DNA of 64,000 nucleotides from Cupriavidus pinatubonensis. Lineage in GTDB: Bacteria; Pseudomonadota; Gammaproteobacteria; Burkholderiales; Burkholderiaceae. This document shows, piece after piece, positions 1-64,000 of this stretch. The number at the start of each line of letters is the position of its first letter. Position 1 is the stretch's first letter. The notes below the pieces were generated by a model that saw nothing but the letters and a program-made list of their open reading frames with translations, had not been told where the DNA came from and did not search any database. Where the stretch lies: NCBI RefSeq assembly GCF_019602855.1, contig NZ_CP080769.1, forward strand, positions 310,001 through 374,000, read 5' to 3'. Both the position numbers and the translations under genes were made by a program.

Positions 1-770
1 TCGGTTTCATGGTGAATCCATTAAATGCCGCACGTACTGACACGGGGGTCGCTGACGCTTTGAGTAAGGTGGCCAGGACACTTGAGTCCCTAGGTCATCA
101 CGTGCATGAGGAATCGCCAGATTTGGGGGTGAGCTGGGACGCCTTCGTGCTATGCAATGCACAAATCTGGGCTGCCAACGCGGCGCTGCGGATCAACGGC
201 ATTGCCGCAGCCACCGGTCGAACGGTGGATGAAAAACACCTCGAACCTGCGACGCTCGCGCTCTATCGATACGGCATTGAGATTGGCGCCGTAGAGCTCC
301 TGTCGGCATTACAGGTAAGGAATACGGTCACACGGGCGCTGGGCCGGTTCTTTGGCGACTACGACATTCTGCTGACACCGACACTACCCGAACTTCCGCC
401 TCCAATTGGTGAATATAACCGGGTAGAAACGTCTGTGGATGGGCTTGGCTGGATCGCGCACGTTTTTGACCAGTCACCATTTACCGCGTTATCGAACGTC
501 ACCGGAACTCCAGCAATGTCAGTGCCGCTTTCCATTGACCTGCAAGCGGGACTGCCGATCGGGTCGCATTTTATGTCTGGCTTTGGGCGAGAGGACACGC
601 TATTCCGACTCGCCGCGCAATTGGAAGCGGCATGTCCCTGGCGCGAATTGCGACCACCGGTATGGGCAGGATCGGTCATCAACGATGATGTCGATACAGT
701 AACAGCCCTTTCCATGGTCGGAGCTCCCGGGATTTGTTTAAAGAACGGCTCATGGCTTCGCAATCCGTAA
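1..770 (+). CDS. amidase signature family protein, C-terminal part (5' end outside window)
   Basis: The reading frame is open to the left edge, so this is the C-terminal portion of a longer protein. The visible 250 or so residues match the C-terminal half of amidase-signature enzymes: the stretch around residues 110-135 (DILLTPTLPELPPPIG) is the typical late-core segment, followed by a conserved 'SPFTALSNVTGTPAMSVPL' stretch and a terminal 'LFRLAAQLE' helix. The Ser-Ser-Lys catalytic residues would lie upstream, outside the window. The last 20 or so residues after the helix do not look like family sequence and may come from a late frame change. Substrate cannot be told from this part. Family call is firm. 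Confidence 0.8.
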   Translation, partial: GFMVNPLNAARTDTGVADALSKVARTLESLGHHVHEESPDLGVSWDAFVLCNAQIWAANAALRINGIAAATGRTVDEKHLEPATLALYRYGIEIGAVELLSALQVRNTVTRALGRFFGDYDILLTPTLPELPPPIGEYNRVETSVDGLGWIAHVFDQSPFTALSNVTGTPAMSVPLSIDLQAGLPIGSHFMSGFGREDTLFRLAAQLEAACPWRELRPPVWAGSVINDDVDTVTALSMVGAPGICLKNGSWLRNP

Positions 771-916
771 GGAACTTCCTCGCACTGGGCGCTGAAGTTA
801 GCTTAAGCGTGAGCGTTATCAAAAGAATGGAGATGACGCTCGCGAAATGCCACCGCAGCCGAAGCCATCCAGGCACAAGGACACATAGCACTATCAATAA
901 CAAGTAGGAGTTTGAA

Positions 917-1372
917 ATGCGACTGGATTACACGAAAGAATCCCCTGCAGGCGTAAAGGCCTTTGGCAGTGTTTATGGTTACATCATGCAGTCGGGACTC
1001 GACGATGTATTGGTCGAGTTAGTATTTCTGCGCATTAGCCAGATCAACGGATGTGCATATTGCTTGGACATGCACACCGGTGACCTTGCAAAAAAGGGCG
1101 TCAAGCTCGAGAAGCTCGCACTGGTTCAAGCGTGGCATGAAGCCGGCAAGCTGTTCAGTGACCGGGAGAGGGCCGCCCTGGCATGGGCAGAATCTGTGAC
1201 CCTTGTTGCCGATACGCATGTTCCGGACGACGCGTTCGAAGCGGCCGTAGCAGTCTTCAGCGAAAAGGAACTGGCCGACCTGACAATGGCCATCAGCCTG
1301 ATGAATGCATTCAATCGCCTGGCAATTAGTTTCCGCCGCGCCCCAGAAGCTTCGCTCGCGCTCAAGGACTGA
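917..1372 (+). CDS. AhpD-like / carboxymuconolactone decarboxylase family protein
   Basis: A 151-residue protein with the AhpD-type redox motif CAYCLDMHT near residues 47-55, in which the two cysteines and the following histidine form the peroxidase-like active site of the alkylhydroperoxidase D family. A TAGGAG ribosome site lies about 6 bases before the ATG, which supports this start. Such single-domain proteins are usually cytoplasmic disulfide reductases or peroxidases of unknown physiological substrate. It is convergent with glutathione reductase downstream and lies 146 bases after the amidase. Oxidative-stress or thiol chemistry would fit both neighbours, but that link is inference. Confidence 0.85.
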   Translation: MRLDYTKESPAGVKAFGSVYGYIMQSGLDDVLVELVFLRISQINGCAYCLDMHTGDLAKKGVKLEKLALVQAWHEAGKLFSDRERAALAWAESVTLVADTHVPDDAFEAAVAVFSEKELADLTMAISLMNAFNRLAISFRRAPEASLALKD

Positions 1373-1589
1373 TTGGCCAAGCACTAGTCGCGGACAGCTT
1401 ACTGACAGGTCCACCCGATGTTCTGAAGCGGCTCGAACTCCGCGATAACCCTCCATCTGTTGCTTCGAAGGCTTTCATGCTCCGCACTGCGTTGTTAAAG
1501 CCGTTTGAAGCCGCCGTTGAAAACGCTGGCATGGCGACGGACGCATCTCGGCGGCCGGCAGCGCCGATCAGCCCGGGCACCCGGAAGAC

Positions 1590-2978
1590 TCAGCCCGCAA
1601 CTGCAGGAACGTCGTAATCGGGCATGGTGGTGGCGGTTCTCATTGTGACGAACTCCTCGGCTGCCGTGGGGTGGATACCGATAGTGCTGTCGAACTGAGC
1701 CTTCGAAGCGCCGGCGCGCATTGCCACGGCAAAGCCCTGTATCACCTCGCCTGCTTCCTCACCGACCATGTGTACCCCGACTACGCGGTCGGTGTCGGAG
1801 TCGACCACAAGCTTCATCAGCGTACGTGTCGCCCTCCCACTCAAGGTATGCTTCAGCGCGCGAAAGGTACTGCGGTAGATTGCAACCCGTTTGAAGCGTG
1901 CGCGTGCTTTTGCCTCGCTCAGGCCTGCGGTCGCGATGTTCGGATGGGTGAACACGGCCGTCGGAATGGCGGCGTAGTCCATGCGGAACGTACCGCTACC
2001 GAACAACCTGTCCATGAGCACGGTCGCTTCCCTCAGCGCGACGGGTGTGAGTTGTACGCGGTCGATCACGTCGCCCACGGCATAGACCGACGGCACGCTC
2101 GTCCGAAACCAGGCGTCGACCGCAATGGCACCGTCGGGTGTTAGGGCGACGCCGACATCTTCGAGTCCAAGTCCATTCGTGTTCGGCCTTCGGCCGGTCG
2201 CGCAAAGAACGGCATCTGCCACAATCCGCTCGCCGTCATTCAACGTGACGATGCGATGGCCGGCCTCCGCCTGTACCTCACGTACGGTAGCGTTGAACCG
2301 AAACTCGATACCATCGGCGTCCATCTCTCCTTGCAGGAACTCCCGGACGTCGTGGTCGAAGCCGCTGAGCAGTCCCGTTCCACGGTGTACCAGTATTACC
2401 TCGGCGCCAAGCGCCCGGTAGATCGAGGCAAATTCGCAAGCGATATAGCCACCGCCGATTACCAGCAATCGTCGGGGCACTTGCGGAAGATCGAACATGG
2501 CATCTGACGTCATCACCAGTTCCCGGCCCGGGATGTCGGGAAGGCTCGCACTCCCGCCGGTCGCGACTAGCACATGCTCTGCTGTTATCTGTTGATTGCC
2601 AATGACAACCGTGTGCGCGTCGGCCAGCCGAGCACGGCCGCGTAGAACCTGGATGCCACCGGTCGCTAGCATATGCTCGTAGACCTCATTGAGGCGAGCG
2701 ATCTCTGCCGCACGTCGATGCTTGAGTGTGGGCCAATCAAGGCGCTGGCCGGTTGGCAGCGCCCAGCCAAAGCCGGTTGCCTCTTCAAAGGCATGCGCGT
2801 AGCTCGCCGCATAGCTGTAAAGCTTCTTGGGAATGCAACCGGCATTGACGCACGTGCCGCCCATGGCGCCTTGCTCCACCAGGGCGACGCGTGCGCCGTA
2901 CCCGGCGGCCAGACGAGCAGCGCGCACGCCCCCACTGCCACCGCCAATCACCAGGATGTCGACGTCGAAGGCCTGCAT
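1590..2978 (-). CDS. gor: glutathione-disulfide reductase
   Basis: Class I pyridine nucleotide-disulfide oxidoreductase that reduces GSSG with NADPH in the cytoplasm. From the chosen start, the FAD-binding GGGSGG is at residues 12-17 and the redox-active disulfide GTCVNAGCIPKK has cysteines at 43 and 48. The second dinucleotide fold GGGYIACEF, the ATGRRPN segment and the C-terminal HPTAAEE with the catalytic His are all present. The frame opens at 3002, but the Met at 2978 has an AGAGGA ribosome site just ahead of it and gives 462 residues, close to the family norm. Glutathione is a cofactor of the maleylpyruvate isomerase encoded about 6 kb away, so the two may be functionally related. Confidence 0.95.
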   Translation of the reverse strand: MQAFDVDILVIGGGSGGVRAARLAAGYGARVALVEQGAMGGTCVNAGCIPKKLYSYAASYAHAFEEATGFGWALPTGQRLDWPTLKHRRAAEIARLNEVYEHMLATGGIQVLRGRARLADAHTVVIGNQQITAEHVLVATGGSASLPDIPGRELVMTSDAMFDLPQVPRRLLVIGGGYIACEFASIYRALGAEVILVHRGTGLLSGFDHDVREFLQGEMDADGIEFRFNATVREVQAEAGHRIVTLNDGERIVADAVLCATGRRPNTNGLGLEDVGVALTPDGAIAVDAWFRTSVPSVYAVGDVIDRVQLTPVALREATVLMDRLFGSGTFRMDYAAIPTAVFTHPNIATAGLSEAKARARFKRVAIYRSTFRALKHTLSGRATRTLMKLVVDSDTDRVVGVHMVGEEAGEVIQGFAVAMRAGASKAQFDSTIGIHPTAAEEFVTMRTATTMPDYDVPAVAG

Positions 2979-3153
2979 GGTCCTCTTATTTTGGTTCTGC
3001 ATAGGAAGTTCCGTGAGCCGGTCAAACCGGCAAGTGTCGGCGAATGAGTACGCGGAATACCGGGCTGACTATCGTTGAAAGCAGAACTATCAGGCAATAC
3101 CGTGGAGGTAAAGACGCTGATTAGTGTTTTGAATGACAGCCGCCGCGCTGTGG

Positions 3154-4053
3154 CTACTTACAGAACAATGCCATGGTGACCCCGCGCAACCAGCGGTTAC
3201 CGGGGTCACCATGCTGGCTACGGTGCCAGTGCTGTTTCACGTCGTAGTGAGGGAAATCGAAGGGAGGGGCAAGCAGACGCAACTCGGCGTGATCAGCGTA
3301 GACCTCGCCGATCGACTGGCTTACTGTGGCGATCAGGTGCGTTGCGGCAACTACTTGCGGGATGCTGAGGAAGTGCGGACAGCATAGCTGCGCATTTCTC
3401 TGGATGCCGTTTTCCCTCAGATACCGCTCTACGAGATCATGGGTCCGGCTTTCGGACTGCACGACCGCGTGGGAGGCCCGGCAGTATCGCTCGCGAGTTA
3501 GGGTTCTAACGGCGAGTGGGTTGTTCCTTCCAGCAATGCAGACGAAGCCGTGAGTGAACAGACGCTGCTGGTACATGTCCGTGCCGGAAAGGTCTGGCAA
3601 GTGCCCCATTGCGAGGTCTACTTCGCCGCGCTGCAGACCCTCGCCGAGTTCGCGCGGGCTTAACGATACGGTCTTGACGCTCACACGGGGAGCCACGCCA
3701 GCCAGATGCCGTAGCAGCCGCGGCAGGAACGTCAGCTCCCCGATATCCGACATTGCAATAGTGAAGGTCCGTTTGCTCGAAGACGGATCGAATTGCGGTG
3801 TGACAAGGATACGCTCCCGTACCCCGGCGAGCATGTCCTGTATGACCGGTGCGATGTCGACTGCCCTGGCTGATGGCTGCATGCCAGCGTGGGCCTTGAC
3901 AAAAAGCACGTCCCCCACCTGCTCGCGCAAGCGCTTCAGCGCGTGCGAAAGCGCGGGCTGGCTAAGCCCGAGCTCTTCCGCAGCCCTTCCCAAATGGCGG
4001 TGACGCCATAAGGCGTCGAAGATGCGCATCAGATTGAGGTCGAACTGGTCCAT
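3154..4053 (-). CDS. LysR-family transcriptional regulator, probably of the gentisate cluster
   Basis: About 299 residues from the Met of MDQFDLNLMRIFDAL, the usual opening of LysR proteins; an upstream in-frame start at 4122 would add 23 poorly conserved residues. The N-terminal winged helix-turn-helix is clear (LGRAAEELGLSQPALSHALKRLRE), followed by a LysR substrate-binding domain. The last 25 or so residues (after 'FPHYDVKQHWH') are close to the family's usual ending. It is the nearest regulator to the 3-hydroxybenzoate genes and lies on the same strand as the hydroxylase. The T-N11-A type inverted repeat at 6452-6466 is the natural candidate operator. Inducer (3-hydroxybenzoate or gentisate) is inferred from context only. 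Confidence 0.9.
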   Translation of the reverse strand: MDQFDLNLMRIFDALWRHRHLGRAAEELGLSQPALSHALKRLREQVGDVLFVKAHAGMQPSARAVDIAPVIQDMLAGVRERILVTPQFDPSSSKRTFTIAMSDIGELTFLPRLLRHLAGVAPRVSVKTVSLSPRELGEGLQRGEVDLAMGHLPDLSGTDMYQQRLFTHGFVCIAGRNNPLAVRTLTRERYCRASHAVVQSESRTHDLVERYLRENGIQRNAQLCCPHFLSIPQVVAATHLIATVSQSIGEVYADHAELRLLAPPFDFPHYDVKQHWHRSQHGDPGNRWLRGVTMALFCK

Positions 4054-4215
4054 CCGCAGAATGCAGCGATCCGCCGCTGAGTCGATGCGCGCCGGCGCGC
4101 GCGGAACGGGAGTGTCCGCCAAGATCGCTACCGTGAAAGCCTCATGGTACCAACGCCATCGGGATCCGTGCGGAGCTTAGCATACACGCCGCAGCTGGGC
4201 AGTATCACCTCGCTT

Positions 4216-5472
4216 CTAGGAGGCAGCGGCGACATGCATACCATCTGCGGCAGCATCGCAATCGGGCGACGCATGCCATTGGCGAACATATGCCGGCGCG
4301 GTGAACAGCCACGCTAGCCGGTCGTAGTATTCGGAGGGCGTTCGACCCTCAAAGACCGAATTGCGTACAAGACGCTCGACGCCACCAGCGTGATAGATCC
4401 GGTCCAGCATCAGCGATGAGATCTGAACGCGTGCCGACCGTACAATCCGCACATCCTGATACCTCTGAAACGCCTGTCCGCAGGCACCATCTGCGGCGTC
4501 CAACTCCGTGGCGAGCGAGATCGCATCTTCCAGCGCCATGGCGGCACCCTGTGCAATATACTGCACCATGGGATGCGCAGCATCGCCCAGCAGGGTCACA
4601 CGACCGTCGGTCCAGTTCGCGACTGGCGCCCGTTGGCGGAGCACGTAGCGCTGGAACACCGGGGCCAGTGATAACACACGCCTGGGCTCGGGGGCCCAAT
4701 CCGCGAATGCGGCTGCGGCCTCCTCGGGCGACGCCTCGCCCTCACGCACTTCACTGTCACTGGTCCTGACCGTCGCGCCGACGTTGAACTCACTCCAGTC
4801 TCGTACCGGATAGTAGATCAAATGTGCATCGGGGCCGGTCCACAAGGTGGGATAGGGATGTTGCAGCTCGCGTGGCATGCGGGATACGGGCACCAGGGCG
4901 CGGTAGATCACTGCACCGATTGGCACTGAGTCGCCATCCCCGATCAGCTGTTGGCGGATCTTAGAGTGGACGCCGTCGGCACCAATAAGTGCGGCTCCAT
5001 GGAGCGTTACACCGGCATCCGTTGTGATTGTAACGACATCTCCATACTGCTCGTATCTGACAATCCTGGTGTCAGTCCTCAGCTCCACGAGAGGATGCTG
5101 GTCGCACGCCTCCAGCAAGGCACTATGCACATCGGCGCGATGCGCTACAGCATAGGGGTTGCAGAAGCGCTGCTGGAACTCACTGCCGCACGGGATAACA
5201 CCTACGGGCTCGCCGCTGATTCCGTCCATCATCAGCATCTGCTGGATCAACAGCGCCTGTCGTTTGATCTCGGCGCCGACGCCAAGCGCATCCAAAACCG
5301 ACAAGGCATTGGGCGCGACCTGAAGCCCCGCGCCGACTTGGCCGAAGCGAGGGGCTTGTTCGCATACAAGCACCCGAAACCGCTTCTGAGCTAGCGCCAA
5401 TGCGCATGCAAGGCCGCCAATACCACCACCGGAGACGATGATCGGTAGTTCGTTCCTGCTCATCTTGGTCAT
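4216..5472 (-). CDS. nagX: 3-hydroxybenzoate 6-hydroxylase (FAD monooxygenase)
   Basis: Group A flavoprotein monooxygenase that would convert 3-hydroxybenzoate to gentisate with NAD(P)H and O2. Visible motifs are the FAD Rossmann GGGIGGLACALAL near the N-terminus, the central DG motif (GADGVHSKIR) and GDAAHP for the second FAD contact. The start at 5472 is preceded by GGAGGAAG at good spacing; the longer GTG-initiated frame at 5490 contains this ribosome site and is unlikely. About 418 residues. Salicylate hydroxylases share this architecture, but the linked genes for fumarylpyruvate hydrolase, maleylpyruvate isomerase and gentisate dioxygenase make the 6-hydroxylation of 3-hydroxybenzoate the best call. 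Also named mhbM or xlnD in other bacteria. Confidence 0.85.
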   Translation of the reverse strand: MTKMSRNELPIIVSGGGIGGLACALALAQKRFRVLVCEQAPRFGQVGAGLQVAPNALSVLDALGVGAEIKRQALLIQQMLMMDGISGEPVGVIPCGSEFQQRFCNPYAVAHRADVHSALLEACDQHPLVELRTDTRIVRYEQYGDVVTITTDAGVTLHGAALIGADGVHSKIRQQLIGDGDSVPIGAVIYRALVPVSRMPRELQHPYPTLWTGPDAHLIYYPVRDWSEFNVGATVRTSDSEVREGEASPEEAAAAFADWAPEPRRVLSLAPVFQRYVLRQRAPVANWTDGRVTLLGDAAHPMVQYIAQGAAMALEDAISLATELDAADGACGQAFQRYQDVRIVRSARVQISSLMLDRIYHAGGVERLVRNSVFEGRTPSEYYDRLAWLFTAPAYVRQWHASPDCDAAADGMHVAAAS

Positions 5473-5550
5473 TGAAACTTCCTCCACCACAGTTCAATCG
5501 ACTTACTAACTTCGTGCCGCCAGCCTGAGCCGGCTCGCGGCACGGTTGAC

Positions 5551-6300
5551 TCAGGCTTCCAGCGGGCGGTAGGCCGCCGCGAACCGCTGGGAGTTGTCGG
5601 GGATGGCTTCGCGGTAGGCCGGTCGCTCCTTCGTCCGCGCAATCCAGTCCACCAACGCAGGCTTGGTGGACCAGAGGCCCGACAAGTTCAACTCCTCGAG
5701 CCGGTCGATGAACGGCGCTGCCGCAATGTCGGCCAACGAGTATTCGCGGCCGCCGAGCCAGGGAGTCTCTGTGAGCCTGTTCTCCATGCGTTCCAGAGCA
5801 CGACTCATATTCAGGCGTGCGGCTTCCACCTTGGCCTCGTCGATCGGCGCGCGCGCGGCCTTAACAAGCTCTTCCGCGCGCGCTTTGTTGGGATGCGCGT
5901 CGACCATGGCAGTCAGCTCGGCATCCGAGCGCTGCGCAAGGTCGGGACTCATCATCAGCGCGAAAGTGGCTGGCCGGATCGCCGGGTGAAGCACATCATC
6001 TTCATACTTCACCCAAAAGCGTGCACGGGCGCGCTCGATCGGATCCACTGGCATCAGGCGAACTTCGGGAAAGACTTCCTCCAGGTATTCGTTGATGAGT
6101 GTGCTTTCGTGAATCGGAACGCCATCATGAACGAGCGTGGGCACCACGCCGTTTGGATTGAGGGCGAGATATTCCGGCCTGGTGTGTTCAAGCTTCATCA
6201 GGTCAACGAAGTTGCTTTCCCAGGGGAGCCCCTTCTCGGCGAGGCAAAGACGGACCTTGATTGAACAGAACGAGCGCCAATCGTGATACAGCGTGAGCAT
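5551..6300 (-). CDS. glutathione S-transferase family protein
   Basis: About 249 residues with an N-terminal thioredoxin-like GST domain (HDWRSFCSIKVRLCLAEKGL, NPNGVVPTLVHDG, ES as the gamma-glutamyl contact) and an all-helical C-terminal domain ending in 'ERPAYREAI'. The Met at 6300 has GGAG six bases upstream; the frame opens at 6312. It sits 78 bases upstream of the hydroxylase gene on the same strand and is first in line after the LysR-type operator. A separate zeta-class maleylpyruvate isomerase exists at 9106, so this GST has another role, perhaps on a related aromatic intermediate. Specific function not determinable. Confidence 0.85.
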   Translation of the reverse strand: MLTLYHDWRSFCSIKVRLCLAEKGLPWESNFVDLMKLEHTRPEYLALNPNGVVPTLVHDGVPIHESTLINEYLEEVFPEVRLMPVDPIERARARFWVKYEDDVLHPAIRPATFALMMSPDLAQRSDAELTAMVDAHPNKARAEELVKAARAPIDEAKVEAARLNMSRALERMENRLTETPWLGGREYSLADIAAAPFIDRLEELNLSGLWSTKPALVDWIARTKERPAYREAIPDNSQRFAAAYRPLEA

Positions 6301-6451
6301 GTGAGTCTCCATGTTCGGTTGAGGTGAGCCGAGCGTACGTCCACGCCAATCTTGCGGTCAATCCACAAGCCGGTGTAAGCGACATGTGTCCGGAACTTTC
6401 GGCGCCTTTACAAGCGAAATTACCGCGTCATTACTGGCTCGCGAGGAGATC

Positions 6452-6466
6452 ATTCGACTTCTGAAT
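6452..6466. promoter_or_regulatory. LysR-type operator (ATTC-N7-GAAT), copy A
   Basis: The 15-base site ATTCGACTTCTGAAT has inverted ATTC/GAAT ends and the T-N11-A spacing that LysR proteins recognise. It lies between the divergent GST-hydroxylase unit and the transporter-porin-gentisate unit, so one regulator could control both. A near copy with the same flanks (GATC before, ACGGTCTTT after) lies at 13260-13274 ahead of the intact transporter. Function is inference from motif and position. Confidence 0.5.
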
Positions 6467-6590
6467 AACGGTCTTTCCCATTGCGCTATTGCCGCCCGGT
6501 CGCACTTCATCGATCGTGCACACCACGACGCGGCACACTGCACAGAACGCCGATCTAAACCTGGGTTATGCGCTTCTGGAGGATGGGTAA

Positions 6591-7199
6591 GTGAACGCAG
6601 ATATTTGAAGAACAATAGATGAGTCACCTATGAGTGAACCTCAGACGGTGGCCGTGATCATCCGCATCGTGCTGAACATGCTCGATGGGTTCGATGTATT
6701 GGCCATGGCATTCACAGCGGCCCCCCTGGCGTGAGTGGCAACCAAACAGCAAGGAGCTCGGCATGCTGCTTAGCGCGGGGCTGATTGGCATGGGTGCCGG
6801 ATCAACCTTAATTGCCCCGCTTGGTGATCGCTTTGGCCGTCGCAAGCTCTGCTCATGCTCGGCTTCGGTGCCCACATCATGTCCGTCAAGATCACTATGG
6901 GAATAGCCGTGGTACTTGGTGTAGCCCTTACGGCATCCGTTGCTGGAATGTATGCCGCCTCTTTAACGATCTACCCGCTGCAGATACGAGCTACAGGCAT
7001 CGGCTTTGCGGCCGGTATCGGCCGGGTTGGCGGAATGCTGTCGCCAATCGTGGCTGGGGCGTTGTTGGACATCGGGTGGAGTGTTCCGAACCTGTACTTG
7101 CTCTTCCTTCTGCCCATGGCCGGTGCCGCAGTTGCAGTGGTCCTATTGCATGTACAGCTTCCAGCGCCGCGTGACCAACGCCGTGCGACAGTGTTCTGA
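6591..7199 (+). pseudogene. MFS aromatic acid transporter, decayed by stop, frameshift and internal deletion
   Basis: This is a broken copy of the transporter encoded intact at 13785-15128. It starts with the same GTG and ribosome site, meets an early TGA after five codons, and resumes at an in-frame ATG (6630) with the paralogue's N-terminus (LNMLDGFDVLAMAFT). It then shifts frame near 6725 (KELGMLLSAGLIGMGAG, GDRFGRRK), and near 6850 jumps directly to the paralogue's last 110 or so residues (SVAGMYAASLTIYP, GRVGGMLSPIVAGALLD). About 740 bases of the middle are missing, that is, most transmembrane helices. It cannot make a transporter. Its position at the head of the porin-gentisate operon suggests the original transporter gene stood here. 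Confidence 0.9.
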
Positions 7200-7227
7200 G
7201 AATAACGGCATAAGGAAGAGGAGACCT

Positions 7228-8319
7228 ATGAAGTTCAATAAACTGGCGCTGGCATGCGCCGCCGCCTTGCCCGTGCTCGCCTGCGCGCAATCCGTCACGC
7301 TTTATGGCGTCGTCGATTCCGGGGTCGAATACGTAAATCACATCGGTGCCGCAGATAGCAGTGTGGTCCGCATGAACACCTTGTCCGGCACCGTGCCATC
7401 CCGCTGGGGCGTGCGCGGCAGTGAAGATGTCGGCGGCGGAATGAAGACAAACGTCGTCCTTGAATCCGGCTTCGCGCCCGACTCAGGCCTCAGCAATCAG
7501 GGAGGGCGACTGTTCGGACGGCAGGCATGGATCGGCCTGTCGGGTAGCTGGGGACAGGTATCGCTGGGTCGTCAGTACACGATGCTGTTTTGGGCGATGC
7601 TTGACCCGGACATCCTCGGCCCGAATACATTCGGCTCCGGCTCGTTGGATAGTTACATTCCGAACGCACGCGCTGACAATGCCATTGCTTACAAGGGAAA
7701 GTTTGGAGGCCTGACAGTTGGCGCGACATACAGCCCTGGTCGCGACACAGTGAACGCTGGGCCGAGCCCGGCGGGCACGAACTGTGCCGGCGAGAACCCG
7801 GCCGACCATTCTGCCTGCCGCGAGTGGTCGGCATTGGTGCAGTACGAAACCACGCAGTTCGGCGTGGCCGCTGCCTATGACGTGATCCGCGGCGGATCTG
7901 GTGCGTTCTCCGGACTGAACGCCAGTGGAAGATCCGACGAACGATTGTCGCTCAGTGCGTATGCACTAATGAACAGAACGAAGGTCGGTGTCGGCTGGCT
8001 GCGCCGCGACAACGAAGGCACTCCCACAGGGCTGAGCGACCTTTGGTATGTCGGCGCGTCGCATGACCTGACCCCGGCCATCAACGTAGCCGGCCAGGTC
8101 TACTACCTGCGCTATCACGCCAGTGGTAACAGCGCAATACTGTACGCGCTGCGTGGCGTCTACAACTTCTCCAAGCGCACAGCGGTCTACGGCACGGCAG
8201 GTTACATCAACAACAACGGCCAGTTGTCTCTTTCGGTCAGCAGCGGATCGGCCGGAGCCAACCCCGGACCAGGTGCCTCGCAGTTGGGTGCGATGGTCGG
8301 CATTAAGCACGTCTTCTAA
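7228..8319 (+). CDS. outer-membrane porin, Burkholderia type
   Basis: A 363-residue general porin. The start at 7228 follows a GGAAGAGGAGA ribosome site and opens a signal peptide (MKFNKLALACAAALPVLACA) before the mature 'QSVTLYGVVDSGVEY' opening typical of this family. Aromatic-terminated beta strands run to the final 'GAMVGIKHVF', the usual C-terminal phenylalanine signature for outer-membrane assembly. The frame extends upstream to 7006 but that part belongs to the decayed transporter. First intact gene of the gentisate operon, so it probably admits aromatic acids across the outer membrane. A second porin is at 27180. Confidence 0.92.
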   Translation: MKFNKLALACAAALPVLACAQSVTLYGVVDSGVEYVNHIGAADSSVVRMNTLSGTVPSRWGVRGSEDVGGGMKTNVVLESGFAPDSGLSNQGGRLFGRQAWIGLSGSWGQVSLGRQYTMLFWAMLDPDILGPNTFGSGSLDSYIPNARADNAIAYKGKFGGLTVGATYSPGRDTVNAGPSPAGTNCAGENPADHSACREWSALVQYETTQFGVAAAYDVIRGGSGAFSGLNASGRSDERLSLSAYALMNRTKVGVGWLRRDNEGTPTGLSDLWYVGASHDLTPAINVAGQVYYLRYHASGNSAILYALRGVYNFSKRTAVYGTAGYINNNGQLSLSVSSGSAGANPGPGASQLGAMVGIKHVF

Positions 8320-8393
8320 ACGCGGCCTCGGTCCGCCCCACTGGTCTCGCTCACGCTATCTGCGCAGCGAAGCTTACACTCATGGAGTACCAA

Positions 8394-9092
8394 ATGACGT
8401 TCGTAGTTCCTCCCCATCCCGCCGTCACGATTCCCGTAGCCAATGGCGATGGATTGTTTCCCGTTCGCCGCATCTACTGTGTTGGCCGCAACTACGCTGC
8501 GCACGTACGCGAGATGGGCATGGACCCTAGCCGGGAGGCGCCGTTCTTCTTCTCCAAGCCTACCGATGCGATCGTGGTCGCACCAGGGGGCGCTGGCGCG
8601 CAGATCAGCTATCCACCGGCGACTGGAGAGTTCCATTTCGAGATCGAACTCGTGGCGGCAATCGGGCACGCGGGCCGGGACATACCGGTCGGGCAAGCCA
8701 ATTCGCACATCTGGGGCTACGGCGTCGGCATCGACATGACCCGCCGCGACCTACAGATCGCGGCGCGTGACCGCGGCCGACCCTGGGAACCCGGCAAGGG
8801 CTTTGATCAGTCCGCGCCAGTTTCGCTGCTGCATCCTGCCAGCGCGGTCGGCCATCCCGTCGACGGAGAAATCTGGCTGCAGGTCGATGGACAGGACCGC
8901 CAGCGCAGCAACCTGAAGAACCTGATCTGGTCGGTCCCTGAGATCATCGCAAACCTGTCGACGCTCTTTGAACTTCGGCCTGGCGACCTCGTCTTCACCG
9001 GCACGCCAGAAGGCGTTGGTCCGGTGCGCAGCGGCGATGTCATGCGTGGCGGCGTTGCCGGGCTTACCGATGTTGAAGTGAGCGTAGCCTGA
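8394..9092 (+). CDS. nagK: fumarylpyruvate hydrolase
   Basis: Fumarylacetoacetate-hydrolase-fold enzyme of about 232 residues that splits fumarylpyruvate into fumarate and pyruvate, the last step of the gentisate route. Seen in the sequence: the opening 'RIYCVGRNYAAHVREMG', 'PFFFSKPTDAIV', the metal-binding E-x-E pattern in 'EFHFEIELVAAIG', 'YGVGIDMTRRDLQ' and 'GDLVFTGTPEGVGPV'. The Met at 8394 has GGAG seven bases upstream and is preferred over the Met at 8382. It lies 74 bases after the porin and 13 bases before nagL in a same-strand operon. Confidence 0.93.
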   Translation: MTFVVPPHPAVTIPVANGDGLFPVRRIYCVGRNYAAHVREMGMDPSREAPFFFSKPTDAIVVAPGGAGAQISYPPATGEFHFEIELVAAIGHAGRDIPVGQANSHIWGYGVGIDMTRRDLQIAARDRGRPWEPGKGFDQSAPVSLLHPASAVGHPVDGEIWLQVDGQDRQRSNLKNLIWSVPEIIANLSTLFELRPGDLVFTGTPEGVGPVRSGDVMRGGVAGLTDVEVSVA

Positions 9093-9105
9093 AGGCGGCC
9101 GGAGC

Positions 9106-9744
9106 ATGGATCTGCACAACTTCTTCAACAGTTCTGCGGCGTATCGGGTGCGCATCGCCATGGCGCTGAAGAACATCCCCTGGAACCATATCGGCGTGAA
9201 CCTCCGCGCCGGCGAGCAGAATCGGCCTGAGTATCAGGCGCTCAATCCGAACGGGCTGGTTCCGACGATGCACGATGGCGACCAGACCATCACCCAATCA
9301 CTGGCGATCATCGACCATCTCGATCGCAAATGGCCTGTGCCGCGGCTAATTCCCGCCGATGGTCCGACTCGCATACGTGTACTGGAGTTCGCGCTGACCA
9401 TCGCCTGTGACTTGCACCCGTTGAACAATATGCGCGTGCAGAAGTATCTCAGCACCCGCCTTGGTATTGCCGACGCTGACAAAGCAGAATGGGTCGCACA
9501 CTGGCTTACGGCCGGCTTCAGCGCCTTGGAGCCGTGGTTGGCCGCGGACGGTGGCTGGTGTGTCGGCAATGCGCCCACCCTGGCCGACTGCTGCTTGATT
9601 CCGCAAGTCGCCAATGCGCAGCGTGCGGCGTTCAGCCTCGATCCTTTCCCCCGCGTGCGCCGTGCCTATGAACACTGTATGCGTCACGAGGCCTTCCGAG
9701 TGGCGGCGCCGAGTGCCCAGCCAGATTACGTATCTGCCCACTGA
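9106..9744 (+). CDS. nagL: maleylpyruvate isomerase, glutathione dependent (zeta-class GST)
   Basis: A 212-residue zeta-class glutathione transferase that isomerises maleylpyruvate to fumarylpyruvate. The N-terminus has the zeta-class SSAAYRVRIAMALK motif (residues 6-19), followed by 'NPNGLVPTMHDG' and 'ITQSLAIIDHLD'; the C-terminal helical domain contains 'PTLADCCLIPQVANAQR', also typical of this class. A GGAG ribosome site precedes the ATG. It sits between nagK and nagI with gaps of 13 and 5 bases, so the three are almost surely co-transcribed. Confidence 0.93.
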   Translation: MDLHNFFNSSAAYRVRIAMALKNIPWNHIGVNLRAGEQNRPEYQALNPNGLVPTMHDGDQTITQSLAIIDHLDRKWPVPRLIPADGPTRIRVLEFALTIACDLHPLNNMRVQKYLSTRLGIADADKAEWVAHWLTAGFSALEPWLAADGGWCVGNAPTLADCCLIPQVANAQRAAFSLDPFPRVRRAYEHCMRHEAFRVAAPSAQPDYVSAH

Positions 9745-9749
9745 TATCG

Positions 9750-10808
9750 ATGCAACATCCGATCATGACGACCAACCCCGCTCCTGACCTGTTGACCCGG
9801 CGCGACGCGTTCTACCGCGAACTGGAACCCCATGCCATGGCCGCCCTCTGGACGCGGCTGCGCAAGCTGATCCCTTCGGAACCCACACCCGCTGGCGTGG
9901 CGCACCGCTGGTCATACGCCGCGGCCCGTCCATACCTGATGGAATCGGCGATGCTGATTTCGGCCGAGGAAGCAGAACGACGCGTGCTGTTGATGGAGAA
10001 TCCGGGCCTGCCAGGCACCTCGTGTATCACCAGCACGATGTATGCCGGGCTTCAACTGCTCCTGCCTGGTGAGGTCGCCCCCGCGCACCGCCATACCCAA
10101 TCGGCACTGCGCTTCATCCTCGAAGGCTCGGGTGCCTACACTGCCGTGGACGGCGAGAAGACCTATATGGAACCCGGCGATTTCGTCATCACGCCCGCGT
10201 GGACATGGCACCATCATGGCCACGAGGGCAACGCGCCGATGGTATGGCTCGATGGCCTCGATATTCCCATCGTATCGTTCTTCAACGGTGGCTTCCGCGA
10301 GGAGTTCGATTCTGTCGTGTCGCCGGTCACGCGACCCGCAGGCGATGCACTCGCACGCTACGGCACAGGCCTGATGCCGGTAGGCTATCAGGCGTCCACG
10401 TTGAATTCCCCTGTCTTCAACTATCCCTACGCCCGCACGCGGGAGGCGCTGTTCGCGTTGCCACACGCTGGCGCGCCCGATCCCCACACCGGTTACCTCA
10501 TGCGCTACACAAATCCCGTGGACGGTGGCTGGGCCATGCCGACGATCGCCACCATGATCCGGCTGCTGCCAACCGGCTTCGCGACGTTGCCGTATCGCTC
10601 GACCGACAGCACGGTGTTCGTCTGCGTGGAAGGCAGTGGCCATGTGATGATCGGCGATCAGCGGCTCGAGCTCGCGCCGCACGATATCGCGATTGTGCCG
10701 GGCTGGAGCCGTTACACGCTGCATGCCAGCCAGGACCTTGTGTTGTTCTCCTACTCGGATCGCGTCGCGCAGGAGAAGCTCGGCCTGTTCCGCGAGCAGC
10801 GCTTCTGA
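9750..10808 (+). CDS. nagI: gentisate 1,2-dioxygenase
   Basis: Ring-cleavage enzyme of 352 residues that opens gentisate to maleylpyruvate using Fe(II) and O2. It is a bicupin: the first cupin holds the metal site HRHTQSALRFILEG and the later 'PGDFVITPAWTWHHHGHEG'; the second spans 'VFVCVEGSGHVMIGDQRLELAPHDIAIVPGW'. An alternative start six codons later (9765) is possible. The gene starts 5 bases after nagL. The order nagK-nagL-nagI-fumarase together with the divergent 3-hydroxybenzoate hydroxylase gives a complete path to fumarate and pyruvate. Confidence 0.95.
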   Translation: MQHPIMTTNPAPDLLTRRDAFYRELEPHAMAALWTRLRKLIPSEPTPAGVAHRWSYAAARPYLMESAMLISAEEAERRVLLMENPGLPGTSCITSTMYAGLQLLLPGEVAPAHRHTQSALRFILEGSGAYTAVDGEKTYMEPGDFVITPAWTWHHHGHEGNAPMVWLDGLDIPIVSFFNGGFREEFDSVVSPVTRPAGDALARYGTGLMPVGYQASTLNSPVFNYPYARTREALFALPHAGAPDPHTGYLMRYTNPVDGGWAMPTIATMIRLLPTGFATLPYRSTDSTVFVCVEGSGHVMIGDQRLELAPHDIAIVPGWSRYTLHASQDLVLFSYSDRVAQEKLGLFREQRF

Positions 10809-10814
10809 AGCGGG

Positions 10815-12347
10815 GTGGCCGGCATCATGACCACCGTCGTTTCGTATGGAGACTTTGTCGACAGCATCGCCGCGGCCCTGCAGTTCATCAGTCACCATCA
10901 CCCTCCGGACTATATCCGGCACCTCGCTGCCGCCTACGAACGCGAGGCCAGTGAGCCGGCGAAGCAGGCGATCGCCCAGATCCTGATCAACTCGCGGATG
11001 TGCGCGGAAGGCAGGCGTCCGATTTGTCAGGACACGGGCATCGTGAATATCTTCGTACGCGTCGGCATGGACGTCCGGCTCGACGGATTCCCCTCGAGCA
11101 TCGTTGACGCTGCCAATGCAGGCGTGCGTCGTGCGTACCTCGACCCCGACAATACGCTACGCGCCAGCATCGTCGAAGACCCACTGTTCGTGCGGCGCAA
11201 TACCGGCGACAACACTCCGGCGGTCATCCATGTCGAACTGGTACCTGGGAACACCGTAGCGGTCGACGTGATGGCAAAGGGCGGCGGCAGTGAGAACAAG
11301 AGCAAGTTCGCGGTGCTGATGCCTAGCGATTCGGTCGCGGACTGGATCGTCAGCATGGTGCCGTCGATGGGCGCCGGTTGGTGTCCACCGGGCATGCTTG
11401 GCATCGGCGTCGGCGGTACAGCCGAGAAAGCCATGCTGCTGGCCAAGCAGAGTCTGACGGAGCCGCTCGACATGCTTGAGCTCAAGGCTCGGGGCCCGCG
11501 GAACGCGTTGGAAGCACTACGCATCGACATCAATGACCGCATCAATGCGCTTGGCATCGGGGCACAGGGCCTCGGCGGATTGACCACCGTGCTCGATGTC
11601 AAGATCGCCACCTACCCCACGCATGCGGCGAGCATGCCTGTCGCCGTCGTGCCGAATTGCGCGGCAACGCGGCATGCCCGCTTCGAACTCGATGGCAGCG
11701 GCCCGGTCATGCTGACGCCACCGTCCCCCGACCTCTGGCCAGACCTGCCTTTGCCCGATGGCACAGCGAGCCGCCGGGTCGATCTGAACACCCTGACCCG
11801 GGAGGAAACCTCCACCTGGTTAGCCGGCGAGACCCTGCTTCTGTCGGGACGCATGCTGACCGGACGCGATGCCGCACACAAGCGGATCGATGAGATGCTC
11901 TCGCGTGGCGAACCCCTACCCGTGGACTTCCGCAATCGCATGATCTATTACGTCGGGCCCGTTGATCCTGTGCGTGATGAGGTAGTTGGCCCCTGTGGCC
12001 CGACCACATCAACACGAATGGACAAGTTTGCGGACCGCATGCTTGCGTCCACCGGCTTGATCGGCATGATCGGCAAGGCCGAGCGCGGACGGGATGCGAT
12101 CGGCGCGATCGTGAGAAACGGCTGCGTCTATTTGGCGGCGACCGGAGGCGCCGCCTATCTGATCTCCAAGGCGGTCCGGTCCTCTCGCGTACTGGCGTTT
12201 GGCGACCTCGGCATGGAAGCCATCTACGAGTTCGATGTGGAGAACCTGCCCGTCGTCGTCGCCGTGGATACCCACGGCGATAGCGTCCACGAGAGCGGAC
12301 CGCGCATCTGGCGCATTGCGTCGGGTGCGACGGCCGTCACAGCTTGA
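10815..12347 (+). CDS. class I (iron-sulfur) fumarate hydratase
   Basis: About 510 residues, slightly shorter than E. coli FumA. It has the three cysteine regions expected to hold the [4Fe-4S] cluster: 'RPICQDTG' in the N-terminal half, 'VVPNCAATRH' in the middle and 'VGPCGPTTSTRMD' in the C-terminal beta domain. It would hydrate the fumarate released by NagK to malate. The frame opens with GTG at 10815, six bases after nagI; the ATG at 10827 is an equally good start. The lyase acts on several related dicarboxylates in this family, but fumarate fits the operon best. Confidence 0.9.
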   Translation: MAGIMTTVVSYGDFVDSIAAALQFISHHHPPDYIRHLAAAYEREASEPAKQAIAQILINSRMCAEGRRPICQDTGIVNIFVRVGMDVRLDGFPSSIVDAANAGVRRAYLDPDNTLRASIVEDPLFVRRNTGDNTPAVIHVELVPGNTVAVDVMAKGGGSENKSKFAVLMPSDSVADWIVSMVPSMGAGWCPPGMLGIGVGGTAEKAMLLAKQSLTEPLDMLELKARGPRNALEALRIDINDRINALGIGAQGLGGLTTVLDVKIATYPTHAASMPVAVVPNCAATRHARFELDGSGPVMLTPPSPDLWPDLPLPDGTASRRVDLNTLTREETSTWLAGETLLLSGRMLTGRDAAHKRIDEMLSRGEPLPVDFRNRMIYYVGPVDPVRDEVVGPCGPTTSTRMDKFADRMLASTGLIGMIGKAERGRDAIGAIVRNGCVYLAATGGAAYLISKAVRSSRVLAFGDLGMEAIYEFDVENLPVVVAVDTHGDSVHESGPRIWRIASGATAVTA

Positions 12348-12403
12348 GCTCCCGCAGATAACAGCGGCCGGAGAGATCATCACAAATGGATTCATGGATG
12401 TCC

Positions 12404-12426
12404 TTGACAAAAATACCGATTGGTAT
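12404..12426 (+). promoter_or_regulatory. promoter -35 with overlapping inverted-repeat operator of a TetR gene
   Basis: A consensus TTGACA (12404-12409) is followed at once by ATACC-GATT-GGTAT (12413-12426), a 5-4-5 inverted repeat lying in the spacer, where a bound repressor would block polymerase. It sits 13 bases upstream of the ATG of the broken TetR gene, the usual place for an autoregulated TetR operator. No good -10 is evident. Regulatory role is inferred. Confidence 0.5.
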
Positions 12427-12438
12427 CGTCATGGCTCC

Positions 12439-12775
12439 ATGAATGAAGCTCAACGAACCCGCCCGTTCATCTTCGAGAAGACAGCCCCGCTCTTCAACGC
12501 CAAGGGCTATGCCGGTACGTCGCTGGCCGACATGACGCAAGCTCCGGGCTCACGAAGGGCAGTGTCGACGGCACCTTTGCCAACAAGGAAGAAGCGGCGG
12601 TTGCTGCTTTCGATCACAACTGGAATGAGGCGCAGGACGCAGGCCGGGCCGTCATGGCCATGAGAGAAGCCAGCAAGGAGAAGCTGCTGGCGTTGACGGG
12701 CGTGTACGAAAACCTGCCTGAGGATTTCCCGGAGGGAGGATGCCCGCTGCTCAACGCAGCCATTGAAGCCCGCCA
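12439..12775 (+). pseudogene. TetR-family regulator, frameshifted and truncated
   Basis: The ATG at 12439 opens a TetR DNA-binding domain (residues 'PFIFEKTAPLFNAKGYAGTSLADMTQA'). Near 12545 one base is missing: the expected GLTKGS follows only in the next frame, which continues as 'GTFANKEEAAVAAFDHNWNEA' and then 'FPEGGCPLLNAAIEA', all characteristic of a TetR subfamily with the FPEGGCPLLN core motif. Similarity stops near 12775, so the ligand-binding C-terminus is gone as well. Its former target is unknown. Confidence 0.8.
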
Positions 12776-13259
12776 GAGGAAGTCACCCATGACCGGGCAA
12801 GCTGACATTCAGCGGCGCCGCCAGAAAGTAGGCGTCTCCGCCCTGGCCGGGATTCACTTCAGCCTCAACGGCCGCGTCGGCCGGAAGCGCGACCTTGGCC
12901 GCCCGTGCCGCCGTGGCAATCAGCAAGTGGTGACGTCCTCGCGATTGGCCTCAGCGTCTGAGTCCCAGCCCAGGCTTTACAGTTTGCGCACCGCTGCATA
13001 GCGGCATCCGTGCTAGAGGTGCCACGTGGCGCCGCGGAGTGCCTTGATCAATGTCGCGTTGCTCGGGCCATCCCTATGTGCCGGGCAGGCCGTGATCATC
13101 CTCGAGGTTCTGTACCCGCATAGCAATGTGAAACCAATCCAGGATGCACTCACCCCGCGCTCAGTCAAACGTGACGAATGCTATTTGCTGTGCGCACCGG
13201 GACTTCCCCTCACTTCTGGTGCCCACTTCTGCCATCACAATTGGCTTGCAGTTTGGATC
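12776..13259. other. intergenic stretch, no convincing gene
   Basis: Open frames here are short and show no family pattern. An 18-base stretch near 12963-12980 (TCCCAGCCCAGGCTTT plus flank) matches the ISKra4 transposase remnant near 58175 almost exactly, so part of this region may be transposase debris. Nothing else was recognised. Confidence 0.4.
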
Positions 13260-13274
13260 ATTCGATTTCCGAAT
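13260..13274. promoter_or_regulatory. LysR-type operator (ATTCG-N5-CGAAT), copy B
   Basis: ATTCGATTTCCGAAT is a perfect 5-5-5 inverted repeat with T-N11-A spacing. The flanks GATC...ACGGTCTTT and the downstream GCACTTCGTCGAT match copy A at 6452-6466, so the control region was duplicated with the transporter. It lies about 510 bases upstream of the intact transporter, against 125 in copy A; the extra sequence between has no recognisable gene. Confidence 0.5.
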
Positions 13275-13784
13275 CACGGTCTTTTCCTCCACGATATTGC
13301 GACACAGTCGCACTTCGTCGATTGTGGAGGTCCACAAAAGTCGCAGAGTATGGCCGGCTATCAGCGTGAGCAGGCCCGGTTGTTGGCCAACGCAGGGCTA
13401 AACCCTCGTCCACAATATTCAGGAGACAGACGTTGGCCGCAGTCACCACATCTTTGTGTAAAGATCGACGACGCAGCATACGACCTCTGATTAGGAAGCC
13501 GGAATGGATGGCAGGTTCCCAATCCGCGGCCACTCTCGGCGCCTGTAACCATACAAGGGCCCTTCACTACGCCATAAGCTGGGACGAGTACCTACGGGCC
13601 TGACCAAAAAAGATCGCCAGCACTACAGCGGCCAGCCGAAATCCCAAGTGCGAAGCTGCCCGTTCCCTTATTCCATATGTGCCGAGTCTCACCCTCGGAG
13701 GAAACGAGGGAACAAAACTAAGGGCCGCTGCCGCACTTGCTACGCACAAATTAGACAGATCATTAACCTTCAGGAGGATGGGGA
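13275..13784. other. long leader between operator copy B and the transporter gene
   Basis: About 500 bases without a recognisable gene. A CCCTCG/CGAGGG hairpin with a 7-base loop lies at 13692-13710 but has no T-run on either side. The strong AGGAGG at 13772-13777 is the ribosome site of the transporter gene. Confidence 0.4.
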
Positions 13785-15128
13785 GTGAGCACAGATATTC
13801 GGAAGACGATCGATGAGTCACCAATGAGCACGCTTCAGACAGTGGCCGTCATCGCATGCATCGTTTTGAATATGCTCGACGGCTTCGACGTACTGGCGAT
13901 GGCATTCACTGCGCCACATCTCGCCGCCGGGTGGAGACTTAATGGCAAGGAGCTTGGCTTGCTTCTTAGCGCGGGATTGGTCGGAATAGGCGTGGGGTCA
14001 GTCTTGATCGCTCCGATTGGCGATCGGATCGGCCGCCGAAAGGTCATCCTGTGTTGTCTTTGCATCATCGGGAGCGGGATGCTTGTGAGCTCGGTCACGC
14101 AAAGCGTGCTGGAGCTTGCCGCAGCGCGCGCCTACACAGGGCTTGGAATTGGAGGCATGGTGGCCAGCATCACGGTAATTGGTGGGGAATACGCGTCAAA
14201 CAGATGGCGCAGCGCTTCCATTAGTTTTCAGTCTACCGGCTATGCCGTGGGGGCTACCGCAGGCGGTGTCATTGCCGCTTACCTGATGTCGATCTGGGGA
14301 TGGCGCAGCGTCTTCGCATTCGGCGGCGTCGCCACGCTTCTGGCTATCCCGATGGTACTTGCCGTGCTCCCCGAGTCTCTCGACTACCTCCTCACCAAGC
14401 GTCCCGCCCATGCGCTTCGAACAATCAATCGGACGCTTGTCAGAATGAAGCGCCCGCCGATTGATACGCTTCCCGAGGTGGCCGACACAACCGAGGCCGC
14501 TGAACAATCTGATGCTTGTGCCGCGCTCCTTAAGGCGCCGCTGCTTCATCGGACGCTGGCATTGTGGGCGGCTTTCTTCTGTGTCCTGGGAAGTTTCTAC
14601 TTCGTCGCCAGCTGGACGCCAAAGCTGCTAGTCCAAGCCGGCATGTCAGCCGACCAAGGCGTTACCGGTGGGGTGTTGCTCAATCTTGGAGGCATTGCCG
14701 GATCAGTGCTATTTAGTTTGCTATCCGCCAGATTTGGCTTGCGTCCTCTTCTCATCGCCAGCCTGGTAGCCGGTGGCGTGCTTATGTTCGCCTTCGGGAC
14801 CCACACCGCCTCTCTCAGCGTGGTGATGGCAATCAGCATTCTACTTGGCGCTGTTCTCACTTCATCCGTCGCAGGCATGTATGCCTTGTCGCTGACAATT
14901 TATCCGACCGGAATCCGGACGACTGGCGTCGGTCTCGCGGCCGGCGCCGGACGAATTGGAGCGGTACTTTCACCTCTGGCAGTTGGCGCGATGTTGGACG
15001 GAGGATGGTCCGTTCCCGACCTCTATTTCGCTTTCGTCCTGCCCATGGCCGGCGCTGCAATAGCAGTCGCCATCGCTCGCGTAAGTGTTCCCGACTCGCG
15101 TGACCGACGTGAACCAGCAGTGTCATAG
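13785..15128 (+). CDS. MFS transporter of aromatic acids (AAHS family), intact paralogue
   Basis: A 447-residue twelve-helix major facilitator. It carries the aromatic acid:H+ symporter signatures: 'LNMLDGFDVLAMAFTAP' in helix 1 with the acidic DGFD motif, and the helix 2-3 loop 'GDRIGRRKV'. The GTG start has AGGAGG seven bases upstream; the Met thirteen codons on (13824) is an alternative. The decayed copy at 6591 shares both starts. Probable substrate is 3-hydroxybenzoate or gentisate, by analogy with transporters of gentisate clusters and from the shared operator, but the adjacent vanillate genes leave vanillate possible. Confidence 0.88.
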   Translation: MSTDIRKTIDESPMSTLQTVAVIACIVLNMLDGFDVLAMAFTAPHLAAGWRLNGKELGLLLSAGLVGIGVGSVLIAPIGDRIGRRKVILCCLCIIGSGMLVSSVTQSVLELAAARAYTGLGIGGMVASITVIGGEYASNRWRSASISFQSTGYAVGATAGGVIAAYLMSIWGWRSVFAFGGVATLLAIPMVLAVLPESLDYLLTKRPAHALRTINRTLVRMKRPPIDTLPEVADTTEAAEQSDACAALLKAPLLHRTLALWAAFFCVLGSFYFVASWTPKLLVQAGMSADQGVTGGVLLNLGGIAGSVLFSLLSARFGLRPLLIASLVAGGVLMFAFGTHTASLSVVMAISILLGAVLTSSVAGMYALSLTIYPTGIRTTGVGLAAGAGRIGAVLSPLAVGAMLDGGWSVPDLYFAFVLPMAGAAIAVAIARVSVPDSRDRREPAVS

Positions 15129-15266
15129 CTGGTGCACCGGGTGCGTGGCGATATGCGATATAGGCCTGGAAGTTTGATAGCCATTCATTGCTCGGCATCA
15201 TTAATTTCGCGCATGATGACATTCAATCCATCAAACATTAAACAATTGTATCTATAGGAGACACGG

Positions 15267-16355
15267 ATGACTTCACTGTCAAAGACACCGAATTTTCCCA
15301 TGAATGCGTGGTATGCGGCAGCATACGATGTCGACGTCAAGCGCGCGCTTCTCGCGCGTACTATTTGTAATAAGAAATTGGTCTTGTATAGGCAAACCGA
15401 CGGCACCCCAGTAGCGCTGGAAGACGCCTGCTGGCACCGTCTGCTTCCACTGTCGATGGGGCGCCTAGAAGGCGATACAGTGGTTTGTGGTTATCACGGG
15501 CTAGTATTTAATTCCAGCGGTCGATGCATTGAAATGCCATCGCAGGAAACTCTGAACCCATCAGCCTGCGTCAGGTCCTATCCGGTGGTGGAAAAACATC
15601 GCCTGATCTGGATTTGGCTAGGAGAAGCATCCAAAGCTGATCCGGCGACGATTCCGGATTTCCACTGGAATGAGGATCCTTCCTGGGCCGGCGACGGCGA
15701 AACCATTCACGCCAAGTGCGATTATCGTCTGGTAGTGGATAACCTGATGGACTTGACGCACGAGACTTTCGTTCACGTCACCAGCCTGCACCAAAGTGAG
15801 CAAGCCGAATCCCCGTTCGAGGTGACTTACGACGACAAGTTCGTCACTATATCGCGCTGGATGCACAACGTCGATGCACCGCCGTTTTGGGCCGTGCAAT
15901 TGCGCAAACATAATGGCTGGACCGGCAAGGTCGATCGCTGGCAGATTATCCGCTTCGAAGCACCTTGTACGGTCACGATCGATGTTGGCGTAGCGCCCGT
16001 AGGAACAGGTGCGCGCGAAGGCGACCGTTCGCAGGGCGTCAATGGTTATGTGCTGAACACGATCACACCAGAAACCGATACCACGTCGCATTACATTTGG
16101 GCTTTCTGTCGCAATTATCGTATTAACGAACAAAGCATCACGCAGCAGTTCCGTCAAGGTGTGCGCAGCGTATTCCGAGAAGACGAAATGGTGGTCGAGG
16201 CACAGCAGAGGGCGATTTTGGACCACCCTGATCGCGAATTTTACAATCTAAATATCGACGCCGGAGCGCTATGGGCACGGCGATTTATTGACAGGATGAT
16301 TCAAATGGAAACTGCTATTCATTCGACAGTTATTCCAATTCGCGTCGCTAACTAA
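15267..16355 (+). CDS. vanA: vanillate O-demethylase, oxygenase subunit
   Basis: Rieske non-haem iron oxygenase of 362 residues that converts vanillate to protocatechuate and formaldehyde. The Rieske centre ligands are in CWHRLLPLSMG and CGYHGLVF (C-x-H ... C-x2-H). The mononuclear iron site is in 'DNLMDLTHETFVH'. The N-terminal 'FPMNAWYAAAYD' and the overall length match VanA. An AGGAG ribosome site lies shortly before the ATG. It is followed by the reductase subunit after 68 A+T-rich bases. Together with vanB and fdhA this makes a demethylation module visibly richer in A+T than the flanking gentisate cluster, suggesting a separate origin. Confidence 0.92.
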   Translation: MTSLSKTPNFPMNAWYAAAYDVDVKRALLARTICNKKLVLYRQTDGTPVALEDACWHRLLPLSMGRLEGDTVVCGYHGLVFNSSGRCIEMPSQETLNPSACVRSYPVVEKHRLIWIWLGEASKADPATIPDFHWNEDPSWAGDGETIHAKCDYRLVVDNLMDLTHETFVHVTSLHQSEQAESPFEVTYDDKFVTISRWMHNVDAPPFWAVQLRKHNGWTGKVDRWQIIRFEAPCTVTIDVGVAPVGTGAREGDRSQGVNGYVLNTITPETDTTSHYIWAFCRNYRINEQSITQQFRQGVRSVFREDEMVVEAQQRAILDHPDREFYNLNIDAGALWARRFIDRMIQMETAIHSTVIPIRVAN

Positions 16356-16423
16356 ATGACGAATCGTGTGAAGTACGACCTAATTTCGCGAATTAACAAA
16401 AATTATTCACAGGAATTCAACCA

Positions 16424-17404
16424 ATGAAATTCCGAGACAACTGGGAAATGGTTGCTATTGAACGTGTTGAGAACGTTAGCCCATCCATCCGATTGTTAGA
16501 AATCGCCGCCAACAACCACTTCAAAATCTGGACACCCGGCTCTCATTTGAGAGTGCGGGTAAAGGTGGAAGAACGAACCGAGATTCGGACCTATTCGCTC
16601 ATCGACATCGGAGATGACGAAAAGAAATATCGAATTGCGGTTAAGTTAATGGATGAAGGATTAGGTGGTTCGCGCTACATGTGGAGTCTGCAAGTCGGTG
16701 ATACGCTCGAAATCTCGCAGCCGCATAATCATTTCGAGTTGAGCCGCTACGCGCCTTCTTATACGCTGGTCGCCGGCGGCGTCGGGATTACACCGATGAT
16801 TAGCATGGCATATGCCTTGAGAAATAGCGATAAGCCGGTGCGGTTGTTCTACGGCGTACGAGACCATACCGAGGCAGCGTTTGCGAAATTGCTTCGAGGC
16901 TGGCTGGGCGACCGGCTGAAACTATGCGTGGCCGAAGAAACAGGACCCCTCGATCTGAAGAAGATTGTCGATAGCGTGGCGGGTGATGGTGAACTGTACA
17001 TCTGCGGGCCGATTGCCATGCTTGAGACAGTCAGCCGAATTTGGAAGGAGAGCGGCAGATCGATGGGCACATTACGCTACGAGACATTCGCCTCCAGCGG
17101 ACATTATCCGACTCGCCCGTTCACCGTCGACCTTCCGCGGTTCGGCAAGACAATTGAGGTTGCTGCGCATCAGACGCTACTCGCGGCGCTTGAAGCGGAG
17201 GGACTGGAAATCATTTCAGACTGCAAGCGTGGCGAATGTGGACTATGCGTGGTCAATATACTGGAAAGCGATGCCCCGGTGGATCATCGGGATGTATTCT
17301 TAAATCCCTCTGAAAAGGAAGACGGGAAGAAGCTATGCGCTTGCGTATCGCGAATTTGCGGCGGCACGTTGACCCTTGATACAGCCTATCGCGGTCCATG
17401 CTAA
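16424..17404 (+). CDS. vanB: vanillate O-demethylase, reductase subunit
   Basis: A 326-residue phthalate-dioxygenase-reductase-type protein. In order: an FMN/flavin barrel (RTYSLID near residue 50), an NAD-binding domain (VAGGVGITPMISMAYAL, CGPIAMLE), and a C-terminal plant-type [2Fe-2S] ferredoxin domain with CKRGECGLC and a fourth cysteine in 'KLCACVSR'. It would pass electrons from NADH to VanA. Start at 16424 follows an AGG-containing leader and is the first Met in frame. Operon with vanA and fdhA. Confidence 0.93.
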   Translation: MKFRDNWEMVAIERVENVSPSIRLLEIAANNHFKIWTPGSHLRVRVKVEERTEIRTYSLIDIGDDEKKYRIAVKLMDEGLGGSRYMWSLQVGDTLEISQPHNHFELSRYAPSYTLVAGGVGITPMISMAYALRNSDKPVRLFYGVRDHTEAAFAKLLRGWLGDRLKLCVAEETGPLDLKKIVDSVAGDGELYICGPIAMLETVSRIWKESGRSMGTLRYETFASSGHYPTRPFTVDLPRFGKTIEVAAHQTLLAALEAEGLEIISDCKRGECGLCVVNILESDAPVDHRDVFLNPSEKEDGKKLCACVSRICGGTLTLDTAYRGPC

Positions 17405-17485
17405 ACACCTAATGGCATAAATCTGTATTAAATACATAATCAATCTGCTTTAAATGTTAAAAACAACATAAATCAGGAGATCTGC

Positions 17486-18703
17486 ATGGTGGAAAACCGT
17501 GGTGTCGCATACATCGGACAAGGTGTAGTCGAAGTGCAAAGTATCCCATTTCCAAAGCTGGTCGATCCACGTGGTCGCCCCATCGGGCACGGCGTCATTC
17601 TCAAAACACTTTCGACTAATATCTGTGGGTCGGACCAGCATATGGTGCGCGGTCGCACAACCGCGCCCGCTGGCCTCATTCTTGGCCATGAAATTACCGG
17701 TGAAGTGATCGAATTGGGACGCGATGTCGAAACCCTTAAAGTGGGTGATATCGTGTCAGTACCGTTCAATGTGGCTTGCGGGCGCTGTCGTACCTGTAAG
17801 GAGCAGGATACCGGCGTTTGCCTGACGGTAAATCCTTCCCGCGCCGGCGGAGCCTATGGCTACGTTGATATGGGTGGATGGGTGGGCGGTCAGGCAGAAT
17901 ATGTGATGGTGCCCTACGCAGACTTCAATCTGTTGAAGTTTCCAAACAGGGACGTTGCGCTGGAAAAAATCCGTGACTTGACGTGTTTGTCGGATATTTT
18001 GCCAACTGGATTTCACGGCGCCGTAACGGCTGGTGTTCGGCCTGGAAGCACGGTATATGTTGCGGGGGCGGGGCCAGTCGGGCTTGCCGCAGCGGCATCG
18101 GCGCAGTTGCTTGGTGCTGCTGTGGTCATCGTGGGAGATGTAAACCCCGCCAGACTGGTGCATGCGCGCAAAGTTGGGCTCCAGACAGTCGACTTGACGC
18201 AGGACGTGCCATTGGCAGATCAGATCGCACAGATACTTGGCACATCTGAGGTTGACTCCGCAATCGATGCAGTTGGTTTTGAAGCGCGCGGTCACGGGCA
18301 TGAAGGTGCGCAACACGAAGCGCCAGCTACCGTCCTCAACTCGTTAATGGAAGTGACGCGCGCAGCCGGCAAGATCGGCATTCCCGGCTTATATGTTACG
18401 GATGACCCTGGTGCTACAGATAAGGCAGCCAAGAAAGGGGCATTATCGATTCGATTAGGCCTCGGCTGGGCAAAATCGCACAGCTTTTTTACGGGCCAGA
18501 CGCCGGTAATGAAATATAATCGTGCGTTAATGCAAGCTATTCTTTGGGATCGTATAAAAATTGCCGATATCGTTGGCGTGCAGGTGATTTCGTTGGACGA
18601 TGCGCCAGAGGCGTATGCTGAGTTCGACGCGGGGGCGCCGAAGAAATTCGTTATTGATCCACATCGGCAGTTTATGGTCAATCGATTTATTCCGGCAAAC
18701 TAA
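17486..18703 (+). CDS. fdhA: glutathione-independent formaldehyde dehydrogenase (zinc, NAD)
   Basis: A 405-residue medium-chain zinc dehydrogenase of the Pseudomonas putida FdhA type. Catalytic zinc ligands are expected in 'NICGSDQHM' and 'GHEITG'; the structural zinc cysteines are in 'CGRCRTCKEQDTGVC'. The Rossmann motif is GAGPVGLAAA. The insertion 'GGAYGYVDMGGWVGGQAEY' and the later 'SHSFFTGQTPV' are specific to this subgroup. It oxidises the formaldehyde released by VanAB to formate, which explains its position after vanB. An AGGAG ribosome site precedes the ATG by a few bases. Confidence 0.93.
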   Translation: MVENRGVAYIGQGVVEVQSIPFPKLVDPRGRPIGHGVILKTLSTNICGSDQHMVRGRTTAPAGLILGHEITGEVIELGRDVETLKVGDIVSVPFNVACGRCRTCKEQDTGVCLTVNPSRAGGAYGYVDMGGWVGGQAEYVMVPYADFNLLKFPNRDVALEKIRDLTCLSDILPTGFHGAVTAGVRPGSTVYVAGAGPVGLAAAASAQLLGAAVVIVGDVNPARLVHARKVGLQTVDLTQDVPLADQIAQILGTSEVDSAIDAVGFEARGHGHEGAQHEAPATVLNSLMEVTRAAGKIGIPGLYVTDDPGATDKAAKKGALSIRLGLGWAKSHSFFTGQTPVMKYNRALMQAILWDRIKIADIVGVQVISLDDAPEAYAEFDAGAPKKFVIDPHRQFMVNRFIPAN

Positions 18704-18791
18704 CTTTGCTTTATTTATCCGAACTATGGTCGCATATTAACGGCAAATATACTCGGATCTTTTAAAACCAACTTAACACTTGCACCAATCA

Positions 18792-19022
18792 ATGCCACTA
18801 GTTCAAAAACGCCACGACCACTTTTTCTACGGAGTCATCCAATCCTGTTTGACGACCGGCATTACCGCCTTCATAGCAAGTCTTTCGTATTGGGGAACTG
18901 TTAATTTCATGATGCACTGGGCCGGACTGTGGCTGCTTTCCTGGGTTGCGATGTTGCCCGTGGTAGTGTTTGCTGCACCCTTCATTCGCAGAATAACGGA
19001 TCGCCTGACCGACAGTGTCTGA
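18792..19022 (+). CDS. small membrane protein, DUF2798 family
   Basis: About 76 residues from the ATG at 18792 (a TTG four codons upstream is less likely). Two predicted transmembrane helices, one around 'CLTTGITAFIASLSYWG' and one in 'WAGLWLLSWVAMLPVVVFAAP', ending in a basic 'IRRITDRL'. The pattern matches DUF2798 proteins, which have no known function. It follows fdhA after about 90 A+T-rich bases and may be in the same transcript. Confidence 0.7.
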   Translation: MPLVQKRHDHFFYGVIQSCLTTGITAFIASLSYWGTVNFMMHWAGLWLLSWVAMLPVVVFAAPFIRRITDRLTDSV

Positions 19023-19379
19023 ACCTCAGTCCAGGTTGTATTGCGCATTGCATTTTGTTCGGGGCTCAGCGTCGTGGGCCCCTGAGTCGAATGTTGGCGG
19101 TGCAAGGTAACCTGATGCAGTTGGGTGCGACGGGCAATTTCCAGGGCACGCTCAGGCGAGCAAGCAGACTCACGCGCTTTCTGGCGCATGTGCAGCGTCC
19201 CTGCTGATGGCGATGCCCTCGCGCTTGAGCACCACGCCCGTTCCATCATAGGGTAGGTATGATCCCTCGGGGATGCCGGAGTTTGGTAGAAATGCATCCG
19301 TTTCGGAATGCGTTGGGCGAGACGGTCCGAATGGCGCGACCGCCCCATCGATGCTCCCGGCGGCTAGCTACGACGCCTA
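19023..19379. other. intergenic stretch, no recognisable gene
   Basis: Open frames exist on both strands, the longest on the minus strand overlapping the DUF2798 gene, but none shows family sequence or a plausible ribosome site. It may be decayed coding sequence. Confidence 0.4.
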
Positions 19380-19781
19380 TTACTTGACTGGCACAACGAG
19401 CGGGGCATCCTTCGTGACGATGTAGGTCGCGAGCTCCGAGGCCTGCCCGTCGCCGACGTTGCGGGCCGAGTGAGGCGTGCCTGCGGCGATGAACAGCGAA
19501 TCCCCCGCTTTCAGCCTGACCGGCGGTTGATCAGCAAGCTGGTACTCAAGGGTTCCCTGCAGCACGTGGGCAATCTCCTCGCCCGGGTGAGCGTGCTTTG
19601 GCGCAAAGGCACCCGGGTCGAAGTCCACGCGGACCTGAATGCCTTCCCGGCCGGGGACACTCAGCTCATGGCTGACCAGATCCGTTCGATGGACTGCAAG
19701 CGTCTGCGCTTGCGCGCTGTGGATCGCGGCTCCGAGGCATGCGACGGCCATGACGGCTGTGGCGATCTGGGCGAATTTCAT
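19380..19781 (-). CDS. periplasmic single-domain cupin protein
   Basis: About 133 residues from the Met at 19781, which opens a clear signal peptide (MKFAQIATAVMAVACLGAAI...AQA). The mature part is one cupin barrel: 'GAFAPKHAHPGEEIAHVLQGTLEYQL' supplies the first motif and 'AGDSLFIAAGTPHSARN' the second, so metal ligands (His, His, Glu, His) are all present. The frame opens at 19832 but that extension lies over the preceding gene's stop. It follows the hydrolase gene by 47 bases on the same strand. Substrate unknown. Confidence 0.85.
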   Translation of the reverse strand: MKFAQIATAVMAVACLGAAIHSAQAQTLAVHRTDLVSHELSVPGREGIQVRVDFDPGAFAPKHAHPGEEIAHVLQGTLEYQLADQPPVRLKAGDSLFIAAGTPHSARNVGDGQASELATYIVTKDAPLVVPVK

Positions 19782-19828
19782 GTCAAATTCCTTTGTTTCT
19801 GCATTGCGATTTGCGTAAGCGGTCCGGG

Positions 19829-20809
19829 TCACCGCGCACCGAACGCCGCCCGCACCTCCGAGATCGTCGCGGCCTGGTCCTGAAGGTGCGGATAGTGGCC
19901 GAGCCCCGGCAGCACCTTCATGTCGAGCTTCGCGCGTCCGGCCAGTTCCTCGCCCATTTCCTTGTGGATATAGATGTCCTTTTCGCCCCAGATCACGCTG
20001 ACGGGGGTCGTCAGCTTGCCCAAGTTGGCTTCAAAATGGTCCTGGTCATGCGTGAAATGCGAGTAGTACTGATAGAACGCGTCGGCCGACGTCAGCGCGC
20101 CGTTCTGCCATCCATGTACGATGTCGGCCTTGAATTCCAATGTCACTTCATAGCGTAAGGACTCGGGAAGCCCGCGGGTAAAGGCGTTCTGCAGGATTTC
20201 GTCGCGGGTCCGGTTGAAGGCGGCATGGACCGCATCAGCTGTCGCGGGATCCTTGAGTGCCTGCAGGCGCTCCTGCATAAATTGCGGCCGGTTGAAGGGC
20301 GCGAAGTCGCCGACGATTATGCGCTTCGCAATGGCCGGCTCGTCGAGGGCCGCCAGCAGCGCTGGCAGCGCGCCAATATCGGTCGCGTAGATCACAAGAT
20401 GCTGCTTGTCGATGCCCGCCGTCGCGATGTAGTCCTTGAGCACCTTTGCATAGTCGCTGGGCGCGTAGGCAAACTTGTCGACGCCAGGACGCGACGACTC
20501 GCCATAGCCGGGCCAGTCGAACGCGTGGACTTCGTAGTCCTGGCCTAGCGTCGACGCGATGTCTTTCCACGCGTACAGCGTCTCCGGGAATCCGTGCAGG
20601 AACAGCACGGTGCCCCTGGGGGCGGCATTGTGCACGACCAAACGCCGCAGCTTGATATCTGGATTGACCTGGACGAAGCCGATATCCGGCGTTGCCGGTT
20701 GCGGCGCAGCCGCGTGCGCAGAGCCAATGAGCAGCGTGGCAACCAGGGCCGCGGCGCCGGCGGCAGCCGTGATTTGGAGCGCGCTGCGCACTTTATGTTT
20801 CGTTGTCAT
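19829..20809 (-). CDS. exported alpha/beta hydrolase (epoxide-hydrolase/haloalkane-dehalogenase-like)
   Basis: About 326 residues starting at the Met of MTTKHKVRSAL, preceded by AGAGG; upstream codons in the same frame lack family sequence. A signal peptide ends near 'GSAHA'. The fold is shown by the oxyanion segment HGFPETLYAWKDI, 'FDWPGYGESSRPG', a nucleophile-region 'LVIYATDIGALPAL' in which the usual Gly-x-Asp/Ser nucleophile appears as D in a T-D-I-G context, and the late 'VLPGLGHYPHLQD' with the catalytic His. Substrate unknown. Divergent from the DUF6130 gene and upstream of the cupin gene. Confidence 0.85.
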   Translation of the reverse strand: MTTKHKVRSALQITAAAGAAALVATLLIGSAHAAAPQPATPDIGFVQVNPDIKLRRLVVHNAAPRGTVLFLHGFPETLYAWKDIASTLGQDYEVHAFDWPGYGESSRPGVDKFAYAPSDYAKVLKDYIATAGIDKQHLVIYATDIGALPALLAALDEPAIAKRIIVGDFAPFNRPQFMQERLQALKDPATADAVHAAFNRTRDEILQNAFTRGLPESLRYEVTLEFKADIVHGWQNGALTSADAFYQYYSHFTHDQDHFEANLGKLTTPVSVIWGEKDIYIHKEMGEELAGRAKLDMKVLPGLGHYPHLQDQAATISEVRAAFGAR

Positions 20810-21093
20810 CTCATCGACCTCTTGCTTGTTGGTCTGCAAGCACCCCAGCCGACGCGGCGGTATCTGTTGCAGATGCTGCATTAAAGGATGGACTTGTATC
20901 TCCGGTGTAGTGAATAGCGGGGCAAATGTATCGGTTCGTATCGGCCGCCATGAGCCATACGTTGCCATACATAAAATCCGGCTGTGCACGGTCGACTTGT
21001 GCTGAGATGCAACGCCTATCCTCAATTTGCACGTCACGTCCCTGGTGGATCTGCGTGTTTCGAGGCAACCCGTCTGCATAGAAGGACAACACC

Positions 21094-21579
21094 ATGCCCC
21101 CCTTCCTGAAATACTTCTCGGCCACTCTCGTTGTCGCGGGATTCTGCGCGAGCGCGTCTGCGCAAGTCGCGAAGGATGCCATTCGCCCGCCAGCCATTCT
21201 TCCGCTCAATGCCGAACCTGCGCCAAAGCTGATCCCGTACGCGGCCTTGCCCGAGCCGCTTGCGCGCGGCGTGGTCATCGTCCAGTTCCGCACCGAGAAT
21301 TTTCGCGTCATGCCGGTATTCGGCAAGACCGCCGTCGACATTTCGCCCCGTATAGGACACCTGCACGTGACGATTGACGATACCCGCGGCACCTGGGCTC
21401 ACACGAGTGAAGACCCGATCATTGTGGTTGGGCTCACACCCGGGCCGCACAAGGTTCGCCTGGAACTGGCCGACCCGAGCCACAAGATCCTCGCCACAGA
21501 GGTGGTTGCCGTCACGGTCCCCGATGTGAAGGTATCGGACTCACCCGCTGCCTCGCCTTCCGCATCACATCAGCATTGA
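21094..21579 (+). CDS. periplasmic DUF6130-type protein
   Basis: A 161-residue secreted protein: signal peptide ending near 'CASASA', then a single beta-rich domain with 'RGVVIVQFRTENFRVMPVFGKTAVDISPRIGHLHVTIDD' and 'EDPIIVVGLTPGPHKVRLELADPSHK', a pattern found in short proteobacterial proteins of DUF6130 with no assigned role. The tail is Ser/His rich. Divergent from the exported hydrolase with about 280 bases between starts. Confidence 0.65.
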   Translation: MPPFLKYFSATLVVAGFCASASAQVAKDAIRPPAILPLNAEPAPKLIPYAALPEPLARGVVIVQFRTENFRVMPVFGKTAVDISPRIGHLHVTIDDTRGTWAHTSEDPIIVVGLTPGPHKVRLELADPSHKILATEVVAVTVPDVKVSDSPAASPSASHQH

Positions 21580-21789
21580 TCGTATTTGTACCCATCTGTA
21601 TCGCTGGCGCGCGTTGACTCGTTTCAGGACCAATTAATGCCGGCGGCGATACGAACAGATTGCAAGCGCCGCGTTAGATCGTGCTGAGAAGAACGGTAGG
21701 CCGCAGGCCTTCGGGGTACAGCGCGCGGGTCTCGGCAAAGCGCCTTCGCAGTTCGTGCCATCGGCCACCCCTCTCATCAGTTCTGAAGG

Positions 21790-22099
21790 GGTTTCCAAAA
21801 CCGGTCGGGCTTCGTGGTCGCAGGGGTGGTTCTGTTGCGCAGTTCCGCCAGCGTCCGCTCGGATTCGGCCACATTCGCCAAGTCGTGAGCTTCCGCGGTA
21901 GCGCGGCCAGCTCGCTGCTGGCCGCTTCATTGGCGGCCCGCCAGATCGTCTGGATCGCCCCGCGGCGATGCCCTTTAGCGCCTGGGGGCAAGTCCGGGTG
22001 GTCGATCGTGACGCGCGTGCGCCCACGCAGCTCCTGCCAGAACGCCTGCAGCACCTCGGCGGGCGTGCCCATGCTGCCCTTACGCACCAGGCTGTAGAG
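21790..22099 (-). pseudogene. KfrA-type plasmid DNA-binding protein, decayed fragment
   Basis: Minus-strand reading gives 'RKGSMGTPAEVLQAFWQELR' and 'TIDHPDLPP', then 'ALKGIAA', 'AIQTIWRAANEAASSELAAL', and 'EAHDLANVAESERTLAELR', each from a different frame. The order and content match the KfrA N-terminal domain (plasmid replication region DNA-binding) running into its coiled coil. At least two frameshifts interrupt it and the first part is missing. It abuts the DUF1488 gene. KfrA proteins are found on conjugative and large plasmids, which supports a plasmid or chromid origin. Confidence 0.55.
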
Positions 22100-22351
22100 C
22101 TAGTGCAGCGTGTAGAGAGTCTGCCGCCCCTCGGCGTAGAGGGCCATGGCGATCTTGAGGATCTCATTGCGATGCCGGTCGAAGGAGGCCAGCACCCCGG
22201 CTTCGTCAGAACCGAGAGTGGAGTCGAAATTCATCAGTACGCGGTCTTCCACAAGGAAGGTAATCTCGCGTGCGTTGTCGTAACCCCAGAACCACACGCC
22301 ATGTCTGGTTCCATCATAGCTGCGGCTGGGGTTGGGAAAACTGAGTGCCAT
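22100..22351 (-). CDS. DUF1488 family protein
   Basis: An 83-residue protein with the DUF1488 layout: an N-terminal 'FPNPSRSYDGTRHGVWFWGYDNAREITFLVEDRVL' followed by 'FDRHRNEILKIAMALYAEG' near the C-terminus. Function of the family is unknown; it is common as small genes on proteobacterial chromosomes and plasmids. A 50-codon gene lies 71 bases upstream on the same strand. Confidence 0.75.
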   Translation of the reverse strand: MALSFPNPSRSYDGTRHGVWFWGYDNAREITFLVEDRVLMNFDSTLGSDEAGVLASFDRHRNEILKIAMALYAEGRQTLYTLH

Positions 22352-22422
22352 GTGTCGTCCTGCGCTCTACGCCTTTGATGGGCCGGATTGCACGCTCACT
22401 ACCAGCGCGAAGCGCTCTCCCG

Positions 22423-22575
22423 CTAATGCGTATCGCCTTTCATGCTCTCGGCTTCCATCGCGGCATGCAATTCCTCATATGCCTCGACTGGCTCCATGTC
22501 CTGATCGACGAACGCGGCTGCGCGCTCGGCGGCGGCCACCGCGTCGGGCGGGATGTCGCTCTCTTCAGGATTCAT
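22423..22575 (-). CDS. small acidic protein, 50 residues
   Basis: ATG at 22575 to TAG at 22423-22425. The predicted protein starts MNPEESDIPPDAVAAAERAA and continues as an acidic, amphipathic helix with the repeated element 'EAYEELHAAMEAE'. Codon use is consistent with coding (third-position G/C). It is upstream of and co-oriented with the DUF1488 gene, so the two may be co-transcribed. No family recognised; too short to call a function. Confidence 0.5.
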   Translation of the reverse strand: MNPEESDIPPDAVAAAERAAAFVDQDMEPVEAYEELHAAMEAESMKGDTH

Positions 22576-22722
22576 GGTCGAGCGGCGGCTTGGGACTGCG
22601 TCAGGGACGTTCGCCGTTAAAAGTGAGAGTCGTCGGCCTCACTAATCGGCCGCTCAGCCAATCGAACAAGCATCCGTCGTCTCCGAGCTACTGCAGAGAG
22701 TAGTGCAAGCCGGCGGGGCGTC

Positions 22723-23832
22723 TCAATCCGCCGAAACCCGCAACTCATGCTCACCAGCGCGTACAGCGTGGGTCCCGGACGAACGCCCTTCCCGCCTCAG
22801 CATGGCCAGCAACCAGTCCAGGTCTGACTCCGGTGCATAGCCTAAACGGAACTGCTTGCGCATGAGAGCCACCAGCCTGAGTTGGACCGGGCCGCCACCA
22901 GTGGGATCGAGCGTCACGAAATACATCAGCGCGAGGTCGGGACGATAGGTTTCGTAGCCGCTGATTCCTTCGTAATCGTTGATGAAATCCCCACAGCCGT
23001 AGAGGATCGGCTTGCCTCCATGCAGCTCGATGGCCATCGGGTGGTGCGACGAATGGCCATGCACGACGTCCACGCTGGCTTGGTCGATCAGGGCTCGCGC
23101 GAAACGGCGCCGCTCCGCATCCACCTCGTAGCCCCAGTTCGGCCCCCAGTGGATCGACATGACGACCACATCACCGCTGCGGCGCTCCACGCTGATCCGG
23201 TCGCGAAGGCGCTCGACGCTCGCCGCGGAGCAGTCGTGCAACAGCGCAACGCCTGACCGGTTGCCGGTAGCTTCCCAGTTGGACGGTGTGCCGGCACTCG
23301 TCATGGCGAAGGCAAAAACCAGAATGCGTCCACCATGGGGAACTGGGAGCACGGCCGGTAGTGCAGCCTCTCGCGAATCGCGCCCTGCCCCTGCAACGGC
23401 GATCCCGGCCGCCCGCAGTGATGCCAGTGTTTGTGCCAGTCCCGCCCGCCCCCAGTCCAGCACGTGATTGTTCGCCAGCACCGCACAATCCACGCCTGCC
23501 GCGCCGAGACAGATGACATTTGCGGGATGCATTCGGTAGTGAACAGCCTTGCCAGGCCAGGCGTCATCGCTGCTGGTAACCGCGGTTTCCAGATTGACAA
23601 TGCCTACGTCTGGCTGGTGACGCTCCAGTTCGGACAGTGCCTCCCCCCAGATATATCCGGGCGGTACCGGCCGTGCAATTGCCCCACTACGGCGTTCGGC
23701 GAGCTCGACGTAGTCGAGGGCCGAGCGGACGAACGACTCATGCAGCCCTGGCTGGCCGGGCGACGGCAGAATCTGGTCGATGCCGCGCCCGGTCATCACA
23801 TCACCGCAAAGGAACAACCGAATCATGCTCAT
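22723..23832 (-). CDS. CapA-family protein (poly-gamma-glutamate/capsule type)
   Basis: A 369-residue protein of the CapA metallophosphatase-like family. Visible motifs are the N-terminal 'LFLCGDVMTGRGIDQ' (first metal site), 'VNLETAVT', 'LANNHVLDWG' (Asn-Asn-His), 'VMSIHWGPNWG' and 'VHGHSSHHP'. No signal peptide is apparent, unlike many capsule CapA proteins, so it may act in the cytoplasm. An alternative Met is two codons in. It stands alone, with about 960 bases of decayed sequence upstream. Confidence 0.88.
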   Translation of the reverse strand: MSMIRLFLCGDVMTGRGIDQILPSPGQPGLHESFVRSALDYVELAERRSGAIARPVPPGYIWGEALSELERHQPDVGIVNLETAVTSSDDAWPGKAVHYRMHPANVICLGAAGVDCAVLANNHVLDWGRAGLAQTLASLRAAGIAVAGAGRDSREAALPAVLPVPHGGRILVFAFAMTSAGTPSNWEATGNRSGVALLHDCSAASVERLRDRISVERRSGDVVVMSIHWGPNWGYEVDAERRRFARALIDQASVDVVHGHSSHHPMAIELHGGKPILYGCGDFINDYEGISGYETYRPDLALMYFVTLDPTGGGPVQLRLVALMRKQFRLGYAPESDLDWLLAMLRREGRSSGTHAVRAGEHELRVSAD

Positions 23833-24552
23833 TTTTGGCTCCGTCCGGGCATCTCTTGCCCCAGTTCTCAGGCACAGGATATCCCTCGGTAGCCATGCCG
23901 GAATACAGTCCCGAAATTGAACTCAGGGGGATAGCGGCCGGCGTAACTGCTGAAAAGTTGCGCAGGTCGCCGGTGCAGGTATCGTGTGATGCACACCGTT
24001 AGTCTACAGTTTCCTTGGCCGAGCTGGAGGTGGTGGACCGAGGCAATGGTCTCGCTTACACCGGGTCCCGCAAATGATGGAAGTGTTTTGCTTAGGGGCA
24101 TACCGGCGAGCCAAACAAATGGATCTCGAATCCAGCCCAAGGGACATTCACGAAGGTGGTCAGCTACTTTGAGATTCGCCACGAATACATGGCTATGACC
24201 CGCGACCAGTTGGCCATGATCTACCCTTATGAAGACCGCTCACGCCGGGCTGCCAGAGGTGGATTTCATCCCGAACAGCCTCGTCCGCTACGGCGTCATC
24301 ATCGGCGCCGAACCGGCCAGCCACAACGGCGGCGCAAAACCAGACCTTATCGGCCACGCAGACCGGCAACAGGCTGACGACGGGCTTCCCGACGGTGCCG
24401 CGCGGTGCAGCTATCCATGGGAAGATCGCAAGCACCAAGGACGCGACGCCGGTGCTGTACGTGTTCGATGCGAAGGCCGGTGAGTAGCTCGATATCACGG
24501 CGACAGCGCCGAAGTTCAACCCGGGTTTGGCGACCTATAGGGGCGACGATCA
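23833..24552. other. intergenic stretch with decayed coding sequence
   Basis: No intact gene. On the plus strand 24380-24530 reads like coding sequence in one frame ('[23 protein letters not shown]' up to a TGA-interrupted '[13 protein letters not shown]'), but no family was recognised. It leads directly into the cold-shock remnant. Confidence 0.4.
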
Positions 24553-24689
24553 GCAGCGATGACCTGTTTGCGCACTTCTCCGAGATTCAGGGAAACGGCT
24601 TCAAATCGCTTCAGGAAGGCCAGAAGGTCAGTTTTGAAGTCAAACAGGGCCCCAAGGGGAAGCAGGCAGCGAGCATCAAGCCGCTGTAA
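24553..24689 (+). pseudogene. cold-shock protein (CspA family), C-terminal fragment
   Basis: The last 45 or so residues of a CspA-type protein are intact in one frame: '[20 protein letters not shown]', '[18 protein letters not shown]' and a final 'IKPL'. This includes the second RNA-binding motif (LFAHF). The first third, with KWFN and GFGFI, is absent and upstream sequence is unrelated, so this is a 5'-truncated remnant without a start. Confidence 0.85.
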
Positions 24690-24795
24690 ATTTGCCGCAC
24701 CGGGAACGCGTCCTGTCTGGAAGCGATCAGGCCTATGCTCGATCGCTGCGGGTCTGGAGCAGGGCGTCGAAAGGGGCGCGCGCCTCCGTTTTTGC

Positions 24796-25445
24796 TCAAT
24801 GCTCGAGGAAGGGCCTCAACTCGTCAGCGCGACTGGGGTGCGTCAGTTTGCGCATCGCCTTGATCTCAATCTGACGGATCCGCTCCCGGGTCATGTCGAA
24901 CTGCTTGCCGACCTCTTCAAGCGTGCGATCCGAGGTCGTATCGAGCCCGAATCGCATCCGCAGGACCTTGGCCCCGTGCGGTGATAACCCGTCGAGCGCC
25001 TGATCGATCGCGGCACGCATATTCGCGTGCATCGCGGCCTCAGCCGGTGAACTCGCAGTGACATCCTCAATCATCTCGCCGAGCGTCTCGTCGGCGTCGT
25101 CGCCCACAGGGGTCTCGAGTGAGACCGGTTGCCTTGCGCTCCTGAGGATTGCGCACTTTTTCCTCGGACATCTCCATCCGCTCGGCGAGGACGGCGGCAT
25201 GCGCTTCCTGTCCCGTCTGTTGCAGGTATTCGCGTATCGGGTTCAGCTTGTTGATCATCTCGATCATGTGGACCGGCACACGAATGGTCCGCGCCTGATC
25301 GGCAAGCGCACGCGCGACAGCCTGCCGGACCCACCAGGTGGCATACGTCGAAAACTTCCAGCCGCCGGTATTCGAACTTGTCTACCGCCTTCATCGGGCC
25401 GATATTGCCTTCTTGGATGAGATCCAGGAACTGCATGCATGGACA
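24796..25445 (-). pseudogene. rpoD-type primary sigma factor, truncated and frameshifted
   Basis: Three frames on the minus strand together give the C-terminal half of a sigma-70 factor in correct order. Region 2: '[24 protein letters not shown]', then (shifted near 25360) '[20 protein letters not shown]', '[20 protein letters not shown]'. Region 3: '[16 protein letters not shown]'. After a second shift near 25140 come '[18 protein letters not shown]' and the whole region 4 helix-turn-helix 'RTLEEVGKQFDMTRERIRQIE' to 'LRPFLEH'. The N-terminal half is missing. The ORF from 24796 to 25200 could at most make a region-4 fragment. Confidence 0.9.
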
Positions 25446-25802
25446 GATGCTTCCCGGTGGCGTTGATGCAGGGTGGGACGTTACTCCGGAGACCATGGCT
25501 GGCGCGTGAAGCGTGAGTCCGTCCCCTGCTCTATCGTTACCTACCGGCCCAGAAGGCGACGTTGATGCACTTACAGCGACTGTGATGGGCTCGGTGCCGG
25601 GCGACCAGACAGGCATCGCATCCGGCATCAGCAATGCGGTTGCACGCGTGGCAAGCCCGCCGGTTGAGCTCGCAAGCTGACGTTGAAATGGTGCCCACGC
25701 GAGCTGCCGTGCAGGGTCGGGTTTTGAAAGGGGACGTTTCCTTGTACAGGGGAGGAATCCGGGCTAAGTTGGAACAGCCATCATGGGCCGGTGGGGGCAG
25801 AT
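25446..25802. other. intergenic stretch, no recognisable gene
   Basis: Nothing with family sequence was seen between the sigma factor remnant and the PEBP gene. A GGGGG stretch at 25793-25797 is the likely ribosome site for the next gene. Confidence 0.4.
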
Positions 25803-26369
25803 ATGGTGCGTTTGGCACATCTACCGAGATTGCTGGCCTTTGCGGCCATGCTGTCCGGACCAGCGCTACTTGCCCAGCAGAGGCCATCCATGCCGCTCAT
25901 ACTGACATCCTCCGCGTTTGCCCAAGGCGGGGAGATTCCCACTGTGCACACGTGCGAAGGCGCCGATGTGTCACCGCCCCTGACGTGGTCAGGGTTGCCC
26001 CCCTCCACTGCCAGCCTGGTCTTGATTGTCGATGATCCGGATGCGCCGGACCCGGCGTCACCGCAAATGACATGGGTCCATTGGCTCGTGTACAACCTAC
26101 CTCCGCTGCCCGGCTCGCTTGCACAAGGGATGAGCCGGCATAGCTTGCCGGCCGGCGCTCGCGAAGGAATCAACGACTGGCATCGTGCCGATTACGGCGG
26201 CCCGTGTCCTCCAATTGGCCGGCACCGGTATTTCCACAAGCTATATGCCTTGGACGTCGTGCTGCCAGATCTCGGCAAGCCGGACAAGGCGGCGCTGGAA
26301 CAGGCGATGCGGGGGCATATTCTGGCGCATGCCGAACTCATTGGGACCTACCGGAAGCATGCGCGCTGA
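25803..26369 (+). CDS. YbhB/YbcL-type phosphatidylethanolamine-binding protein
   Basis: About 188 residues from the ATG at 25803 (a GTG four codons earlier is possible). A hydrophobic N-terminus (HLPRLLAFAAMLSGPALLA) suggests export. The PEBP core is clear: 'GADVSPPLTWSGLP', 'SLVLIVDDPDAPDP', 'MTWVHWLVYNLPP', 'GPCPPIGRHRYFHKLYALD', with the Asp, His and CPP-x2-G-x-HRY ligand-pocket residues. Bacterial members have no firmly known ligand. Confidence 0.9.
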   Translation: MVRLAHLPRLLAFAAMLSGPALLAQQRPSMPLILTSSAFAQGGEIPTVHTCEGADVSPPLTWSGLPPSTASLVLIVDDPDAPDPASPQMTWVHWLVYNLPPLPGSLAQGMSRHSLPAGAREGINDWHRADYGGPCPPIGRHRYFHKLYALDVVLPDLGKPDKAALEQAMRGHILAHAELIGTYRKHAR

Positions 26370-26391
26370 CGTAGTCGTGCAGGCGGGACCA

Positions 26392-26631
26392 TCAATCTTT
26401 CACCTTTACCTCACCTCCGTCGGGGCTTTTGCATTCCTGGAGCTTTCCAAACACCTGCGCGATTAACGGCACTGTTGTGATCACTCCTACGGCAAGCAGC
26501 GTCCATCCAATGGCGCGGCGTTGATTCGGATCAATTCGGTTGCTTAGCAACAGTGCGAGACCCGCCGCACCCGCCGCCCGTGTCCCGGCAATCAATCCAA
26601 TTTCAGGAATGGTCAGTGATACCTGTTTCAT
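26392..26631 (-). CDS. small membrane protein of unknown function
   Basis: The Met at 26631 is preceded by a strong GAGGAGG and gives 79 residues; the longer frame to 26778 is rejected on that basis. Two hydrophobic helices (around 'IGLIAGTRAAGAAGLALLLS' and 'AIGWTLLAVGVITTVPLIAQVFG') with a short loop 'NRIDPNQRR' between, and a charged C-terminal tail with one Cys. The architecture is common among small inner-membrane proteins. Divergent from the DUF2905 gene. No family name assigned. Confidence 0.65.
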   Translation of the reverse strand: MKQVSLTIPEIGLIAGTRAAGAAGLALLLSNRIDPNQRRAIGWTLLAVGVITTVPLIAQVFGKLQECKSPDGGEVKVKD

Positions 26632-26831
26632 CTTTGCCTCCTCGATGAGTTGGATGGGTCTGGTAGTTTGTGGCGCGAGCGGCGGGCGTCTGTACGCAAG
26701 CAAACCCGGCTGTGAAGCGATGGCAGAACGGCCGCCCTCACCCTCCCACGAGAATCTTTTGCCTTCGTCCCGATCCAATCGCTAAACGGGCGCAACACTA
26801 CTCAGGAAAATATCACTTCTCCCTATTGAGC

Positions 26832-27032
26832 ATGCAACGCACGCTGATCATTCTCGGTGGCCTGCTGATGATCGCAGGAGTCGCGTGGCCATGGCTGTCC
26901 AGGCTGCCTTTCGGGCGCCTTCCCGGAGATATCCATATCCTCCGCGACGGCTTCACGTTCTACTTCCCAATCACTACTTGTATTGTGATCTGGCTGTTGC
27001 TGTCGGTCCTGTTCTGGTTGCTTCACCGCTAA
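26832..27032 (+). CDS. DUF2905 family membrane protein
   Basis: A 66-residue protein starting MQRTLIILGGLLMIAG. It has two transmembrane helices separated by the conserved loop 'PFGRLPGDIHILRDGFTFYFP', which is the DUF2905 signature. Function unknown; the family is widespread in bacteria as an isolated small inner-membrane protein. A TTG two codons upstream is an alternative start. Confidence 0.85.
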   Translation: MQRTLIILGGLLMIAGVAWPWLSRLPFGRLPGDIHILRDGFTFYFPITTCIVIWLLLSVLFWLLHR

Positions 27033-27179
27033 CGGCGATCCCTTGTGGCGCCCTTGAGACGCCCCGCCGTTACGTCGTCCGGTCGGGCAGCCGTGGCTCG
27101 AATTGGCTATGCGTATCCCCGGCCCACGCAATCCGTACTTCGCACGAACGGGACGCCGCGGGAGCCGCACGCCTTCAAG

Positions 27180-28271
27180 TCAGAACCGGTGCACGATGCC
27201 CGTATAGACACCCTGCTGACTTGCACCCGCCACAGGCCGGTTGCTGCCAGCCTCGACGGAGAACGCCGCATTTCCGCCGTTCATGACGGTACCAACCGTC
27301 CCGTACAACAGGGTGCGCTTTGAGAAAAAGTAGTTTGCGCCGAGTGCAAGCAGGGTTCCGTTGCCGGCAGAGTTGTTCCGGATTGCCCTGTATGCACCAC
27401 CGATCAACGTCAGCGCTGGGGATACCTGGTAGTTCGCGCCAAGCCAAAACTGTTGCTGCTTATTGGCGGCCATGGGATTGTCAGCGTCTGCCACCGTTGC
27501 GCCGCCGGAGCGAGTAAGACTATAGCCCCCGAACAGTTTCAAGCCGCCTACCACATACGCGGCGCCGGCCTCATAAAGGCGTGAGGCAGTGTATAGATTG
27601 GTAAATTCCCCTTTGGCATCTCGAATTTCTTCATAAATCGCCTTGATCAAAATGGGGCCGTTGTCGTAGCTCAAGCTACCAGCTAACTGCCTGCCGGCGT
27701 TGAAATTTCCTGCGACACCATTGAGGCCTGCCTGCGCCCGGAACGAGAGTCCTCCCCAGTCCGGTGAAGCGTAGGTGATGGCATTACCACGGGACCCCCA
27801 ACTTCTGCCATTTTGAAGTGTGCCAATGCTGATGGCCTGCATACCCATCGGATCGACGGTCCAGCCCTCCGAGTCAGGCAAGCCCATGGCGCGACCAAGC
27901 CACAGGGTTCCGTATGTGCTGCTGGAAAGCCCGACAACAGCATAGCGACTGAAGAGGCCCACGCCCGCTCCCTGCCCGTCACCCGATGAGAATGCGCTCT
28001 CCAGGTTCATCACCGCACTGAGACCGTCACCCAGGTCCTCCTTGGCCCGGAGCCCCCACAGGCTTACCCCCCATTGATTGCTGCCGTAACGCAGCAAATC
28101 GGCGGTTTTCCCATTTCCGGTGGCGATCTTGTTCATATAGTCGACGCCGCCTGCAACTCGCCCATAAAGGGTGATACTGCCCTGCGCATGGGCGACCGCC
28201 GCCACTAGCAACATGATCGCCGCCGCCGCGGCCCGGGCACACAGCCACTTATTGCGATACCCCAGAAACAT
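27180..28271 (-). CDS. outer-membrane porin, Burkholderia type (second copy)
   Basis: Start chosen at 28271, where GGAGGG precedes the ATG; the frame opens 18 codons earlier. A signal peptide follows (to 'AAVAHA') and the mature chain opens 'QGSITLYGRVAGGVDYMN', the standard start of this porin family, ending in 'GVYTGIVHRF' with the terminal Phe. About 363 residues. It shares the fold but little close identity with the porin at 7228, so it is a separate family member and not a recent duplicate. It stands alone. Confidence 0.92.
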   Translation of the reverse strand: MFLGYRNKWLCARAAAAAIMLLVAAVAHAQGSITLYGRVAGGVDYMNKIATGNGKTADLLRYGSNQWGVSLWGLRAKEDLGDGLSAVMNLESAFSSGDGQGAGVGLFSRYAVVGLSSSTYGTLWLGRAMGLPDSEGWTVDPMGMQAISIGTLQNGRSWGSRGNAITYASPDWGGLSFRAQAGLNGVAGNFNAGRQLAGSLSYDNGPILIKAIYEEIRDAKGEFTNLYTASRLYEAGAAYVVGGLKLFGGYSLTRSGGATVADADNPMAANKQQQFWLGANYQVSPALTLIGGAYRAIRNNSAGNGTLLALGANYFFSKRTLLYGTVGTVMNGGNAAFSVEAGSNRPVAGASQQGVYTGIVHRF

Positions 28272-28325
28272 CTGTCCCTCCACTACTGCTTCAATTTCCT
28301 GAATTAGCTTTGAAAATGATCCCAT

Positions 28326-28781
28326 GCTGCGCGCCGCAGAATCTCGTCATGGCAGAAAAGAGGCAATAGCATCCCCGCCCGTTCGTGAAACTCGAACAGA
28401 CCTCATAGCCTGACTTACACTTTGTGGCTGGCCGCTCCGACAGCGCCTCAACGGCCTATCTATCGAAGCGACCTCGCGATGGAATCGCTCACGTCATTCG
28501 GCGTCAGCCTGATGGAATTACCCCGTTGTCGAACGCAGCCGAGTGCTGGGAGGGGCGGCCGATAGCGTGCTCGTTGGCCCGTCTCGGCAGCCCCTTCCGT
28601 TGAATAGAGGCATCCATGTCTTGTCTCCTTCGGTTGCTCTTCCTGGCTGCAAGGCGATGTGAGAGTGACCCTGCCGGCGCGGGACAGGAAACAATCCCGG
28701 GAAGCAGCCAAGAGGACTGAGTACCGCTATCACCTCTTCAGATTCGCCGAGACAGGCTCCGGCTTCGTCGAAGTTTGTCGT
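28326..28781. other. intergenic stretch, no recognisable gene
   Basis: Upstream of the second porin. Open frames on the minus strand are short and carry no family sequence. Probably the porin's control region plus decayed sequence. Confidence 0.35.
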
Positions 28782-28810
28782 ATTATTTAATTCACGTTGA
28801 ATTAAATAAT
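28782..28810. promoter_or_regulatory. perfect A+T-rich palindrome, probable repressor operator
   Basis: ATTATTTAATTC and GAATTAAATAAT form a perfect 12-base inverted repeat around the 5-base spacer ACGTT. In G+C-rich surroundings such a long A+T palindrome is unlikely to be chance. The symmetry and composition resemble operators of MarR-family repressors. No intact gene with a start follows closely on either strand, so it may be left from a deleted promoter. Confidence 0.45.
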
Positions 28811-29556
28811 AGTGAGACATAGAACTCAACCGAGGGAATACCCGTGCGGCGAATAAGACGCTCGGGGCGGCGCGCTGATACCTCCGGTCTTGCAGCTGGC
28901 AGTCGTCGGCACGACAGCTACGGCAATCAGCGCCATCCTGCATTTCATTGCCTCAATGCGGTGCGGTCAGGTCTCTGTCGCCACTGCGGCTGGCGCAGAG
29001 CAAGAAGCGCCGGGAGAATGACCAAGCTCAGCCGGAAGCCATATTCAGATTGGGTCGAACACGCCGGGCTGATCTTCTTCTCGGGAAAGACCGGCGCAAA
29101 CGCGGATGGGACCAGTGGCCACGTGAACATCGGAGAATCGGCCGTCACGAAGTTGCCGCCCGAAGGCCACGGAACCTAAACCTTCAGCGCACGGCCTCAT
29201 ATGGTCCGACGCTGTTTCCGTCGTTGTCTACGTCATCGCGCAGCCGTTCGTCGGGCAACCACTTCAATTGCGACTGCTGCGCCCGTGCAGGCCGACGAGA
29301 GCCACGCAGGAACGAGCCGGAAATGCGTCGAGATATTAGGGGTGATGGTGCTTTCGGTGCTGATTGACACGGTTTCAGCAAGGAAACCGCTCTGTATCAA
29401 TGATCTGCGCAAAGAGCCTTTCGTGCATAAGCCGGTGTGTGCAAACTATTGATTTCAAACACGATTTTGCCGACCGGCGTATCATTTTACTGAGATGGAC
29501 CCGGCGCCTCCCTTCGGGGGACACTGTCGGCCTAACCTGACACGCGGAGGTTCATC
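28811..29556. other. intergenic stretch with possible remnants upstream of IS110
   Basis: No intact gene. The plus-strand frame at 29020-29180 (PYSDWVEHAGLIFFSGKTGA...) faintly recalls the start of RidA-type proteins, but has no continuation. The last 70 bases before 29557 probably belong to the left end of the IS110 element. Confidence 0.35.
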
Positions 29557-30579
29557 ATGGAAATCGACATCCTCGGCATCGATCTCGCCAAGCATGTGTT
29601 CCAACTACATGGCGCCGACCGCCGTGGACAGGCTGTGCATCGAGCGAAGGTCTCGCGTGGCTCGCTCCTGGAGGCCATGCGCACACTGAAGCCGAGGATG
29701 GTCGTCATGGAAGCCTGCAGCACCGCCCATCACTGGGCACGGCGCTTCCAGTCGCGCGGCATTGAGGTCCGGCTGATCAGTCCACAGTATGTGTCGCCCT
29801 TCGTCAAGACCAACAAGAACGATCGCAACGACGCCGAAGCAATTGTCGAGGCCGCCAGCCGGCCCGTGATGCGTTTCGTTTCAGTCAAATCGGTTGAGCA
29901 ACAGGACATCCAGGTTGCGCACCGCATGCGTGCAATCCTGCTACGCCAGCGTACGGCCATGATCAACCGAATGCGCGGACTGCTCGGTGAGCGTGGACTC
30001 ACGATTTCTCGCTCACCCGAGGCGTTCAAGCGAGCCATCCCGGACCTACTCAGCAAGAGTGCCGACGAACTGACGTCGTTCTGCCAGACGCTGATGACTG
30101 AAATGTTGCAGCACCTGCAGGCGATTGAGGAACGCGTGCATCTGATCGAAGCGTCGATCCAGTCGTTTATGAAGCGATCCGCGCTCTGCAAGAGGATCGC
30201 GGAAGTGCCTGGCATTGGTCCGATTACCGCCACGGCCATGGTTGCTGCTGTCGGCGACGCGAAGCAATTCAGGAATGGCCGACATCTGGCGGCGTGGCTC
30301 GGCCTGGTGCCGCGCCAGTACTCGTCGGGCGGTAAGGCTCGTCTGCACGGCATTAGCCGGCGCGGCGACACATACTTGCGGACTTTGCTCATTCACGGGG
30401 CGCGGGCGGTCCTCCGCTACGCAACAAAAAAGGTTGATCCGCTAAGCATCTGGCTGCAGCAGCTGATCGCGCGGCGCGGGCACAATTGCGCGGCAGTGGC
30501 GCTGGCCAATAAGAACGCGCGCGTGATCCGAGCGCTGCTCAGCAGTGACGCGACCTATGTGACGCGAACCGCGGCGTAA
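29557..30579 (+). mobile_element. IS110-family transposase, full length
   Basis: A 340-residue transposase with both IS110 domains. The N-terminal DEDD (RuvC-like) catalytic set reads D9 in 'GIDLAKHVFQLHG', E52 in 'MEACS', and D89/D92 in 'KNDRND'. The C-terminal transposase_20 domain has 'VPGIGPITATAMVAAVGDAKQF' and the serine-bearing 'LVPRQYSSGGKARLHGISRRGD'. No stop or shift, so it may be active. IS110 elements usually lack clear inverted repeats, and the ends were not located; the coordinates given are for the gene. Confidence 0.95.
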
Positions 30580-30873
30580 CAGCCAAAGCCGCTTGCAAGG
30601 AGGGAATACCAACGCAGGTTTGCGAAGCTTCTCAAAGCGATGACGAAATTGGTTGAACCAGCATCCTAAAGCCTGTTTTCGCTGCCGGCTGTCATATTCG
30701 ACGAGCCGTCATTTTGCTAAGGACGGGGTGCGCGGATCTCATCGAGGCTGCGGGCGTGTCGGAAAGCGCCCATCGGGCAAGCCGGATACATGCATGCAGA
30801 CCGTTTCAACATCACGAACAAGAAGCTTGCAAAAGGCGTCGGGTCCATACATGCAGCGAAAGCACGATCACCC
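30580..30873. other. stretch between the IS110 transposase gene and the PliI-like gene
   Basis: Probably contains the right end of the IS110 element followed by decayed sequence. No gene recognised. Confidence 0.35.
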
Positions 30874-31338
30874 CTACTTGGGCGAGCACGCGCCCCGCCG
30901 GCACGCCGCTTTAAGCTCGGCGATCTCATCATGGTGGGTATCGGTCTGGACGCGCGTGAGCAGGCGCACGCTGCCGGCGTCGATCCGCAACGCATCCACT
31001 TCCAGGTATTTTCCCGAGCCGGCGGTGAGCTTGGAGATAACCAGCGCCTGGGTGCCGTCTCCGGTGATGTCCGCGAACTTCACGCGCAGCTTGCCGTCAT
31101 CCCGAAAGATGGTGCCGTTGCGCGAGAAGACCGCGCCGGCGTCGAAATGCAGGAGCAGCGCATCCTTGAACACGGCGACGCTGTAGCTGCCCATCGAGGC
31201 AGCTTCCAGATCGCCCTCGGACAGCACAGCGACCCGCTGGTCCGGCAGCGCGATCGCGACGCCGTCTTTCGCCATCGCGGGCAGGCCCGCGAACCCGATC
31301 GAGGCGGCAGCGCAACAGATCAGAGCGCCTTTCTTCAC
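30874..31338 (-). CDS. periplasmic PliI-like protein (lysozyme-inhibitor-like)
   Basis: The frame opens at 31356, but an AAGGAGGA ribosome site lies inside that extension and six bases before a GTG at 31338, so GTG is the likely start. This gives about 154 residues with a signal peptide (VKKGALICCAAASIGFAGLPAMA). The mature domain matches the periplasmic i-type lysozyme inhibitor pattern: 'VAVLSEGDLEAASMGSYSVAVF' then 'GKLRVKFADITGDGTQALVISKLTAGSGKYLEVDAL'. Whether it inhibits a lysozyme is inference. It neighbours tmRNA copy 1. Confidence 0.65.
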   Translation of the reverse strand: MKKGALICCAAASIGFAGLPAMAKDGVAIALPDQRVAVLSEGDLEAASMGSYSVAVFKDALLLHFDAGAVFSRNGTIFRDDGKLRVKFADITGDGTQALVISKLTAGSGKYLEVDALRIDAGSVRLLTRVQTDTHHDEIAELKAACRRGACSPK

Positions 31339-31470
31339 GGAATCCTCCTTCGGCATGGCTCAGGGTCATGCTCGGCATTGCACACGTAGCCGAACGAAGA
31401 ATCAAGAGGCGCGCGGACTCCGGGGCCAGGTCATTCGCATGCTGCCATCGATGCCAAGCCCTCAAATGAA

Positions 31471-31494
31471 CAAGGGCCCCCGAAGGAGCCCTTG
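31471..31494 (-). terminator. hairpin terminator of tmRNA copy 1
   Basis: CAAGGGCTCC and GGGGCCCTTG pair around TTCG, a stable tetraloop. The following TTCATTTG is only moderately U-rich. An identical hairpin follows copy 2. Confidence 0.7.
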
Positions 31495-31778
31495 TCAGTA
31501 ACTTTTCTGTTTCGAGGTCAGTTACAACCCAAGGCGGCTGTTAGGCGGCCAATGCAAACTTTTCGTCGTTAGCATTTACTTCGATTTAGTTTTAACGTCT
31601 TCTCTGACGAGTTGCCTCACGACCCTATCTCCCCCTGTCGAAACCAGGTCAGGCCCATCAGAAGCGCACTGCCCGTCCAATGTGCTTCTGGTGGACCTGG
31701 GCGGAATCGAACCGCCGTCCAGAAGGCCTTCAAGAAGAAGGTTCACAACCATTATCGGGAACCGTGCAGCACCCAACA
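31471..31778 (-). ncRNA. ssrA: tmRNA, circularly permuted (two-piece), copy 1
   Basis: Read on the minus strand, the order is acceptor piece, intervening segment, coding piece. The acceptor piece ends with T-arm GGCGG-TTCGATT-CCGCC, then CAGGTCC and the encoded ACCA, with the CCA 3' end at 31689. A 32-base spacer (31657-31688) forms an AGAAGC/GCTTCT hairpin. The coding piece starts at 31656 with GGGCCTG, which pairs with CAGGTCC to give a 7-bp acceptor stem holding the G3-U pair that marks alanine acceptors. The tag frame at 31541-31573 encodes ANDEKFALAA then TAA. A GC-rich hairpin (31471-31494) closes the gene. All parts needed for trans-translation are intact. Permuted tmRNA genes are known in betaproteobacteria; two copies in one window are unusual. 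Confidence 0.92.
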
Positions 31779-32076
31779 GTCTAAATTCTACGCGTCCTCC
31801 CGGCAGCGTCAAGGCAGTTTGCGTGGGGCTCGACAAGGACCCGACCCGGTAAAACTCCAACGACTGCCCCGCATTGACCGCCCGCTTGAGCCACGAGGGC
31901 ATCTCGCCCTGCCCGTCCCAGGTCAGCCCTTCCGCGTTGCGATAGCAGACCACCGGCGGCGGCGGCGGCCGCACCGCGTCGAGCTCTTCGAGGGTGAGCC
32001 CGTAGTCGTCCATCTGCGTCTGGATCCAGCGGATCGCGTCCGTCCGCTCGGTTTTTGCTGTCATCGCTGCCGTCAC
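31576..32076 (-). CDS. H-NS-family small protein, copy 1, stop codon lost
   Basis: The first 80 or so residues match the copy at 60283: 'DAIRWIQTQMDDYGLTLEELDA', a proline run, then the H-NS C-terminal DNA-binding pattern 'VVCYRNAEGLTWDGQGEMPSWLKRAVNAGQSLEFYRVG'. In copy 2 a TAG follows 'GSL'. Here that codon is TCG (31831-31833), so the frame runs through the tmRNA promoter and gene to a stop at 31576, adding about 85 meaningless residues. The start is GTG at 32076 or ATG at 32064; the ATG used in copy 2 is AAG here. Probably decaying, or a short natural protein with an unstructured tail. Confidence 0.6.
   Translation of the reverse strand: MTAAMTAKTERTDAIRWIQTQMDDYGLTLEELDAVRPPPPPVVCYRNAEGLTWDGQGEMPSWLKRAVNAGQSLEFYRVGSLSSPTQTALTLPGGRVEFRLLGAARFPIMVVNLLLEGLLDGGSIPPRSTRSTLDGQCASDGPDLVSTGGDRVVRQLVREDVKTKSK
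31785..31812 (-). promoter_or_regulatory. sigma-70 promoter of tmRNA copy 1
   Basis: On the minus strand TTGACG (31812-31807) and TAGAAT (31790-31785) are spaced 16 bases, close to consensus. Copy 2 keeps both boxes and the spacing although the spacer bases differ, which argues for selection on the promoter. Confidence 0.75.
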
Positions 32077-32150
32077 TGCTGTCGTTGCCTTCGTCCTGGA
32101 TGTTAGCCAGCGCCGCCGCCCCCGAGTCGTTGCCCGGCTCTTCCCCTTGG

Positions 32151-32600
32151 GCTTCCTGCGCAGTGGTCGCCGAACTTCCGGCCTGCCAAGTTTGCTAGAT
32201 CAGAATGGGGGCGGACCGGCCGCGCCCGCCAACCTGTCGTTCAGTACAAGAGATCGATTAGAAAACGCTCGGGCTTCTTGCCAATCCACTACAAGGGCTT
32301 CCCCGTTGGCGCAAGCGCCAATCAGTTTGTCTGGAGCACCCATTTGCCGTGCCGGAGCTATGTGAGAAGGTGAAGGACTGCAGTACTACAAACGGTCATA
32401 GTGGGCCGCTGGCCCGGACCCTGATGTAAGACGCGCTCGAGGGCCTCGTTCGATTATCGGGCTTGGCGTCCCCCAACTTTTGCCAGGCACGCCTCGCGCG
32501 GGTCCAACCCGCTTCACATCACCGCTGGCAGTGCAAAGTGATCTAGCTGCTCATGTGTTCCGCTGTAGCTCTTTGAAATCCGGTTGATCGAGTTATCTGC
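32151..32600. other. intergenic stretch, no recognisable gene
   Basis: Short frames only. Lies between the H-NS-like gene and an IS110 remnant and is likely mobile-element debris. Confidence 0.4.
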
Positions 32601-32602
32601 GC

Positions 32603-33139
32603 TTAAGCATGTTTGAAGGTATCGCCATATTTCAACATAGCCCACGCCATTCTCGCCTTCTTGGCTGCAATGGCGATGGCTGCTCGCCAGTATCCGCGAC
32701 GTTCTATGAGGTCTCTGACCCAACGGCCATATCGATCCTGCTTGTCGCCCAGGTTTGTCATGACCGCGCGAGCCCCGAGTACCAGAAGCGTGCGCAAGTA
32801 AGCGTCTCCGGCTCTGGTGATGCTGCCTAGGCGCTGCTTGCCTCCACTGCTGTGCTGTCCCGGCGTCAACCCTAACCAGGCCGCCACCTGGCGGCCATTT
32901 CTGAAGTCGTGTCCCGCCCCGATGCTATCTGGGCATCCGCGCGCCTTTTGCCCGGGTGCAATTCGATTTCCATCTCCAGGATGCAGCCAGCGACCGCGAA
33001 ACGCGCGCCGCCAGCCGCTACGAGACCGCACTCGGCTAAGCGTCCAGCGCATGCCCGGGGCAATCGTTCGACACGTGCAAGATGTAACGGTGATTGCCCG
33101 GGAAGCCGCTTCGATCAAGGCTTTCCGGTTTCGCTGCAA
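32603..33139 (-). pseudogene. IS110-family transposase, C-terminal remnant
   Basis: The last 105 or so residues are intact IS110 sequence: 'FRNGRQVAAWLGLTPGQHSSGGKQRLGSITRAGDAYLRTLLVLGARAVM' and 'RRGYWRAAIAIAAKKARMAWAML'. Upstream the frame loses similarity ('SRAITVTSCTCRTIAPG...'), with scattered matches in other frames, and the DEDD catalytic domain is missing. Similar in kind but not closely identical to the full transposase at 29557, so it comes from a different element. Confidence 0.85.
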
Positions 33140-33593
33140 TTGAGAAATCGCTTCTTTCCGAACCTCTTGAATTACAGGCGTTTTTCTGGCTCAACCGTAT
33201 CAATCTGCATGGGAAGGACGAATTACCCTGATCGCACCAAGCCGTGGCGCCGACCGCCCACACGGAGACGCCGTGGTTACCGCGGGCATGCAGCCGCCGA
33301 TAACACAGTGCTTCATTACGAGGCGAACGCCAGTTCCGAGCTCAAAAGCGACGATTCGGTACTCGAGCGACGGGAACGGGTCGGCTACAGTCCTGGACTA
33401 TCTCAAAGCGGTGTTCGGCCTTGGACCACTGCCGGACTTCTGCGTGTGAGCCTGCCCGCCCCCGCCTGGCTAAGCGGCAGGCGTCTCCCAATGTCCCACG
33501 TGATTGGAACCATACAGAATCGGGTAGGATGGCTCCAGGGCGGGTTCTTAGCGCCCGGAGCTGGGAAGTTCCCTCTGCGATCCACGGTGCGGT
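33140..33593. other. intergenic stretch, no recognisable gene
   Basis: Downstream of the antiporter gene and upstream of the IS110 remnant. No family sequence on either strand. Confidence 0.4.
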
Positions 33594-34820
33594 TCAATCC
33601 TCGCACAGGCGCATCGCTGCCAGGGTCAACGGCTTCGCCACCATTGTGGTAGCCAATGCCATTAGCAACAGGCCAGAGAAGGCAGCGGTGCTGATCAGCC
33701 GGTTCTCCAGCAAGATCGCCAGAACCACCACTTCCATCAACCCTTTCGTTTGGGCCAGTGCGCCCAGCGTCCACGCATCGCGCCGCCCAAGGCCAGACCA
33801 ACGCGCGGGCAATGCGGTCCCCGCCATCTTGCCGATCACGGCGACGACCGTCGTCAATGCAAAAACCAACACGGCATCGCTTCCTGCCGCATTAAGGTCC
33901 GTCCGCAGGCCCGTCATCAGGAAGAAAAACGGCATCAGCACCACCACAGTGGTGGATTCGAGCCGGGCCTCGAGATCAGCGGCAATGTGGTGCGGTACGA
34001 CCACGCCCGCCAAAAACCCGCCGAGAATGTAGTGCAGGCCGATCAGTTCAGATACGCAGGCGGACGAAAAGATCAGCACCACCGCGGCCGCGAGCCGCGC
34101 GTCGCCTGCGCGCAATGTCGGCAGCCAGCGCGCTAACAGTGGCCTTACGATGACGAACATGGCCGCCACATAGATGGCACCGCCGATTGCCAGTCGCAGC
34201 GGATCCTGCGCTGCCTCCCCGGTACTTGCCAGGATGCATGACAGCACGACCCAGATCGCGGCATCGCTGACCGCGGAGCACGCCAGCGCGAGGCGGCCGG
34301 CAGTTGTATCGGTCATCCGCATTTCGCGCAGAATGGCACCAAGCACCGGGAGCGCGGTCACTGCCATTGACACGCCCACCGCGATCGCGAACTGCCAACG
34401 CGTGGCCAGCTCACCGGCCAACGCCGGTCGCAAGCCATTCAACACCCAGCCCGCTCCGAAGCCCAGTACGAACGGGACCGTCACGCAGCCGACTGCAGCG
34501 CTAATCGCGATACGTCGTAGCCCGGTAGCTTGGGCACCGCTGATATGCAGGCCTGACAGAAAGGCAAATAACACTACCGCCAGCCATTGCAGGCCCATCA
34601 ATGACGCTAACCTTTCCGAGCCAAACAGCGCGTGCCAATGCTCCGGCCAGAGCGCGCCCAGCAAGGACGGCCCCAGCACTATGCCGCCAACGATCTGCAT
34701 TACCACCAGGGGTACGATGCCTCCCAGGCGGAACGTGCGCCAGAGGATCAACGGCGTGGCGACAACCAGGCATGCCTGGACGAAGAAGATCGCAATCGGA
34801 GATATGGCAGACAGGTTCAT
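33594..34820 (-). CDS. cation:proton antiporter (CPA2/Kef type, membrane domain only)
   Basis: Start at 34820, where AGGAGCGCC directly precedes the ATG; twelve earlier codons are unlikely. About 408 residues with some twelve hydrophobic helices and the Na/H exchanger fold: 'LVVMQIVGGIVLGPSLLG', 'WLAVVLFAFLSGLHIS', 'GVSMAVTALPVLGAILREM', 'GGFLAGVVVPHH', 'MPFFFLMTGLRTDL' and 'GALAQTKGLMEVVVLAILL'. There is no cytosolic RCK/TrkA domain, so it is not a full Kef K+ efflux system. Ion is not determinable (K+ or Na+). Divergent from the GntR gene. Confidence 0.88.
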   Translation of the reverse strand: MNLSAISPIAIFFVQACLVVATPLILWRTFRLGGIVPLVVMQIVGGIVLGPSLLGALWPEHWHALFGSERLASLMGLQWLAVVLFAFLSGLHISGAQATGLRRIAISAAVGCVTVPFVLGFGAGWVLNGLRPALAGELATRWQFAIAVGVSMAVTALPVLGAILREMRMTDTTAGRLALACSAVSDAAIWVVLSCILASTGEAAQDPLRLAIGGAIYVAAMFVIVRPLLARWLPTLRAGDARLAAAVVLIFSSACVSELIGLHYILGGFLAGVVVPHHIAADLEARLESTTVVVLMPFFFLMTGLRTDLNAAGSDAVLVFALTTVVAVIGKMAGTALPARWSGLGRRDAWTLGALAQTKGLMEVVVLAILLENRLISTAAFSGLLLMALATTMVAKPLTLAAMRLCED

Positions 34821-35079
34821 GGCGCTCCTGCAGCGATGCGGGGGCAGCCGCCCCATCGATACAAACTGCCGATGATACAGACGAGGGACGTTGCGGGAGG
34901 CCGAGGCCGACCTAACCTTGCGTGAAGGCCCTTCGCGCGATCTGTCTCGCCCAGCGGAGCAGCCACCGGCAGGGTGTAGAAGATAGACAGAGCAGACCGC
35001 TGGTCACCGCGCAGCTTCTCATGCCGGGAACCAAAAGAGCGACGGGACTATAATGCTGCGCGCCCCACGTCCGATACGC

Positions 35080-35844
35080 ATGTCCATCCGCCGCCCCTCT
35101 CTCGCAGACGACGATTCCGTCCCGCTCTATATCAGGATCCGTGACACGCTGCGCGCCGGCATCCTGGACGGCAGCCATCCGCCGCACAGCCAAATGCCTT
35201 CCGAAAGCGAGTTGCAGGACCGCTTCGGCGTCAGCCGCATCACGATCCGCCAGGCCCTCAGCCATCTGGAACGCGAGGGCCTCATCTTCAAGCGGCACGG
35301 CAAGGGGTCGTTCGTGTCGCAGCCGAAGGCGTTCCAGAACGTGACGGCGCTCGAGGGATTCGCCGAGGCGATGTCGCGTATGGGGCACGAGATCGTCAAC
35401 CGCGTCGTGTCGTTCGATTTTGTCTCGGCGCGCGCGGACGTGGCCCACCGGCTCGACCTCGATCCAGGCACGACGGTCACGGAAATCCACCGCGTACGGC
35501 TGCTCAATCGCGCGCCGGTCTCGTACGAGATCACGTTTTTGCCGGAGTCGCTCGGCCGCCAGCTCCAGCGCGCCGACCTCATCACGCGCGACGTCTTCCT
35601 GATCCTGGAAAACGACTGCTCGGTGCCGCTCGGCTCGGCGGACCTCAGCATTGATGCCGTCCTGGCCGACAGGCCGCTTGCACGGGCTCTGGAGATCGGG
35701 GAAGGTGCTCCGTTGCTGCGCATTGAACGGCTAACTCACGACGGCTCGGGCCGTCCTGTTGACTTCGAGTTCCTCTATTTCCGCAGCGATACCTTCCAGT
35801 ACCGCCTGCGCATCGACCGGCAAAGCGCCCGGAAACCACGCTGA
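35080..35844 (+). CDS. GntR-family (HutC subfamily) transcriptional regulator
   Basis: About 254 residues from the Met at 35080; nine earlier codons from 35053 are possible. The N-terminal winged helix is standard ('PLYIRIRDTLRAGI', 'LPSESEL'-like 'MPSESELQDRFGVSRITIRQALSHLEREGLI', 'RHGKGSFV'), followed by a UTRA ligand-binding domain ('VTEIHRVRLLNRAPVSYEITFLPESLG', 'LLRIERLTHDGSGRPVDFEFLYFRSD'). It sits just upstream of the AprA-like operon in the same direction; the perfect 18-base palindrome overlapping that promoter (35936-35953) is the obvious binding site. Effector unknown; HutC-type regulators usually bind the pathway substrate. Confidence 0.92.
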   Translation: MSIRRPSLADDDSVPLYIRIRDTLRAGILDGSHPPHSQMPSESELQDRFGVSRITIRQALSHLEREGLIFKRHGKGSFVSQPKAFQNVTALEGFAEAMSRMGHEIVNRVVSFDFVSARADVAHRLDLDPGTTVTEIHRVRLLNRAPVSYEITFLPESLGRQLQRADLITRDVFLILENDCSVPLGSADLSIDAVLADRPLARALEIGEGAPLLRIERLTHDGSGRPVDFEFLYFRSDTFQYRLRIDRQSARKPR

Positions 35845-35900
35845 GTTGACACGCTGCGGCGCATATGCGCGCCGCGCACAAGCATGTGCGAAACCATTCA

Positions 35901-35953
35901 TTGGTGCGACGCGGGGCCGCCCCTACAATCGATCGAACTTGTTATAACAAGTT
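35901..35953 (+). promoter_or_regulatory. promoter with overlapping 18-base palindromic GntR operator
   Basis: TTGGTG (35901-35906) and TACAAT (35924-35929) are spaced 17 bases. Immediately downstream, AACTTGTTATAACAAGTT (35936-35953) is a perfect palindrome covering the expected transcription start, ideal for repression. Its GTTATAAC core fits GntR/HutC operators. The start codon of the flavoprotein gene follows 31 bases later. Confidence 0.7.
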
Positions 35954-35983
35954 AGGCGGGCAACTCCGCGCTCCCAAAGGATC

Positions 35984-37753
35984 ATGCAGACACACGAACT
36001 CGAATACGACATCGTCGTCGTCGGCGGCGGCACTGCCGGCCCGATGGCGGCCATCAAAGCGAAGCAGCGCAACCCTGCCCTTCGGGTGCTGTTGCTCGAC
36101 AAGGCCCACGTCAAGCGCAGCGGCGCCATCTCGATGGGTATGGACGGACTCAACAACGCCGTGATCCCGGGCCACGCCACACCGGAGCAGTACACGCGCG
36201 AGATCACGGTGGCCAACGACGGCATCGTCAACCAGGCGACCGTGCTGGCCTATGCGCGCCATAGCTTTCGCACCATCGAGGAGCTCGACCGCTGGGGCGT
36301 GAAGTTCGAGAAGGACGAGACCGGCGAGTATGCCGTGCGCAAGGTGCACCATATGGGCGCCTATGTGCTGCCGATGCCGGAGGGCCACGACGTCAAGAAG
36401 GTGCTCTACCGCCAGCTCAAGCGCGCACGCGTGGACGTGACCAACCGCATCGTCGCCACCCGTGTGCTGACCGGTCCGTCGGGCGAGGCGGCCGGCATCA
36501 TGGGGTTCGACTGCCGCACGGCAGATTTCTACGTCGTGCCCGCCAAGGCCGTGATCCTCTGCTGCGGCGCCGCCGGGCGGCTCGGCTTGCCGGCCTCGGG
36601 TTATCTGATGGGTACCTACGAGAACCCGACCAACGCCGGGGATGGCTATGCCATGGCCTATCACGCGGGTGCGGAACTCGCGAATCTCGAGTGTTTTCAG
36701 ATCAATCCGCTGATCAAGGACTACAACGGCCCGGCCTGTGCCTATGTCACCGGCCCGCTGGGCGGTTACACGGCCAACGGCCGTGGCGAACGCTTCATCG
36801 AATGCGACTACTGGAGCGGCCAGATGATGTGGGAGTTCTACCAGGAACTGCAAAGCGGCAACGGACCGGTGTTCCTGAAGCTGGATCACCTGGCCGAGGA
36901 AACCATACGGACCATCGAGACCATTCTCCACACCAATGAGCGCCCGAGCCGCGGACGCTTTCATGCGCGGCGCGGCAACGACTACCGCACGCGGATGATC
37001 GAGATGCATATCTCGGAAATCGGTTTCTGCAGCGGACACAGTGCGTCCGGCGTCTGGGTGGACGAGCACGCGGCCACGTCAGTGCCAGGCCTCTATGCGG
37101 CAGGAGACATGGCCGCCGTGCCGCACAACTACATGCTAGGCGCGTTCACCTACGGCTGGTTCGCGGGGGAACATGCCGCTGACCGCGCGTCCGAAACGGG
37201 ACATCCCTCCATCGACGCCGGGCAGGTCGAAGCAGAAAAGGCGCGCGTGTATGCCCCCTTACACCGCGAGCACGGTCTCGCGCCGTCGCAGGTCGAATAC
37301 AAGCTGCGCCGCTTCGTCAACGACTACCTGCAGCCGCCGAAAGTCACGCGGCGCATGGAGATCGGACTGCAGCGCTTCGGCGAGATCCGTGAGGACCTGT
37401 CACAGATATCGGCCGCCAACCCGCACGAACTCATGCGTGCGACCGAGGTGTCAGTGATCCTCGATTGCGCCGAGATGGCGGCGCGTGCTTCGCTGTTCCG
37501 CACGGAAAGCCGCTGGGGGCTGTACCACTACCGCGTCGACTATCCCGAGCGCAACGATGCGGACTGGTTTTGCCACGCCCATCTGAAGAAGGCGGAAGAC
37601 GGCACGATGACGTCATTCAAGCGGCCGGTCGAACCCTACCTGGTGCCGCTCAGCGACAACGAACGCTCGGCCTACTCGCGCCTACGCGTGACGCCAGCCG
37701 CCGCGACCACGCCGGCTTCCATCCCGCAACCCGTACAGACCATCGCCGCCTAG
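35984..37753 (+). CDS. AprA/fumarate-reductase-like flavoprotein subunit
   Basis: A 589-residue FAD protein of the succinate dehydrogenase/fumarate reductase/adenylylsulfate reductase family. The FAD site opens at 'DIVVVGGGTAGPMAAIKAKQ', with 'SGAISMGMDGLNNAVIPG' close to the AprA pattern, 'AKAVILCCGAAGRLGLP' and a C-terminal 'GLYAAGDMAAVPHNYMLGAFTYGWFAGEHAA'. It is followed after 9 bases by a two-cluster ferredoxin, as AprA is by AprB, so the two probably form an electron-transfer complex. Real AprA is a sulfate-reducer or sulfur-oxidiser enzyme; here the downstream SsuABC-like transporter suggests an organosulfur substrate. Comparison with the AsfA/AsfB arylsulfonate-assimilation pair is suggestive but unproven. 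Confidence 0.8.
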   Translation: MQTHELEYDIVVVGGGTAGPMAAIKAKQRNPALRVLLLDKAHVKRSGAISMGMDGLNNAVIPGHATPEQYTREITVANDGIVNQATVLAYARHSFRTIEELDRWGVKFEKDETGEYAVRKVHHMGAYVLPMPEGHDVKKVLYRQLKRARVDVTNRIVATRVLTGPSGEAAGIMGFDCRTADFYVVPAKAVILCCGAAGRLGLPASGYLMGTYENPTNAGDGYAMAYHAGAELANLECFQINPLIKDYNGPACAYVTGPLGGYTANGRGERFIECDYWSGQMMWEFYQELQSGNGPVFLKLDHLAEETIRTIETILHTNERPSRGRFHARRGNDYRTRMIEMHISEIGFCSGHSASGVWVDEHAATSVPGLYAAGDMAAVPHNYMLGAFTYGWFAGEHAADRASETGHPSIDAGQVEAEKARVYAPLHREHGLAPSQVEYKLRRFVNDYLQPPKVTRRMEIGLQRFGEIREDLSQISAANPHELMRATEVSVILDCAEMAARASLFRTESRWGLYHYRVDYPERNDADWFCHAHLKKAEDGTMTSFKRPVEPYLVPLSDNERSAYSRLRVTPAAATTPASIPQPVQTIAA

Positions 37754-37762
37754 GAGAACAAC

Positions 37763-38008
37763 ATGGCCCTGGTTCCACGCGATGCGCATGCGCGCACCAG
37801 CGTTCCCGTAACGATTGACGAAGACAAGTGCATTGCCGACAAGGGCTGCACGGTCTGCATCGATGTCTGCCCAATGGATCTGCTCGCCGTCGATCCGGTC
37901 ACCGGCAAGGCGTTCATGAAGTTTGACGAGTGCTGGTACTGCATGCCGTGCGAGCGCGACTGTCCGACCGGCGCAGTCCACGTCGACATTCCCTACTTGC
38001 TGCGTTGA
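37763..38008 (+). CDS. two-cluster 4Fe-4S ferredoxin (AprB-like)
   Basis: An 81-residue iron-sulfur protein starting just after an AGGAG ribosome site. Two cysteine groups are visible: 'CIADKGCTVCIDVCPMD' and 'CWYCMPCERDCPTG', enough for two [4Fe-4S] clusters. The 'DECWYCMPCERDCPTGAVHVDIPY' tail is characteristic of the small ferredoxins partnering AprA-like flavoproteins. It should accept or donate electrons for the preceding flavoprotein. Confidence 0.88.
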   Translation: MALVPRDAHARTSVPVTIDEDKCIADKGCTVCIDVCPMDLLAVDPVTGKAFMKFDECWYCMPCERDCPTGAVHVDIPYLLR

Positions 38009-38076
38009 AGCTGCACGAAGCCCCCGTTAAGCCTCATTAAGCCCCCGCCCTTCCGCTTGATCCAAAGGAAAGTGAC

Positions 38077-39501
38077 ATGAAAAGACCGCTGTTGTTCGCG
38101 CTCACCAGCACCGTTTTGCTTGCGGCCCATCCCGCAGGCGCGGAGACCATCCGCGTGGCCATCGGGACGCAGGACACCACGATCAACACCGCCGCAGGCG
38201 GTGCGCTGATCCGCGAACTGAAGCTGCTGGAGAAGTACCTGCCCCACGACGGCAAGTACAAGGATGCCGTCTACGACATCCAGTGGAAGAACTTCACCAG
38301 CGGCGCACCGATCACGAACGAGATGGTTGCTGGCAAGCTTGACTTTGGGTCGATGGCCGACTTCCCGGGCATCCTCAACGGCGTGGCGAATCAGAAGGCT
38401 GGCAGGGGCAGCCTGTTCATCAACGTGTTGTCGGGCAGCACGCAAGGTAGCGGCAACGGCATCGTGGTGCCGGTGGACTCACCGGTGCAGTCGCTGGCTG
38501 ACCTGAAGGGCAAGACGATCTCGGTGCCGTTCGCGTCGACGTCGCACGGTATGCTGCTGCGTGCCATCGCTGCACAGGGTTGGGATCCGGATCGCGACGT
38601 CAACATCATCGCCCAGGCTCCCGAGGTTGCCGGCCCCGCCCTGCAGGCGCGCAAGATCGAGGCGCATGCCGATTTCGTGCCGTTCGCCGAACTGTTCCCG
38701 TACCGCGGCTTCGCGCGCAAGATCTATGACGGCTCGCAAGCCAGGGCAGCCACCTTCCACGGGTCACTGGTGCAGAAGGACTACGCGCAGAAGTACCCGG
38801 AAGTCGTCGTCGCGTACCTGCGCGCGGTGATCGAGGCGAACCGGCTAATCGCTGCCGAACCGGAGAAGTACAGCGAACTGATCGCAAAGGTGACCGGCGT
38901 CGAACCCGAAGTGAACTACCTGTTCCACGGGCCGCTCGGCCTGCAGACGCGTGACTTGACCTGGAAGCCGGAGTACCGCAAGGCCGTGCAGACATCGTTC
39001 GAAACGCTCAAGCTGCTCAAACGCGCTGATGGCGACCTCGACGTCGACGCGTTCATCGACGATCGTTACCTGCGCGCCGCGTTCCAGGCCGAGAAGCTGG
39101 ACTACGAGGCAGCGCTGCGCGACTACGCCCCGCTGCCGCTCAAGGCCAACGACGCGGTGACCGGCAAACGCATCGACAAGTTTGATCGCGTGGCACAGGT
39201 CTGGGTGCGTGGAGAATCTCGCGTGCGCAACTACGCATCGCCCGAGACGGCCCTCCAGGCACTGGCCGCCGTCCAGCGCGATGGCAAAGAGATTCGTGCG
39301 TTCTATGCGCAGGACCGCGAGTCCGGCATCAAGCTGCTGGGCAATCAGGCGTGGTTCGCACGCGACAAGGATGGCCGCCTGAACGCCTTCCTGCTCAAGG
39401 CGCGCGCCCAGGCGTGGGCCAGTCAGAATGCGGGGCAGGTGGTTGATTTTGCCGGCGCCCGTCAAACGGTCACACTGGCCGCCCGTCAGGAGCCGCGATG
39501 A
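38077..39501 (+). CDS. ABC transporter substrate-binding protein (SsuA/TauA-like, long form)
   Basis: A secreted protein of 474 residues: signal peptide to 'PAGA', then a periplasmic-binding fold of the nitrate/sulfonate/taurine class ('IRVAIGTQDTTINTAAGGALIRELKLLEKYLP', 'GKLDFGSMADFPGILNG', 'LKGKTISVPFASTSHGMLLRA'). It is about 130 residues longer than SsuA, the extra part lying after 'LPLKANDAV' at the C-terminus and containing no recognised domain. Sits between the ferredoxin and the permease in one operon. Ligand probably a sulfonate or related organosulfur compound, by context. Confidence 0.85.
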   Translation: MKRPLLFALTSTVLLAAHPAGAETIRVAIGTQDTTINTAAGGALIRELKLLEKYLPHDGKYKDAVYDIQWKNFTSGAPITNEMVAGKLDFGSMADFPGILNGVANQKAGRGSLFINVLSGSTQGSGNGIVVPVDSPVQSLADLKGKTISVPFASTSHGMLLRAIAAQGWDPDRDVNIIAQAPEVAGPALQARKIEAHADFVPFAELFPYRGFARKIYDGSQARAATFHGSLVQKDYAQKYPEVVVAYLRAVIEANRLIAAEPEKYSELIAKVTGVEPEVNYLFHGPLGLQTRDLTWKPEYRKAVQTSFETLKLLKRADGDLDVDAFIDDRYLRAAFQAEKLDYEAALRDYAPLPLKANDAVTGKRIDKFDRVAQVWVRGESRVRNYASPETALQALAAVQRDGKEIRAFYAQDRESGIKLLGNQAWFARDKDGRLNAFLLKARAQAWASQNAGQVVDFAGARQTVTLAARQEPR

Positions 39502-40331
39502 CGAGACATGTGCTGTCCCGCACGGCACCCGTAGCATCGCTTGCCTCGAAAAAGCGCCCTGCCCGCACCGCCTTGCAGGCGGCGTCACTGGTGTTTGGCC
39601 TTTTTTGCTGGCACCTTGCCACGCAGCATCGCCTGCACCTTGGCGTGGTGACGTTCGAGAACGTGCCGACGCCAGCCGAGACGCTTGCCGCGGGCTGGTC
39701 GCTGCTGCAATCCCCAAAGCTCGCCCAGCATCTGGCGAGCAGCCTGTCGCGCGTGGGCTGGGGCTACGCGTCCGCGGCGCTGCTCGCGACGGTGCTTGGC
39801 CTGCTGATCGGCCGCTCGCAATGGGTGCGCGTCATACTGTTGCCACCGCTTGAAGTGCTGCGACCGATTCCGGCCGTCGCGTGGATCCCGCTGGCGATCC
39901 TGATGTTTCCATCGTCCGAGCTGTCGATGATCTTCATCACCTTCACTGGGGCGTTCTTCCCGATCTTGCTGGGCGCGATCCACGGTGCCGAGTCGGTTGA
40001 CCCGCGCCTGGTGGCATCGGCGCGCAGCCTTAGCGCCGGGCGCGCCGCCGTGCTGCGCGAGGTGGTGCTGCCCGGAGCCGCGCAGGGCATCGTGACCGGG
40101 CTGGCGATCGGCATGGGCACGTCCTGGTTCTGCCTGGTCACGGCGGAGATGATTTCAGGTCAGTTTGGCATTGGCTATTACACATGGGAGTCGTACACGG
40201 TGCAACGCTATCCCGACATTATTGTCGGCATGTTGGTGATTGGCATGCTCGGAATGGGCAGCAGCGCGCTGGTAAGGCTGGTGGGGCAACGCGCGACGCC
40301 CTGGCTGGCGGTAGCGGGGAGCGGGCGATGA
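39498..40331 (+). CDS. ABC transporter permease (SsuC/TauC-like)
   Basis: A 277-residue inner-membrane permease with about six helices and the cytoplasmic EAA loop ('ESVDPRLVASARSLSAGRAAVLREVVLPGAAQGIVTGL') that docks the ATPase. Starts with an ATGA overlap on the binding-protein gene and ends with an ATGA overlap on the ATPase gene, so translation is coupled across all three. Confidence 0.92.
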   Translation: MTRHVLSRTAPVASLASKKRPARTALQAASLVFGLFCWHLATQHRLHLGVVTFENVPTPAETLAAGWSLLQSPKLAQHLASSLSRVGWGYASAALLATVLGLLIGRSQWVRVILLPPLEVLRPIPAVAWIPLAILMFPSSELSMIFITFTGAFFPILLGAIHGAESVDPRLVASARSLSAGRAAVLREVVLPGAAQGIVTGLAIGMGTSWFCLVTAEMISGQFGIGYYTWESYTVQRYPDIIVGMLVIGMLGMGSSALVRLVGQRATPWLAVAGSGR

Positions 40332-41197
40332 CGACTGCCCACCTTGTCACCCGCCCAGGCGCCGTCACGCTCGAATCCCTGTCCATCGCGCTGGGCAGCG
40401 GTACGCAGCGCTTCACGGCGGTGCGCGACGTCAACGTGTCGATCGCGCCAGGCGAGTTCGTCTGCATCCTCGGCCCCTCAGGCTGCGGCAAGTCGACCTT
40501 GCTCGGCGTACTGGCCGGGCATATCGTCCCGGTTGAAGGCCGCGCGACCCTGGACGGCACAAGGATTGACGGTCCCGATCCCGCGCGCGGCATCGTGTTC
40601 CAGCAACACACATTATTTCCGTGGCGCAAGACGCTCGACAACGTCGGCTTCGGTCTCAAGATGCAGGGCATCGGCAAAGAAGAACGCCGCCGCCGCGGCC
40701 GTGAGCTGCTTGAACGGGTGGGGCTGGCTGCTTTTGCCGATCGCTACCCATCCCAGCTATCGGGCGGCATGCAGCAGCGCGCGGAGATCGCCCGGGCCAT
40801 GATTACCGGGCCGCGCGTGCTGCTGATGGATGAACCTTTCGGCGCGCTCGACGCGCAAACACGCGCGATGATGCAGGCGTTGCTGCTCGACGTGTGGAGC
40901 GAGTACCGGCCCACGGTCGTGTTCGTCACCCACGACATCGATGAAGCGCTGTTCCTGGCCGACCGCATCCTGGTGATGAGTCCCGGACCCGGCACCATCA
41001 TCGAAGACTTGCGCGTGCCGTTCGCCCGCCCACGCGAACGTGCCGAATCGCGCGCCCTCGTCACCGAACCCGAATTCATCGCCATCAAGCGACACCTGCT
41101 GGCGCTGCTGCGCCATCGCCAGCCCACCCTGCCCGCGCCGCGTCTCAGTCCACTGGACGACGGGCGCGTCTTCGCACCGACCTCTCCGACCCCATGA
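40328..41197 (+). CDS. ABC transporter ATP-binding protein (SsuB/TauB-like)
   Basis: A 289-residue ATPase with Walker A GPSGCGKST, Q-loop 'VFQQHTLFPWRK', signature LSGGMQQR, Walker B 'VLLMDEPFGALD' and the switch His in 'VFVTHDIDEAL'. The ATG overlaps the permease stop (ATGA); the longer frame from 40184 lies over the permease and is rejected. Completes the first sulfonate-type importer. Confidence 0.94.
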   Translation: MTTAHLVTRPGAVTLESLSIALGSGTQRFTAVRDVNVSIAPGEFVCILGPSGCGKSTLLGVLAGHIVPVEGRATLDGTRIDGPDPARGIVFQQHTLFPWRKTLDNVGFGLKMQGIGKEERRRRGRELLERVGLAAFADRYPSQLSGGMQQRAEIARAMITGPRVLLMDEPFGALDAQTRAMMQALLLDVWSEYRPTVVFVTHDIDEALFLADRILVMSPGPGTIIEDLRVPFARPRERAESRALVTEPEFIAIKRHLLALLRHRQPTLPAPRLSPLDDGRVFAPTSPTP

Positions 41198-42195
41198 CCA
41201 CCAACGCTTCTCCGGTTGCCACTAGTGTCCCGTTCGCCGATTCTCGCTTTGCCGATGCCGACCCCGCCGTGCGACGACTGGCCGTCATTGCCGCTGCAGA
41301 AAGTGAGGACGAGGGCCAACAGCCGCTCCTGCTCCGGGCCTTACGCCGGGATACCGACGCTGACGTGCGGCGCACCGCGGCAGAGTATCTTGCCGCCTGG
41401 GAAACACCCGATGCTATCGACGCCTTGTGCGATGCGTTGGGCGATCGTGACGCCGCCACCCGCGAAGCCGCGGCCGAGAGCTTGTCGGCGCTGAAGCTGC
41501 CCGCGCTGGGCGTACGCCTGCTGCCGCGCCTGGCGGGTGCCGGAGACACTGCACGCGCCGCGATACTTCGCGCGCTGCGGGAACTGCGATTGCCCGACAG
41601 TGCGGGGCCTGCGCACGCGGCACTCGCTGATCCCGCCGCGGCGGTACGACGCGAAGCGATCGGCGTGCTCGGATGGCTGCGCCACACGCCTGCCCTCCCT
41701 GCGCTTGCAGCGCTCGCACGCAACGACGGGAATGCGGACGTGCGACGTGCCGCGGTCGGCGCACTTGGCTTCGCAGCGAATGACAGCGTGCTTCCCACGT
41801 TGCTCCAGGCACTCGACGACAAACATTGGCAGGTTCGGGAGGAAGCTGCCGCCACGCTTGGCAAGCTGCGGCAGATCGCTGCCCGCCAGACGCTGGAGAC
41901 AGCGCTCGACGACCCATACTGGCAAGTAACGCTGCAGGCCGCGCGGGCCTTGGGAAGGCTGCGCGATCCCGCCAGTGGCGACGCGTTGGCCCGACTGCTG
42001 ACGTATCCGATCAGCAATGTACGCAAGGAAGCCGCCCTGGCGCTAGGCGAGGTGGGCAGCGTTGAGGAACTCGCGGTGCTGGAAGCCGCATTGCAGGACG
42101 GCGATCCTGAGGTTCGAAAATCCGCGCGCATCGCCATTGCCCAGATCATGGAGCGCTCCGCAGCGACGAGCCCCCTGACCCCTGTGGACAGGTGA
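41194..42195 (+). CDS. HEAT-repeat protein
   Basis: A 333-residue protein made almost wholly of HEAT-like repeats of about 31 residues, each with a V-R-x-A-A-A-x-A-L-G core ('VRREAIGVLGWL', 'VRRAAVGALGFA', 'VREEAAATLGKL', 'VTLQAARALGRL', 'VRKEAALALGEV', 'VRKSARIAIAQI'). No signal peptide or enzyme motif. It overlaps the ATPase stop by ATGA, so it is translated with the transporter. Such proteins act as scaffolds or cofactor-enzyme lyases; here it may help assemble or regulate the flavoprotein-ferredoxin complex. That role is inference. Confidence 0.88.
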   Translation: MTTNASPVATSVPFADSRFADADPAVRRLAVIAAAESEDEGQQPLLLRALRRDTDADVRRTAAEYLAAWETPDAIDALCDALGDRDAATREAAAESLSALKLPALGVRLLPRLAGAGDTARAAILRALRELRLPDSAGPAHAALADPAAAVRREAIGVLGWLRHTPALPALAALARNDGNADVRRAAVGALGFAANDSVLPTLLQALDDKHWQVREEAAATLGKLRQIAARQTLETALDDPYWQVTLQAARALGRLRDPASGDALARLLTYPISNVRKEAALALGEVGSVEELAVLEAALQDGDPEVRKSARIAIAQIMERSAATSPLTPVDR

Positions 42196-42251
42196 TCGGC
42201 CAGGGCGCGGCGCCGTCGTCGCTGGCCGCGCGCAACCCGTGCATCTTGCGC

Positions 42252-43502
42252 CTAGAAGAAGGCGCCCGTCGGCGGTAACGTGCCGTTCAGGTAGTGGTCG
42301 CCCAGCACGCGCTCCTTGTACAGGCGCGGATTGTGCGAGGCGATGACCTTGATATTGCGCCAGTGCCGGTCGAGCGCGGCCTGCGCCGAGACGCCGCTGC
42401 CGCTCGACACGTCAATCAGCAGGCTGGCGATGGTGGGCGCTACCTCGTCCGTCACGACCTTTGCTTCCGACGCAGCCAGCGTCGAACGCAGCGAGAGCCG
42501 GTGCGCATCCGGCGTCCCGGCGGCATGCCATGCCGCATCGAACGCATGGACCGCGCGCTCGGTCACCGCCCGCACCGCGCTTCTGTACGCGGCGATCCGG
42601 CCGACGGCTGCCTGCAGTTCGGGTTCATCCGCGGGGCGCGGCGCGAGCCCATGGTAGTAGTTGCGGCGCCGCTCCTTGACCAGCGCGATGGCGTCCGCCA
42701 GTATCCGCTCGACGATGCCGGCGATGACCGTCGTCAGGTAGATCTGGTGGAACGTAAAGCTGTAAGACGGTGGGCTGCCGTCGTCACTGCTGGCCCGGCT
42801 CCGCACTGGCATCTCGAACAGATCCGCATCCAGGATGCGCACCCGCTCGAATACCGTGGTCCCCGAGCCGGTCAGCTTCTGTCCAAAGCCGTCCCAGTCG
42901 TCGTCGAGCTTCACTCCGGGCGCGGATGCCGCGACGAGGAATTGCCGGATCGTGCCGCGCTCCGGCTCCACCGCGCTCGAAAAAAGGTAGTCGGAGTACA
43001 GATTCCCGGTCGAATAGATCTTGCTGCCCGACACATGCCAGGCGGGTTCGCCAGGCACCGGTTCGAGCCGCGTGGATGGCACCTGGGCAAGCGATCCGGC
43101 CGGCTCGCCCGTGAGTTCGTTGAAGACCACGCCAAACGTTTTCCCGTCGGCCGCCAGCGACAGAATCCGGGATGACAGGACTTCGCCGGGAGTCAGCAGG
43201 TGCTGCTCGATCGCGAAGAAGTGATTGCGGAAGATGTGCGCCAGATTCGAGTCGGCGGCAGCAAGATCGCGGACGAGTTCGAATAACGCCGGCAGGGATA
43301 CGCCCTTGCCACTGTTTCCCTTTCCGAGGCGCACCGCCCCGAAGCCGCACGCCTTCAGGGCGGCGACTTCTTCGTAGGCAAGGCGATGCCCTACATCCCT
43401 CGCGGCAGCTCCGGCTGCCAGTTTACGGAACAGTTCGTCGTAGCCAAGCTCACGCGTGACGTCACTCCACGGCAGCAGGTCAATGGCGGCAGTATCAGAC
43501 AT
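42252..43502 (-). CDS. acyl-CoA-dehydrogenase-fold flavin monooxygenase (DszC/SfnB-like)
   Basis: A 416-residue protein with acyl-CoA dehydrogenase N-terminal and middle/C-terminal domains ('GFGAVRLGKGNSGKGVSL', 'FGVVFNELTGEPAGSL', 'WHVSGSKIYSTGNLYSDYLFSSA', 'LDDDWDGFGQKLTGSGTTVFERV'). The lack of acyl-CoA features and the location beside a DszA-like luciferase-type monooxygenase indicate the DszC/SfnB branch, FMNH2-dependent oxygenases of organosulfur compounds. Its start overlaps the end of the preceding gene by 8 bases. A two-component flavin reductase is not present in the window. Confidence 0.85.
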   Translation of the reverse strand: MSDTAAIDLLPWSDVTRELGYDELFRKLAAGAAARDVGHRLAYEEVAALKACGFGAVRLGKGNSGKGVSLPALFELVRDLAAADSNLAHIFRNHFFAIEQHLLTPGEVLSSRILSLAADGKTFGVVFNELTGEPAGSLAQVPSTRLEPVPGEPAWHVSGSKIYSTGNLYSDYLFSSAVEPERGTIRQFLVAASAPGVKLDDDWDGFGQKLTGSGTTVFERVRILDADLFEMPVRSRASSDDGSPPSYSFTFHQIYLTTVIAGIVERILADAIALVKERRRNYYHGLAPRPADEPELQAAVGRIAAYRSAVRAVTERAVHAFDAAWHAAGTPDAHRLSLRSTLAASEAKVVTDEVAPTIASLLIDVSSGSGVSAQAALDRHWRNIKVIASHNPRLYKERVLGDHYLNGTLPPTGAFF

Positions 43503-44865
43503 GGTTTGCCTCTTCTTGCCGCCGCGAATAGCGGGACTCCCGCGGGTCTACGTACTGAGGCAAACCGAGGTGGTCACGAAGCGTCGTGCCCGTGTACTCC
43601 GTCCGGAATCTGCCGGCTTTCTGCAGCACCGGAATAAGGTGGTCGACCACATCTTCCAGGCCGCTCGTCTGCACGTCGATATTGAGATTGAAGCCATCGG
43701 CCGCGCGCGTGTCGACCCAGTGCAGGATATCGGCCGCCACCTGCTCCGGCGCGCCGACGACTACGCGGTGTCCGCCTGTGATATTGCTCACCAGTGCCTG
43801 GCGCACGGTCCAGTCGTTGGCGCGTGCCTCGTTGAGGATTTCCTGCCGGTGCCAGCGCGAGGCAATCGGCACACGTGATTCGGCCTGTGCGATCTTGTCG
43901 TAGGGCAGCTTCGTGTCCAATGGCAGGTCGGATGGGTCGAGCGCGAGGTGGCGCGCCAACTCCTCGCGCAGGAAGTCGTGATCGAGCCGCTCATCGAGTT
44001 CGCGCTTGCGCCGCTGTGCTTCGGCTTCGGTGTCGCCAAGGATCGGAAACAGGCCTGGCATCACGAGCAGATGATCGGGGTTGCGCCCGTAGCCACGCGC
44101 GAGGGTCTTCACATCGGCATAGAACTTCCTGCCTTTCTCGATGCTGCGCTGGCCAGTAAAGAGCGCATCGGCGAAACGCGCGCCGAACGCCTTGCTGTCG
44201 TCCGACTGGCCGGCCTGGAAGATCACCGGGCGCCCCTGTGGCGTCACTGGCGTCGACAGCGCGCCGGCGCTGCGAAAATGGGCGCCGTGGTACTGGATGG
44301 GCCGCAGGCTGTCCCTATCGACGTAGACGTGGCGCGCAGCATCGGCCACGACCGCGCGGTGCGGCAGCGAATCCCAAAGCTGGACGACGATCTCGGCAAA
44401 CTCGGTCGCCCGCTGGTATCGTGCCTGCTGGTCAAAACCGTGTTCAATGCCGTAGGCCGCCAAGGCCACCGGTGCCTGGCTCGTGATGATGTTCCAGGCC
44501 GCGCGCCCCTTGCTGACATGATCCAGCGATGCCAACTGGCGCGCCACCGTGTACGGGTGGCCAAACAGGGTTGACGTCGTCACCACGAGGCCAATGTGCC
44601 GTGTGGCGTGACTGAGCGCGGCGTGCAACGTAAGCGGGTCCAACGCACGCCAGGGGCGGTGAAATGCCTCGGAGACGAGGCCGCCGGGGCCGTCGGCCAG
44701 GAATAGCGCATCGATCTTGCCGCGCTCGGCGACTTGCGCGATGCGAATGAAGGCGTCGATATCGGTGGAGAGCGTGGCAGCGTCGGGTAACGTCTTCCAG
44801 GCGGCATCGTGCCGTCCGGATGCAAGGACGTTGACACCCAGGCGAACTTGAGGAGCTTCTGACAT
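43495..44865 (-). CDS. FMN-dependent monooxygenase, NtaA/SnaA/DszA/DmoA type
   Basis: A 456-residue bacterial luciferase-like (LLM class) enzyme of the DszA/NtaA subgroup: 'AERGKIDALFLADGPGGL', 'HIGLVVTTSTLFGHPYTVARQLASLDHVSKGRAAWNIITS', 'RYQRATEFAEIVVQLWDS', 'VIFQAGQSDDSKAFGARFADALFTGQ'. Members cleave sulfones, dimethyl sulfide or nitrilotriacetate using reduced FMN from a partner. The linked DszC-like oxygenase and sulfonate-type transporter favour a sulfur substrate. Start at 44865; it ends inside the start of the DszC-like gene. Confidence 0.88.
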   Translation of the reverse strand: MSEAPQVRLGVNVLASGRHDAAWKTLPDAATLSTDIDAFIRIAQVAERGKIDALFLADGPGGLVSEAFHRPWRALDPLTLHAALSHATRHIGLVVTTSTLFGHPYTVARQLASLDHVSKGRAAWNIITSQAPVALAAYGIEHGFDQQARYQRATEFAEIVVQLWDSLPHRAVVADAARHVYVDRDSLRPIQYHGAHFRSAGALSTPVTPQGRPVIFQAGQSDDSKAFGARFADALFTGQRSIEKGRKFYADVKTLARGYGRNPDHLLVMPGLFPILGDTEAEAQRRKRELDERLDHDFLREELARHLALDPSDLPLDTKLPYDKIAQAESRVPIASRWHRQEILNEARANDWTVRQALVSNITGGHRVVVGAPEQVAADILHWVDTRAADGFNLNIDVQTSGLEDVVDHLIPVLQKAGRFRTEYTGTTLRDHLGLPQYVDPRESRYSRRQEEANHV

Positions 44866-44899
44866 AGCGGATCCGTTGAAAGCGAGGTGCGGCGTGGCG

Positions 44900-45901
44900 T
44901 CAGACGCGCACCGAGAAGTCGGCCACCTTGACCTGCTTCGTCAGGATGCGACGCGCGGAAAGCCAGTCGGCGGCCCGCTGGAAGTCCGCCAGGAATGCCT
45001 GGTCATTGCCCTCATAGAAGACGTTCTTGCGACGCAGCGCGATCAGGTGGTCTCGCACCGCGTTGGCATACTTGCCCTCCTTCTGCGCGAAGGTTTCGGA
45101 CTCGACCGGATGTTCGTCGATCCACTTGCCTTCGATCTTGTAGGCGTCGATGACCGCGCGGACGAGCGCGGAGTTGTCGGTCGCGAAGCGCCGTGCAGTA
45201 ACCAGCGACGAATAATCGATCAGAAAGTCGAGATCCTTGCCCTCGAAGAAGATGTCCTTCGCGTCGAACTGGTCGCGAGCGATATCCACACCCGGCGACC
45301 ACATCGACCAGGCATCGACCTTGCCCTGGCCGAACGCCGGCGCTGCATCTGGCGGATTCAGATAGACGAACTCAACTTTCGAACGGTCAACGCCATGCTT
45401 CTCCAGCGCAGCTACCAGCAGGAACTCGCCGAGGCCCGAACGGTTGACCGCCACCTTGCGGCCGACCAGGTCGCGCACCGAGTTGATGCCGGAGTTCCTT
45501 TTGACGATGATCGCCGTGCTGCGCGGCCCGTAGACGTTGAACTGCGCGAAGACAAGCGGCGATCCCGCGATCATTGCCGCGAGCGCGGGCGTGGTGCTGC
45601 CCCAGAAGCCGAAGTCGGCGCTGCCGCCCACCACGGCCTGGAGCGACGGCGCGTGGTTGGGGAACGGACCGACCCACTCCACTTTGATGCCCTTGGCTGA
45701 CAGGTTCTTTTCGAACTCGCCACGCTCGCGGGCGATGAGTGGGAGACCTCCGGGACCCCATCCGACGCGAACCTTGTCCGTGTTGCGGGTGCCCTGCGCG
45801 AGCACGCCATGTGACAGTGAGAGTCCGGCTGTTGCGCCGACGGCCAGGCCGCCCTGCAGCAGCCGGCGTCGGGTCAGAGAGAATGGCGAGTGCTGTGTCA
45901 T
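44900..45901 (-). CDS. ABC transporter substrate-binding protein (SsuA-like), Tat-exported
   Basis: Start chosen at 45901 (MTQHSPFSLTRRRLLQGG), which opens a twin-arginine signal (RRRLLQ) and is preceded by GAGG. About 333 residues, the normal size for the family. The mature domain shows 'VRVGWGPGGLPLIARERGEFEKNL', 'VVGGSADFGFWGSTTPALAAMIAG', 'LVGRKVAVNRSGLGEFLLVAALE'. Upstream in-frame codons to 46072 overlap the ATPase gene and are rejected. Last of the transporter genes and first before the monooxygenases in this minus-strand operon. Confidence 0.9.
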   Translation of the reverse strand: MTQHSPFSLTRRRLLQGGLAVGATAGLSLSHGVLAQGTRNTDKVRVGWGPGGLPLIARERGEFEKNLSAKGIKVEWVGPFPNHAPSLQAVVGGSADFGFWGSTTPALAAMIAGSPLVFAQFNVYGPRSTAIIVKRNSGINSVRDLVGRKVAVNRSGLGEFLLVAALEKHGVDRSKVEFVYLNPPDAAPAFGQGKVDAWSMWSPGVDIARDQFDAKDIFFEGKDLDFLIDYSSLVTARRFATDNSALVRAVIDAYKIEGKWIDEHPVESETFAQKEGKYANAVRDHLIALRRKNVFYEGNDQAFLADFQRAADWLSARRILTKQVKVADFSVRV

Positions 45902-45990
45902 CGAGACCTCGTGAAATGGCAAGACGGAAGGGAAAGAAAATGAGAAGGGCCACGACGGACGCGGCCCTGTGAGAAAGGGGCTGGGCAGGA

Positions 45991-46710
45991 TCAGGCGACT
46001 TCGGTTTCGACACCAAGCTCGCGCAACAGGCTCGCCCGTAGTGCACTGCCATTGTGTTCGCCGACATGCCATGAGGCGGCGATACGCCCGCCACGCATGA
46101 CGAGGATGCGGTCGGCAATGGCGATGGCCTCGTCAACATCGTGCGTGACCAGCAACACGCCCGGCCGGTGTCGCGCGACGAGTTCGCGCACAAGGACGTG
46201 CATCTTGATCCGCGTCAGCGCGTCCAGCGCAGCGAAGGGTTCATCGAGCAGCATCAGCTTGGGCTCGCGCACCAACGCGCGCGCCAGTGCCACGCGCGCC
46301 GCCTGACCGCCTGACAGCCGGCGTGGCAGGTCCTCCTCTCGGCCGCCCAGACCGACTTCGCGCAGCGCGGCCTCCGCCAGCGGGCGGCCTGTGTCGTCGG
46401 CAATTCCGAGTGCCACGTTCCGCCACAGGGACATCCATGGCATCAGGCGGTGCTCCTGGAACACGACGGCGGGCTGCGCGGGCCCGTCCACGTGACCGGC
46501 ATCAATCCGGTCGAGTCCGGCCAGCGCACGCAGGAGCGTGGTCTTGCCGCAACCGCTCTCACCCAGGAGTGCAACGAACTCGCCAGTCTCAATGCGCAAG
46601 TCGAGGTTGTCGACCACCGCACGGCCGCTGTACCGTCGCACGAGTCCTCGCACGACAACGGCCGCGCCACCGCTAGCTGCCTGCCCGGCGCCCTGCTCTG
46701 TCCCGGCCAT
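45991..46710 (-). CDS. ABC transporter ATP-binding protein (SsuB-like)
   Basis: A 239-residue ATPase with Walker A GESGCGKTT, 'VVFQEHRLMPWMS', signature LSGGQAARVALARALV, Walker B 'LMLLDEPFAALD' and 'LLVTHDVDEAI'. The ATG at 46710 shares one base with the permease stop (TGATG), giving coupled translation; a GTG one codon earlier is possible. Pairs with the permease at 46710 and the binding protein at 44900 as the second sulfonate-type importer. Confidence 0.94.
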   Translation of the reverse strand: MAGTEQGAGQAASGGAAVVVRGLVRRYSGRAVVDNLDLRIETGEFVALLGESGCGKTTLLRALAGLDRIDAGHVDGPAQPAVVFQEHRLMPWMSLWRNVALGIADDTGRPLAEAALREVGLGGREEDLPRRLSGGQAARVALARALVREPKLMLLDEPFAALDALTRIKMHVLVRELVARHRPGVLLVTHDVDEAIAIADRILVMRGGRIAASWHVGEHNGSALRASLLRELGVETEVA

Positions 46711-47609
46711 CACCGTACCCCCTCGCTATCGCGTCTAACGTCGTAATTGGGGTGCCACGCGAGCAGCCTGCGCTCCAGCAGGCGCGCGAGAGCGTCTGCG
46801 CCGACGCCGATCGCTGCATAAATCAGCAGCGTCAACACGATCACGTTGGTCTGCAAGAATTCACGGGCATCCATCGCCAGGAAGCCGATGCCCTTGGTCG
46901 TGGCGATTGTCTCCGCAATCACCAGCGCCAGCCATGACACCGCCAGTGCATAGCGCACGCCGGTCAAAATCGATGGCATGGCGCCCGGCAGAATGATTTT
47001 CCGGATTTGGCCGATGCGGCTCAGGCCTGTCACCCTGCCCACTTCGAGCAATTTCGGGTCCACCTGCCGGATGCCAAGCACCGTGTTGATGTAGATCGGA
47101 AACAGCACGGCGAGCGAGACGAGGAAGATCTTGCCGCTCTCCTCCACCCCAAACCAAATGATGACGAGCGGCAGCAGAGCAAGGAATGGCACCGCTCGCA
47201 CCATCTGCACCGAGCGGTCGAACAACGCTTCGGCCAGTGGAGAAAAGCCCACCAGGATGCCCAGCGCAAGTCCGAGTGAGCCGCCGATCGCAAAGCCGAG
47301 GGCCGCGCGCGCGAGGCTGTAGCCGAGGTGCAGGAACAACGAGCCATCGCGCATCATTTCCCAAGCTGTCATGGCCACGCGGCTGGGCGCAGGAAGCACC
47401 TGCGGCTCGATGTACCCGGCACGCGAAAGCATCTCCCACACCGCCAGCACCAGTGCCGGCGCGACCCACGAAAGGATGGCAAGTCCCGTGCGGCGCAAGT
47501 CGACATGCGCGCGCAGGGCCGTGGCGGCCAGGGAAACGGGTGACGTGGATGGCGTGGATGCCGTGGCGCCGTGTCCCGCGAGAACTGGCTTGGAAATGCT
47601 CGATGTCAT
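46710..47609 (-). CDS. ABC transporter permease (SsuC-like)
   Basis: A 299-residue inner-membrane permease. A Ser/Thr/Ala-rich N-terminus precedes six or so helices; the EAA loop reads 'RQVDPKLLEVGRVTGLSRIGQIRKIILPGAMPSILTGV'. First gene of the minus-strand operon permease-ATPase-binding protein-DszA-like-DszC-like, which converges on the AprA-like operon. No regulator gene is attached; sulfate-starvation control by a distant CysB-type protein would be usual for such operons. Confidence 0.92.
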   Translation of the reverse strand: MTSSISKPVLAGHGATASTPSTSPVSLAATALRAHVDLRRTGLAILSWVAPALVLAVWEMLSRAGYIEPQVLPAPSRVAMTAWEMMRDGSLFLHLGYSLARAALGFAIGGSLGLALGILVGFSPLAEALFDRSVQMVRAVPFLALLPLVIIWFGVEESGKIFLVSLAVLFPIYINTVLGIRQVDPKLLEVGRVTGLSRIGQIRKIILPGAMPSILTGVRYALAVSWLALVIAETIATTKGIGFLAMDAREFLQTNVIVLTLLIYAAIGVGADALARLLERRLLAWHPNYDVRRDSEGVR

Positions 47610-47815
47610 GGCTCGGTTTGTCGTGCCGCGCGATTGCGGTGATGTGCGAACCGTCAGATTACGGATGGAGCCGTTGCACGGGAACGAAGATGTCGGGATA
47701 TAGATATGCGTTGCGCCGAATCAGCAGACGAATTCGATGCACGGAATCGCTCGCCGAATTGGACTTGTCCGGTTGCGCACCTTCTTGTTACGCCGGTTGC
47801 GCGAGACGACCGGTG
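47610..47815. other. upstream region of the second sulfur-type operon
   Basis: Should contain the operon's promoter, but no convincing -35/-10 pair or operator was found. Confidence 0.3.
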
Positions 47816-48354
47816 CTACGGGAAGCCGGCCATGAACTGGTAGAGGCCGAACGTGGACACAAAGATGCCGGCAATCTCCCACCAGCCGGAATCCGCCACG
47901 AGCGACAGACAGAGGCCCAGAACGCCCATGCCCGCCGCCGCAGTTCGCCTTGGGATGGCCACGCCCCATGACCGCCGACCGTCCGGCGCCGCGCTGACCT
48001 CCGGCGCGCCCGGCATGCGGGCTGGCAAGTCCCATCGCTCGCCTGCGTAGGTCTGCACGGTCGCTCCGAGCTGAGTGGGGACTTCCAATATTTTCCTATG
48101 CAGCCCGGGCGCTGGCTCCCGGATGACGATATTGCCCCGGTCGAAGGCAAACCAGGCTCCGCCTTCCACGCCGATGAATTCGGCCCAGTGCATGGGCGTT
48201 TCGCCTGTCAGCTGCCGTCGGCTTGCCCGAATGCGCGAAACCCCGGGGCGTTGTCGACCACGGCGATCCATTCCGCCAGGGGAATGCCATCGGCATCGTC
48301 AAACCAATAGGTCCGACGGGTAATGAATATTACGTCCTGATCCATTCGGTTCAT
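47816..48354 (-). pseudogene. hypothetical membrane protein gene with one frameshift
   Basis: The ATG at 48354 (or 48345) opens 'DQDVIFITRRTYWFDDADGI' and 'PLAEWIAVVDNAPGFRAFGQADG', then hits TGA near 48210. The next frame takes over at once with 'TGETPMHWAEFIGVEGGAWFAFDRGNIVI' and continues through two C-terminal hydrophobic helices ('GMGVLGLCLSLVADSGWW', 'IAGIFVSTFGLYQFMAG'). The join is seamless in sense, so a single-base indel, or a sequencing error, is likely. Family not recognised; intact, it would be about 178 residues. Confidence 0.6.
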
Positions 48355-48819
48355 CCGGATTGCTTATGGCCCCTACTTGCCTGCCGGAGAACGCATTAGG
48401 GACGTCGAAAAGCGATGGAACGAATACATTCTATCTGTATGCACCGAGGATGTGCGCCATCTATGCACAGGCGGAAATCGACTTGGACAAACTACGGGCC
48501 GGCTGCATAGCTGCCCCGGTGGTGGGATGTGCCTCTACAGAGCAATACGACGAGCCGTTGTTGTGCGGTCTGTGGCCGTCGCTCAGAAGCATCACGGCCG
48601 CCATATCACCACTGACCTTGTTGGCACCGTCCTAACGGGCGCCCTTGCAGAGGGCTGCACTAAGGCCAAACTTTTGCCGCCGGCAACAATGACTTTTCAG
48701 CCCTTGAACTAGACTCGCCCGAAGAGATAAGTCTGTCATCCAACTTCGTGCGAAGGTTTGGTATCAGGCGAAGCTCGAAAGCAACCCCTCATCAAGTCCA
48801 CCCCTGCACGCAGCGCCCG
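48355..48819. other. intergenic stretch, no recognisable gene
   Basis: Short plus-strand frames of 90-110 codons exist (from 48360 and 48377), but neither shows family features or a ribosome site. Confidence 0.4.
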
Positions 48820-49137
48820 TCACTCCTCTGCAATCAGGAATCGCTTAGGGTTGTCGCCCAGCCAGGCAGGAGCACGACCACGGCCAGACCAAGTTTTTCC
48901 AGTCTTCGGGTCCAAGTATTTTGGTGGCAATTCAGCCTTAGCCTTCGTCGGCGTCGCGGCTACGCCGGAGGGTCGACTACGACTCTGCTTTTTTGCGATG
49001 TCGTCCGCAGTCAGGTCATACTTTACAACAAGAGTGCGGATTTTCTCGAAGACACCAGGGAGTTCGCTCGCGCGGATTTCCGCCAGTTTTGCTTCCAACG
49101 CTTCTTTCTCTGCGATGAGCTGCTCGTAAGTCGCCAT
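48820..49137 (-). CDS. H-NS family nucleoid-associated protein
   Basis: A 105-residue H-NS-like protein. The N-terminal coiled coil ('YEQLIAEKEALEAKLAEIRASE', then 'VFEKIRTLVVKYDLTADDI') mediates dimerisation, a basic linker follows, and the C-terminal DNA-binding domain reads 'LPPKYLDPKTGKTWSGRGRAPAWLGDN', with the GRGRAP minor-groove motif. It would silence A+T-rich foreign DNA. The location at the edge of a lower-G+C island fits. Remnants of other H-NS genes lie at 49160 and 57790. Confidence 0.95.
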   Translation of the reverse strand: MATYEQLIAEKEALEAKLAEIRASELPGVFEKIRTLVVKYDLTADDIAKKQSRSRPSGVAATPTKAKAELPPKYLDPKTGKTWSGRGRAPAWLGDNPKRFLIAEE

Positions 49138-49159
49138 TTAAAATATCCATCCTTGTGGG

Positions 49160-49350
49160 TAGCTCAGATCGTACAGCACTGTCCGAAGCCCGGCGCAGCT
49201 CTTGCGCGTTGCCATAGCAGAGCACCGGCGGCGGTAGGGTCAAAGGCGGCGTCAGATCGAAGCACCCGTCGCTTCGGCGCCTTTCAGGGGCAGCCGTAGG
49301 GAGCCAATTTCGCCCGGATCCGGGTTCCCGTCCGCCCGCTCAGTCTTTGC
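49160..49350 (-). pseudogene. remnant of the proline-rich H-NS-like gene
   Basis: Minus-strand reading gives 'CFDLTPPLTLPPPVLCYGNAQELRR', matching the 'AGCFAPPPP...PPPVVCYRNAEGL' part of the intact gene at 60283. N-terminal codons are interrupted and the DNA-binding C-terminus is gone. It is a third, decayed member of the family that accompanies the tmRNA copies, without tmRNA sequence here. Confidence 0.55.
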
Positions 49351-49502
49351 CGTCCCCCCACCTCGCGTTCGCACGGCGCCATGCGCTAGGTGGCCAGCAG
49401 CTGGCGCGTAAGCGTTCCACATGCTCAAGGCAAGCCGGCCCTATGCAACATGGCTGGGCCACGGTAGCGCACACATAGGGGGCTGTACTAAAACGCTAGG
49501 GT

Positions 49503-49733
49503 TCAGGGGATACACTGGGTCCCCGTCGGGCGGCACACTTCCACGGTGGGACTATGTGGCTCCAGCGCACGCGTTGGGACATGCGTACGCGCTCCGGCCC
49601 CTTCAAATTCAACAATGACCGCGGTGGGGCTTGCTATGCGGGTGATGGTCACGCGCGCGCCCCGAAATGTCCACGTAGTTTCAATCTGGTAGGGGCTATT
49701 TCGATATGCTTTACGGCGTTGCTTGCTGTTCAT
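49503..49733 (-). CDS. hypothetical protein, 76 residues
   Basis: Basic N-terminus (MNSKQRRKAYRNS) followed by a beta-rich segment 'TTWTFRGARVTITRIASPTAVIVEFEGAGARTHVPTRAL', which reads like a small SH3-like or Tudor-like barrel. Its ATG overlaps the stop of the upstream gene (ATGA), so the pair is coupled. No family recognised. Confidence 0.55.
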   Translation of the reverse strand: MNSKQRRKAYRNSPYQIETTWTFRGARVTITRIASPTAVIVEFEGAGARTHVPTRALEPHSPTVEVCRPTGTQCIP

Positions 49734-50077
49734 ATCGAAAACCGCTCAACCGCCTGACGTCCTGCGATCGTTGGCCTCAACCCCCTACGGTAATTGGCCA
49801 GCTCCAACTCCGACACAATCAATTCCAGTCCGTGCGTCCTGTTAATAGTGTCTCCGATTCCCAGCATGTCACACCCGCGGGATGTGACCGCCTTGAATAG
49901 TCCGCTATGACGTTCGGCTTCGCTCAGGAAGCACCCCTGTGCGATAAGAATAGCGGCGAGCGATCTCGCAATGCTGGGAGGAACGTCCACTTTGCGTGGC
50001 CTATCGCAGCGTGGGGCTAGGAATATTCTTCCATCTTCGTCCGCTGCGCCAAAGGGCGTTATTTTGAGGCTGGTCAT
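49730..50077 (-). CDS. hypothetical protein, about 115 residues
   Basis: Start set at the Met of MTSLKITPFGAADEDGRIFL; the frame extends to 50122 but those codons lack character. The sequence is plausibly globular with 'PPSIARSLAAILIAQGCFLSEAERHSGLFKAV' and 'LGIGDTINRTHGLELIVSELELANYRRGL'. Overlaps the 76-residue gene by ATGA. Divergent from the four-gene methylase operon, with nearly 400 bases between. Function unknown; small coupled genes next to a methylase could be regulators, which is speculation. Confidence 0.55.
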   Translation of the reverse strand: MTSLKITPFGAADEDGRIFLAPRCDRPRKVDVPPSIARSLAAILIAQGCFLSEAERHSGLFKAVTSRGCDMLGIGDTINRTHGLELIVSELELANYRRGLRPTIAGRQAVERFSI

Positions 50078-50467
50078 GAGTTTAGTCCTGGTCGTGCACG
50101 AGGTGCCGTTGACTGAGAGCAAATCGGCGCCTCAATGTTCCAGCCTCTCTCATCATTCAGAACCCATCCTTGTGCTCCTCAGCGCCGCCCCTCTGGTCCG
50201 ACCCGTCTCAGATGCGCCTCCGCGAAGGTGGCCCCTCAGGCCTCAACATGAAGCTGAATGGATTCGTCTACCGCCCTTGACAGGCCGACAGACAGCGATT
50301 TTGGCAGTACGGGTCTTATGTTAAATAACCCGGTAGCTCTCCTCCTCCGTCTCATGAGATCCATGCGCTCCCGTGACACATCGATGCAACTGTTATGTAT
50401 ACAAAAAAGCACTTTTCTCAGGGTTAGATGGCGGCTGGCGCACGATGCTAGGTCAGAAATCATTACA
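50078..50467. other. divergent control region upstream of the methylase operon
   Basis: Open in several frames but without family sequence. An isolated TTGACA lies at 50277-50282 with no matching -10 at normal spacing. The A+T-rich run around 50391-50408 could hold the promoter of the methylase operon. The frame from 50258 is in phase with the methylase but its first 70 codons look non-coding. Confidence 0.35.
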
Positions 50468-51313
50468 ATGGCGCACCCGACCAAGAACCTGGCCGAAGGG
50501 CCTTCTTCACCTCTACAACCATCAATGGATCCAATTCTTCGGTGGGCAGGAAGCAAGCGCAAAGTGCTGACCACCTTGCGTGGCGTCTCTCCGCCTTCTT
50601 TTGAGCGGTATATCGAGCCGTTCGCGGGCTCCGCCGTACTATATTTTGATCTGTTACCTGATGTGGCAGTGCTCGGCGATCTCAATCCCGAGGTTGTCGC
50701 CACGTATTCCGCCATTAGAGACTCTGCAAAGGAAGTTTGCGACTACCTTTCCTCTATACCGAAGACGAAAGAAGCATATTACACCCTTCGAGAACTAAAG
50801 CCAGAATTATTGACCGAGAGTCAGCGCGCGGCGCGTCTGATTTTCCTGATGAAGGCATGCTTCAATGGCGTCTATCGAACGAACCGGAATGGAAAGTTCA
50901 ATGTTCCTTTAGGAAGTCATTTCTATGCCCTTCCCTCTGCTGAGGACCTCATATCAGTCTCGAACCAACTGAAAAACACCAAACTAGTGTGCGGCGACTT
51001 CGCCACCACCATTGGGGAAGCGCGAGAAGGTGACTTTATATACTTGGACCCCCCATACAGCGATGGCACTAGATTCCGAGGAGAGTATAGCTACAAAGGA
51101 GCGTTTCAAGCCCCAGACCTGCAGAGACTTATTAGCATTTGTCGAGAGCTTACCAAGCGACGCGTCAAGATATTGCTTTCCTTTAAAGAGCATGAGGAAC
51201 TTTCGATAAATTTGAGCGGCTGGACGGTCAAGAAAATAGCTGTCACTCGGAGCGTCGCAGGTTTTACGCATTCACGACGAACTGCCCGCGAAATTCTTGC
51301 GTACAATTTTTAA
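50468..51313 (+). CDS. DNA adenine methyltransferase, Dam/D12 class
   Basis: About 281 residues. The SAM-binding motif 'RWAGSKRK' is at 25-32, 'YIEPFAGSAVLYF' at 48-60 and the catalytic DPPY at 194-197, in the alpha order of Dam/DpnM-type N6-adenine methylases. Target-recognition sequence between these motifs cannot be read from sequence alone. A start at 50525 is possible. The next gene follows after 3 bases. A+T content is clearly above that of the sulfur region. In this context it likely protects self DNA for the three genes downstream, as in restriction or other modification-based defence systems; that is inference. Confidence 0.93.
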   Translation: MAHPTKNLAEGPSSPLQPSMDPILRWAGSKRKVLTTLRGVSPPSFERYIEPFAGSAVLYFDLLPDVAVLGDLNPEVVATYSAIRDSAKEVCDYLSSIPKTKEAYYTLRELKPELLTESQRAARLIFLMKACFNGVYRTNRNGKFNVPLGSHFYALPSAEDLISVSNQLKNTKLVCGDFATTIGEAREGDFIYLDPPYSDGTRFRGEYSYKGAFQAPDLQRLISICRELTKRRVKILLSFKEHEELSINLSGWTVKKIAVTRSVAGFTHSRRTAREILAYNF

Positions 51314-51316
51314 TGT

Positions 51317-52513
51317 ATGGAAACCACAAAAAGTCGCGTTCGACTGGCCCTCCTTAGTGACCTGCACGCGTACCACCCCGAGAGTGGAAAAAGTGGAGTT
51401 TCTTATCTTCCAACTAGTCCGCGCATCTCTGACCCGGACCCATTCTCAAGTTTAGCGGAACTGATTAATAGAGAGTCTTTGGCGGTTGATCTCGTCATCT
51501 GCGCTGGCGATATTTGCGATAAAGCAGATTTTCGAGGCTTTCAATATGCATGGACCAAGCTCCATGATATTGCATCGGCCATGGCGGCGAAAGAACTAAT
51601 CGCCACGTGTGGAAATCATGATCTGAATTCTCGACATATCGATTCTGCCGAAGACCCAGACCCGAAGGGGTCTCTTCAAACTATACAGCCTCAGTTTCCT
51701 TTTGAGTCTGATGACCTGTCTAACCATTTCTGGGCCAGAAATTTTGCAATACTCGAGCCTCTTCCCGGGATCCGCATATTAGTACTCAATACAAGCGCAT
51801 ACCATGGTGGAAGCTCCGGCGAAGAGCAGCATGGCAGAGTGTCGAAGCGGACTATTGAAGCAATTGAAAAAAAATTGCTAGCGATGGAACATGCGGATCT
51901 CAATATTCTGCTCTGTCATCATCACGTTCGTCCTCTCAAGGGACTTTGGGGCAACGCACCTGACAGCGAATTCATGCAGAAAGGTGGGGAGCTTCTTAAT
52001 ATGTTGACCAGTACAACCGTATCCCCATGGCTGGTTCTTCATGGACATCGCCATACCCCAAACCTGGAACATTCCAGAGACCCTGATTGCGTAGTTGTCG
52101 GTGCATCAAGTTTTTCCGCACAGATTCCTGGGAAGTTGAATCAGTTCCACATCCTCGACGTTGTTGTCGACCACTCCTTACCACAACCACTTGCTGGCAC
52201 CATCGAAACGTGGAGTTGGACCATAACAGGCGGCTGGCAAAAGCGACCAGCCTATGAGGAGGAAGACGGTTTTCCGCCGCAATGCGGTTTTGGATCGAAG
52301 TTCTTGCCCAGAGCAATCTCAGATCAAATCACGGGCCTGTTGAAGGATGGACCAGATTACAAAAGCTGGACTGAAGTACTGCAAGTTGTCCCCGACGTGC
52401 AGTTCATGACACCAAAACATTTTTCTCAACTCGAGAAGCTGTTAGCTTCTGCTCAGATAAAGCTACACCGAGATAGCGAAGGGAAATTGACACAAGTGGG
52501 GCGTGCCGTATGA
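51317..52513 (+). CDS. calcineurin-like metallophosphoesterase
   Basis: A 398-residue protein with every metal-site motif of the family: 'SDLHAYH' (14-20), 'GDICD' (64-68), 'GNHD' (99-102), 'LLCHHHV' and 'LHGHRHTPN'. The family includes SbcD/Mre11 nucleases and phosphodiesterases. The C-terminal 150 or so residues ('WSWTITGGWQKRPAY' onward) are not recognised. It begins 3 bases after the methylase and overlaps the ATPase gene by ATGA, so the three are one translational unit. A nuclease acting with the ATPase is the natural hypothesis. Confidence 0.92.
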   Translation: METTKSRVRLALLSDLHAYHPESGKSGVSYLPTSPRISDPDPFSSLAELINRESLAVDLVICAGDICDKADFRGFQYAWTKLHDIASAMAAKELIATCGNHDLNSRHIDSAEDPDPKGSLQTIQPQFPFESDDLSNHFWARNFAILEPLPGIRILVLNTSAYHGGSSGEEQHGRVSKRTIEAIEKKLLAMEHADLNILLCHHHVRPLKGLWGNAPDSEFMQKGGELLNMLTSTTVSPWLVLHGHRHTPNLEHSRDPDCVVVGASSFSAQIPGKLNQFHILDVVVDHSLPQPLAGTIETWSWTITGGWQKRPAYEEEDGFPPQCGFGSKFLPRAISDQITGLLKDGPDYKSWTEVLQVVPDVQFMTPKHFSQLEKLLASAQIKLHRDSEGKLTQVGRAV

Positions 52514-54414
52514 AAAATGAGATAGCATCGCCTTTCTTTGGTGCATATAACGCCAGGCATATTAATCCAGAGGAAGTCGCAAGCCAATTTGTCCCTTCCG
52601 GGAAATTCTGGGAACTCATTGGATTAAGAAACTCTTTGCTTGTTGGCCCGCGAGGAAGCGGGAAAACGCATCTGCTCAAAATGCTGCAGCCGAAGGCACT
52701 CGCCGCTTGGCAAGGGGATGAGGCTGAGAGGGCCCGCAGCAGCATTGACTACTGGGGTGTTTTTACCCCAGCCGACGTTAATTGGAAAATTCAAGTCGAT
52801 AGTAAAGCTGAAAGCCTTATCGATTTAGACGAGGCGCCGTTCACTAACGCTGTGTTTTTGTCTCACTTTAGAGAGGCTTTTATTACATGTCTTCTGCAAA
52901 TTACACGAGATCGCCCGCGAAATGATCATGGAGGTGCCTCCACAAAAGTCCATCTTCCTCGAGAAAAGGAGGTGGAACTTTGTATTGCCCTTGCAGAGGT
53001 CTGGCGACTTCCTTTGGGTGTACCATCACTAGATGGACTGAAAGTCGCTCTAGTGGAGGAACTTGCTCAACTTGGTTCAACTCGATCACGGAATCAGTTT
53101 TCCGAGTATGTGCTCCGACTGCTTAACCTAAATCTTCTCGGTGCAGCCAGGGAAATCTCTGAACGTTTTGTGGCGGTAACTGGTTTGTATACGGCACGTT
53201 GGGCACTATGTTTTGACGAATTGGAGATCGCGCCTCAATCGATACAAAAGGACTTATTTCAGTACCTGCGATCAACAGACCAGCGGTTCGTTTTCAAACT
53301 AGCAATCAGCCCGTCAAATGACGCATCTGGTCTCCTTAATTCCGAAGGTGCAGCGTCGGCAGGGAACGATTACGATGCAATTCCACTTTGGTATACGGAT
53401 CAGCGTGAAAGAGAATCATTTTGCCAGCGCCTGTGGGAGAAGCATGCTGCAGGCACGCCTGCTGAGAATTTTCTTCCTCAAACGGTCCTACAACGTTCGA
53501 GGTTTCAATACTCCAACCAAGAAATGAGCCACGGGCCCAGACGTTATCACGAGACAAGCCCATGGCGAAACGATTTTCAAGAACTGGAGCGCAAAGATCC
53601 TTCCTTTGCCGTTTATTTGCGACGAAATGGAATCAGGACGTCTGCACTTGATGCAACGTCTAGAGATAAGATGAACTCTGTGGTGCGTAAAGTTGCCCCG
53701 CTCGTAGGGTTTCGTAATGCTTATTTTGCTGGTGCAAAGAAGGATGGGCCGGGCAATACCTTAGCCAGAAAGGTTCTCAAACGAGCGCCCCCCGAAGTCT
53801 TCTCTGGATGGGAGGCGATATGTACGGCAACCGAAGGAAATCCCCGCTGGTTCAGCGGCATAGCTTCGCGGCTACTATTGCGTTGGCGGCAAAGCCCTAG
53901 CGGCAAGGCTCTAACACGCGAGCAACAGACACAGGAATTAGAAACTTCCGGGCGAAAGTTCCTTGCTTGGATCAACGCGATACCAGTTGAAAAATCCGAT
54001 AAAGGGGATGAGACTTTGGGTCTTTATGATCTGATATCCATCATCGCGAAATTTTTTGAGCACAGTGCACTGGGCCATGAGTTTACAGCCGACCCTGTTT
54101 TAGCATTTACCGTCGACCAGGGAACTCCGGAGCAAATTCAGAAACTTGTCATGGCTGCTCTAAATATCGGAGCAGTCGTCATATTTAATGACGAGGACGT
54201 GAATTACACTCTAGTTTCTCCGATCGGCAAAACGTTTCGTATAGTACATCTTTTGGCCCCTCATTTCAATTTACCAATGAGACGCGGGAAGAGTAGGAAG
54301 CTTTCTACGATTTTACGAAAGCAAATAGGGCAGCTCAATAAATTCGGAATTTCCAACGCTATTTCAAATAGCATCGAAGATGGAAGACCTCAACAAATGG
54401 GGCTATTCACATGA
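52510..54414 (+). CDS. ORC/CDC6-like AAA-type P-loop ATPase
   Basis: A 634-residue protein with Walker A GPRGSGKT at 46-53 and Walker B 'WALCFDELE' at 231-239. The opening 'NARHINPEEVASQFVPSGKFWELIGLRNSLLVGPRGSGKTHLL' and the later 'FQYLRSTDQRFVFKLAISPS' (sensor-like) fit bacterial ATPases called ORC-CDC6-like. A long helical C-terminal half contains 'ATEGNPRWFSGIASRLLLRW'. No transmembrane segment or nuclease motif. ATGA overlaps join it to genes on both sides. Probably the motor or sensor of the system. Bacterial proteins of this type occur in uncharacterised defence loci. Confidence 0.85.
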   Translation: MKNEIASPFFGAYNARHINPEEVASQFVPSGKFWELIGLRNSLLVGPRGSGKTHLLKMLQPKALAAWQGDEAERARSSIDYWGVFTPADVNWKIQVDSKAESLIDLDEAPFTNAVFLSHFREAFITCLLQITRDRPRNDHGGASTKVHLPREKEVELCIALAEVWRLPLGVPSLDGLKVALVEELAQLGSTRSRNQFSEYVLRLLNLNLLGAAREISERFVAVTGLYTARWALCFDELEIAPQSIQKDLFQYLRSTDQRFVFKLAISPSNDASGLLNSEGAASAGNDYDAIPLWYTDQRERESFCQRLWEKHAAGTPAENFLPQTVLQRSRFQYSNQEMSHGPRRYHETSPWRNDFQELERKDPSFAVYLRRNGIRTSALDATSRDKMNSVVRKVAPLVGFRNAYFAGAKKDGPGNTLARKVLKRAPPEVFSGWEAICTATEGNPRWFSGIASRLLLRWRQSPSGKALTREQQTQELETSGRKFLAWINAIPVEKSDKGDETLGLYDLISIIAKFFEHSALGHEFTADPVLAFTVDQGTPEQIQKLVMAALNIGAVVIFNDEDVNYTLVSPIGKTFRIVHLLAPHFNLPMRRGKSRKLSTILRKQIGQLNKFGISNAISNSIEDGRPQQMGLFT

Positions 54415-55355
54415 AGAACCTTCGCCCAAGCTTTAGAAATATAGACCCAGAAACCGAACTAAATGAAAGCTACGATCTGGCTGCATTTGCTTTAGGCTTC
54501 GAATCTAGGGCGATTGAATTCTCTTCTCTGCCGCAGATCGCGCAAAGAAAGGCAGTAGCATTTGGTTTCGATCACGGTCAGCAATTAGCGTACGCGGGGA
54601 ATAAATTACGGTTTGAAGCCATCGGTGCAACCATAATCGAAAATTTATCGGATACCGAATTTGAGCTAGCATTTAGAAAGTCACTATATTCCTTAAGCAA
54701 GGATGAATCACGTCATATCTTCGTCGACATATCTTGTTTTAGCCGCTTCCGACTCGCATCCATTGTGCGATCAATATTTGATGCCGCAAGCGACATCAAG
54801 TCTCCCTTGACAGTCGATTTCGCATACTCTTTGGCGAGCTTCGAGAAGCCTATTGCCGATCGACGCCCCAATACTGTCGTGGGCCCGGCTCACCCGGCGT
54901 TCGCCGGATGGTCGCAAGGAGGGTATAACTCGACGGCGGCCGTGCTCGGCCTAGGATATGAGCAGGATCAAGCGCTAGGAGTTGTAGAGTTCCTACAGGC
55001 AGGTGAAGTATGGGCATTTGCACCTACCTCTCCTATTGAGGCGTACCGCCCTGAAGTCGACTGCGCTAACGAGTTATTGCTGTCGGAAATACCAAAGGGT
55101 CATGTGTTAGATTATGATATCACCGCTCCGACCTCAATAATTGCATCGTTGGAGTCGGTTGCGCGAGGTCTAAACACGATGCATAGCGTTGTACTGGTGC
55201 CTTTTGGGCCCAAGATATTCGTTCTGTGTTCGCTTTTGGTGGCAGCATTAAGAAGCGATATGGCGGTTTGGCGAGTTAGCCAAGGCGCCACCATAAAGCC
55301 TCATGATCGAAGAGCGGGCGGTGTTTCCGTGGGATTACGGGCTTCATTTAATTAG
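54411..55355 (+). CDS. unknown protein, fourth gene of the methylase operon
   Basis: A 314-residue soluble protein with no family I can name. Conserved-looking features are 'AAFALGFESRA' (residues 24-34), 'VAFGFDHGQ' (49-57) and 'IFVDISCFSRFRLASIVRSIF' (103-123), the last resembling D-I-S-S-M-S-R motifs seen in other unknown proteins next to ORC-like ATPases. No signal peptide or membrane helix. The start overlaps the ATPase stop (ATGA). It may be the effector or target-recognition partner. A hairpin follows at 55371-55388. Confidence 0.75.
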   Translation: MKNLRPSFRNIDPETELNESYDLAAFALGFESRAIEFSSLPQIAQRKAVAFGFDHGQQLAYAGNKLRFEAIGATIIENLSDTEFELAFRKSLYSLSKDESRHIFVDISCFSRFRLASIVRSIFDAASDIKSPLTVDFAYSLASFEKPIADRRPNTVVGPAHPAFAGWSQGGYNSTAAVLGLGYEQDQALGVVEFLQAGEVWAFAPTSPIEAYRPEVDCANELLLSEIPKGHVLDYDITAPTSIIASLESVARGLNTMHSVVLVPFGPKIFVLCSLLVAALRSDMAVWRVSQGATIKPHDRRAGGVSVGLRASFN

Positions 55356-55370
55356 GGCTTGCTCCAACAC

Positions 55371-55388
55371 CGCAGGCTTTTGCCTGCG
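55371..55388 (+). terminator. possible terminator hairpin after the methylase operon
   Basis: CGCAGGC-TTTT-GCCTGCG is a perfect 7-bp stem with a 4-base loop, 16 bases after the operon's last stop. There is no U-run on the 3' side, so it may act as an mRNA-stabilising end or a weak terminator. Confidence 0.4.
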
Positions 55389-55580
55389 CTCGCGACCACC
55401 CCGGTGACCCCCTTTAACAAAAAGCAACCAATCCTGTCGCTGTGCATGCATCCGCTCACCGGACTTGGTGAAAATCAAGCGACCCGGCGCAGTATCGCCT
55501 CAGCAGTTCCGGCGGTGAAACGCGCTGTGCGCGAGCAACTAGGTTCCGGCTCGAACGCGCCCGTCAACCGAGCTTTTTTT

Positions 55581-55822
55581 TTAGGAAAGCCACCACGTAC
55601 AGCGTGGCGGCGGCATCAAGTCCCGCCAATCGATCTGCTCATTGCCGAGAAACCAATACGCCGCGATGGTTTGCGACCAGTCATCGCATGCGCCGGGGAT
55701 GCTCGCTGTAGGCAGAGCCGCAAACCGCTTGAGCAACTCCTTGGCGCGCCGATCCCGCCGCGGCTCACCAAGATCCAGACTCTCAAACTCCTCGTCCACC
55801 CAGCCCTCGACTCGTTGCTCAT
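55581..55822 (-). pseudogene. IS4/Tn5-type transposase, N-terminal fragment
   Basis: About 70 residues match the DNA-binding N-terminus of IS4-family (Tn5-like) transposases: 'EEFESLDLGEPRRDRRAKELLKRFAALPTASIPGACDDWSQTIAAYWFLGN'. The sequence stops after 'WRDLMPP', leaving no DDE catalytic core. Marks a former insertion between the methylase operon and the AlbA_2 gene. Confidence 0.75.
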
Positions 55823-55967
55823 TGCTCGCGAAGATCCGAGAGTAGACGCGAGTCTGGCGAAGTTAAAACCCCATTACCTCGAAATTCCCAGCGCCTCAGG
55901 CTCCATGCCTAGCTGCGGAGACCGTCCTATTTCCGTATAAGGGATGGGGTTAGTCACATTAGTGAGG

Positions 55968-57383
55968 CTAGCACCGGTTTGCAGCCGTCGGGCTGATCCA
56001 GCGGACGAGAACGCCTCTCTGCTTTTCATCCTCGCGAACGAGGAGTTTCTGATCTCGCATCTTGCCGAATAGGCTCGTGGCTTGCTCCGGATGCTCAAGG
56101 GCAAGGAGGTCAAGCGCTTGCCGATTTGTGATGTGTCCGTGCCGATCGACGAACTTGGTGATCACACTGGTCGGATCTTCCTTTGGCTCGCGCTTTAAGG
56201 TCACGTATAGGTTCACATCATCATTTTTTAGAATCGGATCGATGAACCCGGCCTGGCGCATGCGCTCGTAGACAGTGTTGATACCCTCTCCCAGATCCTT
56301 GTTGGGTGCATCGGGGTACTTCGCAAGCATTCGAACCAGTTTGGGGTTCCTAGAGAAACGCGCATCGCGAATATTGTTGACCGTCACATAGCCTGGCAGG
56401 CGGCCGGGACTGCGGAATTCGATTCGATTCCGATAGACGCTAATCAAAACGTTGTCCGAAACGCCATAGTCACGATGAAGGACAGAATTCACAAGGAGTT
56501 CGAACAGGGCTTCGTCCGGATACTTCGGTGATTGCAGACCATCCATTGTCCAGCATTGACATCGACCGATGACCTCTTTCAGCGTGTCAAAGGCATGATC
56601 AATTTGCCGACGCAAAGGCCCTTCAATGGTATGGCTGTCATCCGTCAACGCATCGCGTTCGATTTCCTCGTCAGCCGAATCGTAGCGAACGATTCTAACC
56701 GCGCATTGTCGCGGCATGACCGAGCTGGGGTTGTCGGCAAAGAGCAGGACTAGTGCGACAGTCGGCTGCATGGTCTCGGGAAGAAGGCTCTCTTGTACCG
56801 CAAAATTGAACGGATCTTTATCGGTGATCTTCAACGTCGCCAGAAAGCTCCTGAGTTGCTCGCCATCGACAATCTTTTCCGCACGCACCGACGGTAACAC
56901 GGTGTCCTCTTCCGACGTCACGCCCTTTGCGCGCATAAGATCCGCAATTCTCGCGCCTTTCAAAACTTGGGACTGTGCCCCCCTGCGCAGCAAGACTTCG
57001 CCCTTTGCGGTTTCATGGACCTTCTGGCTCTTGCGAATGATGAGTCGGAGCACATAGTCGCGTTTGTAGCCACCCTCCCGGTACAAGAACCTGTGCTCGA
57101 AATCGATGCCGGGATTCAGCGAGGATAGGCTCGCAATGACGGCGTTGTAGCTCTCGATCGATTCCGCTCCCTGCCACCGATCGATGGGATTTGGATACTT
57201 TTGGGGGTTGGCATCTTCGATGCCGATCACAACGGTTCCCCCTTCTGCGTTGGCAAATGCCACTGCTACATCCTGCACCTGATTTGGCTTGATACGAACT
57301 GACTTTCGATCAAAGAAGTCACTCTCCTGCTGTGTGCACAGGTCAATGACTTCCTCGTTCCCGACTCCTACCACAGTGCTCAT
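55968..57383 (-). CDS. AlbA_2 (Schlafen-type) ATP-binding protein
   Basis: A 471-residue protein with an N-terminal AlbA_2 domain ('QESDFFDRKSVRIKP', 'DVAVAFANAEGGTVVIGIED'), a central region, and a C-terminal HATPase_c_4-like domain ('YPDEALFELLVNSVLHRDYGVSDNVLISVYRNRIEFRSPGRLPGYVTVNNI', 'EGINTVYERMRQAGF') followed by a winged-helix-like tail. This two-domain layout is often annotated as RecG-like or as a transcriptional regulator; some relatives are in defence islands. Monocistronic and opposite to the methylase operon. Confidence 0.85.
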   Translation of the reverse strand: MSTVVGVGNEEVIDLCTQQESDFFDRKSVRIKPNQVQDVAVAFANAEGGTVVIGIEDANPQKYPNPIDRWQGAESIESYNAVIASLSSLNPGIDFEHRFLYREGGYKRDYVLRLIIRKSQKVHETAKGEVLLRRGAQSQVLKGARIADLMRAKGVTSEEDTVLPSVRAEKIVDGEQLRSFLATLKITDKDPFNFAVQESLLPETMQPTVALVLLFADNPSSVMPRQCAVRIVRYDSADEEIERDALTDDSHTIEGPLRRQIDHAFDTLKEVIGRCQCWTMDGLQSPKYPDEALFELLVNSVLHRDYGVSDNVLISVYRNRIEFRSPGRLPGYVTVNNIRDARFSRNPKLVRMLAKYPDAPNKDLGEGINTVYERMRQAGFIDPILKNDDVNLYVTLKREPKEDPTSVITKFVDRHGHITNRQALDLLALEHPEQATSLFGKMRDQKLLVREDEKQRGVLVRWISPTAANRC

Positions 57384-57509
57384 AGTTTTCTCGTGTTATT
57401 TTTGTCTTATTCCTGCTGCGTGCCGTTGCAACGTAGGTGCGATACTTTACTTCGTTCAGGAGATCAAGGCCGAGGATCGAGAGCGCATCTGTTGAGCGGG
57501 GGATCACTC

Positions 57510-57645
57510 GCACCTCCAGTCGGCTTGGCATAAGACCCTAATGCCGGAATCACCGCGGGCTTTGGTGGCGGCAGAACCGGTTCGATCAGTGCCCACAATT
57601 CGTCGTGGATGATCGGCGCTCCTCTTTCCTGTTGTCACAACGGAC
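57510..57645 (-). pseudogene. IS5-like transposase N-terminal fragment
   Basis: Minus-strand reading contains 'HDELWALIEPVLPPPKPAVIPALG', the typical opening of IS5-type transposases ('W.LIEPLLPPP'). It breaks off in both directions within about 40 codons. Confidence 0.6.
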
Positions 57646-57789
57646 GACGTTATGGTTGACAGTGTACCTAACAGCTCTTTTTGAGACTGCCAGCATAGCC
57701 TTACCGCCATTTGCCCGTGTCCAACCCCCGTCTACCGCTCCGAAACTCATGAACGCCGGAGAGAGTCTGGCCTATAGGCGTCTGTGCCG

Positions 57790-57905
57790 TCTTGCGCAAT
57801 CACGAAGCGCTTAAAGTTCTCGTCCCGCAGCACGGCGTGCACATCTTACCGGTCTTCGCGCCTAAATACTTGGGCGGCAGGGACGAGGCAGGCTTGGCCG
57901 TTCCC
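57790..57905 (-). pseudogene. H-NS family protein, C-terminal remnant
   Basis: Minus-strand reading gives 'LPPKYLGAKTGK' and, in another frame, 'RDENFKRFVIAQDG', together matching the H-NS C-terminal domain; the middle GRGRAP part is damaged. It abuts the ISKra4 transposase remnant. Confidence 0.55.
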
Positions 57906-58200
57906 TTGGCAGGCAACCGCATCCCCAGCTCGGCGTCAGGTCTTCAGCAGGTTGTGCGCCTGTCGCGGGCGCCAGGCCATCTGCTGCCGTTTGACGAATC
58001 GCTTGCTGACCCATCTGATTAACGGCCGACTCGACGAACCCTGAGGCAATGGGCTCTCCATGCCGGTAGCGGTCACCGTAGTTCACGATGAAGTGCCGGT
58101 TGTTGCCAGGTAGACAATGAACTCCTCGAGCTTGTCGAGAAGTTTGGCCTCTTCGGGGCTGGTTTTGGGGTCCAGATCCCAGCCCAGGCTTTCCACGCTG
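57906..58200 (-). pseudogene. ISKra4-family transposase, C-terminal remnant
   Basis: Composite of two minus-strand frames: 'PEEAKLLDKLEEFIVYLA' then 'NNRHFIVNYGDRYRHGEPIASGFVESAVNQ', the diagnostic ISKra4 segment, followed by degenerate 'IRQTAADGLAPATGAQ...'. Most of the protein is absent and frames change at least twice. Confidence 0.7.
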
Positions 58201-58270
58201 CCTACCCTCCCCGCGATCAATGAAGCGATTACACACCAAAGCGCCCTTCAGGAGGGGGCATCGTACGTCT

Positions 58271-58408
58271 GGTGCGAAATCTGGCGGTTCCGTCCTTCAA
58301 ACCGGTTGCAATCAGGGACTTGGAAGATCGGCTGGTATGCAGGAAGGAGTAACGGGGAAAGCCTTGCCGCAGGCGGCATTCCGACATGCTAGCGCCAGAT
58401 TTCGCACC
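58271..58408. mobile_element. 138-base element with perfect 16-base terminal inverted repeats
   Basis: GGTGCGAAATCTGGCG at 58271-58286 and its exact complement at 58393-58408 enclose 106 bases without coding capacity. The repeats lie just beyond the ISKra4 remnant and may be ends of that element. The structure is that of a miniature inverted-repeat element or a deletion derivative. Confidence 0.6.
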
Positions 58409-58505
58409 AAAAGTGATGACCCCAACTCGGCCGTCGGATGATCGGCCTTCCTCGGAATAACGCTGACCGAACATCAGACCGCACTAGATTGTCGGCAGGC
58501 GCCGC

Positions 58506-59630
58506 CTACCGAGACTTGCGTTGTCGCCTGAGCGGAACCATCAGGTCCTCGGCAAGACTGGCAGCGTCAAAGCGCAGGGCGCCGCGAGGGCGGTCAACCG
58601 TGACCGGAGGCCTTTCCCCGCCGCCCCCAAAACCCATTGTTCCGGAGTTCGGGCTGGCGTCATCTTCGGCCTGCGTCCGCCATCCCAAATGCTCGCTTGC
58701 ATCGATGCGCGCGGCCAGCGAGACGTGGGTCAGCTTTTGGGTCGGGTCAATGAGTTCCAAAGCCCAATCGGCGTAGGCAATTCCTGCCGTCAGTTGCCGC
58801 AGAACGATTTCCTCGATCAATGCGAAGCTCGCGCCGAAGCCACCGTGATTGCGCGGCCCGGGAGGTTCGAGTGACAAGCGCAGCACCAACGCACCTTGCT
58901 CATCGAGCTGAATCCTGGCCCCGCCATCCTGTTCAAGATAAAGAGCCGCTCCTACGATGTCCGACTCCATGCCCTTGCTGCTATCGAACAGCCTGGGCTC
59001 GCCGAACAGAGCGCGCTGGTGCAGATCGGTGACGAGTTTTGGCTGTTCCAGCGCGGCAGGCCGCAAGATGCGCTGAAGGGGGCCACCCGCAATCGCCAGG
59101 TTCAGCATTGGCGACTGGATCGAATGACCGTTTCGGTTGCGGGGCAGGATGCTGATTACGGACTGCGTGAGCGCATTCACATCAAGCGGAGCGGTGGCAT
59201 GCGCCAGCTGGTAGTCGTGAATTGCCCGCGTCACCAAATCCTTGAGCTCGTCCGGCGTCTTGAAGCCGCGCCGGAAATAGCCCTGCTGCCAGCCCTGTAC
59301 GTCGGACACAAACTTGGCCTGTTGCGCGTCGCGCGTTACGCCCTCCTGAACAAAAGCGAGGATCGGTTTGGTGTCACGGGCTTCCAGGAATTCTTCATGG
59401 GTTGGCGAGACGCCGGACGTCCCCTGCACGTAGCCGTAATGCTCTCCGAGAACCAGCACCACGAGGTCCGCCGAGCGCAGACCCTGCAGACAGGCTATTT
59501 GCGGGGAGTTCGGCTGCGCGCCGAAATCTTCCGCCATGACCGGCTCGTGGCGAAGTGTCGTGACAGCAGAGCGGGCGGCCTCGCGGAATGGCTCGAACCC
59601 ACGGATCAGGGAGCTCACAAAAACCTTCAT
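58506..59630 (-). CDS. DUF4062 domain protein (TIR-like N-terminus)
   Basis: Start at the Met of MKVFVSSLIRGFEPFREAA (59630); thirteen earlier codons are unlikely. About 374 residues. The N-terminal DUF4062 domain has 'KVFVSSLIRGFEPFREAARSAV' and 'SADLVVLVLGEHYGYVQGTSGVSPTHEEFLEA', a nucleotide-binding-like fold related to TIR-type domains and found in STAND-like and defence proteins. The C-terminal 200 residues are unrecognised and glycine-rich in one place (GFGGGGE). No partner gene overlaps it. Confidence 0.8.
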   Translation of the reverse strand: MKVFVSSLIRGFEPFREAARSAVTTLRHEPVMAEDFGAQPNSPQIACLQGLRSADLVVLVLGEHYGYVQGTSGVSPTHEEFLEARDTKPILAFVQEGVTRDAQQAKFVSDVQGWQQGYFRRGFKTPDELKDLVTRAIHDYQLAHATAPLDVNALTQSVISILPRNRNGHSIQSPMLNLAIAGGPLQRILRPAALEQPKLVTDLHQRALFGEPRLFDSSKGMESDIVGAALYLEQDGGARIQLDEQGALVLRLSLEPPGPRNHGGFGASFALIEEIVLRQLTAGIAYADWALELIDPTQKLTHVSLAARIDASEHLGWRTQAEDDASPNSGTMGFGGGGERPPVTVDRPRGALRFDAASLAEDLMVPLRRQRKSR

Positions 59631-59803
59631 CTTGCCTCTCACGTTGCTGGGAGTGAATAGCAACAGCATATAGCATGATTGCGTCCCGGGACCCCAAGCG
59701 AACGCCGGGCTTTCCAGCCCGGCGACGGCATCCGAAATCCGGCAGCTTCACGCAGACGATTATGGGAAGTCGTTCGCCAGACCTCCAGACCTCCGTCAAT
59801 GCC

Positions 59804-59899
59804 TTAGTCCTCTAAGTCGCTGTCGGAGAACGCCGGGTAGAGCAGGCTGTCGCGGCTCGGGCTGTAGCGCGCGCCCTCGCCTGCGCCGTTCTCGGGGTT
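59804..59899 (-). pseudogene. tail of a gene cut off by the tmRNA repeat
   Basis: Thirty codons ending in TAA (59804-59806) read 'NPENGAGEGARYSPSRDSLL' then 'YPAFSDSDLED', with good codon bias. The open frame stops making sense exactly at 59900, where the repeat begins. It is the C-terminus of an unknown protein separated from its body. Confidence 0.4.
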
Positions 59900-59923
59900 A
59901 TCGATGCCAAGCCCTCAAATGAA

Positions 59924-59947
59924 CAAGGGCCCCCGAAGGAGCCCTTG
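59924..59947 (-). terminator. hairpin terminator of tmRNA copy 2
   Basis: Identical to the hairpin at 31471-31494 (10-bp stem with one mismatch region, TTCG loop). Confidence 0.7.
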
Positions 59948-60231
59948 TCAGTAACTTTTCTGTTTCGAGGTCAGTTACAACCCAAGGCGGCTGTTAGGCG
60001 GCCAATGCGAACTTTTCGTCGTTAGCATTTACTTCGATTTAGTTTTAACGTCTTCTCTGACGGGTTGCCTCACGACCCTATCTCCCCCTGTCGAAACCAG
60101 GTCAGGCCCATCAGAAGCGCACTACCCGTGCAATGTGCTTCTGGTGGACCTGGGCAGAATCGAACCGCCGTCCAGAAGGCCTTCAAGAAGAAGGTTCACA
60201 ACCATTATCGGGAACCTTGCGGTCCCAACGC
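59924..60231 (-). ncRNA. ssrA: tmRNA, circularly permuted (two-piece), copy 2
   Basis: Same layout as copy 1: CCA 3' end of the acceptor piece at 60142, spacer 60110-60141, 5' end of the coding piece at 60109, tag frame 59994-60026 (ANDEKFALAA, TAA), hairpin 59924-59947. The five differences from copy 1 are a silent TTT/TTC change in the tag, a C to U in the T-stem that leaves a G-U pair, two in the removed spacer and one in the coding piece. The promoter is intact. Both copies therefore look functional. Confidence 0.92.
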
Positions 60232-60236
60232 TCCAG

Positions 60237-60264
60237 ATTCTACGCCCGCTGCCGGCAGCGTCAA
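60237..60264 (-). promoter_or_regulatory. sigma-70 promoter of tmRNA copy 2
   Basis: TTGACG (60264-60259) and TAGAAT (60242-60237) on the minus strand with 16-base spacing, the same boxes as in copy 1. It lies about 20 bases after the stop of the H-NS-like gene. Confidence 0.75.
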
Positions 60265-60282
60265 GGCAGTTTGCGTGCGGCT

Positions 60283-60585
60283 CTACAAGGACCCGACCCG
60301 GTAAAACTCCACGCTCTGCCCCGCATTGACCGCGCGTTTGAGCCACGACGGCATCTCGCCCTGCCCGTCCCAGATAAGCCCTTCCGCGTTGCGGTAGCAG
60401 ACCACAGGCGGCGGCGGTGTGGGCGCTGGCGGGGGCGGTGGGGGCGGCGGTGGCGCGAAGCACCCCGCCGCGTCGAGCTCTTCGAGGGTGAGCCCATAGT
60501 CATCCATCTGCGCCTGGATCCAGCGGATCGCGTCCGCCCGCTCAGTGTTTGCTGTCATCGCTGCCGTAACTGCTTTCGTTGCCAT
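60283..60585 (-). CDS. proline-rich H-NS-family small protein, copy 2 (intact)
   Basis: About 100 residues from the ATG at 60585 (AGGA just ahead) or 92 from the ATG at 60558. In order: helical 'RADAIRWIQAQMDDYGLTLEELDAAGCFA', a run of 16 or so prolines broken by Ala-Pro-Thr, and an H-NS-like DNA-binding tail 'VVCYRNAEGLIWDGQGEMPSWLKRAVNAGQSVEFYRVGSL'. The coiled-coil dimerisation domain of true H-NS is missing. It ends 19 bases before the tmRNA promoter. Likely a partner or antagonist of full H-NS proteins; that is inference. Confidence 0.75.
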   Translation of the reverse strand: MATKAVTAAMTANTERADAIRWIQAQMDDYGLTLEELDAAGCFAPPPPPPPPPAPTPPPPVVCYRNAEGLIWDGQGEMPSWLKRAVNAGQSVEFYRVGSL

Positions 60586-60650
60586 CGTCCTGATTCTTGG
60601 GTAGCGCCGCCGCCCCCGGCTCGTCGCCCTGTTCTTCGCCCAGCTCATCC

Positions 60651-60952
60651 TGCTGAGCGCCCTACTGACCGTCGCCCTGCGCTTTCGGCGCGGTCACCGC
60701 CGAATGGCCGCCCTTGCGCCGCCTTCCACCACCGCCACCGCCTCGGCTACCGCGAGCCGATCGGCCAGCGCCGCGGCCCGCGCTTCCAGCTTCGCACGGC
60801 CCTCCGCCTGCGCTACCGCGGCTCTTGTTGGCACCAGCCGGAAACCCGCATGAATGCTCGGGCCTGCTACCCCGGAAAATTGCATCAAAAGCAAAGGGAT
60901 ACCTAACAATCGGGCTTGCTAGGGATCGCTTCACCGGTAAATTGCATCGAAA
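60651..60952. other. low-complexity stretch with degenerate direct repeats
   Basis: Minus-strand frames are rich in Gly, Arg and Ala and look like compositional artefacts or a decayed coding tail. At 60858-60964 two imperfect direct copies of a CGGGCyTGCTA...CCGG-AAATTGCATC-AAA-CAA motif lie about 51 bases apart. Confidence 0.4.
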
Positions 60953-60964
60953 TCAAGGAGACCC
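60858..60964. repeat. pair of imperfect direct repeats with AAATTGCATC core
   Basis: The two units (60858-60903 and 60909-60964) share AAATTGCATC and GGGC-TGCTA blocks in the same order, with an 8-base insertion in the second. The second overlaps the 3' end of the gene at 60953. Could be a recombination or protein-binding site. Confidence 0.45.
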
Positions 60965-61876
60965 TTTCGCCGGCTGTCCCCTACCGCCAAGGCCCATCTT
61001 CAAAAAGCCCTCGTGCGCATGCTCGGCGTGATCAGCATTGAAATTCCGTTTATCGCATGGATGTGCGAGCGGAAGGTACGGCACGACCACTTGTCCACAT
61101 TGCAATTCGAGGGGGCGGCCGAAGTTCATGATCTGCCGTGTACGGACGCAGACACCAGGAGGCGTACGGACACCCAACATCTGCTTGCCGATGAGTTTCC
61201 AGACGTCACCGCCCCAGCTAATGACCTGAACCTTGAATTGGCGGCTGACGGCCTCGACAAGAGCACTAAAGCCTTCAGCGCAGCGGTCGTATGGCTCAAA
61301 TCGCCCGGTCGAGGGTGTATTGGGCGGGCGGAAGTCGGGCTGGAAATTCAGGAACAATAGCAACTCCGACCCGTCCAGAATCGTGGACGGGACCGCGCCG
61401 ACGTTGATGTACTTTGTTAGCCCCCGCAACCCCTCGAACCGGGACAGTGGCACGTCCACTGGATGGGGTTTCTTCTTGTCCCGCCGCGGCACGATGGGAT
61501 ACCAATCATGGCCCAAGACAATGGTCAGTCGTCCCTTGCCCTTGTTCTGCTCGTAGGTCTGGAATAGGCCGTGATCCGTCCACGGGCACACACCAAGGCT
61601 TAAGCCCACGCCCGTCGCCCGGGTAATTTCACGTAACGCATGGCCACGCTCCACCGGGTCGGCAATGGATGCCTCGACCTCGATGGCTCGTCTGCTGGCT
61701 TCCTCGTACTGTTCGAACGTGGCCCGTTCGTAATCCGTGGTCAAACAACCCCAATCACGATTTCGATCGAGATCCCAGTACTCACGGAGCTCGCTGCTGA
61801 TGGGGCCGACGATGTGCTTGTACGCGTCGGTGATCAACTCGACCTGGTCGCGAGTGTAGAAGGTTCGTTCGTGCAT
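60953..61876 (-). CDS. unknown protein, possibly uracil-DNA-glycosylase-like fold
   Basis: A 307-residue protein. Several segments in order recall the UDG superfamily: 'RLTIVLGHDWYPIVP' (where UDGs have GQDPY), 'LLLFLNFQPDFRPP' (LLLN), 'GFSALVEAVSRQF-VQVISWGGDVWKLIG' (the W-G-x-x-A strand-helix) and a late 'LPLAHPCDKRNFN' (the HPS loop). The catalytic Asp/His residues would be D in 'GHDWY' and H in 'LAHP'. Similarity is by eye and weak. Lies 51 bases after the unknown 61928 gene on the same strand. Its function, if UDG-like, could concern modified or foreign DNA. Confidence 0.45.
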   Translation of the reverse strand: MHERTFYTRDQVELITDAYKHIVGPISSELREYWDLDRNRDWGCLTTDYERATFEQYEEASRRAIEVEASIADPVERGHALREITRATGVGLSLGVCPWTDHGLFQTYEQNKGKGRLTIVLGHDWYPIVPRRDKKKPHPVDVPLSRFEGLRGLTKYINVGAVPSTILDGSELLLFLNFQPDFRPPNTPSTGRFEPYDRCAEGFSALVEAVSRQFKVQVISWGGDVWKLIGKQMLGVRTPPGVCVRTRQIMNFGRPLELQCGQVVVPYLPLAHPCDKRNFNADHAEHAHEGFLKMGLGGRGQPAKGSP

Positions 61877-61927
61877 TCTTTCTTGCCTTGAGGCGGCATT
61901 GCGTAGCGTAGTTCCGGCCAGCGGCTA

Positions 61928-63235
61928 TCACCGACGAGAACCAGCGCATTGCTCAACCGTGAACGCCCGGGCCATATCCGTTTCTCGAGCCGGAACCGTC
62001 CGGTTGCAATGATTTTGTTGTAGAGCTGGGGGCTCGCTTGCATGGTCCCCCCTTTTCCCGGCTTTGCTGCGCAACCAATACTCGAGCGTCTCAAGCGGTG
62101 CATCCTCAGACAGCCGGCCGTGGGTAGAACCGATCAAAATATAGCCTTGACCCTCCCTGACCAACTTCTCGAGCTCATTTATGTCGAATGATCCAGCCGT
62201 ATTGACAAGTGCGATGTGGCTTGGTGGAAGTGCTCTGGTCTTGGCCCTCGCCGTCTTCTTGACTATCCCCCCAGACTTACCCGACTCTCCCCCCTCGATC
62301 GGCAGCCGGTAGCCCAACATGAAGAGACTGCATTCAACTTTTCGCAGCTCATCCGCACCAGAACACCAGGTCGCGCCCGAAGTGATGCGCGCTTTCTCGA
62401 GTATCCAACTTGCCCTCACGTTAGCCTGCGCCCAAGCGCGCCCGTCGACGGAAAGCTTGTCAAACGTGAAGCCGTTGCCATTGGGGTTTCGGTTTTGGCG
62501 ACCCCTACCCGCTGACCACAAAAAGGCCAATTCATCGGGTACATGGCCGGGATGCCCAATCGAGACCAAGAATCGCCGGACCAACCAGCAGAGTGCGGCG
62601 CCGACACGGCCGTCATAAATGATGATGCCTCGAAGCAGGAGCGAGTAGACCTTCGTGAAACCGGCGTTCATTCTGGCACGCCCAGCCCCGTTTAACACAA
62701 AGGAAGAATCGCAAGCGAATATATCGTAGTCGGGTTGCTGTGCTTTCAACTGAAGTATTGCATCATTGAGCGCAAACGGGAGGCGGTGGCCGTGCTTCTG
62801 CGCCCACGCGATATTCAGCTCAGCGGCCGGCTTGGGCAAACCCCAATACATCACCTCCCCGATCAATTCGTTGATGGTCATTGGCACAATGGTTCCCCCG
62901 TACAACGACTCACGCAAGGCATGCTGAATTCGCAGAAGCTCGATCGCAGTCTCGGCGTAGTCGCGCTTGTTCCAATGATATCGGTCAAAGAGGTCCTGCA
63001 GCGTTCTCGCGAGACCCTTGAGGCCGAATTGCTTATGAAAGTTCGCCGGAGCATACGCCCTGGGAAAGCTGTATTCGAAGTGGAGAAGCTCTTCGCCCCG
63101 TAGTAGACGACGGAGGTAGTGCACAAATTGGTCAACGAGCGGCAGTTTGAGATATGCGCTCTTCGTATAGTTCTCGCTCGGCTTGTCGGTCGTTCGCATC
63201 GGTTTAGCAGGCCTCTGACGCGGCGGTCGGTTCAT
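61928..63235 (-). CDS. unknown protein, about 435 residues
   Basis: The frame opens at 63322; Mets at 63262 and 63235 are likelier starts, and 63235 (MNRPPRQRPAKPMRTTD) begins a basic N-terminus. Distinctive parts: 'LKLPLVDQFVHYLRRLLRGEELLHFEYSFPRAYAPANFHKQFGL', 'PDYDIFACDSSFVLNGAGRARMNAGFTKVYSLLLRGIIIYDGRVGAALCWLVRRFL', and 'SHIALVNTAGSFDINELEKLVREGQGYILIGST'. No signal peptide or membrane helix. No family recognised. Operon-like with the UDG-like gene downstream. Confidence 0.7.
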   Translation of the reverse strand: MNRPPRQRPAKPMRTTDKPSENYTKSAYLKLPLVDQFVHYLRRLLRGEELLHFEYSFPRAYAPANFHKQFGLKGLARTLQDLFDRYHWNKRDYAETAIELLRIQHALRESLYGGTIVPMTINELIGEVMYWGLPKPAAELNIAWAQKHGHRLPFALNDAILQLKAQQPDYDIFACDSSFVLNGAGRARMNAGFTKVYSLLLRGIIIYDGRVGAALCWLVRRFLVSIGHPGHVPDELAFLWSAGRGRQNRNPNGNGFTFDKLSVDGRAWAQANVRASWILEKARITSGATWCSGADELRKVECSLFMLGYRLPIEGGESGKSGGIVKKTARAKTRALPPSHIALVNTAGSFDINELEKLVREGQGYILIGSTHGRLSEDAPLETLEYWLRSKAGKRGDHASEPPALQQNHCNRTVPARETDMARAFTVEQCAGSRR

Positions 63236-63473
63236 GGTCCGTGCCCCTTCCTCAACAAACATGAGGCCAGAACCTTTGACCGAGATCAAGGGGGATCGGG
63301 CAGCGCCATCAGGACGTAACATACCTTTATCAGATCATTGCCGAAGTTGAGCAGCGCGGGGCACTCACTGGCTGGCACTTGACGATCACTGGGGCCCGTA
63401 TGCAGCGGATGCCCTCCGTCGCTCATTTTTCACTGGCGTCGACGTCGTGTAAGCGATTCTTGAGACAGAGAAG

Positions 63474-64000
63474 TTACTCCGCTGCCTCCACCGAGCGGGC
63501 TTTTATTAAGAGTCTCACTGCCAGTCGATGAAGTTCAAGTAGGAGTGTGGGACGAACCGGAACCGGCGATAGCCCATGCGCCGCCGCCACGCGTACCTGC
63601 CGCACCTCCTCTAATAAGCGCGTCTCCGCCGAAGGTAAAACCCCGGCACTGGACAAATCGCGCAACAACATTTGTGGGTTGACCCCGATCCGTCCCTTGA
63701 GGCCCGCGTGCAACGCTGTCCTGCGCAACAAGGCCTCCATCGCCGCCCATGCGACCAACAGAGCTGCACTGGCAGCGCCCACGCGCTCAGCCACCGCCGA
63801 CTCGTCGAGCATCGCTTCAATCTGTTTGAGTGTCGGTTCTCTCTCGCGGTCAACTTGGATCGAAGGCCGCCCGGTTGCTTCCTTCTGTGAAAGGCGAAGC
63901 GTACTAAGCATATCTCTGTCGAAGGTCGCGGCTACCCCGGAAGCGAAATGGAGCTCGCTTTCCCCCTTGTAGAACAGGTAGACATCCGATTTGGCGAGCA
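63474..64000 (-). CDS. unknown protein with HEPN-like motif (5' end outside window)
   Basis: Open to the right edge: codons continue upstream of the first visible Met (63911) as 'LAKSDVYLFYKGESELHFAS', so this is the C-terminal 175 residues of a longer protein. The C-terminal helical domain carries 'AWAAMEALLRRTALHAG' and 'EVRQVRVAAAHGLS', where RVAAAH fits the R-x4-6-H catalytic motif of HEPN ribonucleases and relatives. The rest is not recognised. In the context of the neighbouring genes a defence or toxin role is possible. Confidence 0.55.
   Translation of the reverse strand, partial: LAKSDVYLFYKGESELHFASGVAATFDRDMLSTLRLSQKEATGRPSIQVDREREPTLKQIEAMLDESAVAERVGAASAALLVAWAAMEALLRRTALHAGLKGRIGVNPQMLLRDLSSAGVLPSAETRLLEEVRQVRVAAAHGLSPVPVRPTLLLELHRLAVRLLIKARSVEAAE

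What the first reader, a model, noticed from the sequence alone, without database searches (positions are those of the whole stretch)
50468..55355. Four-gene coupled operon: D12 adenine methylase, metallophosphoesterase, ORC/CDC6-like ATPase and an unknown protein
Seen: four genes joined by a 3-base gap and two ATGA overlaps, of clearly lower G+C than the surroundings, next to an H-NS gene, transposase scraps, an AlbA_2 protein and a DUF4062 protein. Known: D12 methylases protect DNA, calcineurin-like proteins include SbcD-type nucleases, and AAA ATPases drive many defence complexes. Inference: this is an undescribed or little-described anti-phage or anti-plasmid system in which the methylase marks self DNA and the phosphoesterase, ATPase and fourth protein act on unmarked DNA. 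The composition matches no classical restriction type.
Basis: partly seen in the sequence, partly recalled or inferred. Interest (0 to 1): 0.85.

Follow-up and report, generated by a model that had tools for sequence, protein, structure and literature searches.

The report
Conserved four-gene DNA-mark-gated defence operon
Four neighbouring bacterial genes (a DNA-marking enzyme, a phosphate-cutting enzyme, a ring-type ATPase and a nucleotide-sensor protein) recur together in distant bacteria and look like an untested immune system that uses DNA methylation to tell self from foreign; the ten searched genomes whose copy lacks the marking enzyme all encode a similar one elsewhere.

Summary
The genes are a D12/Dam-family methylase, a calcineurin-like phosphoesterase (MPE), an ORC-CDC6-like ATPase and a 314-aa protein that is not unknown but a tandem CARF (nucleotide-sensor) protein of PADLOC's CARF6 family. 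MPE-ATPase-CARF stand in this order in all 69 loci that hold all three (74 ATPase loci, eight phyla); a D12 methylase is directly upstream in 51 of 74. Operons are about 12 points poorer in G+C than control stretches (19 of 20). Ten searchable genomes lack a D12 gene in the operon; all ten have a Dam-family methylase elsewhere, against a second one in 3 of 46 with it. Only five independent contrasts exist (p 0.0625). In wider relatives ATPase+CARF6 stay while methylase type and third gene (HD-CE, PRTase-CE, kinase, MPE) change. Best reading: methylation-gated immunity with the MPE as nucleotide-targeting effector rather than an SbcD-type nuclease. Protection is untested, a flank test showed no clear defence-island signal, and a divergent relative breaks the rule. 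Its families were already named, so: new variant of a known kind, with resident-Dam substitution as the new, testable part.

The parts
50468..51313 (+). D12/Dam-family DNA adenine-N6 methyltransferase (281 aa)
   Evidence: PF02086 5.5e-36; TIGR00571 dam 193.2 bits, cut-off 114.85; DPPY at 194-197, each residue in 55 of 56 aligned sequences
51317..52513 (+). Calcineurin-like metallophosphoesterase with C-terminal wHTH (398 aa), predicted effector
   Evidence: PF00149 2.6e-11 and PF24408 at residues 323-378; D15, H17, D65, N100, H101, D102, H202, H244, H246 kept in 70 or 71 of 71 (their role as metal ligands is recalled); profile hits Lmo2642 2.1e-7 and Rv0805 2.1e-4 in PDB
52510..54414 (+). ORC-CDC6-like AAA+ ATPase (634 aa)
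   Evidence: PF24389 4.3e-108; Walker A residues G46, R48, G49, G51, K52, T53 in 74 of 74, D236 and E237 in 72 of 74; model pLDDT 87.7; weak fold matches, none with E under 0.001: a BREX BrxC/BrxB/PglZ entry, RdrA, Cdc6
54411..55355 (+). Tandem CARF protein, CARF6 family (314 aa)
   Evidence: PADLOC PDLC01915 1.2e-67; AlphaFold2 pLDDT 95.0 with two Rossmann-like halves; Foldseek matches Cam1 CARF (8t64, probability 1.00, E 4e-3 to 1e-2), Csm6 and Cap4/Cap5 SAVED; CARF signature [DN]X[ST]XXX[RK] of PMC4012209 met at 106-112: D 71, S/T 71, R/K 68 of 71

Best explanation
A methylation-gated immune (probably growth-arresting) system. Step 1 (inferred, supported by the Dam pattern): the D12 methylase, or a resident Dam-family methylase in its place, puts m6A on the host DNA, probably in a GATC-like site. 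Step 2 (inferred from family): the ORC-CDC6-like AAA+ ATPase loads on DNA and, with the CARF protein, reports DNA that lacks the mark; the tandem CARF binds a nucleotide ligand as a second input or as a brake (pocket signature shown; ligand unknown). Step 3 (inferred): activation releases the metallophosphoesterase, which degrades nucleotides or a nucleotide-derived cofactor and stops phage or plasmid replication, possibly at the cost of the cell. Shown here: the families, their co-transmission, intact catalytic residues, the Dam substitution pattern and the exchangeability of effector and methylase. Not shown: DNA site, ligand, substrate, and protection.
For: Order MPE-ATPase-CARF in 69 of the 69 loci that hold all three. 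D12 methylase directly upstream in 51 of 74; gaps within 30 bases in 50 of 51, 70 of 71 and 70 of 71 for the three junctions, with the start codon nearest the junction chosen. MTase and ATPase distances correlate at r 0.84 over 48 loci, 0 of 500 permutations as high. Operons without a D12 gene: 10 of 10 searched genomes have a Dam-family methylase elsewhere, against a second over-cut-off one in 3 of 46 with it, Fisher p 8e-9. Base rate of an over-cut-off Dam-family hit in the window's class: 99 of 350. Independent contrasts on the ATPase tree: 5, mean 4.6 agreeing, 0 opposing. Three loci carry instead a different D12-type methylase overlapping the MPE gene. In 14 wider PF24389+CARF6 loci the third component is PRTase-CE, HD-CE, kinase, ParA-like, MPE or unclear, and a DNA methylase lies in the held stretch in 11; methylase-type motifs occur in 2 of 20 control stretches, both in ORFs of other look. 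MPE active site kept in 71 loci, nearest solved relatives Lmo2642 and Rv0805.
Against: Eight of the ten genomes are Gammaproteobacteria, six of them Vibrionaceae or Pseudoalteromonadaceae, where Dam is usual (recalled), so the raw p-value is inflated; the sign test is only 0.0625, on a quick tree with two long branches. Three of the ten are metagenome-assembled; L097's nearest Dam is only 3 kb away; L082 has 641 bases upstream. Three methylase-bearing genomes have a second Dam, so redundancy is tolerated. A divergent MPE-ATPase-CARF6 locus (L193) has no methylase in the held stretch and its genome no over-cut-off Dam. Flanks showed no clear enrichment in PADLOC families over controls. In L100 the MPE is missing. 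No experiment exists here.
Confidence: 0.55

Rival explanations
1. A restriction-modification-like system in which the phosphoesterase is an SbcD/Mre11-type nuclease that cuts DNA lacking the mark, driven by the ATPase; the CARF protein is a regulator.
For: Methylase partnership and the Dam substitution pattern fit any mark-reading system; weak TIGR00619 (SbcD) match, E 0.042; weak PADLOC 'Endonuclease' effector match, 2e-4, residues 44-111; the MPE carries a wHTH.
Against: Stronger matches are Lmo2642 and Rv0805, the CpdA-type model 6.7e-6 and an anti-phage phosphoesterase model 2.8e-15; the MPE slot is taken by HD-CE and PRTase-CE in related loci, predicted nucleotide enzymes (recalled).
Confidence: 0.2
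2. A cyclic-nucleotide signalling device: the phosphoesterase destroys the ligand that the CARF protein senses (an off-switch), and the ATPase complex itself is the effector.
For: MPE's nearest solved relatives include Rv0805 (its cyclic-nucleotide activity is recalled); CARF fold.
Against: None of the four genes matches a nucleotide cyclase; unlike enzymes (kinase, PRTase-CE, HD-CE) accompany the same pair in relatives, which is odd for a ligand-specific off-switch.
Confidence: 0.12
3. A plasmid- or island-addiction module: loss of the methylase leaves the host DNA unmarked and the triad kills the segregant; defence is a by-product.
For: Found on 4 of 72,556 plasmid records, two of them conjugative, and with low G+C; same logic as R-M addiction (general knowledge).
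Against: Copies relying on a Dam elsewhere in the genome could not act as addiction modules.
Confidence: 0.08
4. A housekeeping set (replication or nucleotide metabolism) unrelated to conflict.
For: ORC-CDC6 name; conserved catalytic sites.
Against: Patchy spread: over-cut-off PF24389 in 10 of 369, 9 of 398 and 7 of 395 sampled genomes, most of them other subfamilies; 2 same-genus and 8 same-family genomes of the window's host have none; low G+C; CARF6 and '-CE' relatives.
Confidence: 0.03

Closest known systems
ORC-CDC6-like ATPase with '-CE' effectors (PF24389, PF24390 PRTase-CE, PF24391 HD-CE, PF24408; I link these names to Nicastro et al. 2023, NAR 51:11479, from memory; the paper was seen only as a reference entry)
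   Same: Same Pfam families; same slot for an exchangeable effector beside ATPase and CARF6
   Different: Here the effector is calcineurin-like with a wHTH, and the methylase is a D12/Dam type apparently replaceable by the host's Dam; whether that paper describes this exact set could not be read
CARF6 family and CARF-kinase-AAA+ fusions (PADLOC PDLC01910-01925; a Zn ribbon-kinase-AAA+-CARF-wHTH fusion is described in PMC4012209, passage read)
   Same: Gene 4 is a CARF6 member; the fusion's ATPase is also PF24389 in L197, L199, and the arginine in the P-loop noted there is R48 here, 74 of 74
   Different: Separate genes instead of one fusion; MPE instead of kinase; D12 methylase
BREX and other methylation/AAA+ systems
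   Same: Mark-linked system with an ORC/STAND-type ATPase; best, weak fold match of the ATPase is chain B of a BrxC/BrxB/PglZ entry, E 1.9e-3 (which subunit is chain B was not told)
   Different: No PADLOC match to BREX proteins among the four at E up to 1
Type II restriction-modification
   Same: Methylase of the Dam kind
   Different: No restriction endonuclease found in the four genes
MADS
   Same: Methylase and P-loop ATPase; only weak matches to mad2 (0.0029) and mad8 (0.0023)
   Different: No other mad match among the four proteins

Membership tests
ORC-CDC6-like ATPase + CARF6 conflict module | PF24389 ATPase over the curated cut-off | tested here: met
   362.9 bits against 27
ORC-CDC6-like ATPase + CARF6 conflict module | Adjacent CARF6 protein | tested here: met
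   PDLC01915 1.2e-67; fold
ORC-CDC6-like ATPase + CARF6 conflict module | Adjacent effector of the calcineurin/HD-CE/PRTase-CE/kinase set | tested here: met
   PF00149 plus PF24408
ORC-CDC6-like ATPase + CARF6 conflict module | Protection against phage or plasmid | not testable with these tools
   needs plating and transformation assays
CARF superfamily | Rossmann-like fold with [DN]X[ST]XXX[RK] after strand 4 | tested here: met
   D106 71 of 71, S/T108 71 of 71, R/K112 68 of 71; signature text; Foldseek Cam1 probability 1.00, though top E-values are other Rossmann-like proteins
CARF superfamily | Binds a cyclic oligonucleotide | not testable with these tools
   no cyclase family among the four genes
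Type II restriction-modification | Cognate methylase | tested here: met
   TIGR00571 over cut-off
Type II restriction-modification | Restriction endonuclease domain | tested here: not met
   none in Pfam for genes 2-4; PADLOC only a weak 'Endonuclease' effector match of the MPE, 2e-4
BREX | PglZ, PglX, BrxC set | tested here: not met
   no such PADLOC matches among the four
SbcD nuclease | TIGR00619 over cut-off | tested here: not met
   13.6 bits against 77.65
DS9_1 anti-phage phosphoesterase (NF053862) | over curated cut-off | tested here: not met
   56.1 bits against 420, model positions 195-453 of 486

The most novel reading that the evidence does not exclude
An immune system whose self-mark is outsourced: the triad reads Gm6ATC-type methylation, carries its own Dam-like methylase where the host has none, and drops it where a resident Dam already marks the genome. 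It punishes unmarked DNA not by cutting it but by nucleotide destruction through one of several interchangeable effectors under a CARF/AAA+ switch. That would separate restriction-modification's recognition logic from DNA cleavage.
Probability: 0.4. Interest if true: 0.8.

Novelty: new variant of a known kind. Interest (0 to 1): 0.62.

Why it matters
If the reading holds, DNA methylation is a self-tag that gates nucleotide-targeting immunity, and a defence system can borrow a resident epigenetic mark. That is directly testable in E. coli K-12 (dam plus against dam minus). It would give a function to Dam-like methylases that have no endonuclease partner when they sit beside this triad, and would predict that disturbing Dam can trigger toxicity in hosts of a methylase-less triad.

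Tried and rejected
Literature: ten searches. None of the listings, and none of the passages read (PMC12839542; PMC10853773; PMC8195603; PMC7824862; PMC4012209), describes this gene set. The papers I judged most relevant from memory (CARF classification 2020; Burroughs and Aravind 2020; Nicastro 2023) are not held. So 'not in print' is not claimed.

Defence-island test: 113 flank proteins (up to six nearest ORFs of 150-560 aa at each of 20 loci) against 103 control proteins from stretches on the same contigs gave scattered PADLOC matches in both: 20 and 42 families, at most two members each in what was shown (first 25 of the 42 shown). No enrichment can be claimed; longer proteins were left out and ORF calling was crude.

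MTase-motif check: a first script failed its positive controls and was discarded; the repeat passed them and found no [DNS]PP[YFW] ORF in the held sequence of nine of the ten loci without a D12 hit, and only a DPPF inside the MPE in the tenth (L096). C5-methylases were not covered there.

Solved-structure searches by sequence gave only P-loop or chance matches for the ATPase and nothing for the CARF protein. Pattern scan: promoter-like sites no more than in shuffles (4 against 5.6); terminator-like sites 15 against 6.9, not followed up. E. coli (DNA level, one Vibrio query), phages and viral contigs: no match.

Rows dropped: L104-L106 (short P-loop matches only); L043 and L100-L102 from the tree (fragments); five loci cut by contig ends (L039, L043, L051, L053, L065) from the methylase comparison; of these L039 and L051 have a Dam-family hit and L053, a 1.3-Mb assembly, has none. 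L100 is an exception: a 91-aa methylase fragment abuts the ATPase and the MPE is missing although there is room. L102's methylase is in two pieces. L074, L075 and L099 (methylase adjacent or 2.3 kb away in another arrangement) were not counted as methylase-less; in each the only Dam-family hit is that nearby gene. In the wider family L196 and L201 were set aside without a CARF test, L174 was fetched but not read, and G540, with the same coordinates as G689, was not fetched.
Full report
WHAT IS THERE. Four ORFs stand head to tail at 50468-55355: a 281-aa D12/Dam-family methylase, a 398-aa calcineurin-like phosphoesterase (MPE) with a C-terminal winged helix, a 634-aa ORC-CDC6-like AAA+ ATPase and a 314-aa protein. 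Gene 4 has no Pfam family, but PADLOC's CARF6 model PDLC01915 matches it at 1.2e-67. Its AlphaFold2 model (68 sequences, pLDDT 95.0) has two Rossmann-like halves (my reading of the strand order). Foldseek finds the Cam1 CARF domain at probability 1.00 (E 4e-3 to 1e-2) and, over long overlaps, Cap4/Cap5 SAVED and Csm6; the best E-values belong to other Rossmann-like proteins, so the claim rests on the sequence match and on the CARF signature [DN]X[ST]XXX[RK] printed in PMC4012209 (passages read), met at 106-112 by D in 71, S/T in 71 and R/K in 68 of 71 sequences. The operon has 48.9% G+C against 60.6% in the rest of the window.

HOW WIDESPREAD. A pattern scan of one genome per species for 84,980 species with a four-sequence ATPase alignment gave 73 loci; three (L104-L106) are short P-loop matches. 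With the window and three plasmid loci (L031-L033; of two Sinorhizobium records with the same scores one was taken) there are 74 ATPase loci. The MPE is present in 71 of the 72 that have room for it (exception L100; L043 and L065 start at the ATPase) and the CARF protein in 71 of the 71 with room; 69 loci hold all three, always in the same order and strand. Record titles name Pseudomonadota, Bacteroidota, Actinomycetota, Acidobacteriota, Planctomycetota, Verrucomicrobiota, Gemmatimonadota and SAR324. Spacing is tight: MPE-ATPase is a 4-base overlap in 36 of 71 and within 30 bases in 70 of 71 (the start codon nearest the junction was chosen, which favours small gaps). In 20 loci (of those with long contigs) the operon was poorer in G+C than a 15-kb stretch at least 35 kb away on the same contig in 19, by 12.5 points on average (Wilcoxon 3.8e-6). 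The window's ATPase finds 4 of 72,556 plasmid records (the same four with the CARF protein) and no phage record of 50,697; viral contigs gave none, nor E. coli genomes at DNA level with a Vibrio query.

CATALYTIC SITES. Walker A residues, and the P-loop arginine R48, are kept in 74 of 74 ATPases; D236 and E237 in 72 of 74. The MPE's DxH, GD, GNHD, H and GHxH residues are kept in 70 or 71 of 71. In the CARF protein D106, Y139, G182, G266 and K268 are kept in 71 of 71. So the sites look functional.

THE METHYLASE RULE. The 74 loci divide as follows: D12 methylase directly upstream 51 (one of them, L102, in two pieces); fragment next to the ATPase 1 (L100); adjacent after the CARF gene 2 (L074, L075); 2.3-3 kb away on the other strand 2 (L097, L099); a different D12-type methylase overlapping the MPE 3 (L045, L047, L048; Pfam; for L045, BLASTP finds only the DPPY region in common with the window's); none found 10; cut by contig end 5. 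I asked whether genomes without a D12 gene in the operon have a Dam-family methylase elsewhere. Ten such genomes could be searched (L038, L049, L063, L064, L077, L079, L082, L088, L096, and L097, whose nearest is 3 kb upstream on the other strand with a second on another contig): 10 of 10 do, each at 277 bits or more against a cut-off of 114.85. L033 is a plasmid record whose chromosome was not searched. Of 46 searched genomes whose locus has the methylase directly upstream, 46 hit and 3 have a second hit over cut-off (L036 marginally, L071, L094); the window's genome has a second one below cut-off. The three with the other D12 type have no Dam-family hit. Fisher p is 8e-9, but clades are shared. 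On a quick ATPase tree the methylase-less state needs 5 changes; five independent contrasts give on average 4.6 agreeing and 0 opposing, p 0.0625, the lowest that five pairs allow. Base rate of an over-cut-off Dam-family hit in 350 genomes of the window's class: 99. L082 has only 641 bases upstream, filled by another ORF; L038, L049 and L088 are metagenome-assembled. Where present, the methylase evolves with the triad: r 0.84 with the ATPase over 48 loci, 0 of 500 permutations as high.

THE WIDER FAMILY. From samples of 369, 398 and 395 genomes, 16 PF24389 loci outside the focal set were read. CARF6 was tested by PADLOC in 14 and found in 14, as a gene or fused; L196 and L201 were set aside. 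The third component is PRTase-CE in 3 (L173, L191, L198), HD-CE in 3 (L171, L192, L194), a kinase fused to the ATPase in 5 (L169, L170, L197, L199, and L200 by reading only), a ParA-like fusion in 1 (L172), an MPE in 1 (L193) and unclear in L195. A DNA methylase lies in the held stretch in 11 of 14: by Pfam in 8 (L169, L170, L172, L173 with generic models only, L191, L192, L198, L200) and by reading motifs only in 3 (L194, four genes away, L197, L199). Not seen in L171 (contig end), L193 and L195; L193's genome has only a 50-bit Dam match, an exception to the Dam rule. As a rough control, methylase-type motifs appear in 2 of 20 control stretches from the focal genomes, both in ORFs that look otherwise. 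So the ATPase-CARF6 pair is the constant part; methylase chemistry (m6A, N4/N6, m5C) and effector are exchangeable.

MECHANISM. A methylase accompanies the sensor pair whatever its chemistry, and where absent a Dam is found in the genome; this is what one expects of a self-mark. The exchangeability of the MPE with HD-CE and PRTase-CE, and its likeness to Lmo2642, Rv0805 and the CpdA model, argue for a nucleotide target. A BREX paper read in passages (PMC12839542) says that phosphoesterases in nucleotide-targeting immune systems act by depleting NTP pools and cites Nicastro et al. 2023 (reference seen; paper not held). The ATPase's fold matches are weak (a BrxC/BrxB/PglZ entry 1.9e-3, RdrA, Cdc6), compatible with DNA-loaded rings but not proof. 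What the CARF protein binds is open.

AGAINST. No protection was tested. The defence-island test was inconclusive. Phylogenetic power is low and eight of the ten genomes are Gammaproteobacteria. L193 and L100 do not fit.

NOVELTY. Every protein belongs to a described family. That the '-CE' families and PF24389 were named together is my inference from names and neighbouring accessions; I could not read that paper. The type II restriction, BREX and SbcD memberships fail the tests listed, and MADS gives only weak matches. I found no account of resident-Dam substitution in ten searches, in a library that lacks most subscription journals. Verdict: new variant of a known kind, interest 0.62.

Noticed in passing
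window 31447-32159 and 59900-60653; also G000 C2:1283317-1284043 and C1:1085663-1086165: The genome carries at least four permuted tmRNA genes with the same tag; two lie in the window inside a direct repeat (755 alignment columns, 87% identical) that brackets a 28-kb stretch including the operon. They may mark integration sites of islands.
   Followed up: partly
window 55968-57383 (-) and 58506-59669 (-): Next to the operon: a Schlafen AlbA_2 protein with HATPase_c_4 that also matches a PADLOC pAgo model at 1.3e-20, and a DUF4062 protein.
   Followed up: no
L063:8001-8327 (+), L064:7468-7791 (-), L038:8158-8490 (+): Three methylase-less triads have a small HTH-type gene just upstream (Pfam for L038 and L063); those of L063 and L064 are 53% identical, perhaps a controller protein.
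   Followed up: partly
L045:7471-8787, L047:6653-8092, L048:7432-8802: A divergent D12-type methylase replaces the Dam-like one and overlaps the MPE gene; one clade on the ATPase tree, no Dam-family hit in these genomes.
   Followed up: partly
L031:11472-14944 (-): A CHAT-domain protein and a second 485-aa metallophosphoesterase lie beside the Methylobacterium plasmid operon, perhaps another conflict system.
   Followed up: no
L099:12884-15172 (-): A DndB-domain protein (PF14072 1.9e-20) sits between the triad and a Dam-family methylase.
   Followed up: no
L058:12783-13655 (+): A second, smaller metallophosphoesterase directly after the CARF gene in Pedobacter.
   Followed up: no
L100 (3,041 bp): Methylase fragment of 91 aa abuts the ATPase, MPE missing: broken or misassembled copy.
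   Followed up: no
window, whole: GATC occurs 387 times against 324.5 expected from dinucleotide shuffles, 0 of 100 as high; may be codon usage.
   Followed up: no
window 29557-30579 (+): A 340-aa ORF of IS110-transposase look (name recalled, no family search), near the left tmRNA copy.
   Followed up: no
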